A stretch of DNA of 33,982 bases, taken from NCBI GenBank assembly GCA_020629775.1, contig JAHDCP010000023.1, positions 1-33,982 of the forward strand. Direction: 5' to 3'. Shown in pieces: positions 1 through 33,982 of this stretch. The position numbers and the translations under genes are program-made. The stretch comes from Planktomarina sp. (GTDB lineage: Bacteria > Pseudomonadota > Alphaproteobacteria > Rhodobacterales > Rhodobacteraceae). Every line of letters starts with the position of its first letter. Within the stretch, counting starts at the first letter, position 1. A model generated the notes under the pieces. The model worked only from the letters and a program-made list of their open reading frames with translations. It made no database searches and had not been told where the DNA came from.

Positions 1-432
1 GAAGGTGCGATGGATCTGGCAACGCGCGTGGCAGAAATCGCCGACAGCGACGTGTCCAAGTTCGAGACTTTGTATGCAGACGACATGCCATTGGCTGAAA
101 AGATCCAAACCATCTGCAAGAAAATCTATCGCGCAGACGAAGCGGTTATGGACAAAAAGATCCTGGATCAGCTGAAGATTTGGGAAGACCAAGGTTACGG
201 CGATCTGCCTGTATGTATGGCCAAAACCCAGTACAGCTTCTCCACCGATCCGACATTGCGCGGTGCCCCCACAGGCCACAGCGTGCCAGTGCGTGAAGTG
301 CGCCTGTCTGCGGGTGCCGGTTTTGTTGTGGCCGTCTGCGGCGAGATCATGACCATGCCGGGTCTGCCGCGCAAACCAGCGGCAGAAAGCATCATGCTGA
401 ACGCCGACGGTGAAATCGAAGGTCTGTTCTAA
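1..432 (+). CDS. fhs: Formate--tetrahydrofolate ligase, C-terminal part (5' end outside window)
   Basis: The reading frame is open from the first base of the window and ends with TAA at 430-432, so only the last 143 residues are seen. The fragment has the typical C-terminal Fhs features: a KIYxAD segment, the stretch [14 protein letters not shown], and a tail with [13 protein letters not shown] followed by a GEIEGLF terminus. The enzyme makes 10-formyl-THF from formate, THF and ATP in the cytoplasm. Two FolD-type genes follow on the same strand, so the block can interconvert formate and methylene-THF. The ATG at 10 is internal and not the start. Family assignment is secure; the N-terminal catalytic part, including the P-loop, cannot be inspected. 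Confidence 0.95.
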
Positions 433-477
433 GACCAGGCGCGTGCTGCGGGCCACCTGGGGCCCTTGGCGCGCGTC

Positions 478-515
478 GCCGCTTTGGCGGCTTCTGCCTC
501 CGGCGGGAGTATTTT
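478..515 (+). terminator. Tandem hairpins with T run after fhs
   Basis: Directly downstream of fhs are two small stems in a row. GCCGC/GCGGC (478-482 with 487-491) has a TTTG loop. CTCC/GGAG (498-501 with 506-509) is followed by TATTTT. The CCTCCGGCGGGAG-TATTT arrangement resembles an intergenic sequence I remember as common in Rhodobacteraceae. Both stems are short, so this may be a weak terminator or an intercistronic element, and folD may still be read from the fhs promoter. Confidence 0.45.
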
Positions 516-559
516 GAACAAAAGAAGGTCGGACCGATGTCCGTTTGGGGAGATGAACT

Positions 560-1459
560 ATGACCGCAACAGTGATCGACGGAAAAGAATTTGCCGCCCG
601 TGTGCGCGCCCAAGTGGCCGACCATGTGGCAAAGTTGAAAGCGGATCATGGCATTACCGCCGGGTTGGCTGTGATTTTGGTGGGGGAAGACCCCGCCAGT
701 GAAGTATATGTGGCCGCCAAGCATCGCCAGACAGTGGAAGTGGGCATGGCGTCGTTTGAACACCGCATGCCCGCAGATGTGTCCGAGGAAGATCTGTTTG
801 CGTTGATCGATCAGCTGAACGCGGATCCAACGGTCCACGGTATTTTGTGTCAGTTCCCCGTGCCCAAGCATTTGAACGAACGCCGCGTTGTAGCACGGAT
901 TGATCCCGCCAAGGACGTGGACGGTTTGTCGGTTGTGAATGCTGGCTTGCTGGCGTCGGGTGAAAAGGGCTTGGTGTCATGTACGCCGCTTGGGTGTTTA
1001 ATGCTGCTGCGCGATCAGTTGGGCAATATGTCCGGCAAAGAAGCGGTTGTGATTGGACGGTCGAACTTGTTCGGCAAACCCATGGCGCAATTGCTGCTGC
1101 AAGAAAGTTGCACGGTCACAATCGCCCATTCGCGCACCAAAAACTTAGAAGAGGTCTGCCGTCGGGCAGATATTTTGGTGGCCGCTGTGGGGCGCGCTGA
1201 AATGGTGCAAGGGGATTGGGTGAAGCCCGGGGCCACAGTGATTGATGTGGGCATCACCCGCATTCCGCACCCAGACAAGCCGGGCAAAACCAAATTGTTG
1301 GGGGATGTGCACTATGCATCCGCTGCAGAAGTGGCCAACGCCATCACACCTGTCCCAGGCGGCGTGGGGCCCATGACCATTGCGTGCTTGCTGGCAAATA
1401 CCCTGACGGCCACGTGTCGCGCCCACGGCTTGGAAGAGCCCGAAGGCCTGACGGCCTGA
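560..1459 (+). CDS. folD: Bifunctional methylene-THF dehydrogenase / methenyl-THF cyclohydrolase FolD
   Basis: This 299-residue protein has the usual FolD length and order. The N-terminal folate-binding domain contains Y50 and the catalytic lysine K54 in YVAAK, then Q98 in the GILCQFPVP segment, and the KDVDG motif with D121. It is followed by a Rossmann NADP domain ([12 protein letters not shown]) and the C-terminal [10 protein letters not shown] signature. All residues known to matter in the human and E. coli enzymes are present, so both activities are expected. The ATG at 560 follows a purine-rich GGGGAGATGAACT stretch. It lies between fhs and a second folD-like gene, which starts four bases after its stop; this suggests one transcript for C1-unit oxidation or supply. 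Confidence 0.96.
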
Positions 1460-1463
1460 TCCG

Positions 1464-2321
1464 ATGACCGATCACAGACTGTTGAAGGGCGGGCCTGTCC
1501 GGGCCTCCATCCTTGAAGATGTGGCTGCATATATTGTGGACCAAAAGCCAACGGGGCGGTTGGTGTCCATCATGATCGGCGACACGCCGGAAGTGGCGGT
1601 TTATATCCGCAACCAAGCCAAAGCCGCCGCCAGGGTTGGGTTGGGATTTGAAGAACAAACCTGGCCTGCTGATCTGACCCAAGATCAGTGCAAGGCGCGC
1701 ATTCAAGTGATGAACGATGACCCAACGGTTTTGGGCATCATTTTGCAGCGCCCGGTCCCGGACCACATCAACGTGCGGTCCTTACAATCGGCCATTCACC
1801 CCCTCAAAGACGTGGAAGGTATGAACCCCGCCTCCATTGGCAACATCGTATACAATGACGTGGCCCTTGCCCCGTGCACGGCATCTGCTGCGGTGGAGTT
1901 GATCCATGCCACTGGCTTGACAATGGAAGGGCTTGAGGTGGTGATCATCGGCCATTCGGAAATCGTGGGCAAACCGGTGGCCATGATGTTGATGGCCGAA
2001 GGGGCCACAGTCACAGTGTGCCACCATATGACCCGGTCCGTGGCCATGCATTCGCGGCGTGCGGATGTGGTGGTGGTGGCCGTGGGCAAAGCCCATTTGA
2101 TTGGACCAGATATGGTCAAACCTGGAGCGGCTGTAATCGACATTGGGATCAACCAAACTGACGATGGTATCGTGGGGGATGTGGACACGGACGCCGTTTT
2201 AGATGTCGCGGGCTGGGTGACCCCTGTGCCCGGTGGTGTTGGCCCCGTGACAGTGGCCATATTGCTCCGGAACGCCATCACGGCCCATCAGCGCCAATTG
2301 CAGGCGGGTTGGTTGGCATAG
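1464..2321 (+). CDS. FolD-family paralogue with altered active site
   Basis: The 285-residue protein aligns over its whole length with FolD: YIRNQAKAA matches the YVxxKxK region, GIILQRPVP matches the Q-containing segment, VVIIGHSEIVGKPVA is the Rossmann loop, and [13 protein letters not shown] is the C-terminal signature. The catalytic lysine position is Q51, and the conserved second Asp of KDVDG is E118 (KDVEG); Y47 and Q95 remain. In the human enzyme the equivalent lysine is essential for cyclohydrolase activity, so this copy is probably not a normal bifunctional FolD. It might be a dehydrogenase-only form, act on a different folate, or partner FolD. It starts four bases after folD, implying co-translation. 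Family is sure; function is inferred. Confidence 0.9.
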   Translation: MTDHRLLKGGPVRASILEDVAAYIVDQKPTGRLVSIMIGDTPEVAVYIRNQAKAAARVGLGFEEQTWPADLTQDQCKARIQVMNDDPTVLGIILQRPVPDHINVRSLQSAIHPLKDVEGMNPASIGNIVYNDVALAPCTASAAVELIHATGLTMEGLEVVIIGHSEIVGKPVAMMLMAEGATVTVCHHMTRSVAMHSRRADVVVVAVGKAHLIGPDMVKPGAAVIDIGINQTDDGIVGDVDTDAVLDVAGWVTPVPGGVGPVTVAILLRNAITAHQRQLQAGWLA

Positions 2322-2349
2322 AAGTGTTTCTTTGGGCTGGGGGCGTGCT

Positions 2350-4800
2350 ATGTGCCCGGTCATGGATTTGCCCGCACATATTGAAGATTGGTTCACCGCC
2401 AAGGGTTGGGCCATCCATCCCCACCAGCGCGACATGCTGGACCGTGCAAGCGATGCTGCCACGCTGTTGATTGCCCCCACAGGCGGCGGCAAAACCATGG
2501 CGGGGTTTCTGCCCACTTTGGCCGAATTGGCAACGACCCAGCGCGATGGTCTGCACACCCTGTACGTTTCCCCGCTGAAGGCACTGGCCACTGATATCAA
2601 ACGCAATTTGCGCAAGCCTGTTGAAGAAATGGGGCTCGATATCCGCATTGAAGACCGCACCGGCGACACGACGGCCACAGTGAAACGACGCCAAAGGGTG
2701 GACCCACCGCACATTTTGCTGACCACGCCAGAAAGCCTGGCGCTTTTGACTTCTTATGAAGATGCGCCGCGCATGTTCAGAGGGGTCCAGCGGATCATCA
2801 TCGACGAAATCCATGCGTTGTCGGAAAGCAAGCGCGGGGATCAGTTGATGCTAGCTTTAGCGGCGATCCAGGCCATGTGCCCTGACTTACGCCGTGTGGG
2901 ATTGTCTGCAACTGTGGAAGATCCTGGCGCCATTGCGCAGTTCTTGGCGCGTCACCCAGATCCTTGCAATATCTTACAAGCGGACCCGGGGCCCGACCCT
3001 GACATTCAGATGTTGCACACAGAGGAAGCGCCGCCTTGGTCAGGGGGAGGGGCAAAATATGCGATCCCGGCGGTGTTGGACGCAGTGAAAAAGCACAAAA
3101 CCACGCTGATCTTTCACAACACGCGTGCGCAAGCGGAGTTGTTTTTTCATAACCTGTGGCTGGCCAATGACGAAAGTTTGCCCATTGGGATTCACCACGG
3201 ATCCTTGTCCAAAGAACAGCGCACCCGCGTGGAAGGGGCCATGGTGGATGGCAGTCTGCGGGCAATTGTGTGCACGGGTTCCCTGGATTTGGGCATTGAC
3301 TGGGGGGATGTGGACCTGGTGATCCAAATCGGTGCGCCTAAGAATGTGAAGCGCCTGGTGCAGCGGATCGGGCGGGCCAACCACAGATATAATGCCCCGT
3401 CCAAGGCATTGTTGGTGCCCGCCAACCGGTTTGAAGTGGTGGAATGCATTGCTGCGTTGGAGGCGGTGAAGGCCCATGATTTGGACGGTGATGGCCGGGG
3501 CCGGGGCCCGCGCGATGTATTGTGCCAGCACATTTTGATCGCGGCCTGCGCAGGTCCGTTTGACGCAGATGCGTTGTATGCGCAATTTACCACGGCCGGC
3601 GCATTCGCGGATTTGACCCGGCCCGAATTTGACGACTGTTTGGAATTTTGCGCCACTGGTGGATATGCCCTGCGCGCCTATGACAAATGGCAGCGCCTGT
3701 TGCAGCGCCCCGACGGGCAGTGGCAGCTGCGCGATCCCCGTGCGGCGCAACGCATTCGCATGAACATCGGCACGATCCAAGACACTGACACGCTTAAAGT
3801 GCGCCTAAAGAACCGGGGCGGGGGCAAACCCTTGGGCGAGATCGAAGAAGGCTTTGCCGCCACCCTGACCCAAGGGGATACGTTTTTGATTGGGGGCCAG
3901 ATCGTTCGGTACGAAGGTTTGCGTGAAATGACGGTGCAAGTGACGCGCCGTGCCGACAAAAAGCCAAAGATCGCCACGTTTATGGGAACGAAATTCGCCA
4001 CATCCACTCAGTTATCTGCGCGGATTTTACGGATGTTTCGTCAAGACGACTGGCCCGAACTGCCGCCCCACACCCGGCAATGGTTGGCACTGCAGCGCAA
4101 GGTTTCCGAACTGCCGTGTGAAAACAGACTGCTGATTGAAAGTTTTCCCCATGATGGCCGGGCACAGACAGTGGTGTATGGGTTTGCTGGGCGCAATGCG
4201 ATGCAGACCTTGGGCTTGTTGTTGTCCAAGGGCATGGAAGAGCAGGGGTTGGGGCCCATAGGCTTTGTGGCCACCGATTACGCCACGCTGATCTGGTCTT
4301 TGGATCCATTGACCGACGCCGCATCGCTGTTCACCTCAGAGGCCATGCAAAATGGGTTGGACTCGTGGCTGGCGGGCAATGCGGTGATGAAGCGCACGTT
4401 CAAGGCCAGCGCTGTGATATCGGGGTTGATTGAACGCAATCTGCCTTCCAACCGCAAAACGGGGCGGCAGGCGACGTTCAGTTCAGATATCTTGTATGAC
4501 ACGCTACACAAATACGATCCTGATCACGTACTGATGCAAATCACCCGCGAGGAAGCGCTGCGCGGCCTGGTGGATTTTGGGCGGATCGAAGACATGTTGG
4601 CCCGCGTTGGCGACCGGATCGATCTGCGGGTGTTGGACCGGGTTACCCCTTTGGCGGCCCCGCTGTTTTTGGAACCAGGCCGGGTGCCTGTCAAAGGGTT
4701 GGCGGAAGAACGGTTGTTGCAAGAAGAAACCGAACGTCTGATGTCCACATCGGGGCTGGACACAGTGGAAACCAAGAAATCTTGGCGGGTTCCGTTTTAA
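2350..4800 (+). CDS. Ligase-associated DNA damage response DEXH-box helicase (Lhr-like)
   Basis: This is an SF2 helicase of about 816 residues. Walker A is APTGGGKT and the DEIH box is IIIDEIHALSESKRGDQ. Motif III is GLSATVED, followed by a helicase-C domain with LDLGIDWG and QRIGRANHRYN, then a long Lhr-type C-terminal region. The length and the LPAHIEDWFTAKGW start match the bacterial helicases that occur with an ATP-dependent DNA ligase, a beta-CASP-type exonuclease and a phosphoesterase. The phosphoesterase gene follows immediately. ATG 2350 is preferred because GGGGG lies 6 bases upstream; ATG 2362 is a reasonable alternative, and TTG 2332 is less likely. It presumably unwinds damaged DNA for end processing and ligation. 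Confidence 0.92.
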   Translation: MCPVMDLPAHIEDWFTAKGWAIHPHQRDMLDRASDAATLLIAPTGGGKTMAGFLPTLAELATTQRDGLHTLYVSPLKALATDIKRNLRKPVEEMGLDIRIEDRTGDTTATVKRRQRVDPPHILLTTPESLALLTSYEDAPRMFRGVQRIIIDEIHALSESKRGDQLMLALAAIQAMCPDLRRVGLSATVEDPGAIAQFLARHPDPCNILQADPGPDPDIQMLHTEEAPPWSGGGAKYAIPAVLDAVKKHKTTLIFHNTRAQAELFFHNLWLANDESLPIGIHHGSLSKEQRTRVEGAMVDGSLRAIVCTGSLDLGIDWGDVDLVIQIGAPKNVKRLVQRIGRANHRYNAPSKALLVPANRFEVVECIAALEAVKAHDLDGDGRGRGPRDVLCQHILIAACAGPFDADALYAQFTTAGAFADLTRPEFDDCLEFCATGGYALRAYDKWQRLLQRPDGQWQLRDPRAAQRIRMNIGTIQDTDTLKVRLKNRGGGKPLGEIEEGFAATLTQGDTFLIGGQIVRYEGLREMTVQVTRRADKKPKIATFMGTKFATSTQLSARILRMFRQDDWPELPPHTRQWLALQRKVSELPCENRLLIESFPHDGRAQTVVYGFAGRNAMQTLGLLLSKGMEEQGLGPIGFVATDYATLIWSLDPLTDAASLFTSEAMQNGLDSWLAGNAVMKRTFKASAVISGLIERNLPSNRKTGRQATFSSDILYDTLHKYDPDHVLMQITREEALRGLVDFGRIEDMLARVGDRIDLRVLDRVTPLAAPLFLEPGRVPVKGLAEERLLQEETERLMSTSGLDTVETKKSWRVPF

Positions 4801-4853
4801 GGTACAGCAACATGGGCTTGCCAAACGACAGGCCGATCTGACATGAACGAAGC

Positions 4854-5519
4854 ATGAACAATTCCTTGGAGTTCCCATTTTGCGGCAGCACGTTGACCGC
4901 CCGTGCCAGCGGTGCGCTGTGGTGGGCAGAAGCGCGTGTGCTGGTGGTCTCAGATTTGCATTTGGGGAAATCGGATCGTATCGCCCGGCGGACAGGCGCA
5001 ATGTTGCCGCCTTATGAAACGCGCGAAACGTTGGATGCTTTGGCAAGTGAAGTGGAATCTTTGAACCCCGCAACGGTCATTTGTTTGGGAGACAGTTTCG
5101 ATGATCTGGCTGCCGTCGATGCCCTGACGGACAGCGACGTTATGTTGATTACGCGCCTGCAATCAGGGCGGCGTTGGGTTTGGATCGAAGGCAACCATGA
5201 TCCTGGACCTGTGGAATTTGGCGGGGATCATTTGGCGGAATTATCTATCGGTCCACTGACCTTTCGCCACATTGCCACGGGCGAAGTGGCCGAAATATCG
5301 GGGCATTATCACCCCAAAGTGCGATTGTCTGTGCGCGGGCGCATCATCAGCCGGGCGGCCTTTTTGGTGGATGATACAAAACTGTTGGTGCCTGCCTTTG
5401 GCACGTATACTGGCGGGCTTTGCACGACGGATCCGGCATTATCGGGCTTGATGGGCCGGGGGGCACAGGCCATTCTGACGGGAAAGACCGTAACCCAACT
5501 GCCCATGCCCCGGGGATAA
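4854..5519 (+). CDS. pdeM: Ligase-associated metallophosphoesterase PdeM
   Basis: This 221-residue calcineurin-type phosphoesterase has all the metal-binding motifs in order: SDLHLG (D34, H36), CLGDSFDD (D80), GNHD (N114-D116) and GHYHP (H151, H153). The start FxFxGxxLTAxxSGALWWxxARxLVVSDLHLGK is characteristic of the PdeM family associated with the ligase/helicase DNA repair cluster. It lies 53 bases after the helicase on the same strand, and its stop is three bases before the thioesterase start. The ligase and exonuclease members of the set are not in this window. Nuclease or phosphodiesterase activity on DNA ends is inferred from family and context. Confidence 0.9.
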   Translation: MNNSLEFPFCGSTLTARASGALWWAEARVLVVSDLHLGKSDRIARRTGAMLPPYETRETLDALASEVESLNPATVICLGDSFDDLAAVDALTDSDVMLITRLQSGRRWVWIEGNHDPGPVEFGGDHLAELSIGPLTFRHIATGEVAEISGHYHPKVRLSVRGRIISRAAFLVDDTKLLVPAFGTYTGGLCTTDPALSGLMGRGAQAILTGKTVTQLPMPRG

Positions 5520-5522
5520 TTC

Positions 5523-5918
5523 ATGCAACGCATCTTTGACAGTTTCGCCCGCCAATCGATGATGACCACCTTGGGGGCGTCGCTGGCGGAAGTGGCATCA
5601 GGCCATGTGGTGATTGAAGCGCCAATATTGGAAACGTCGCAGCAACAGCACGGCTATGGCCATGCCGCGTTGACCTTTGCCATTGGGGACAGTGCCGCTG
5701 GATACGCATCCCTGACCATGATGGAAGAAGGCTTTGAAGTGCTGACTGCGGAGATGAAGGTCAACCTGCTGGCCCCAGCCGCCCAAGGCCCACTGCGTGC
5801 CGTTGGACGCGTGATTAAACCCGGGCGGCGGTTGATTGTGGCCCAAGCTGACGTGTTTGATGGCGACACCCAGATCGCTGTGCTGCAAGGCACTATGGTG
5901 CCGGTGAAAGTCTCATAA
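5523..5918 (+). CDS. PaaI-family hotdog thioesterase
   Basis: The 131-residue single hotdog-fold protein has the PaaI-type helix segment QQHGYGHAALTFAIGDSAAGYAS, followed by the strand region EVLTAEMKVNLLAPA and GRVIKPGRRLIVAQADVF. PaaI-type enzymes hydrolyse acyl- or aryl-CoA thioesters in the cytoplasm as homotetramers; the substrate here cannot be told. It starts three bases after pdeM, so it is probably co-transcribed, but no functional link to DNA repair is obvious. Its TAA (5916-5918) abuts the TGA of the convergent prepilin peptidase (5913-5915 on the complement); the two stops share the six bases TCATAA with no terminator between them. Confidence 0.88.
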   Translation: MQRIFDSFARQSMMTTLGASLAEVASGHVVIEAPILETSQQQHGYGHAALTFAIGDSAAGYASLTMMEEGFEVLTAEMKVNLLAPAAQGPLRAVGRVIKPGRRLIVAQADVFDGDTQIAVLQGTMVPVKVS

Positions 5919-6335
5919 AAACTGCGTCGTCAAAACGGCCAAGATCAGCGGAATGCCAAAGGGCAGGGGACGCGTGTCTTGGGCCAGGCGCAACCCAACA
6001 AGCGCCAGCCCACTGAAAATCAACACCAAGACAAAGCCCATTCCCCAAAGCGGCGGGGCCACAAAGGGCACCAGAACGGTTGCCAGTTTTACATCGCCGC
6101 CGCCAACACGGTTCAATCGCCAAAGCACGTAAAGAAAAGACCCTGCCAAAAGGCCCGCTGCGAAGCGCGTGAAAATCTGTGAAACGGGCAGGAAACCGAT
6201 GGACAAAATGGCAAACAACAGGGCCGCAACGCCCACGCATATATTTGCAATGTCACGCCGAGAAATTTCACCCCATGCGATGCACAGGCCCACCGGGCCC
6301 AGGCCCAATACCGCCGCCACGGCGAAGCCAGTCAT
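5913..6335 (-). CDS. A24-family prepilin peptidase (CpaA/TadV-like) with altered first catalytic site
   Basis: A polytopic membrane protein of 140 residues from ATG 6335; a GTG at 6374 would add 13. It has about five hydrophobic segments and the A24 signature RVGGGDVKL (second catalytic Asp, D81), with a LPFGIP segment near the end as in CpaA/TadV peptidases. The first catalytic Asp normally sits six residues before the I of IPN. Here the aligned sequence is WGEISRRDIAN, placing Glu (E23) there. These enzymes cleave the leader from type IVb prepilins at the inner membrane. Next upstream on the strand is cpaE, then a small Flp-like pilin, so the substrate may be encoded two genes away. Start choice is uncertain because neither candidate has a strong ribosome site. 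Confidence 0.82.
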   Translation of the reverse strand: MTGFAVAAVLGLGPVGLCIAWGEISRRDIANICVGVAALLFAILSIGFLPVSQIFTRFAAGLLAGSFLYVLWRLNRVGGGDVKLATVLVPFVAPPLWGMGFVLVLIFSGLALVGLRLAQDTRPLPFGIPLILAVLTTQFL

Positions 6336-6443
6336 GCAAACAAGGTGCTGACAATGGACCAGCTGCTTTCCCACCAGCCGCTGTAAAATGCGGCCAGCTT
6401 GGGAACGAAGTAATCAGAAAAACTTCCGAAGTGCAGCATATGA

Positions 6444-7628
6444 CTATGCCGCCATCACCCGGCGATCCGCAATCATAGTGGCCATACGGTGAATTTCTTG
6501 ACCCAGCGCGTTAAAGGGTTCGACGGACGACATGGGTGCGAAAGATGCGCTTTCGCCCACGTGATCACCGCCATGGGGCAGGGTCATTTCCACCGGCATG
6601 CCTGCGGCAACGCTCAACCGGTCCAGTTCCTGCTGGGCGGTATGGCTTGCGCGGCTGTCCATGCGGTTGACGATGAATTGCAGCTTTTCCAACGGCAAAT
6701 CTTCGCCCAGACACGTTTGACGGAACCGATCGATCATCGCGGCGGATTTTTTGCCAGCAGTCACGGGACAAAACACCGTGTCGGCCCAATCAAAGGCAAC
6801 ATTGGTCCAGCCGGAAATGGCTTTTGGCATGTCCACCACAACGAAATCAAATTCTGTTTGGGCCAGGGCCAGCAGACGGGTCAAACCATGCGGGTTGATG
6901 CTGTCCAGCGGGATCACGTCCGCAGGGGACGTCAGGACTTTCATGTTGGGTCCAAATCTGGCCAAGCTGCCGTTCAGCCAATCAGGATCAATGATTTCTT
7001 GATCAAACAGCAAATCCAATGCGGCATCTGATGGGGGCAGGCCCAATTCCATGCCCACGGACCCAAACTGCACGTCCAGATCAATCAAACACACAGACCC
7101 TTGGTCCAAAGCTGCGATTTCGCGGGCCAAGTTGATCGCCAGCGTGGATGAGCCCGCGCCGCCAGCTATACCTTGGATGGCGAAAACCTCTCCTTTGGCG
7201 GCTTTTTGCACCAAGGATGCCCCTACATCAGGCGCCAAATCACCCAATGCAATGGCCAGATCACCCTCTTGCAGCGGGTATTCCACGTGGGGTGTCGCGC
7301 CGCATTGGGTTAGCTGGTAAATTTCCAAGTCTGTCAGATCTTCGGCCACCAACAATGTGGCCAGTCCGATCCGCCGGGCTTTGGCGATCACTTTTTCAAC
7401 GTTGATAAGGCCATCCCGATCATCTTCATCGACAGCCACCACCAGCAACGCCATGTTGCTTGCGGCTGTGTCGTCCAAGAAATCAGATGCTTCATTGAGG
7501 GTAAGTTCCCCCCAGTTTTCGCCAAGTTCTGCGTGCAAGTCTTCCACCAAAAGGGAAAACGCGCTTAGGTCACGGGCTGCAAGACACACTTGCAACGTCG
7601 GCCCCTCGGTGGTCAGTCGAGTGTCCAT
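6444..7628 (-). CDS. cpaE: Tad pilus assembly ATPase-like protein CpaE/TadZ
   Basis: The 394-residue protein has an N-terminal receiver-like domain (about 1-135) and a MinD/ParA-type ATPase domain starting near residue 148 with IQGIAGGAGSSTLAINLA. The Walker A loop lacks the usual lysines, as is common in CpaE/TadZ. CVCLIDLDVQFG-type strands follow (here SVCLIDLDVQFGSVG), with DFVVVDMPK further on. CpaE/TadZ proteins mark the pole and help place the Tad secretion machinery. ATG 7628 was chosen because AGGCAGGAT lies just upstream; the frame stays open further upstream but with non-protein-like sequence. It lies between a prepilin peptidase and a small pilin gene. The remaining tad genes (cpaB, cpaC, cpaF, tadB, tadC) are not in this window. 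Confidence 0.9.
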   Translation of the reverse strand: MDTRLTTEGPTLQVCLAARDLSAFSLLVEDLHAELGENWGELTLNEASDFLDDTAASNMALLVVAVDEDDRDGLINVEKVIAKARRIGLATLLVAEDLTDLEIYQLTQCGATPHVEYPLQEGDLAIALGDLAPDVGASLVQKAAKGEVFAIQGIAGGAGSSTLAINLAREIAALDQGSVCLIDLDVQFGSVGMELGLPPSDAALDLLFDQEIIDPDWLNGSLARFGPNMKVLTSPADVIPLDSINPHGLTRLLALAQTEFDFVVVDMPKAISGWTNVAFDWADTVFCPVTAGKKSAAMIDRFRQTCLGEDLPLEKLQFIVNRMDSRASHTAQQELDRLSVAAGMPVEMTLPHGGDHVGESASFAPMSSVEPFNALGQEIHRMATMIADRRVMAA

Positions 7629-7779
7629 GGATATATCCTGCCTGATAGCGGCCTTAACAGGGCTCTCCTTCCCTGCGTGGCCTTTTGCTTTGGGGCATCG
7701 TTGACACCACAAAAAGGCAAGAATGAGACGAAATTGGCTAAAATTGCAGATTCTTAGAAAAATCCGCAGCGGGGGTGCC

Positions 7780-7953
7780 TTACAGCGTATCCGCAGCACT
7801 GGCGGCGTTGGTTTCGCCGAAGTCGGGTCCGAAGAATTTGTCTGATACTGACGACAACACCACAATGGCCAACCCCACCACGGCAACAGACAGAACAAGC
7901 CAATCCAAGGTCACAGCACCTGAAGTGTCTTTCATCAATGATTTGCGCGCCAT
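7780..7953 (-). CDS. Small Flp-like type IVb pilin (57 aa)
   Basis: A short gene read from ATG 7953 to TAA 7780, with AGGA about 7 bases upstream of the start. The product begins MARKSLMKDTSG, followed by AVTLDWLVLSVAVVGLAIVV and a polar tail ending SAADTL. This is the layout of a type IVb prepilin: a short charged leader ending in Gly12, then a hydrophobic helix. Flp pilins normally have Glu-Tyr at +5/+6 after the cleaved Gly; here it is Asp17-Trp18. The downstream neighbours cpaE and the A24 peptidase support a pilin or pseudopilin role. It is shorter than the usual gene-calling cut-off of 60 codons and could easily be missed. Confidence 0.75.
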   Translation of the reverse strand: MARKSLMKDTSGAVTLDWLVLSVAVVGLAIVVLSSVSDKFFGPDFGETNAASAADTL

Positions 7954-8126
7954 GGTTTGGTCCTATTCGGTGTGATGGGGCTTTATCGTCATCCATTTTG
8001 GGCAGGAATGGGGCAAGGGCGGACAGTTTCTGGGACAAATCGGTGGCGGCTGCCTTGGAATGGCCTCTATGACCGTTCCATATTTCCGTGTTAGTAGGGC
8101 CGAAAAAGAAAAGTAGGATCGTGCAG

Positions 8127-8957
8127 ATGATCGGTGCCTTGGCTGTCAGTTTGTTGCCCTTGGTGGGACCTGGTCCCCATATTGAAATGCAAAGCGATGC
8201 ATTGGTGCATCGTGTTCAGCTTGCGCCACGGTCCCCGTCTGCCCCGCGCAATCCCAGCCCGCGCCGCGTGGTGCGCAGCACGTCGCCAACAGTCAAGACC
8301 GCCCCAGCGGCAGCGGCCCCGGCACCAGCCCCTGCGGCCCCTGCCACTGCACCGTCCAGCGGGCCCTATAAAGAACAATACACTTGGTTCTGGAAAACCA
8401 TTTCTGCGGAATATACGGCCGCCAACCCATCCCGATTGGCCTTGGCAGAGGCTTTGGTGGCCGCCCCGCCCGAAGGCGTTGCCACAGTGCGCAGCCCCCA
8501 AGCGGCAACGCTGGCCCGCATCGCCAAAGACAATAACGCAGCCCTTCAAGCGGGATACAAAAACTTTAACGTCAGCCCAGCCTATGCTTTGGCGGTGATC
8601 TGGGCTGAATCTGCCGGCAAGACCGGGGCAGTCAGCCGTGCAGGTGCGGGGGGATTGATGCAATTGATGCCCGCCACCGCGAACCGTTTTGACGTGACAG
8701 ATCGTTTTAACCCAAGCCAAAACATTCGCGGCGGCATGGAATATCTGTTTGTCTTGCTGTCGTTGTTTTCCAAAGACCCGTTGCTGGCCTTGGCAGGATA
8801 CAACGCAGGCGAGGGGGCCGTCTTGCGATACGACGGCGTGCCCCCCTTTGCAGAAACCCGCGATTATGTGCCCAAAGTTATCGCCGCATGGTCTGTGGCC
8901 AAAACCCTTTGCACAACGACGCCCGCAAAAGTCACGGACGCCTGCGTTTTTAAGTAA
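8127..8957 (+). CDS. Lytic transglycosylase (SLT domain, exported)
   Basis: The 276-residue protein starts at ATG 8127, with TAGGAT 9 bases upstream. GTG 8121 and GTG 8088 are in frame but less well placed. A hydrophobic N-terminus is followed by a basic/Pro-rich and Ala/Pro-rich linker (about 33-78). A helical region comes next, then a C-terminal SLT domain with the catalytic Glu E161 in VIWAESAG, GLMQLMPATA, and ALAGYNAGEGAV. Such enzymes cut peptidoglycan in the periplasm, often to let secretion or pilus machines through. It diverges from the pilin/cpaE/peptidase genes, which fits that role but does not prove it. It ends three bases before the convergent scoB stop. Confidence 0.9.
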   Translation: MIGALAVSLLPLVGPGPHIEMQSDALVHRVQLAPRSPSAPRNPSPRRVVRSTSPTVKTAPAAAAPAPAPAAPATAPSSGPYKEQYTWFWKTISAEYTAANPSRLALAEALVAAPPEGVATVRSPQAATLARIAKDNNAALQAGYKNFNVSPAYALAVIWAESAGKTGAVSRAGAGGLMQLMPATANRFDVTDRFNPSQNIRGGMEYLFVLLSLFSKDPLLALAGYNAGEGAVLRYDGVPPFAETRDYVPKVIAAWSVAKTLCTTTPAKVTDACVFK

Positions 8958-8960
8958 CCC

Positions 8961-9584
8961 TCAGACGATGGTGGCTTCAGTCGCGGCGCGCAGATCGTCC
9001 TGTGAAACGCCTTCTGCGGTTTCCACAATCTTCAGCCCGCCTGGCACCACGTCCAACACACCCAAGTTTGTGATGATGCGGTTCACCACACCTTGACCGG
9101 TCAGCGGCAGGGTGCAGGATTTTAGCAACTTGCTTTCACCCTTTTTGTTGGTGTGATCCATCACCACCACCACGCGGCCCACGCCGGCCACCAAATCCAT
9201 AGCGCCGCCCATGCCCTTGACCAGCTTGCCTGGGATCATCCAGTTGGCCAGATCCCCTTTTTCATCCACTTCCATGGCACCCAAAATCGCCATGGCGATC
9301 TTGCCGCCGCGGATCATGCCAAAGCTGGTGGCGCTGTCGAAATATGCCGTTTGCGGCAGTTCCGTGATGGTCTGTTTGCCCGCGTTGATAAGATCTGGAT
9401 CAATTTCATCTTCCGTGGGGAAGGGGCCCATGCCCAACATCCCGTTTTCCGATTGCAGCGTCACTTCCACGCCTTCGGGAATATAGTTAGACACCAAGGT
9501 CGGAATCCCGATGCCTAGGTTCACATATGTTCCGTCTTCCAGTTCTTGTGCCGCGCGCGCGGCCATTTGGTTACGATCCCACAT
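8961..9584 (-). CDS. scoB: 3-oxoacid CoA-transferase subunit B
   Basis: The 207-residue subunit has the class I CoA-transferase signature [11 protein letters not shown], with catalytic Glu E46, which forms the acyl-glutamyl and CoA-glutamyl intermediates. GIGIPTLV and a [15 protein letters not shown] segment are also typical. ATG 9584 has GGAAAGGAT just upstream. It lies four bases after subunit A. The enzyme moves CoA from succinyl-CoA (or acetyl-CoA) to acetoacetate or a related 3-oxoacid and is used in ketone-body and PHB turnover or in catabolic pathways. An atoA-type specificity cannot be excluded from sequence alone. Its stop almost touches the convergent transglycosylase gene. Confidence 0.93.
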
Positions 9585-9588
9585 GGCT

Positions 9589-10302
9589 TTATCCTTTCCG
9601 CACTGTGCGTTGTTCGATCCGCTTTTCATGCGCACCTTGGAAAAGGCGGTGTACATATATGCCCGGCAAATGAATGGCGTCTGGGTCTAGCGATCCCGTG
9701 GGCACAATTTCTTCCACTTCCAACACGCAGGTTTTGCCGCACATGGCGGCAGGCGGGTTAAAGTTGCGGGCTGTCTTGCGGAAAATGGCGTTGCCGGTCT
9801 CGTCCGCTTTCCAAGCCTTAACGATTGACAGGTCGGCGAACATGCCTTCTTCCATGATATACGTTTCCATGGACCCATCCGCGCCAGTGGGGAAGTCTTT
9901 GTGTTCTTTGCCTTCCGCGATCACGGTGCCCACACCGGTTTTGGTGTAAAACCCAGGAATGCCGTGCCCTGCGGCGCGCATGCGTTCTGCCAACGTACCT
10001 TGCGGATTGAATTCCAGTTCCAATTCGCCCGACAAATACTGCTGCATGAAGGTATCGTTTTCCCCAACATAGCTGGAAATCATTTTCTTCACCTGGCGGG
10101 TTTGCAACAAGATGCCGATACCAAAGTCATCAACGCCTGCGTTGTTGGAAGCGAAGGTCAAATCTTTGGTGCCTGCGTCCTTGATGGCCTGCAAACAAAG
10201 TTCTGGAATGCCGCACAATCCAAAGCCGCCAGCGGCGATGAACATGCCGTCTTGTAACAGGCCATCCAATGCCTCGGCGGCGGAAGCGTAAATCTTTTTC
10301 AT
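9589..10302 (-). CDS. scoA: 3-oxoacid CoA-transferase subunit A
   Basis: The 237-residue subunit has the class I alpha-subunit features: [12 protein letters not shown] near the N-terminus, [16 protein letters not shown], and [18 protein letters not shown] 10302 has a strong AGGGGA ribosome site. It is translated immediately before scoB (four-base gap), as usual for the heterodimer. The leader on the complement at 10321-10364 can fold into a long interrupted hairpin, described separately. The gene faces away from the iron transporter gene, so the two share a 160-base divergent promoter region. Confidence 0.93.
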
Positions 10303-10320
10303 GGGTCCCCTCATCGGTCT

Positions 10321-10364
10321 TTTCCCGTTGTTGGAACCCTAGCGGCGCTGGGTCCAAAGGGAAA
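10321..10364 (-). promoter_or_regulatory. Structured 5' leader of scoAB
   Basis: On the complement, the leader 19 bases upstream of scoA can form nested stems: TTTCCC/GGGAAA (10359-10364 with 10321-10326) outside, TTGGACCC pairing with GGGTTCCAA (one bulged base) inside, and AGC/GCT around a three-base loop. The inner arm GGGTTCC is also nearly complementary to the GGGGACCC at the ribosome site, so the structure could affect translation. It lacks a T run, so it is not a plain terminator. Role inferred; pairing seen directly. Confidence 0.4.
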
Positions 10365-10385
10365 GCCGTGGAATGGCGCACGCGG

Positions 10386-10391
10386 TTGACA
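10386..10391 (+). promoter_or_regulatory. Candidate -35 element TTGACA
   Basis: A consensus TTGACA lies 20 bases upstream of the ICE palindrome. No good -10 is found at exactly 17 bases (CAATTT), but the AT-rich ICE would cover the -10/start region. That is the expected place for a repressor site. The exact promoter is uncertain. Confidence 0.35.
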
Positions 10392-10411
10392 AAAAGCGCC
10401 CCGACCATCAA

Positions 10412-10428
10412 TTTAGAATCATTCTAAA
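10412..10428. promoter_or_regulatory. Iron control element (ICE), predicted Irr operator
   Basis: TTTAGAA-TCA-TTCTAAA is a perfect 7-bp inverted repeat with a three-base spacer. It matches the ICE motif known to bind the haem-responsive regulator Irr in alphaproteobacteria. It is 34 bases upstream of the ATG of a VIT/MbfA-like iron transporter, the same class of gene that Irr represses under low iron in Bradyrhizobium and Agrobacterium. Repression of this gene when iron is scarce is the natural inference. Confidence 0.85.
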
Positions 10429-10462
10429 AACTAAACTTCCACGGACCAAAAGGGGCGGCACC

Positions 10463-10951
10463 ATGAGCAAAAGCCTGTCAGAAAAAGAGCGGGATTTCGT
10501 TTTAACCTATGTCCAGCCTGGCCTGGCGGGGTTGATCGATGGATCCATCTCCACGCTTGCGCCGATCTTTGCGGTTGCCTTTGCCACCCGCGATCCATGG
10601 ACCACGTTCTTGGTGGGCTTGGCTGCCTCATTGGGGGCAGGGGTGTCCATGGCCTTTACCGAAGCGGCCAGCGATGACGGTTTGATTTCCGGGCGTGGGT
10701 CGCCGGTGATCCGGGGGATCGTCACCGGGGTGATGACCACCGTTGGGGGCTTGGGCCACGCCTTGCCGTATCTGATTGCGGATTTTTGGTGGGCCACCAG
10801 CACGGCCATCGGCGTGGTGTTCGTGGAACTGTGGGCCATTGCATGGATTCAAAACCGGTGGATGAAAACCAGCTGGACCCGCGCCATTGTACAAGTGGTG
10901 ATTGGCGGCGCATTGGTGACAGCCATCGGGCTTTTGATTGGCGTCAGCTAA
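10463..10951 (+). CDS. VIT1/CCC1-type iron transporter, MbfA-like membrane domain only
   Basis: The 162-residue membrane protein has the VIT/MbfA features: YVQPGLAGLIDGSISTLAPIFAVAF as the first helix, SLGAGVSMAFTEAASDDG with the conserved acidic helix, and RGIVTGVMTTVGGLGHALPYL. Three further hydrophobic stretches reach the C-terminus. MbfA proteins export ferrous iron; they normally carry an N-terminal ferritin-like domain, which is absent here, leaving only about 12 residues before the first membrane segment. ATG 10463 follows AGGGG by 7 bases; the upstream GTG-type extension is not protein-like and would run through the operator. A perfect ICE box sits in its promoter region, supporting iron-responsive control and an iron exporter role. 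Confidence 0.85.
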   Translation: MSKSLSEKERDFVLTYVQPGLAGLIDGSISTLAPIFAVAFATRDPWTTFLVGLAASLGAGVSMAFTEAASDDGLISGRGSPVIRGIVTGVMTTVGGLGHALPYLIADFWWATSTAIGVVFVELWAIAWIQNRWMKTSWTRAIVQVVIGGALVTAIGLLIGVS

Positions 10952-11188
10952 GGTTGTTTTGGGAAAAAGGTCGCAAGCGGCTCATGATATTTTTCACCAA
11001 ACCGCAACGTTTCGCGCGAATGCGTTAACCTTTGGGCCAACTGCGCGTGATATTTGGGCGGTGTACGGGGTGTGTACAGGTTGTGCTGTTGATGTGAACC
11101 GGGTTTTGGCGCGCCACTTGCAAACTTTACCGCTGCGCCCGGGGGCGTCAGAACTTGCTAACACTGGTTAAGATTTTTGCGAAAACAA
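10952..11188. other. Intergenic region, no gene seen
   Basis: About 237 bases between the iron transporter and the topA terminator. I find no convincing open reading frame or RNA gene. The one repeat is GTGTAC at 11061-11066 and again at 11072-11077, an 11-base (one helical turn) spacing. GC- and T-rich patches do not form a long stem. Confidence 0.5.
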
Positions 11189-11217
11189 GCGGGCGGTGGT
11201 GTAATCACCCCGCCCGC
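11189..11217 (-). terminator. Rho-independent terminator of topA
   Basis: GCGGGCGG-T-GGTG pairs with CACC-CCGCCCGC around a TAAT loop, giving a 12-bp GC-rich stem with one bulged T. On the complement the stem is followed by TTGTTTT (11182-11188). It begins 11 bases after the topA stop, so it ends the topA transcript. Confidence 0.8.
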
Positions 11218-11227
11218 ATCTTGTGCT

Positions 11228-13816
11228 TCAGCCCTTTTTGGCAGCCGCCTTCTTAGGCGCCGCTTTCTTTTTCGCGGGGGCCTTTTTCTTGGCCACTTTT
11301 TTGCCGGTCTTGGCCGCGCGTTCCGCGATCAAATCCACTGCTTGGGCCAGGGTCAAATCCTCTGGCTTCACGGTTTCTGGGATCGTCGCATTGATCTTTT
11401 CCCACTTCACGTAAGGGCCGTATTTGCCGTCAAACACGTTCACGGGACCCCCAGCTTCTGGGTGTTCGCCCAACTCGTGGATGGGAACCGCCGCTTTGCC
11501 GCGATTGCCCCGGCTGGCCACTTTGGCCGCGATCAATTCAACAGCGTGGTTCATGCCCACAGTGAACACATCGTCCAAGGATTCCAGGTTGGCATTCACG
11601 CCGCCCCGGTCCGAAGTGCTCTCAGAATACTTAATGTAAGGGCCATAACGGCCGATATTTGCCCAAACGTTGACCCCATCTTCTGGGTGCGGCCCAATCA
11701 AGCGGGGCAGGGACAGAAGTTTTACTGCCGTTGCCAGATCCACTTCTTCAGGCGGCCATTCCTTGGGAATGGACTGGCGTGGCGGTTTTTTGTTTTCTTC
11801 GGTCACTGGCCCGCGTTGGGCGTACGGTCCAAAGCGGCCTTTGAACACGCGGATCTCATCACCGGCATCGACACCCAGCAATTTGCCATCGGGTGGGATT
11901 GCCATATCGTCGTCATCCGACGGGGGGCCGAAGGGCCGGGTAAACCGACATTCCGGATAGTTCGAGCACCCGATGAACGCACCACCCGACCGTGCCGTGC
12001 GCATGGACAACCGACCGTTGCCACAGTTTTTACATTGGCGCGGATCAACGCCTGGCTCTTCTTCGGGAAAGATGTGGGGGGCCAAAACTTCGTTAATCTT
12101 TTCAAGGACTTCGGTGATGGATTTGTCCATGGCATCATCAATCGCCACTTTGAAATCCTGCCAAAAGCCTTCCAACACGTCCTTATATTCCCGGTCCCCC
12201 GCCGACACATCGTCCAGCTGTCCTTCCAAATTCGCAGTGAATTCGTACTGCACATATCGGGCAAAGAAGTTGGACAAAAACGCTGTTACCAAACGCCCTT
12301 TGTCTTCTGGAATCAGGCGATTTTTGTCTTTTAGAACATATTCGCGATCCTGGATCGTGGTTACGATGGACGCGTACGTGGACGGGCGGCCAATGCCCAA
12401 TTCTTCCATGCGTTTGACCAGGCTGGCTTCCGTGTAGCGCGGCGGTGGTTGGGTGAAATGCTGTTCGGGTGTGACACCGGATTTTCCGGCAGCTTCGCCT
12501 TGCACAACTTGGGGAAGGCGTTTGTCATCATCATCCACCACGGCATCATCACGGCCTTCTTCGTAGACACGCAAAAATCCGTCAAACAGCATCACTTGGC
12601 CGCTGGCACGAAGGCCGACCTGGCCATCTGCCGCACCGATTTCTACGGTGGTGCGTTCCAGTCGTGCGCCTTCCATTTGGCTGGCCAGTGTGCGCTTCCA
12701 GATCAGATCGTAAAGCTTGCGCTGATCCGCATCAGTGACCTTCAAATCATCCGCGGCGCGGGTCATGTCTGTGGGACGCACACATTCGTGGGCTTCTTGG
12801 GCGTTCTTGGCTTTGTTCTTGTAAATCCGTGGCTTAGACGGCACGTAATCCTTACCATACCGGTCTTGAATGGCATCGCGGGCGGCATCCACGGCTTCTG
12901 GCGCCATGTCGATGCCATCGGTCCGCATGTATGTGATGTACCCCGCTTCATACAGACGCTGCGCACAAGACATGGTCTGACGTGCGCCAAAGCCGAACTT
13001 GCGGCTGGCTTCTTGCTGAAGGGTGGATGTCATGAATGGCGGGGAAGGGTTGCGCGACGCCGGCTTTGCTTCCACCGAAGCGATTGTTAAATCCCGCGAA
13101 TTGATGGCCGCCACAGCCAATTCAGCATCTGTAGAATTGGCCAAATCAAATTTGTCCAATTTTTTGCCGGAAAGACTGGTCAATTTTGCATCGAATTCAT
13201 GACCACGCGGCGTTGTCAGAACGGCCTTAACGGACCAATATTCTTGGTTGTTGAAGCTTTCGATTTCCATCTCGCGTTCAACGATCAAGCGCAAACAAAC
13301 AGATTGCACGCGACCAGCAGATTTGGCCCCTGGTAAACGGCGCCAAAGCACCGGAGATAACTTGAAGCCCACCAAATAGTCCAATGCCCGACGCGCCAGG
13401 TATGCATCCACCAATTCTTGATCCACTTGGCGCGGATTCTTCATCGCTTCTGTCACGGCGGACTTGGTGATGGCGTTGAACACCACCCGACTGACCGGGG
13501 TGTCTTTCTTAATGGATTTCCGCTTACGCAGCGTTTCTTCCAGGTGCCACGAAATGGCTTCACCTTCGCGATCCGGGTCCGTGGCTAAGATCAATTCGTT
13601 GTCGTCTTTTAGGGCATCTGCAATGGCTTTGACGTGCTTTTTGCTGGCAGGAGCGACTTCCCAAAGCATTTCAAAACTGTTGTCCGGATCCACTGATCCG
13701 TCTTTGGGGGGCAGGTCCCGAACATGCCCGTAGGACGCCAAAACGGTAAAGCCTGGCCCCAGATATTTGTTGATTGTCTTTGCCTTAGCGGGCGATTCAA
13801 CAACGACGACGGCCAT
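11228..13816 (-). CDS. topA: DNA topoisomerase I
   Basis: The 862-residue type IA topoisomerase starts with the TOPRIM domain (MAVVVVESPAKAKTI, ATDPDREGEAISW with D80/D82/E84). It has the SAGRVQSV motif, and catalytic tyrosine Y296 in YITYMRTDG. One four-cysteine zinc finger is visible (CKNCG ... CSNYPEC, around residue 595-625). Three C-terminal repeats follow (GRFGPYAQRG, GRYGPYIKY, GKYGPYVKW). It ends in a Lys/Ala/Pro-rich tail that probably binds DNA non-specifically. The enzyme relaxes negative supercoils and is essential. ATG 13816 is the natural start. dprA lies just upstream on the same strand, a common pairing in this group. Confidence 0.97.
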   Translation of the reverse strand: MAVVVVESPAKAKTINKYLGPGFTVLASYGHVRDLPPKDGSVDPDNSFEMLWEVAPASKKHVKAIADALKDDNELILATDPDREGEAISWHLEETLRKRKSIKKDTPVSRVVFNAITKSAVTEAMKNPRQVDQELVDAYLARRALDYLVGFKLSPVLWRRLPGAKSAGRVQSVCLRLIVEREMEIESFNNQEYWSVKAVLTTPRGHEFDAKLTSLSGKKLDKFDLANSTDAELAVAAINSRDLTIASVEAKPASRNPSPPFMTSTLQQEASRKFGFGARQTMSCAQRLYEAGYITYMRTDGIDMAPEAVDAARDAIQDRYGKDYVPSKPRIYKNKAKNAQEAHECVRPTDMTRAADDLKVTDADQRKLYDLIWKRTLASQMEGARLERTTVEIGAADGQVGLRASGQVMLFDGFLRVYEEGRDDAVVDDDDKRLPQVVQGEAAGKSGVTPEQHFTQPPPRYTEASLVKRMEELGIGRPSTYASIVTTIQDREYVLKDKNRLIPEDKGRLVTAFLSNFFARYVQYEFTANLEGQLDDVSAGDREYKDVLEGFWQDFKVAIDDAMDKSITEVLEKINEVLAPHIFPEEEPGVDPRQCKNCGNGRLSMRTARSGGAFIGCSNYPECRFTRPFGPPSDDDDMAIPPDGKLLGVDAGDEIRVFKGRFGPYAQRGPVTEENKKPPRQSIPKEWPPEEVDLATAVKLLSLPRLIGPHPEDGVNVWANIGRYGPYIKYSESTSDRGGVNANLESLDDVFTVGMNHAVELIAAKVASRGNRGKAAVPIHELGEHPEAGGPVNVFDGKYGPYVKWEKINATIPETVKPEDLTLAQAVDLIAERAAKTGKKVAKKKAPAKKKAAPKKAAAKKG

Positions 13817-13853
13817 GGTTTTACCCCAAGTTTTTTGCTGCTAGATTGAACGC

Positions 13854-13882
13854 CAACATGGCCAGGGCGGGGGGATTGTCAA
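13854..13882 (-). promoter_or_regulatory. Candidate topA promoter
   Basis: Read on the complement, a consensus -35 TTGACA (13877-13882) is followed after 17 bases by ATGTTG, or after 16 bases by CATGTT, a weak -10. It sits in the 90-base gap between dprA and topA, about 40 bases before the topA ATG. Confidence 0.4.
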
Positions 13883-13906
13883 TGTGGCGTGTTCAAATTC
13901 GCAGTT

Positions 13907-15076
13907 TTAATTGGGGGGAATTTTGGAAACCATGCCACCGGATTGGCGTTCGATAGTGCCATCCATTTCCAATTCCACCAAAGCACCAGACACCTGACTT
14001 GCAGGTATTTTAAGGTCACGAACCAGCTGATCTTCAGCTGTCGGTGCAGGGCCCAATCTGTCCAAAATGCGTTTGTGCAGATTTGCAATTTGGCTGAGCG
14101 GTTTGTGTAAGAACGCTTGGGCGCTTTCCGCGGCTATCTTGGGTTTCGGTGGTGGCTGCGTCAGGGTTGTGTTCGTCAGTGTGGGGCGTTCCAAAAGGGC
14201 CAGAATGTCATCTGTACCGCGCACCAATGTGGCCCCATCGCGGATCAGCATATTGCAGCCAGATGCGCGCGGATCCATGGGGTGCCCGGGCACAGCCAAC
14301 ACCTCCCGACCTTGGTCCAGAGCTTGGCGCGCGGTGATCAATGTTCCGGATTTAGCAGCGGCTTCCACCACAATGACAGCTTGGGATAGGCCGGAAATGA
14401 TTCTGTTGCGGCGGGGGAAGTGGCGTGCTTGGGCGACCAATCCGATGGGTTGTTCAGATATCCGCGCGCCCTGGGCCAATATGTTTTTGCCCAAGTGGCA
14501 GTTTTCTTCGGGATACACCTGATCCACGCCGCCGGCTAAAACGGCGACAGTGCCGTGATCCAAACTGCCCAAATGGGCCGCGGTGTCCACGCCGCGCGCT
14601 AGCCCTGACACTACGGCAATCCCGGCTTCTGCCAGTTCATGGGCCAGCTTTTTGGCCATACGGGTGCCGTTTGATGATGCATTTCGCGCGCCCACCAAGG
14701 CCACCATGGGGCGGTGCAGAACGGAAAGATTTCCCATTACCCAAACCAAAGGCGGCGCATCGGTCACCTGTGCCAGGCTGGACGGATAATCCGCACTGCC
14801 TTGGGCCACCAGCTGCGCCCCCAATTTTCGCCCGGCATCCAATTCGCCTTTGGCCGTTTGAAATGTGCATGTGCGATAGCCCTTAACGCCCCGATCAGCC
14901 GCAATATCGGGCAAGGCGGCCAAAGCACCCTGGGCCGTTGCGTGTTCACGGATCAATCGATGATATGTGGCGGGTCCCACGCGTCTGGACCGTAAGAGGC
15001 GAAGCCGTGAGACCAGATCGTCTTCCGAAGTGGGTGGGAGTGGGGGGTGACCGGAAGAAGAATTCAATCCATCCAT
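13907..15076 (-). CDS. dprA: DNA-processing protein DprA
   Basis: The 389-residue protein has the DprA Rossmann-like core: VALVGARNASSNGTRMAKKLA, AVVSGLARGVDTAAH, TVAVLAGGVDQVYP, FPRRNRIISGLSQAVIVVEA and ALDQGREVLAVPGHP. A linker leads to a C-terminal winged-helix domain (DRLGPAPTAEDQLVRDL). DprA loads RecA onto incoming single-stranded DNA during natural transformation. ATG 15076 has GAGG 7 bases upstream; a TTG two codons earlier is possible. The N-terminal part (about 20-70) looks like a helix-hairpin/SAM-type extension. It precedes topA by 90 bases on the same strand. Confidence 0.95.
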   Translation of the reverse strand: MDGLNSSSGHPPLPPTSEDDLVSRLRLLRSRRVGPATYHRLIREHATAQGALAALPDIAADRGVKGYRTCTFQTAKGELDAGRKLGAQLVAQGSADYPSSLAQVTDAPPLVWVMGNLSVLHRPMVALVGARNASSNGTRMAKKLAHELAEAGIAVVSGLARGVDTAAHLGSLDHGTVAVLAGGVDQVYPEENCHLGKNILAQGARISEQPIGLVAQARHFPRRNRIISGLSQAVIVVEAAAKSGTLITARQALDQGREVLAVPGHPMDPRASGCNMLIRDGATLVRGTDDILALLERPTLTNTTLTQPPPKPKIAAESAQAFLHKPLSQIANLHKRILDRLGPAPTAEDQLVRDLKIPASQVSGALVELEMDGTIERQSGGMVSKIPPN

Positions 15077-15182
15077 ACACAACCTCGCCGCCTTACTTTT
15101 TCACGGTAGGGTTGAAATGGTTAACAGATGTTAAACAACTTCTGGCGAATGCGAATTAAATTAGAAACGTACCAAGAAACGA

Positions 15183-16601
15183 CTACGACGCGCCGCCCAC
15201 CGTTAGATTTCCGATCAGAAGTGATGGCTGGCCCACACCCACAGGCACCCATTGTCCCTGCTTGCCGCAATTGCCCAAGCCAGCGTCCAACGCCATGTCA
15301 TTTCCGATTCCCCGAATGTGTTTCAGGGCCGTGGCGCCATCCCCAATCAGGGTGGCCCCTTTGATCGGTGCACCTTTGATGCCATTCTCCACGCGGTATG
15401 CTTCGGTGCAGCTGAACACGAACTTGCCACTGGTGATGTCCACTTGGCCGCCGCCAAAACCCACGGCGTAAATGCCGTCTTTGATATCAGCCACCAAATC
15501 CGCCGGGTTGCTGTCGCCATTCAACATATATGTGTTCGTCATGCGTGGCATGGGGGCGTGGGCGTGGCTTTCGCGGCGGCCATTTCCAGTCGGTTCAACA
15601 CCCATCAGCCGCGCGTTTTGGCGGTCTTGCATATAACCCACCAAAATACCGTCTTCGATCAAAGTGTTTTTGCCTGATGGTGTGCCTTCATCATCCACGG
15701 TTAGGGATCCGCGCCGGTCTGGGATGGTGCCGTCATCCAGCACTGTAACGCCAGGGGCAGCCACTTGTTGCCCCAGCAATCCCGCAAATGCGGACGTTCC
15801 GCGCCGATTGTAATCGCCTTCCAAACCGTGACCCACGGCTTCATGCAGCAATATGCCGGGCCATCCTGGGCCCAAGGCCACGTCCATCATCCCAGCAGGG
15901 GCGGGCACCGCATCCAAATTCAAGATCGCAATGCGCAGCGCTTCATCGACCACGGGTTTCCAGTGCGCTTCGTCCATCATACCAGTCAGGCCATAACGTC
16001 CACCGCCACCAACATAGCCGGTTTCGCGGCGACCATCTTGATCGACAATAACGCTGACGTTCAAACGAACCATGGGGCGGATGTCAGAAACAGCATCCCC
16101 ATCTGCCCGCAAAATCGCGACTTCTTGGTGCGATGCCGCAATAGTGGCGGAACACTGAACCACACGCGGGTCTGCAGCCCGGGCATAGGCATCGATTTCT
16201 TGAAGCAATTCTATCTTCGCGGCAAAGGTCGCGTCGTTCAGGGGGTTTTGGTCAGAATACAGCCGCTGATTTGTTTTGACTGGACCGGGGGCCATAACAC
16301 CACCGCCATCGCCAATGGCCAGACGTACAGTGCCCACTGCCCGCGAAATCGCACCTTCGCTGATGTCTGAGGCATGGGCGTAGGATACTTGTTCGCCTTT
16401 GACCGCTCGCAAGCCAAATCCTTCTGTTGCATTGTAACTGGCGTTGCGCACGCGCCCGTCATCAAACGCGATGACCTCAACCTTGTTGCGTTCCAAAAAC
16501 AACTCTCCGTCATCTGCCCCCGACAGGGCATCGCGCAGAATGCCGCGCGTTGAATCAAGGTCCAGATGGGTTTCGAAAGGCAGAAAAGCAGCGTCAGACA
16601 T
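15183..16601 (-). CDS. tldD: Metalloprotease TldD
   Basis: The 472-residue protein has the TldD zinc motif HEAVGHGLEGD (H253, E254, H258). Other family signatures are present: VTVLDDGTIPDRRGS, DDEGTPSGKNTLIEDG, and the C-terminal DMALDAGLGNCGKQGQ with the conserved cysteine. TldD works with TldE on unfolded peptides and natural products (for example microcin maturation, CcdA turnover); tldE is not in this window. ATG 16601 has TTGGAA upstream and gives the normal length; the open frame extends 22 codons further without family similarity. It diverges from the cytochrome oxidase cluster. Confidence 0.95.
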   Translation of the reverse strand: MSDAAFLPFETHLDLDSTRGILRDALSGADDGELFLERNKVEVIAFDDGRVRNASYNATEGFGLRAVKGEQVSYAHASDISEGAISRAVGTVRLAIGDGGGVMAPGPVKTNQRLYSDQNPLNDATFAAKIELLQEIDAYARAADPRVVQCSATIAASHQEVAILRADGDAVSDIRPMVRLNVSVIVDQDGRRETGYVGGGGRYGLTGMMDEAHWKPVVDEALRIAILNLDAVPAPAGMMDVALGPGWPGILLHEAVGHGLEGDYNRRGTSAFAGLLGQQVAAPGVTVLDDGTIPDRRGSLTVDDEGTPSGKNTLIEDGILVGYMQDRQNARLMGVEPTGNGRRESHAHAPMPRMTNTYMLNGDSNPADLVADIKDGIYAVGFGGGQVDITSGKFVFSCTEAYRVENGIKGAPIKGATLIGDGATALKHIRGIGNDMALDAGLGNCGKQGQWVPVGVGQPSLLIGNLTVGGAS

Positions 16602-16635
16602 GATCAGCGTTCCAAGCAAAAAAGGAAAATTCAGC

Positions 16636-16664
16636 GTTATGGCGTCTCTTTGACGCGGCATAAC
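16636..16664. promoter_or_regulatory. Interrupted palindrome in tldD/ctaC divergent region
   Basis: GTTATG-GCGTC pairs with GACGC-GG-CATAAC around a TCTTT loop: an 11-bp dyad with two unpaired G bases. A TTGACG (16650-16655) that could be a -35 for ctaC lies inside it, with GTTTAT or TTTATC 18-19 bases downstream. It could be an operator over the ctaC promoter or simply a hairpin. No regulator is recognised. Confidence 0.4.
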
Positions 16665-16773
16665 CAATTGCGTGTTTATCCGTGATATGGTTCATGCACT
16701 CAAGAAAAGCAAATATGCCGCGGTATACCGGGGCGTCACCGATATCGGAAAGCGTGCTTGGAAAGGTTCACAC

Positions 16774-17631
16774 ATGCGGATTTCGAAACTTCCTTTGGGA
16801 CTTGGTTTTGCGGCGTTGCCAGGACTGGCATTCGCCCAAGATGGGCTGCCAGCATTGGAAACATTGGGTAAACCCCTGCCAAAAGGCATTGGCTTTCAGG
16901 AGCCAGCCACAGATTTGATGCGTGACATCATCTTCTTGGACAATCTTTTGTTGGTGATCATCACCGTGATCTCAGTGTTTGTCACGGCATTGCTGGCCTA
17001 CGCTTGCTGGAAATTCGCAGAATCACGCAACAAAATCCCAGCCAAATTCACCCACCATTCTGCTTTGGAAATCACTTGGACAGTTGTTCCTGTGGCCATC
17101 TTGGTGTTCATCGGTGCATTTTCTTTGCCCGTGTTGTTCAAAAACCAAGTTATTCCAGAAGCCGACATCACCATCAAAACCACTGGGTACCAATGGTATT
17201 GGGGGTATGAATATGTTGACGAAGGGTTTGGCTTTGACAGCATTATGCTGGCCAAAGAAGAACTGGCGGACTTTGGGTATGCAGAAGATGAGTATCTGTT
17301 GGCCACGGATACAGCCGTTGTTGTGCCTGTGGGTAAGACCATTGTGATGCAAGTCACAGGTGGCGACGTGATCCATTCATGGACAATCCCAGCTTTCGGC
17401 GTGAAGCAAGATGGCGTTCCAGGCCGTGTTGCAGAACTGTGGTTCAACGCTGACAAAGAAGGTGTTTTCTTCGGTCAGTGTTCTGAATTGTGCGGCAAAG
17501 ACCACGCTTATATGCCGATCACTGTCAAAGTTGTTAGTCAAGACGTGTACGATGCTTGGTTGGAACGTGCCAAAGCGGAATACGCAGGTATCACAACTGA
17601 ATCTGCTGATCTTCAACTGGCGTCTAACTAA
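16774..17631 (+). CDS. ctaC: Cytochrome c oxidase subunit II
   Basis: The 285-residue protein starts with a signal peptide (MRISKLPLGLGFAALPGLAFA, cut near residue 21). Two membrane helices (about 52-77 and 100-121) come next, then the periplasmic cupredoxin domain. All CuA ligands are visible: H201, C236, E238, C240, H244 and M247 (QCSELCGKDHAYMPI). The aromatic electron-entry patch YQWYWGYEY is also present. It accepts electrons from cytochrome c and passes them to subunit I of an aa3-type oxidase. ATG 16774 follows AAAGG; the longer frame to 16672 is not supported. It heads a long plus-strand gene run with haem O synthase, CtaG and subunit III. Subunit I (ctaD) is not in the window. Confidence 0.97.
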   Translation: MRISKLPLGLGFAALPGLAFAQDGLPALETLGKPLPKGIGFQEPATDLMRDIIFLDNLLLVIITVISVFVTALLAYACWKFAESRNKIPAKFTHHSALEITWTVVPVAILVFIGAFSLPVLFKNQVIPEADITIKTTGYQWYWGYEYVDEGFGFDSIMLAKEELADFGYAEDEYLLATDTAVVVPVGKTIVMQVTGGDVIHSWTIPAFGVKQDGVPGRVAELWFNADKEGVFFGQCSELCGKDHAYMPITVKVVSQDVYDAWLERAKAEYAGITTESADLQLASN

Positions 17632-17642
17632 AGGTCGTTGGT

Positions 17643-18581
17643 GTGACTGACGTAAGCCTTAACAGCCCAGAATACGACGCCACATTTGGCGACTATTGGG
17701 CATTGCTAAAGCCACGGGTGATGACGCTCGTGGTTTTTACGGCTTTTGTTGGTCTACTGGCAGCCCCCTCGACGCTTCACCCGGTTGAAGCATTTGCCGC
17801 ACTTTTGTTCATCGCCATCGGCGGTGGGGCATCAGGGGCATTGAACATGTGGTGGGAATCCGACTTGGACGCCATGATGAAGCGCACCATGAAGCGCCCC
17901 ATACCATCCGGTCGAGTGACCCGGGACGCGGCCGTTTCTTTGGGTGTGGCCTTGGCGGGTTTCAGTGTTGTCATGCTGGGTCTGGCCACGAACTGGATGG
18001 CTGCCCTTTGGCTGGCCTTTACCATCTTCTTTTATGTGGTGATTTACACCATGTGGTTAAAACGCCGCACACCGCAAAACATCGTTATTGGTGGTGCTGC
18101 AGGGGCTTTCCCGCCGCTGATCGGTTGGGTTGCTGCCACAGGTGCCGTTTCCATTGAAGCGGTCTTGATGTTTGCTTTGATCTTTTTGTGGACGCCGCCA
18201 CACTTTTGGGCGTTGGCGCTGTTCACGCGCATGGATTACGACAATGCCAAAGTCCCGATGCTGACGGTGACTCATGGTCGCCCATCCACACGCAAGCACA
18301 TCTTGATTTACACAATCATCTTGTCAGCTTTCGCCATCGGCGCGGCCTTCACTGGGTTGGGCGGGATTGTTTACCTGATCACCGCCATCATTTGCACTGT
18401 TATCTTCATGCGTGACGCGATCCGCATTTCGCGCCGCAATGAAGATATTGCTGAAGCAGATGGGTACGCGGTTGAAAAATCGTTCTTCAAGTTTTCTTTG
18501 CTGTATCTGGCCTTGTTGTTCACGGCGATCTTGGTGGGCAGCTTGATTGGCCCGCTGGAAATATTTGGGGGCTGGCTATGA
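17643..18581 (+). CDS. ctaB: Protohaem IX farnesyltransferase (haem O synthase)
   Basis: The 312-residue UbiA-family membrane protein starts at GTG 17643. It has the prenyl-diphosphate motifs NMWWESDLDAMMKRTMKRPIPSG and, near the second site, FTRMDYDNAKVPML. The segment FLWTPPHFWALAL is typical of CtaB. Around nine membrane helices are visible. It farnesylates haem b to haem O, the precursor of the haem a used by the oxidase encoded around it. It begins 11 bases after ctaC. The next small gene overlaps its stop in an ATGA, indicating coupled translation. Confidence 0.97.
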   Translation: MTDVSLNSPEYDATFGDYWALLKPRVMTLVVFTAFVGLLAAPSTLHPVEAFAALLFIAIGGGASGALNMWWESDLDAMMKRTMKRPIPSGRVTRDAAVSLGVALAGFSVVMLGLATNWMAALWLAFTIFFYVVIYTMWLKRRTPQNIVIGGAAGAFPPLIGWVAATGAVSIEAVLMFALIFLWTPPHFWALALFTRMDYDNAKVPMLTVTHGRPSTRKHILIYTIILSAFAIGAAFTGLGGIVYLITAIICTVIFMRDAIRISRRNEDIAEADGYAVEKSFFKFSLLYLALLFTAILVGSLIGPLEIFGGWL

Positions 18582-18763
18582 GTTTTGTGAAGCAAAGCCA
18601 AATGCACGCCCGTCGTCAAAGTCGTAACACAGCGGTCGCATTGTGCTTGGTGGGGCTGATGATCCTGACCGTTGCGTTAAGCTTGGTTAAATTGCGCAGT
18701 GCAGGGCCCACCGAAGGGTTTGATCACGTTGTCCGCCCCGCGTTGGAGGATCAAGGATCGTGA
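18578..18763 (+). CDS. Small membrane protein of the oxidase cluster (CoxF-like)
   Basis: The 61-residue protein has a short basic N-terminus, a single membrane helix (about 18-39, NTAVALCLVGLMILTVALSL) and a short polar tail. A small one-helix protein at exactly this place between ctaB and ctaG is typical of alphaproteobacterial oxidase clusters and is often called CoxF or a small assembly protein. Its start overlaps the ctaB stop (ATGA at 18578) and its own stop overlaps the ctaG GTG start (GTGA at 18760), so all three are translationally coupled. Its molecular role is not established here. Confidence 0.85.
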   Translation: MSFVKQSQMHARRQSRNTAVALCLVGLMILTVALSLVKLRSAGPTEGFDHVVRPALEDQGS

Positions 18764-19329
18764 CCGGCGTACAAAAGACATTGGCGCAAACCATCGGGGT
18801 CGTTTTGCTTATGGGCGGCCTGGCTTGGGCGTCTGTGCCATTTTATGATTGGTTCTGCCGGGTTACGGGCTTTTCCGGGATCACTGGCGTGGCCGAAGGT
18901 GCCAGCGATGTGGTCTTGGATGAAACCATCACCATCCGTTTTGATGCGTCTTTGGACCGGGATATGCCTTGGCAGTTCACCCCAGTGGAACGCACAATGA
19001 CGCTGAAAATCGGGGAAACCGGTCTGGCGTTTTACGAAGCGTACAACCCCACCGATCGCGCGGTTGCTGGATCCGCCAGTTATAACGTGACCCCGTACCA
19101 AGCAGGTGGTTTCTTCAGCAAGATCGATTGTTTTTGCTTTGAAGAACAAGTCCTACAACCCGGTGAACGCGTGCAGATGCCCGTTACTTTCTTTGTTGAT
19201 CCTGAAATTGTGGATGACCGGGAAGGCCAGTACATCCACACCATCACCCTCAGCTATACGTTTTACGAGATTGATCTGCCCGAAGAAATGGTGCAGCTTG
19301 AAATCGCCCCGCAAAATCGCCTGAATTAA
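18760..19329 (+). CDS. ctaG: Cytochrome c oxidase copper chaperone CtaG/Cox11
   Basis: The 189-residue protein has one N-terminal membrane helix (about 9-26) with the conserved [13 protein letters not shown] (C33). A periplasmic immunoglobulin-like domain follows, with the copper motif CFCF (C124, C126) in [13 protein letters not shown] and a C-terminal LSYTFYEID segment. Cox11/CtaG proteins deliver copper to the CuB site of subunit I. The GTG start overlaps the previous gene's TGA, so translation is coupled. Subunit III follows 17 bases downstream. Confidence 0.96.
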
Positions 19330-19346
19330 GTCTAAAGAGGCCCGCC

Positions 19347-20192
19347 ATGGCACACGAAAAAAACCACGACTATCACATCCTTGCCCCTTCAATCTGGCCC
19401 TTGGTGGCGTCCGTTGCGGCTTTTGTTATGCTGTTCGGCGCCGTTGCCTGGATGAACGGTGAGGTGACCATCTTCTTCAAAAGCATCACCTTCAGCGGAC
19501 CTTGGTTGTTCCTGATGGGATTTGTTGGTGTTTTGTACGTAATGTACGCTTGGTGGGGCGAAACTGTCGCTGAAAACTTGATTGGGGATCACACGCCAGT
19601 GGTGCGCATCGGTTTACGGTACGGGTTCATTTTGTTCATCATGTCTGAAGTGATGTTCTTCTCTGCCTGGTTCTGGAGCTTCTTCAAACACAAGCTTTAC
19701 CCGATGTCCGAATATGAGGGCACCACTTACGTGCAGCCAGATTATCACATGGTAAACGCGTTTGAATTGCCTTTGATTAACACGCTGTTGTTGTTGTTGT
19801 CTGGCTGTGCCGCAACTTGGGCGCACCACGCATTGGTCCACGGGAACAATCGCTTGGACCTGCGCAACGGCTTGATCGCTGCGATTGTTTTGGGTGTGAT
19901 TTTCACCGGCTTCCAAGCCTATGAATACCGCGAACTTCTGGTGGTGGATGGTTGGACTTTCTCTGGCGAGATTGATTTTGCGAACTTCTTCATGGCCACA
20001 GGTTTCCACGGTTTCCATGTTTTGGTGGGCACGATCTTCTTGACGGTCTGCTTGCTGCGCGTTTTGAAAAACCACTTTAAGCCAGATGATCACATCGGGT
20101 TCGAAGCCGCCGCTTGGTACTGGCACTTCGTGGACGTTGTTTGGTTGTTTCTGTTCGCTGCAGTTTATCTGTGGGGCAGCACCGTCCACTAA
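19347..20192 (+). CDS. ctaE: Cytochrome c oxidase subunit III
   Basis: The 281-residue protein has seven membrane helices and subunit III signatures: [42 protein letters not shown] (with the carboxylate-bearing helix), [15 protein letters not shown], and [17 protein letters not shown]. It supports proton uptake and stability of the aa3 oxidase core. A clear AGAGG ribosome site precedes ATG 19347. Its stop is followed by a small hairpin and then surf1. Confidence 0.97.
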
Positions 20193-20217
20193 CGGCGCCA
20201 TGCATGATTAAGAATTC

Positions 20218-20241
20218 AAAGGGTGGCCCAGGCCGCCCTTT
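20218..20241 (+). terminator. Hairpin between ctaE and surf1 (weak terminator or attenuator)
   Basis: AAAGGGTGGC pairs with GCCGCCCTTT around CCAG: ten base pairs including one G-T wobble. The stem ends in TTT and continues GTGGTTTG, so the T run is poor. It is likely to reduce rather than stop transcription into surf1. Confidence 0.5.
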
Positions 20242-20265
20242 GTGGTTTGAGGAAAGGGGTATCGC

Positions 20266-20937
20266 ATGCGGATGTGGGGAATTGCCGTTTTGGGCCTGGT
20301 GGGGGTTTCCATCTTGCTAAGCCTTGGGGTCTGGCAAGTGCGCCGCTTGGCCTGGAAGGAAACCGTTTTAACCGATGTAGAAAACCGCATAGATGCGCCC
20401 ACAGTGGCCATTCCGCAAACCCCAGATCCGGTGCGTGACAGATTTTTGCCCGTCGCGGTCAGCGGTGAATTCACAGGCCACGCGGTTCGCGTTTTGGTGT
20501 CGCAAAAACGTGTCGGGGCAGGGTACCGGCTGATCAACGCCTTTCAACTGCAAGATGGCCGGCGCGTGTTGGTGGACCGGGGTTTTGTCACCGTGCGTGA
20601 CCGCCAAATGCCCCCACCACCGCAAGGATTAACGAAGGTGGAAGGAAACCTGCATTGGCCCCAAGAAGTGGACAACTTTACCCCAGAAAATGATCTGGCT
20701 GAAAACATTTGGTTTGCACGGGATGTTCCAACTTTGGCGAGTCATCTGCAAACTGAGCTTGTTTTGGTGATTGCGCGACGCGTTGAAGGCGACGTGGAGG
20801 TGGAACCGCTGCCGGTGGGCACCACCGGAATTCCCAATGATCACCTGCAATACGCCATAACTTGGTTTTCACTTGCTGGAATTTGGCTTTCCATGACCCT
20901 CTATTTACTCTACCGAACACGCCAACGACTGGCGTAA
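20266..20937 (+). CDS. SURF1-family oxidase assembly protein
   Basis: The 223-residue protein has the SURF1 plan: an N-terminal membrane helix (about 5-22), LGVWQVRRLAWKE right after it, and a periplasmic domain with GYRLINAFQLQDGRRVLVDRGFV. A C-terminal helix follows with NDHLQYAITWFSLAGIWLSM. SURF1 proteins help insert haem a into subunit I. The ATG has GAGGAAAGG upstream. It is 11 bases before the thrC start. In related genomes I recall a DUF983 gene between ctaE and surf1; here the gap is only 73 bases, so it is absent. Confidence 0.94.
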   Translation: MRMWGIAVLGLVGVSILLSLGVWQVRRLAWKETVLTDVENRIDAPTVAIPQTPDPVRDRFLPVAVSGEFTGHAVRVLVSQKRVGAGYRLINAFQLQDGRRVLVDRGFVTVRDRQMPPPPQGLTKVEGNLHWPQEVDNFTPENDLAENIWFARDVPTLASHLQTELVLVIARRVEGDVEVEPLPVGTTGIPNDHLQYAITWFSLAGIWLSMTLYLLYRTRQRLA

Positions 20938-20948
20938 GGACAAAGCCG

Positions 20949-22334
20949 ATGGACTATGTCTCAACCCGGGGACAAGCCCCACGATTGAGTTTTGAAGAAG
21001 CAATGTTGACGGGTCTTGCCCGCGACGGCGGTTTGTACGTTCCTGAAACGGTGCCGACACTGTCGCACGCCGATATCGCTGCGATGGCCGGGTTGCCTTA
21101 CGAAGAAATTGCTTTTCGGGTGATGCGCCCCTTCGCTGGTAACACGTTCACCGACAGCGAATTCGGTGAAATCATCGAAAAGTCCTATGCTGGATTTGGC
21201 CATGCTGCGCGGGCACCCCTGAAGCAGTTGGGGCCAAACCATCACTTGTTGGAACTGTTCCACGGTCCAACACTGGCGTTTAAAGACTTTGCTATGCAGT
21301 TGATCGGGCAAATGTTCCAAGTTTCCCTGTCACGCCGCAGCGACCGGGTGACCATTGTTGGGGCCACTTCGGGGGACACAGGGTCCGCTGCCATCGAAGC
21401 TTTTCGTGGCTTGGATGCCGTGGACGTGTTTATCATGTTCCCCAATGGCCGTGTCAGCGAAGTGCAGCGCCGCCAGATGACCACGCCATCGGAATCCAAC
21501 GTTCACGCCTTGGCGATCGAAGGCAGCTTTGATACGTGCCAGGCCCGGTTGAAGGACATGTTCAACAATTTGGAATTCCGCGACGCGGTGAAATTGGCTG
21601 GGGTCAATTCCATCAACTGGGCGCGGGTTTTGGCACAGGTGGTATATTACTTCAGCGCTGCGACATCTTTGGGTGCACCGCATCGATCCGTCAGCTTTAC
21701 CGTCCCAACCGGCAACTTCGGCGATATCTTTGCGGGGTACATCGCGAAGAAAATGGGTTTGCCCATCGACCGTTTGGTGATTGCGACAAACCACAATGAC
21801 ATTCTGGACCGCGCTATGAAAACAGCGCGTTACGACACGGGCCAAGTGTTGCCCAGCATTTCGCCGTCGATGGACATTCAAGTGTCCTCCAATTTTGAGC
21901 GTGCTTTGTTTGACGCTTACGGGCGTGACGGGGCTGCCGTCCGGGCCGTGATGGATGACCTGAAAGATGGTGGATTCCAGATCAGCCAAGGGGCCATGGG
22001 GTACCTGCAGGACCATTTCGACAGTGGTCGCTGCGATGAAGATGCCACGTCTGCTGCAATCGCCCATGCTTTGGAACATACTGGCGAACTTTTGTGCCCG
22101 CATTCGGCCATCGGCTATGCCGTGGCAGAAGCCAACTTAGGGGCCAGCCCCATGGTGACGTTGGCCACAGCCCACCCAGCCAAATTCCCCGATGCTGTGG
22201 AAGCTGCTACAAACATCCGCCCACCACTTCCGCCAAGGATGGCAGATCTGTATGAAAGGCCAGAGCGGTTGACTGAGTTACCAAATGATTTGGGCCAGCT
22301 GCAATCGTTGATAAAGGACAAGATCGCCTCGTGA
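20949..22334 (+). CDS. thrC: Threonine synthase
   Basis: The 461-residue fold-type II PLP enzyme has the PLP lysine K112 in GPTLAFKDFAMQ, VGATSGDTGSAAIEAF, NSINWARVLAQVVYYF and VPTGNFGDIFAGYIAKKMG. The length and these motifs fit the long ThrC class. It turns O-phosphohomoserine into threonine. ATG 20949 follows TAAGGA; the frame extends upstream into surf1 but only as a shadow. Its TGA overlaps the GTG start of the M16 peptidase (GTGA at 22331). Placement after surf1 makes it part of the oxidase run by position, though it has no functional link to it. lysC, the first step of the pathway, is at 30608-31846. Confidence 0.97.
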   Translation: MDYVSTRGQAPRLSFEEAMLTGLARDGGLYVPETVPTLSHADIAAMAGLPYEEIAFRVMRPFAGNTFTDSEFGEIIEKSYAGFGHAARAPLKQLGPNHHLLELFHGPTLAFKDFAMQLIGQMFQVSLSRRSDRVTIVGATSGDTGSAAIEAFRGLDAVDVFIMFPNGRVSEVQRRQMTTPSESNVHALAIEGSFDTCQARLKDMFNNLEFRDAVKLAGVNSINWARVLAQVVYYFSAATSLGAPHRSVSFTVPTGNFGDIFAGYIAKKMGLPIDRLVIATNHNDILDRAMKTARYDTGQVLPSISPSMDIQVSSNFERALFDAYGRDGAAVRAVMDDLKDGGFQISQGAMGYLQDHFDSGRCDEDATSAAIAHALEHTGELLCPHSAIGYAVAEANLGASPMVTLATAHPAKFPDAVEAATNIRPPLPPRMADLYERPERLTELPNDLGQLQSLIKDKIAS

Positions 22335-23593
22335 GTGTGAAGATAAATCGTTTATCCAACGGCATGCGGATCGTTACCGAAAACATGCCAGGTATGAAGT
22401 CCGCCTCTATAGGTGTTTGGGTGAACGTCGGTGGACGTCATGAATTGGAATCGCAAAACGGTATTGCGCATTTCCTGGAACACATGGCGTTCAAAGGGAC
22501 CAAACGACGGTCCGCCTTGCAAATCGCGGAAGCCATCGAAGATGTTGGTGGTTACATAAACGCGTATACCAGCCGTGAGATGACAGCGTATTACGCCCGC
22601 GTTTTAGAAAACGATGTTGAATTGGCGTTGGACGTCATCGGTGACATTATCCTTAATCCAATTTTCGATCCGAACGAAATTGAAGTGGAACGAGGGGTAA
22701 TCTTGCAAGAAATCGGGCAGTCCTTGGACACGCCAGACGACATTGTTTTTGATTGGCTTCAAGAAGTGTCTTACCCGGATCAACCGCTGGGACGAACAAT
22801 CCTGGGACCCGCAGACAAGGTTTCAAAATTCAGTCGGGATGATTTGTCCGGTTTTGTGAAAGAAAACTATACTCCGGATCAGATGGTACTTTCCGCCGCC
22901 GGAAGCGTTGATCACAATGCGATTGTCGCCCAAGCCGAAGTGCTGTTCGGCGACAGAAAACCAGGAAACCGACCAGCCTTTGTTCCGGGCACATTTTCCA
23001 ACGGCGAACGTTTGGAAAACAAAGATTTGGAACAGGCTCATTTTACCCTGGCGTTCGAAGGGCCAAATTACAAATCACCCGACATTTACACCGCCCAAAT
23101 ATTTTCCACTGCATTTGGTGGGGGCATGTCTTCGCGGTTGTTCCAAGAAGTGCGTGAAAAACGTGGTTTGTGCTATACAATTTTTTCGTCTGCTGGGGCT
23201 TACTCAGACACAGGCACTTTGACCCTTTATGCCGGTACATCTGGTGACCAAGTGGCCGGTTTGGCTGAAATTACCATGGACGAATTGAAGCGCGCAGCGG
23301 ATGATATGTCTGACGAAGAAGTGGCGCGGGCCCGTGCGCAAATGAAAGCTGGTTTATTGATGGGGTTGGAAAGCCCCGCGTCCAGGGCCGAACGATTGGC
23401 CCGCATGGTGGCGATTTGGGATCGTGTGCCAGATTTGGATGAAGTGATTGCGCGTGTGGATGATGTGAGCACAGCAATGGTGCGCGATTTCGCTGGCGGA
23501 TTGGTGCAATCACAGGCTATGGCCATGGCAGTTTACGGTCCCCTAGGATCTTCTTTAAGTGTCGGCGATCTGCAGGCACGTCTTGCAGCCTGA
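22331..23593 (+). CDS. M16-family zinc peptidase (processing-peptidase-like)
   Basis: The 420-residue protein has the inverted zinc motif HFLEH (H47, E50, H51) and the third ligand E127 in RGVILQEIGQ, 76 residues later as in the mitochondrial processing peptidase beta subunit. The FKGTKRRSALQIAEAIEDVGG segment and the glycine-rich FGGGMSSRLFQEVREKRGL loop are also characteristic. It is probably cytoplasmic, since no signal peptide is seen. Its GTG start overlaps the thrC stop, and its TGA overlaps the ATG of the next acetyltransferase (ATGA at 23593). Active-site residues are complete; the substrate is unknown. Confidence 0.95.
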   Translation: MSVKINRLSNGMRIVTENMPGMKSASIGVWVNVGGRHELESQNGIAHFLEHMAFKGTKRRSALQIAEAIEDVGGYINAYTSREMTAYYARVLENDVELALDVIGDIILNPIFDPNEIEVERGVILQEIGQSLDTPDDIVFDWLQEVSYPDQPLGRTILGPADKVSKFSRDDLSGFVKENYTPDQMVLSAAGSVDHNAIVAQAEVLFGDRKPGNRPAFVPGTFSNGERLENKDLEQAHFTLAFEGPNYKSPDIYTAQIFSTAFGGGMSSRLFQEVREKRGLCYTIFSSAGAYSDTGTLTLYAGTSGDQVAGLAEITMDELKRAADDMSDEEVARARAQMKAGLLMGLESPASRAERLARMVAIWDRVPDLDEVIARVDDVSTAMVRDFAGGLVQSQAMAMAVYGPLGSSLSVGDLQARLAA

Positions 23594-24177
23594 TGATATT
23601 TCGGCGGCGTCGGATATCTTTGAAGTCCAGCAGATTGATGCTGCGCGCGCCGATTCACAAAGATTTTGTTGATTGGTCCAATTTGCGTTCTGGGAACCGC
23701 GATTTCCTTGAGCCGTGGGATCCTGTTTGGGCCAGTGACCACCTGACGCGCAAAAACTTCACCAACCGGGTGTACTGGTCCCAACGGGCCATCGCATCGG
23801 GGACGGCGTTACCATTGTTTGTCTTTTTGGGGGATAAGGAACGCCTGGTGGGCGCAGTCACCTTGGACAACATTCGCCGTGGGCCCATGCAAACCGGTAC
23901 TCTGGGCTATTGGATGGGCAAAGAATTTACCCGCCAAGGGATCATGCGTGAGGCCATTGGTTTGGTGAATGACTACGCCTTTAACACCTTGGGTCTTAGC
24001 CGGATTGAAGCCGCTTGTTTGCCTGAAAACGAAGCGTCGCGGGGCTTATTGGAAACCTCTGGTTTCAAATATGAAGGTGTGGCCCAAAGCTATCTTCAGA
24101 TTAATGGGCGTTGGCGGACCCATGTTTTGTACGCCACATTGCGCCATGATCGGCGTGGACGCGCGGACACGGATTGA
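23593..24177 (+). CDS. GNAT acetyltransferase, RimJ/RimL type
   Basis: The 194-residue protein has the RimJ-type pattern: SRLMLRAPIHKDFVDWSNLRSGNRDFLEPWDP, then GTLGYWMGKEFTRQGIMREAI as the acetyl-CoA loop. It continues with LGLSRIEAACLPENEASRGLLETSGF. RimJ acetylates the N-terminus of ribosomal protein S5 in E. coli; whether this one does is unknown. Translation is coupled to the M16 peptidase by a one-base stop/start overlap. It ends the long plus-strand run; a 44-base gap precedes the broken MBL gene. Confidence 0.9.
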   Translation: MIFRRRRISLKSSRLMLRAPIHKDFVDWSNLRSGNRDFLEPWDPVWASDHLTRKNFTNRVYWSQRAIASGTALPLFVFLGDKERLVGAVTLDNIRRGPMQTGTLGYWMGKEFTRQGIMREAIGLVNDYAFNTLGLSRIEAACLPENEASRGLLETSGFKYEGVAQSYLQINGRWRTHVLYATLRHDRRGRADTD

Positions 24178-24221
24178 TCCAATGACGTGACAAAGCCGAT
24201 GGCAGCGTTATTATTTCGGGT

Positions 24222-25030
24222 ATGCGGTATCTTATCTTTTTGTGGGCTTTGATTTTGCCGGGCGTGTCATTGGCACAATCTGGCGTCAGCCAGTGCTTTG
24301 CGATTGCACAAGACCCCAACCCGGCACAGGTTTTCGTGCTAACTATTCAGACCCGTTACCGGCCGCAAATGTGCGTATCTCATATATCGATCACGCCATG
24401 TTTTTGATCCAAGGCGGGGGTGCATCGGCTGCCACGGATTATACAGGTTTCCTAGGAATGGTGGATTTTGTTCCGGACATCGTGACCATGAACAACGCCC
24501 ATGAAAGCCACTGGACGTCTTTTGTGGATCCACGGATCGCACATGTTTTGGCGGGGTGGCCCAATGGAAGTGATCCGCGATTACACTGGGTCAAAGTCGG
24601 TGACATGGTGGTGCGCAATGTCACCTCTGACACGCGTTCGCCGTTCGGGGGACCGATCCGCGCCCATGGTAATTCTATATTTATATTTGAAGTGGCTGGC
24701 TTGTGCATCGCGCATTTGGGCCATTTGCATCATGAATTGACGCCAGAACAATATGCTCTTTTGGGGCATATGGATGTGGTCATGGTGCCGGTTGATGGCG
24801 GGGCGACCTTGCCCCATGGGGCGGTGATAAACATCATCAAGCGCTTGCAAGCCGCCGTTATTATTCCAATGCATTGGTTCACAGTTGCCGGCCGGGATAT
24901 GTTCTTAGATGCCTTGGAAGGTGACTTTGCTATCGATCGTTCCGGCCTCACACAGATCACACTTTCGGCGCGGACTTTGCCGAAAACCCCAACCGTTATG
25001 GTGATGAAGTCAGATTACTTGCGCGATTAA
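24222..25030 (+). pseudogene. MBL-fold metallo-hydrolase-like gene with an apparent -1 frameshift
   Basis: The first frame (from ATG 24222) gives a clear signal peptide (MRYLIFLWALILPGVSLAQS) and a mature start CFAIAQDPNPAQ. It then runs into unrelated sequence and stops at 24407. The second frame carries the rest without a break to 25030, with ANVRISYIDHAMFLIQ, NNAHESHW, HLGHLHHEL and DGGATLPHGAV. The two parts join if one T is added to the T run at 24331-24334, which would read AQVFRANYSDP. The body resembles secreted MBL-fold proteins; metal-site histidines are degenerate compared with HxHxDH. This is either a real inactivating deletion or a homopolymer sequencing error. The stop overlaps the convergent apt stop. 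Confidence 0.8.
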
Positions 25031-25557
25031 AGCCCTTCGAATTCGCACAACACGTGGGTTTTGACGCCCATACCGTCCAGCAGCTTGCGCCCGCCCAGAT
25101 CGGGCAAATCGATAATGAAACCGCAGCCTAAAACATCAGCGCCCAGTTTTTCCAACAGCTTCAGGCCAGCCACGGCAGTGCCGCCGGTGGCCAAAAGATC
25201 ATCCACCACCAGAACTTTTTCCCCTGGTTCAATGGCGTCAACGTGCACTTCCACAGTGGCTTGACCATATTCCAAGGTGTAATCCTGTTCATATGTTTTG
25301 CCCGGCAATTTGCCCTTTTTGCGGATGGGTACGAACCCGGCCGTTAATTGGTGGGCTATCGCACCACCCAGGATAAAGCCACGGGCTTCCAATCCTACGA
25401 TTTTGTCAATGTCTTGGCCGGCCCAAGGGTGCAACATTTGGTCGATGGCCATGCGAAAACCGCGCGGGTCTTCGAACAAGGTGGTGACATCGCGAAATAA
25501 GATCCCTTCGTGGGGGAAATCTGGGATTGTGCGGATATAATCTTGCACGGTCTTCAT
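25027..25557 (-). CDS. apt: Adenine phosphoribosyltransferase
   Basis: The 176-residue protein has the normal Apt length, [14 protein letters not shown] near the start, [10 protein letters not shown], and the PRPP loop [14 protein letters not shown]. It converts adenine and PRPP to AMP. The start ATG is one base after the TGA of the YdcF-like gene (TGA-C-ATG), so the two are coupled. mtnP, which releases adenine from methylthioadenosine, is two genes upstream on the same strand, giving a short salvage route. Confidence 0.97.
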
Positions 25558-25558
25558 G

Positions 25559-26158
25559 TCAGTTTCCTTCGCTTTCGGGATACAGGTTTAACCAGATGCC
25601 CCATATCAAAGCTGCTTCGCGCAGCCAACGGTATGTGCGAACCCGGACTGTTGTCCAAGTTCCAAGGTTTGCCCGGTTCTTTTGGTCGGCGGCAACAAAT
25701 TGAGCGTCTAAATCATATTTCGCGCATTGCAATGCGATGCGCGGTAGATGGAATTTTTGGCTTACGAACACCACTTTGCGTTTTTCGGCGCGGGACGCTT
25801 CAGCGCGACAGGTGTCCGGCGTTCTGATCGCCTTCAAATCCAGCTCAATATTTTCTTCCGCCACGCCCATTGCCACAAGATAATCACGCATTGTGCGGGC
25901 GGCGGAAGCTGCATTTGACACCACCAGTGTGTTGACCTTTTTTTCATTCAGCAAGGCGCGGCCAGTATCCAAGCGTTCCCGGTGCAACGGGCTGATATCC
26001 CCGCGTCGCACAACTGCCCCAAATATAAGTGCGGCGTCCGCTGTCTGCGTTTGGTCAGAGTTTAAGATGGGCGTGGTCCAAATTTGCCAAGCCCAAGGCC
26101 CCGCAAAAACAGCGAATGCCAAGAACAGCAAAACGAACAATTTGCGGAGTGTTTTCAT
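25559..26158 (-). CDS. DUF218/YdcF (SanA/ElyC)-family membrane protein
   Basis: The 199-residue protein has an N-terminal membrane anchor (about 6-24) and a DUF218 domain: [53 protein letters not shown], and [17 protein letters not shown]. Family members are linked to envelope or peptidoglycan maintenance, but no exact function is known. ATG 26158 directly precedes the anchor; a TTG seven codons earlier is possible. It lies between mtnP and apt on the same strand and is coupled to apt, though no purine-salvage role is evident. Confidence 0.85.
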
Positions 26159-26188
26159 TGCGGCCCAGTCCAGCGTCAATATTGCCAG

Positions 26189-27061
26189 TTACAGCATACG
26201 GCCAGCCACTGCGTCCAGCTTGGAAACCAATTCAGGATCGCGTTTTTCTGGGGCGGTCAGAATGGCAAACTCAAGGGCCTTATCACAGCCATGGGGGCAA
26301 TCAGCGCGGTCCGCGCCCATCAAAGCAGGCAGACGGGCCACCATGCCACGGGCATTGTCTGCATTACCCATCAAGGTTTTGATAATCTCTGTCACGTCCA
26401 CCTCCCCGTGGTCGGGGTGCCAACTGTCATAGTCAGTGATCATCGCCACGGATGCATAACACAATTCGGCTTCGCGGGCCAATTTGGCTTCGGGCATATT
26501 TGTCATGCCAATCACGTCGCATCCCCAGACTTCGCGGTACAGTTTGGATTCCGCCAACGTGGAAAACTGCGGCCCTTCCATGGCCAGATATGTTCCGCCA
26601 CGGTGCACTGTTATGCCTTGGGCTTGGGCCGCTGTTTCGCAATGATCTGACAATCGTGGGCAGGTCGGGTGGGCCACACTTACATGGGCCACGCAACCTT
26701 CCCCGAAGAATGATTTTTCGCGTGCAAAGGTGCGGTCAATGAATTGATCTACCACAACGAAATGTCCTGGGGCCATGTCTTCGCGGAACGATCCGCAAGC
26801 GGAAACAGAAATCACATCCGTGACCCCCAAACGTTTCAAGGCATCGATGTTGGCGCGATAGGGGACCGTGGTGGGGCTGTGCACATGGCCTCGTCCATGC
26901 CGCGGCAGAAAGGCCATTTTCACACCATCCAAGCGGCCCACCAAAACATCATCTGATGGGGCACCCCATGGGCTGTCCACTGTTTGCCAAGTGGCATCCT
27001 CCAACCCGTCAATTTCATACAGGCCAGATCCGCCGATCACACCGATCATCGTTTCGCGCAT
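26189..27061 (-). CDS. mtnP: S-methyl-5'-thioadenosine phosphorylase
   Basis: The 290-residue protein shows the MTAP/PNP-family order: IGVIGGSGLYEIDG at the start, FLPRHGRGHVHSPTTVPYRANI, SACGSFREDMAPGHFVVVDQFIDRT, AMEGPQFST, and VIGMTNMPEAKLAREAELCYA. It cleaves methylthioadenosine to adenine and methylthioribose-1-phosphate. AAAGGAT lies upstream of ATG 27061; M27049 is an alternative. It precedes the YdcF-like gene and apt on the same strand, and follows a flavin reductase-like gene. Confidence 0.96.
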   Translation of the reverse strand: MRETMIGVIGGSGLYEIDGLEDATWQTVDSPWGAPSDDVLVGRLDGVKMAFLPRHGRGHVHSPTTVPYRANIDALKRLGVTDVISVSACGSFREDMAPGHFVVVDQFIDRTFAREKSFFGEGCVAHVSVAHPTCPRLSDHCETAAQAQGITVHRGGTYLAMEGPQFSTLAESKLYREVWGCDVIGMTNMPEAKLAREAELCYASVAMITDYDSWHPDHGEVDVTEIIKTLMGNADNARGMVARLPALMGADRADCPHGCDKALEFAILTAPEKRDPELVSKLDAVAGRML

Positions 27062-27122
27062 GGGGTATCCTTTTGAAGTATCTTGAATGTCTATGGCATG
27101 GGGCTTGCAGTCGGGCCAGTGT

Positions 27123-27728
27123 TCAGTCGTCTGGTCGCCCAAGTGTGAACGTGTTGTTGACTACGCTGTAATCGCGATATCCCAATCGGGACAGGGGATT
27201 GAATTTAGTCACGTCAAACAAACCATCCACCAAACAATCATCACGCATGTGCACACCAGTGACTTCCCCAATCACCAAGAAATTGGAATCACCACGGATC
27301 TTGTGAATATCCACCACCGTGCATTCCAACGATGCGGGGGCGTCCGTGACCCTTGAACAGTTTACAGTTTTGCAATTGGTGCGCGAAATTTCAGCGATGT
27401 CGAATTCATCCACGTCCTTCGACCAAGGACCGGACGACGCGTTCATGGCGTCACGGGCGGCGCTTTCCACGATGTTCACGCAAAACACACCTGTTTCACG
27501 AATGTTGGCAACGCTGTCTTTTGTATCGCCACGGTCCGGCTTAGAACTGGTGGATGCAAACATGACTTGCGGCGGCGTATAAGCCACTGCGTTGAAAAAG
27601 CTGTAGGGCGCCAAGTTTTCCGAGCCATCCGCCCCACGGGTAGAAATCCAACCAATAGGTCTGGGGGTTACAATGGCGTTGAAAGGGTTGTGAGGCAGGC
27701 CGTGCCCGTCTTTGGGTTCATAAAACAT
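27123..27728 (-). CDS. Flavin reductase-like FMN-binding protein
   Basis: The 201-residue protein has the split beta-barrel flavin reductase pattern: FNAIVTPRPIGWISTRG, NLAPYSFFNAVAYTPPQVMFAS, KDSVANIRETGVFCVNIV, and FLVIGEVTGVHM. Such proteins bind FMN, and some reduce it with NAD(P)H for partner monooxygenases; no partner is adjacent. ATG 27728 has AAAGG 8 bases upstream; ATG 27743 is in frame but lacks a spaced ribosome site. It heads a four-gene minus-strand run with mtnP, and its upstream region contains a large nested palindrome. Confidence 0.88.
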   Translation of the reverse strand: MFYEPKDGHGLPHNPFNAIVTPRPIGWISTRGADGSENLAPYSFFNAVAYTPPQVMFASTSSKPDRGDTKDSVANIRETGVFCVNIVESAARDAMNASSGPWSKDVDEFDIAEISRTNCKTVNCSRVTDAPASLECTVVDIHKIRGDSNFLVIGEVTGVHMRDDCLVDGLFDVTKFNPLSRLGYRDYSVVNNTFTLGRPDD

Positions 27729-27754
27729 GTGCTGACCTTTCATCCCAATTTGCG

Positions 27755-27802
27755 TGAACCTTAGGACCATGGTAGGCGCGCCTCAAGTTAAACTAAGGTT
27801 CA
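27755..27802. repeat. 48-bp nested dyad in divergent promoter region
   Basis: TGAACCTTAG (27755-27764) and CTAAGGTTCA (27793-27802) are a perfect 10-bp inverted repeat. Exactly on the same axis (27778.5) lies a second perfect palindrome, AGGCGCGCCT (27774-27783). The two nine-base spacers are not complementary. The right arm contains AAGG 11 bases before the GNAT start GTG 27810 and may be its ribosome site. It could be a two-part operator, a cruciform, or an RNA hairpin. Confidence 0.7.
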
Positions 27803-27809
27803 TTCAGAC

Positions 27810-28307
27810 GTGGACAGCCTTCGCCAAGAAACAGATGCAGATGCCCCTGAAGTTGAAGGGTTGTATGACATTTGCTTTTCTCCCGATCGACACCGCCTTT
27901 CATCATATCAGCTGCGCGGTGGCGTGCGCCCAATAGCGCAGCTGTGTCAGGTGGCCCACGATGATCAAGGGGCTTTGGTGGGGGCGATACGGTATTGGCC
28001 TGTTCATGTGGGCGACGCGGATGCGTTGTTGTTGGGGCCCATCGCTGTGCATCCAGCGCGTCAAGGAACCGGGCTGGGACGCTTGTTGATTGGGCAAACA
28101 GTTGCGCTGGCGCAGAAACAGGGTTGGACCAGAATTATGCTGGTGGGGGATGAACCCTACTATGGCCGGTTCGGGTTTGAGGTATTGCCAAACGTGGTCA
28201 TGCCGCCGCCCACGGATCCCGCGCGCGTGCTGGGGTTCACCAAAGACACGGATGCCTGGATTGGCATTGCAGGGGCTGTGCGGAAATTCAGCCGATCTGA
28301 TCTTTGA
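27810..28307 (+). CDS. GNAT N-acetyltransferase (YhbS-like)
   Basis: The 165-residue single GNAT domain has LLLGPIAVHPARQGTGLGRLLIGQTVALAQKQG as the acetyl-CoA loop, followed by RIMLVGDEPYYGRFGFEVLP, a YhbS-type feature. It starts at GTG 27810, with a possible ribosome site in the right arm of the nested dyad. Its last 20 bases overlap the end of the convergent ptsP gene, an unusually long coding overlap. The substrate is unknown. Confidence 0.88.
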   Translation: MDSLRQETDADAPEVEGLYDICFSPDRHRLSSYQLRGGVRPIAQLCQVAHDDQGALVGAIRYWPVHVGDADALLLGPIAVHPARQGTGLGRLLIGQTVALAQKQGWTRIMLVGDEPYYGRFGFEVLPNVVMPPPTDPARVLGFTKDTDAWIGIAGAVRKFSRSDL

Positions 28308-30540
28308 TCCATGCGGTTACATCCTGACGAATGCTTTGCGCCCCACCATTGCGCGTATCATCAATAAGGTCTTTGAGTTCCACCAAATTAAGCCGTCGCA
28401 ACATGTGCTTCACCGGACCAATGGACGCGGGGCGCATGGACAAGCTGGGCATGCCCAAGGCTGCAAAACACGCGGCTTCGATGGGGCGGCCTGCGTCTTC
28501 GCCGCAAAAGGACAAAGCGGTCCCGCTTTCTTGGCAACGTCCAACGATCATCTCGAGGAAATTCATAAAACTGGTGTTCAGCGTGTCATATCGTTTGCGC
28601 ACCCGTTCGTTTTCACGATCCGCAGCGAAAAAGAATTGCTTCAGGTCATTTCCCCCAATGGACAGAAAATCCACGTCGTCAAAAAATTGCTTTGGCGCAA
28701 AGGCGAGAGAGGGTGTCTCCAGCATCGCGCCAATCTCGATTTTTGAGGGCAGCGCATGCCCCAATCGTTCTTCGCGCATCAACACCTTGTCCAGCTGCTC
28801 TTTGGCGGCATTGAATTCGTGAAGTTGCGCCACAAACGGGAACATTACCGTCAAAGGTCGTCCGTTGGACGCGCGCATCATGGCCTGCAGCTGCATGCGC
28901 AAAACGCCGGGTTTGTCCAAGCCAACCCTGATCGCGCGCCACCCCATGGCGGGGTTGGGTTCGTCTTCTGGCTTCATATAGGGAAGTACTTTGTCTGACC
29001 CAATATCCAAGGTCCGAAAGGCCACGCGCTTGCCGTGCGCTGCGTTCATGACGCGTTCGTACTGTGCCGAAAGTTCAGCCCGTTTAGGCATGGAGCTGGC
29101 TTGCAAAAACTGCAGCTCCGTTCGAAACAGCCCCACACCTTCTGCACCGCTGCCGTCCAAAGACGGCAAGTCTGCCAATAAGCCTGCATTCATATGCAAG
29201 CTTACGGTGGTGCCGCAGGTTCCCGTAGCAGGCAAATCGCGCAGATCAGCATAGCGGGACGCTGCTTGGCGTTGCATTGCTATTTTGTCTTGAAAGGCAG
29301 TCTTTACACTGTCGTCGGGACGCAGATGCACAAGGCCTTGGTCGCCGTCCACCATGATCGGATCGCCGTTCAAGGCTTCGGTTTCGATCTTGCCAACATT
29401 GATCAACAAAGGAATGGCCAGGGCCCGGGCAACGATTGCCGCATGGGACCCGACAGATCCTTCCGATAAGATAATGCCCTTTAAAGACCGGCCGTAATCC
29501 AGCAATTCACCAGGGCCAATGTTGCGCGCCACCAAGATTGGTTCATCGGGAAGTTCCGCCCCTGTGTCAGACCCTTGCCCGGTCAAAAGCCGCAACAATT
29601 TGTTGGACAAATCATCCAGATCATGCAGCCGTTCGCGCAAATAAGCATCGCCCACCTGTTCCATCCGGACCCGGGCAGCAGACTGTTCTTTTTCTACTGC
29701 GGCTTCGGCAGACAGGCCGCGCGCAATGTCTTCTTCCATGCGCCGCCGCCATCCCTTCGAATTGGCGAACATGCGATAAGCTTCTAGAATTTCCAGCTGA
29801 TCTTTGTCACCGGTGCGCGCACCAGCAAGCATTTTGTCCACACCGACGCGCAGTTGTTCTAGCGCCGTGTTCATGCGTTCCAATTCAATGTCTGGATCAT
29901 CGCCAACGGGGGTTGTCACCACAACGCGGGGTTCATGAAGCCAGACCTGCCCTTGCGCCACGCCTTCTTGGGCGACAGTGCCAGTCAATGTCATGGGGCG
30001 TTGGTGGGGGGCGGCCAAGGCATCCCCTTCGCCCACAAAGGCACCCAGTTCTGTCATTTCGGCCAATACCATGGCCACAACTTCCAGGGCATAAATTTCA
30101 TCTTCGGAATATTCGCGGGCTTCTTTGGATTGCACCACCAAAACGCCCAAGGTTTCCCCCAGCCGTTGGATGGGCAGCCCCAAGAAAGAAGAGTAAATCT
30201 CCTCACCGGTTTCCGCCATGTACCGAAAGCCCTTGGATCCAGGCGCGTCAGCCGTGTTGATAACCCGGTTCCTGCGGGCCACACGCCCCACCAACCCTTC
30301 ACCAACCCGCATACGCGTTTGGTGCACGGCTTCGGGATTTAGACCTTCGGTGGCGCACAGCTCCAGCGTATCTGCATCGCGAAACAAATAGATAGAGCAC
30401 ACTTCCGTGCCCATGGATTGCGCCGTCAAGCGTACGATTTTGTCCAGCCGGGCCTGACCCGCGCTGTCTTCCGCCATCGCATCGCGCAACGCCACCAGAA
30501 GTTTCCGGCTTTCGCTTTCGCTTGCCTGTGCCACCGTCAT
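28288..30540 (-). CDS. ptsP: Nitrogen-type PTS enzyme I (EI-Ntr), phosphoenolpyruvate phosphotransferase
   Basis: The 750-residue protein begins with a GAF domain (about 25-165), followed by the HPr-binding region and the phospho-histidine H366 in GSVGSHAAIVARAL. The PEP-binding barrel comes next, with GVGLFRTELQFLQ, FRTLDIGSDKVLPY, and LSIGGNDLKQFFFAADRE. The catalytic cysteine lies in ALSFCGEDAGRP. It phosphorylates NPr at the expense of PEP; the cascade signals nitrogen and potassium state. ATG 30540 is preferred over the TTG three codons upstream. It follows lysC on the same strand, a pairing common in this group. Its 3' end overlaps the convergent GNAT gene. Confidence 0.96.
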   Translation of the reverse strand: MTVAQASESESRKLLVALRDAMAEDSAGQARLDKIVRLTAQSMGTEVCSIYLFRDADTLELCATEGLNPEAVHQTRMRVGEGLVGRVARRNRVINTADAPGSKGFRYMAETGEEIYSSFLGLPIQRLGETLGVLVVQSKEAREYSEDEIYALEVVAMVLAEMTELGAFVGEGDALAAPHQRPMTLTGTVAQEGVAQGQVWLHEPRVVVTTPVGDDPDIELERMNTALEQLRVGVDKMLAGARTGDKDQLEILEAYRMFANSKGWRRRMEEDIARGLSAEAAVEKEQSAARVRMEQVGDAYLRERLHDLDDLSNKLLRLLTGQGSDTGAELPDEPILVARNIGPGELLDYGRSLKGIILSEGSVGSHAAIVARALAIPLLINVGKIETEALNGDPIMVDGDQGLVHLRPDDSVKTAFQDKIAMQRQAASRYADLRDLPATGTCGTTVSLHMNAGLLADLPSLDGSGAEGVGLFRTELQFLQASSMPKRAELSAQYERVMNAAHGKRVAFRTLDIGSDKVLPYMKPEDEPNPAMGWRAIRVGLDKPGVLRMQLQAMMRASNGRPLTVMFPFVAQLHEFNAAKEQLDKVLMREERLGHALPSKIEIGAMLETPSLAFAPKQFFDDVDFLSIGGNDLKQFFFAADRENERVRKRYDTLNTSFMNFLEMIVGRCQESGTALSFCGEDAGRPIEAACFAALGMPSLSMRPASIGPVKHMLRRLNLVELKDLIDDTRNGGAQSIRQDVTAWIKDQIG

Positions 30541-30571
30541 GCCCCCCAAGGTTGGGTGCAGTGTATCGAAG

Positions 30572-30589
30572 GTTTCCCGTCAGGGAAAC
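30572..30589 (-). other. Perfect hairpin between lysC and ptsP
   Basis: GTTTCCC-GTCA-GGGAAAC is a perfect 7-bp stem with a four-base loop. It sits 19 bases past the lysC stop and 31 bases ahead of the ptsP start. No T run follows on either strand. It may be an RNA-stability or processing element between the two genes rather than a terminator. Confidence 0.5.
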
Positions 30590-30607
30590 ACCAGTCCGCC
30601 GCCTTGT

Positions 30608-31846
30608 TTAAGCGGCTTTGTCCAGACCGAACACGTCGTGCAAGGCTTGCACCGCAAGTTCCATGTACTTGCGTTCAATCAAGACAGAGATTTTGATTTC
30701 GGACGTGGTGATGATTTTGATGTTTATTTCGTTGTCCGCCAAAGTTTTAAACATCTTTGCCGCAACACCGGCCGCAGACCGCATGCCGATGCCTACAACC
30801 GAAACTTTTGCCACGGCTTCATCGGCCACGACGTCGTGGAAGTTGATTTCACCGCGTTCTTTGGCGGCCTTCATGGCGGTCTCTGCCAGCAACACTTGAT
30901 CCGCCGGGCAAGAGAAGGTCATGTCGGTGCGGCCTTCTTCGGAAATGTTCTGGACGATCATGTCCACATTCACGCCGGCCTCGGATAGGGGCATGAAAAT
31001 TGCTGCGGCGATGCCTGGGCGGTCTGCCACAGAAATGAGGGTCATCTTCGCTTCGTCTTTGCTGAAGGCCACACCGGCCACTACGTTGCTTTCCATGATT
31101 TCCTCCTCGCTGCACACCAGGGTTCCTGCGGCATCTGACATTTCTTCAAACGAGCTAAGCACCCGCAATTTCACTTTGTAACGCATGGCCAATTCAACAG
31201 ACCGCGTTTGCAAGACTTTGGCCCCAAGAGAGGCCAGTTCCAGCATTTCTTCAAAAGCGATTTTGTCCAATTTACGAGCTTTGTCGCAGACCCGTGGGTC
31301 AGTGGTATAAACTCCGTCCACATCGGTATAAATATCGCAGCGTTCCGCATCAAAGGCAGCTGCAAATGCCACAGCGGTGGTGTCCGATCCGCCGCGTCCC
31401 AGCGTGGTGATGCGTCCATCAGGGCTGACACCTTGGAATCCGGCCACAACGGCCACCTTGTTGCCAGCATCAAACGCCGCGTTCAGGTTAGCATTGGGAA
31501 TGTCTTCGATGCGGGCGCGTTCGTGTTGACCCGTTGTCAAAACGGGCACCTGCCAGCCTTGCCAACTGCGGGCTTGAACACCCATTTCTTGCAGCGTCAA
31601 AGCCATCAAGCCTGCAGTGACATTTTCACCGGAGCTTACAACCGCGTCGTATTCAGCGCTGTCGTACAGCTTAGAGGTTTCGCGAACCCAGCCCACCATT
31701 TCATTGGTTTTGCCCGACATGGCGGAAACGATCACAATGACATCGTACCCTTTGGCTACTTCGGCCCCCACGCGTTTGGCCGCACGGCGAATACGGTCAA
31801 TGTTGGCTACGGATGTTCCGCCAAATTTCATCACCAGTCGCGGCAT
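30608..31846 (-). CDS. lysC: Aspartate kinase
   Basis: The 412-residue protein has the kinase signature LVMKFGGTSV at the N-terminus, VSSGENVTAGLMAL, the nucleotide-site GRGGSDTTAVAFAAA, and YTDVDGVYTTDPR. Two C-terminal ACT domains (from about residue 265) imply feedback control by lysine and/or threonine. It phosphorylates aspartate for lysine, threonine and methionine synthesis. ATG 31846 has AAAGGAAC just upstream; the frame extends further upstream without family similarity. A small hairpin lies between it and ptsP. Confidence 0.97.
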   Translation of the reverse strand: MPRLVMKFGGTSVANIDRIRRAAKRVGAEVAKGYDVIVIVSAMSGKTNEMVGWVRETSKLYDSAEYDAVVSSGENVTAGLMALTLQEMGVQARSWQGWQVPVLTTGQHERARIEDIPNANLNAAFDAGNKVAVVAGFQGVSPDGRITTLGRGGSDTTAVAFAAAFDAERCDIYTDVDGVYTTDPRVCDKARKLDKIAFEEMLELASLGAKVLQTRSVELAMRYKVKLRVLSSFEEMSDAAGTLVCSEEEIMESNVVAGVAFSKDEAKMTLISVADRPGIAAAIFMPLSEAGVNVDMIVQNISEEGRTDMTFSCPADQVLLAETAMKAAKERGEINFHDVVADEAVAKVSVVGIGMRSAAGVAAKMFKTLADNEINIKIITTSEIKISVLIERKYMELAVQALHDVFGLDKAA

Positions 31847-31957
31847 AGGCTGTTCCTTTGCATTTTCGATCGGGGGGTTAGGCCGAACGCTGCACGGGTG
31901 CAACCTTCAAAGCCGCTTTGGTTTCGACTGGGGCCCGACTGTGTCCGAAGACCCGCA

Positions 31958-32581
31958 TTAGTAAGGGTGGACGCGGCCATCCCAAGTCAAAAATTCGCCA
32001 GTGGTAGCCATAGACAGGGCTGCGGCACGGGCCACCATGCCATCGGCGCTTTCATCCACGGAAATATCGGCTGTTCCGCCACCCATTTCGGTGCGCACCC
32101 AACCGGGGTGGTAAATGCCCACGGCAATGCCGTCTTTCTTCAAGTCAGCAGACAAGTTGCGCCCAACGTTCAAAACAGCCGCCTTGGATGCGCGGTAAAT
32201 GTAACTGCCCCCTGGCGCGCGTTCTTGGCTGGCCATTTGGGAAGACACGATCATGATTTTTGGCATGTCTGCTGTGCGCAACGCTGGCAAGCAAGCCTGA
32301 ACAGTAAGGAAGACACCGGTCACGTTGATAGCAAAGGCCTGGGCCCAGTCGGCGGCAGGGAACCCGTCGTTTAAAGTTTGCCCAGCGTCTGGGTAAATCC
32401 CCGCGTTGCACACCAGCAAATCCAACCGCTTCAAAGCGCCACAAAAGTTGGAAATCGCGGATGGGTCTTCCATGGGCAAATCAGCGCTGCCGGGTGCCAT
32501 AACACTGGCACCTTGGTCCACAAATCGGGATGCCATGGCTGCCCCAATCCCGCGGGTGCCGCCGGTTATCAAAACATTCAT
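31958..32581 (-). CDS. Short-chain dehydrogenase/reductase
   Basis: The 207-residue Rossmann-fold protein has the cofactor loop ITGGTRGIG (residues 5-13), the NAG motif (59-61), serine in IVSSQMAS, and the catalytic pair Y129 and K133 (YRASK). It lacks the longer C-terminal substrate region of many SDRs. The cofactor is not certain, though the Arg after GGT hints at NADP. Its ATG overlaps the TGA of the DUF1178 gene by one base (TGATG at 32579-32583), so translation is coupled. The substrate cannot be inferred. Confidence 0.93.
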   Translation of the reverse strand: MNVLITGGTRGIGAAMASRFVDQGASVMAPGSADLPMEDPSAISNFCGALKRLDLLVCNAGIYPDAGQTLNDGFPAADWAQAFAINVTGVFLTVQACLPALRTADMPKIMIVSSQMASQERAPGGSYIYRASKAAVLNVGRNLSADLKKDGIAVGIYHPGWVRTEMGGGTADISVDESADGMVARAAALSMATTGEFLTWDGRVHPY

Positions 32582-33006
32582 CAGTTTGTCTTTCGTTTTG
32601 GAACGAAGGGCAGGGGAGCAACAGGCACGCCTTCTTCCACCAGGGCCTTGGCTTCTTCAAGTTTCGCTTCGCCGTAAATGGCGCGGTGCTCCGTTTCGCC
32701 ATCGTGCATGGCACGGGCTTCAGTTGCGAAGTTCAAACCAACGTATTCGGAATTGTCTTCCACATCTTTGCGTAACGCGGCCAATGCTTTTTCTGCATCG
32801 GTCTTGGCAGTGCGCAGATCAGCTTGCGCTTGGGCTTTGCGGGCAGTGCGGACTTTTGGCGCCATGAGGGATTTCACAACGTTTGCATCGCCGCAGTCAG
32901 GGCATGTGACAAAGCCCGACGCATGGACTTTTTCAAAATCCTCAGAACTGCCAAACCAACTTTCAAAGTGGTGGTCTTGGCTGCATTTCAGCGTGAACTT
33001 GATCAT
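32581..33006 (-). CDS. DUF1178 family protein
   Basis: The 141-residue protein has the DUF1178 pattern: MIKFTLKCSQDHHFESWFGSSEDFE, then VTCPDCGDANVVKSLMAP, so three cysteines (a KC... and a CPDC pair) could bind zinc. A charged, helical middle is followed by HDGETEHRAIYGEA near the C-terminus. The function is unknown. The gene stop overlaps the SDR start. A Nudix gene lies 48 bases upstream on the same strand, suggesting one transcript. Confidence 0.9.
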   Translation of the reverse strand: MIKFTLKCSQDHHFESWFGSSEDFEKVHASGFVTCPDCGDANVVKSLMAPKVRTARKAQAQADLRTAKTDAEKALAALRKDVEDNSEYVGLNFATEARAMHDGETEHRAIYGEAKLEEAKALVEEGVPVAPLPFVPKRKTN

Positions 33007-33054
33007 CGATTCCCCATTCGCGATGGCTCGGAAAACAAATGCTGTATTAAAGCG

Positions 33055-33528
33055 TTATTTCAAGGCCTTTGGGTCAAAGGTCCGGATCAACTTTTTCAAT
33101 TCGGGTTCGTTTACCCGGGCGGCAGCTTCTTTACGGCTTAACCATTTGCGGCGACGTTGATCGTTTTCCGGATAGTCTTTTTGGGTTTTGGAGACTTTAA
33201 CCGGGTAAACCATAGCGATGCAGGGCAAGTTATCCGCGCCTTCCAAAACTTTTTCATAGGAATAAATTCCAATGCAGCGCGAGTTGCTTTTTCCTTTGAC
33301 CCCGGCTTCTTCCCAGGCTTCTTTGGCAGCACAGTCTTGCGGGGTTAATCCATCTTCGGGCCAACCTTTGGGCAAAATCCAACGTTGGGTGCGCCGGCTG
33401 GTCACCAACAAAATCTGCGTCTTGCCGTTCTTGACCCGGTAACACAGGGCCGCAAACTGCGATCTTGATTGCCGTTTCGCCCCGCCGGGGATCGAAATAG
33501 GAAGTTGAACAGGCTGCGTTACGCCCAT
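33055..33528 (-). CDS. Nudix hydrolase (DIPP-like)
   Basis: The 157-residue protein has a Nudix domain with RWILPKGWPEDGLTP and the core helix KEAWEEAGV. The first Glu of the usual Gx5Ex7REUxEExGU box is replaced by Leu (GWPEDGL), and REU is KEA; this PKGWP variant is common among alphaproteobacterial members related to diphosphoinositol-polyphosphate hydrolases. The metal-binding EE pair is kept. It hydrolyses some nucleoside-diphosphate-X compound; the substrate is not predictable. ATG 33528 is the natural start. A sigma-70-like promoter is seen 40 bases upstream. Confidence 0.88.
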   Translation of the reverse strand: MGVTQPVQLPISIPGGAKRQSRSQFAALCYRVKNGKTQILLVTSRRTQRWILPKGWPEDGLTPQDCAAKEAWEEAGVKGKSNSRCIGIYSYEKVLEGADNLPCIAMVYPVKVSKTQKDYPENDQRRRKWLSRKEAAARVNEPELKKLIRTFDPKALK

Positions 33529-33567
33529 GGTGGAATGCCCGACTGCTAAGTTATTGTTATTTAACGT

Positions 33568-33596
33568 ATGATACTACAATTTTTAGATAATTGCAA
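33568..33596 (-). promoter_or_regulatory. Candidate promoter of the Nudix gene
   Basis: On the complement, TTGCAA (33591-33596) is followed at exactly 17 bases by TATCAT (33568-33573). The surrounding 60 bases are distinctly AT-rich compared with the rest of the window. It would drive the Nudix-DUF1178-SDR set. Confidence 0.5.
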
Positions 33597-33624
33597 AATC
33601 TTGCGGTGCAAGGCGCGGCGATCT

Positions 33625-33982
33625 TTAGAATTGAGCGTTAAATCCATCTTGGTTGCTGGCAATGACGTATCCAATTACCCCGGCTAACAAAAGTCCAAGG
33701 ATCACAGCAAAGAATATCTTCCAGAAAGAATAGGGACGTTCCCCTTGGACTCGGCCCGTGCGGCCATTCACCACAAAACGGTATGTGCGGCCACGATATT
33801 TGTAGGCCGCCAACCAAACTGGCAGCAGGATGTGCTTAAAGGTGACATCAGACACTTGGGTTTTGACGTCGTTGATGCGCTGTTCGTCGCCGCCGATGTC
33901 AAACCGGATGTCGCGAAGAATGATCTGGTGCATTTTCGCGCGCGCATCATCATAGCCGTGCACAAGTTCAACCGTATATCCT
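33625..33982 (-). CDS. C-terminus of a conserved membrane protein (5' end outside window)
   Basis: The frame is open on the complement from the window edge to the stop at 33625, so the gene is cut; the GTG at 33963 is probably internal. The visible 118 or so residues contain DIRFDIGGDEQRI, FKHILLPVWLAAYKYRGRTYRFVVNGRTGRVQGERPYS, and one C-terminal membrane helix (about KIFFAVILGLLLAGVIGYVIA). This matches the tail of a conserved alphaproteobacterial family with an N-terminal zinc ribbon, sometimes labelled a primosomal-N'-like helicase, apparently wrongly. No function can be given. Confidence 0.7.
   Translation of the reverse strand, partial: GYTVELVHGYDDARAKMHQIILRDIRFDIGGDEQRINDVKTQVSDVTFKHILLPVWLAAYKYRGRTYRFVVNGRTGRVQGERPYSFWKIFFAVILGLLLAGVIGYVIASNQDGFNAQF

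Follow-up and report, generated by a model that had tools for sequence, protein, structure and literature searches.

The window, meaning the whole 33,982-nucleotide stretch of Planktomarina DNA analysed here, carries a short mbfA gene between a CoA-transferase subunit gene (scoA) and the gene of DNA topoisomerase I (topA). The reading frame is open, without stops, and the product retains the membrane (VIT) half of MbfA and lacks the ferritin-like half. Ahead of it lies an ICE box with no mismatch to TTTAGAA-N3-TTCTAAA, just as an initial sequence-only reading of this DNA had described it. The coordinates of the features are given in Table 1.

Table 1. Features of the short mbfA locus (positions in the window; basis of each assignment in the last column)
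Feature	Position	Strand	Basis
Divergent neighbour, CoA-transferase subunit A (scoA)	9589..10314	-	frame list and annotation
-35 hexamer TTGACA	10386..10391	+	read from the sequence; TTG placed as in 37 of 43 family promoters
-10 hexamer CAATTT, 17 nt past the -35, overlapping the ICE box	10409..10414	+	read from the sequence
ICE box (predicted Irr operator), TTTAGAATCATTCTAAA	10412..10428	+	pattern match and conserved place before mbfA of the family
Probable ribosome-binding site AAGGGG, 7 nt ahead of the ATG	10450..10455	+	read from the sequence
Ferritin-less mbfA, 162 aa, five-helix VIT half	10463..10951	+	profile matches and structure model
First nine codons (MSKSLSEKE), probably left over from the tip ..LSEQE at the N-terminus of full-length MbfA	10463..10489	+	profile score
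Downstream neighbour, DNA topoisomerase I (topA)	11228..13816	-	frame list and annotation

The NCBIfam profile of MbfA (NF045676) aligns with the short protein solely over positions 162-317 of 318 (280.7 bits, E 1.7e-83), below the equivalog cut-off of 450 bits; for comparison, a full-length relative reaches 567.5 bits across positions 1-317. Full-length relatives carry the rubrerythrin domain PF02915 at 1e-32 to 1e-35, and profile search found nothing of this N-terminal ferritin-like half in the short protein. The protein belongs to the Pfam VIT1 family (PF01988, 46.7 bits, cut-off 28.1), with profile positions ~53-130 unmatched, which means that the canonical cytoplasmic metal-binding loop of VIT1 is absent, and its VIT half is 71-78% identical to members of the Rhodobacteraceae family. 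A structure model (pLDDT 93.1) has the VIT fold, its best solved match by Foldseek being VIT1 (6iu3, TM 0.69, E 0.014), a structure that a sequence profile reaches weakly (E 0.056). The description of the transporter as an MbfA membrane half without its ferritin-like half therefore stands. An overlooked ferritin domain upstream, a possibility raised in the same reading, is ruled out: the in-frame extension to the ATG at 10373 holds none, and the divergent scoA gene, starting at 10314, fills the space that such a domain would need.

Nor is the ferritin half, or the separate ferritin-like partner that had been envisaged, encoded elsewhere as a PF02915 or PF00210 protein; these two families, which the search covered, have no match anywhere in the genome (98% complete), and in control genomes PF02915 was found in 9 of 14 and PF00210 in 14 of 14. 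Within the genus, PF00210 (ferritin, bacterioferritin, Dps) occurs in one of 20 genomes, so the genus seems to manage with hardly any ferritins. The sole genome with a ferritin-family protein (G011, contig C12, L150 1501-2076) has two PF00210 genes, and its Dps-like gene is preceded, 108 nt ahead of the start, by a perfect ICE box. In the genome of the window, a second VIT gene on a 5.8 kb contig (G000:C81:4026-4644; L010 1330-2140) does encode the canonical metal-binding loop; part of this locus is masked, and the frame is apparently interrupted close to where the loop half ends.

The N-terminus suggests how the short gene arose. Scored against the N-terminal tip of full-length MbfA, residues 2-9 (SKSLSEKE) reach 12.5 bits, compared with -14.9 for the inter-domain linker, which rules out a linker origin, though a MAFFT default alignment had put these residues against the linker. 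The six-frame window holds 54,687 words of nine residues, and a single one, the short protein's own, reaches the 12.5-bit tip score; this test was made after the fact, but a remnant at the tip is what an internal deletion would be expected to leave behind. The pattern points to an in-frame internal deletion of ~154 codons with the promoter kept, which, counted on L036, would have removed residues 18-171 and joined LSEKE to RDFVLTYVQPG. The start codon lies four codons before LSEKE in the short gene versus about 12-15 in full-length genes. A look for repeats marking an insertion at the locus gave nothing convincing.

A tree built from 88 VIT halves places the short protein within a 73-row MbfA clade (100/99), and the loss of the ferritin half is therefore derived; with 30 of 85 forks open and the bootstrap not settled, the exact place of the protein within the clade is unsure. 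In the rest of the clade the ferritin half is encoded within long frames (that of L021 is broken), which rules out an ancestral ferritin-less form. Matches to the short protein occur in 33 of 101 genomes (the genome of the window plus 100 relatives), in 264 of 394 from the family and in 26 of 385 from the class. The 19 other Planktomarina genomes gave no match and have no detectable mbfA, so the short form belongs to one species, and the sequence-only reading went too far in speaking of a lineage.

Among the matches listed (all but about 22 of the 264 family genomes, by hand count) most frames have at least 325 aa, and no abundance of short forms in the family was seen. Frames below 300 aa among these matches include the window's own (202 aa), a partial match in G439 (residues 6-123) and a weak one in G429 (E 9e-4). 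Several candidates were set aside: G041 has a frame break with the ferritin half upstream, G402 has the ferritin half upstream in another frame, G384 is full length apart from an internal TGA, and the matches in G364, G149 and G027 run into contig ends. The broken gene in G384, a one-contig family genome, is a full-length mbfA with an in-frame TGA (G384:C1; L136 1434-2390).

True short forms besides that of the window are found in G089 (L121, 168 aa), as a second copy in G685 (L139) and on a Phycisphaerales MAG contig (L110, 171 aa); all three lie outside the MbfA clade of the window. The L110 gene (1045-1560), on a contig labelled Phycisphaerales (Planctomycetota), encodes a ferritin-less MbfA half 67% identical to that of the window, with no ICE-like box nearby. 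In G685, which has a full-length MbfA, the second, ferritin-less copy (L139 about 2276-2698, contig C93) is 50% identical to the window's.

Under a first-order Markov model of the window, the expected number of perfect ICE boxes is ~2e-5 in the window and 0.0014 in a genome of 2.66 Mb, and the whole genome contains two, that of the window and one at C113:32719. The second box (C113:32719-32735; L002 1501-1517) lies upstream of lipA, encoding lipoyl synthase, an iron-sulphur enzyme. At weaker match levels the counts carry no signal in this genome, the pattern and its reversed control giving 3 versus 2 matches at up to one mismatch and 74 versus 140 at up to three. Stronger evidence for the predicted operator is its conserved place before the mbfA genes of relatives.

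That place was examined in 56 Rhodobacteraceae mbfA genes, taken from loci returned as best matches to the short protein and hence not a random sample, with start codons picked by script. An ICE box with up to three mismatches lies within 150 nt of the start in 43 of the 56; 23 have at most one mismatch, six are perfect, and 13 genes have none within that distance. The box of the window, spacer included, consists of the commonest letters of the family boxes, and its distance to the start is 51 nt (28-47 nt, mostly 28-35, in the family). In 37 of the 43 promoters with a box a TTG lies 28-23 nt ahead of it, and in 36 a TA lies three and two nt ahead; from this spacing the box overlaps the -10. 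The -10 of the window begins with CA, a one-letter departure (C for T) from the TA of the family, and a sigma-70 consensus scan called no promoter in front of the short gene because of this poor -10. The box thus stands at a repressing position in the promoter and is conserved among orthologues, in agreement with the earlier claim that regulation has been kept: the predicted Irr operator and the promoter layout of full-length mbfA are retained. According to the available text of an R. sphaeroides study, Irr binds the mbfA promoter in gel shifts and the 5' transcript end lies inside the box, and the iron response of mbfA proceeds without a major role of Irr (PMC3413700). In S. meliloti, as described in the accessible part of PMC7540006, the mbfA promoter is controlled by an ICE motif that overlaps its -35 and -10.

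The genome encodes irr, whose presence the sequence-only reading had left to be looked for. Of three FUR-family matches, the one on contig C22, beside a gene that we take to be fabA, passes both curated cut-offs (NF045677, 203 bits, cut-off 170; NF045678, 201.4 bits, cut-off 150) and contains an HPH motif. The C132 match has an ABC transporter gene next to it and resembles Zur. In the text available from PMC7762939, Irr is said to have a conserved HxH motif and to sense haem, and the ferritin half of MbfA is described as a ferroxidase needed for transport; the earlier naming of the ferritin half as a sensor was thus a misnomer.

One ICE-box locus was read in each of the 19 other Planktomarina genomes: in twelve the box falls at an iscR-like Rrf2 gene's promoter, in four it precedes a gene that we take to be nfuA, in one it precedes a ferritin-family, Dps-like gene, and in two it lies elsewhere. 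For iscR of R. sphaeroides an Irr box is predicted, with binding there unconfirmed and binding near the isc-suf promoter P3 confirmed, according to the portion of PMC6956336 at hand.

The neighbouring genes bear on how the short gene came to its place. The scoA gene is present in 18 of 20 genus genomes and is 94% identical between the window and G013; in G013 and G014, the nearest by scoA, it adjoins topA without mbfA between them, and in G011 other DNA lies between. Neither scoA nor topA was found beside mbfA at the loci of 57 relatives (56 from the family, one from the class; ~1.5 kb on each side, E 1e-8). Third-position GC is 0.72 in the short gene versus 0.58-0.63 in three neighbours. Gain of the gene by transfer and survival of a last copy fit these data alike.

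The explanation we favour, and hold to be somewhat probable, is that the short protein is a derived, ferritin-less MbfA, an Irr-regulated iron exporter with predicted Fe2+ export in a VTL-like mode. The internal deletion would have removed the ferritin-like half, while the extreme N-terminal tip survived along with the promoter and its Irr operator. Under shortage of haem and iron, Irr on the ICE box would block the overlapping -10, and a rise in haem would make Irr release the box, so that the short protein is made. VIT1 is a dimer, and the short protein probably dimerises in the inner membrane in the same manner. It would export Fe2+ straight from the cytosolic pool, as plant VTLs may, with neither a ferroxidase step nor a partner bacterioferritin. 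That the iron supply to the exporter differs, as had been suggested from the letters of the DNA, may fairly be inferred for this species. The evidence for the short form comes from one genome, at the level of sequence and model.

The main rival, which we judge unlikely, is that the gene is a decaying relic which, having lost an essential ferritin half and with it iron export, is drifting toward loss, mbfA being already missing from the rest of the genus. The ferritin-like domain, located on the cytoplasmic side and endowed with ferroxidase activity, is said to be required for transport in the available text of a review (PMC7762939), so the short form may be inactive. The protein has evolved fast, with an end branch of 0.91 against a median of 0.087 (about ten times) and 18 residues novel with respect to 56 family sequences against about one in a typical member; a relic would also agree with the lack of a match in the 19 other genus genomes and with the -10 that is one letter off the family pattern. 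However, the frame is free of stops, the operator is perfect and equals the family consensus, the fold model is confident, and similar ferritin-less halves occur in L110, L121 and L139. Moreover, none of the 59 columns invariant among 79 other sequences is changed in the short protein (P 7.7e-5 in a hypergeometric test that treats columns as equal); conserved columns were counted because third positions are near saturation for a silent-site test. On these counts the gene looks maintained.

Improbable in our view is that the transporter is functional but has taken on a different role while still controlled by Irr: it would move Mn2+, Co2+ or Zn2+, or serve mainly in peroxide defence. Going by the titles of 6iu3 and 6iu4, VIT1 structures were obtained with zinc and with cobalt; H2O2 strongly induces mbfA in R. 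sphaeroides according to excerpts of PMC3413700, and the 18 novel residues lie in the pore half. Against this reading, the short protein retains every invariant MbfA position, and the operator ahead of its gene is that for iron. We give very little credence to a loss of the ferritin half during draft assembly, for although this is a single draft genome of 144 contigs, judged from the assembly, and none of the 19 other genus genomes matches the short gene, the gene lies mid-contig between topA and a scoA closely matching that of G013, and its re-formed N-terminus, with the nearer start codon, shows that it is no plain cut.

If the short protein is indeed a derived, ferritin-less exporter, one may further propose, tentatively and with rather less assurance, that a natural deletion turned a ferritin-dependent exporter into a stand-alone one that takes Fe2+ from the free cytosolic pool under Irr control, in a genus nearly without ferritins. 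Ferroxidation and docking of ferritin would then be dispensable for MbfA-type export. A protein that has the operator and the pore and lacks the ferritin half, encoded in a genome where neither ferritin family searched has a match, is a ready natural test of how iron reaches the MbfA pore: iron export by it would make the ferritin half an accessory, and failure to export would mean that a domain loss has been caught en route to the loss of the gene. The literature searched, which lay mostly outside subscription journals, gave no account of an MbfA naturally without its ferritin half.

Compared with known systems, the protein shares with MbfA (NF045676; B. japonicum Blr7895, R. sphaeroides RSP_0850) the VIT half, the promoter layout, the ICE operator and the 59 invariant positions, and it differs in the absence of the ferritin-like half, a domain with which bacterioferritin interacted in a two-hybrid assay according to the accessible part of PMC4902296. 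The bare MbfA-type halves of L110, L121 and L139 are likewise ferritin-less and ~170 aa long, and 47-67% identical to the window's protein; the best ICE-like match at their loci has at least four mismatches, in contrast to the perfect box of the window. The vacuolar iron transporters VIT1/CCC1 (PF01988; 6iu3, 6iu4) have, by the model, the same fold, but the window's protein lacks the metal-binding loop that VIT1 has on the cytoplasmic side between membrane helices two and three; yeast Ccc1 shortened at its N-terminus is still functional, though less so, in the available text of PMC8235630. Lastly, the portion of PMC7540006 available likens the plant VTLs (nodulin-21-like) to the membrane domain of MbfA and describes them as lacking the cytosolic loop. 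Like the window's protein they consist of a VIT membrane domain with neither loop nor ferritin domain, a likeness of mode, whereas the window's protein, as judged from a tree of bacterial sequences, derives from bacterial MbfA by domain loss.
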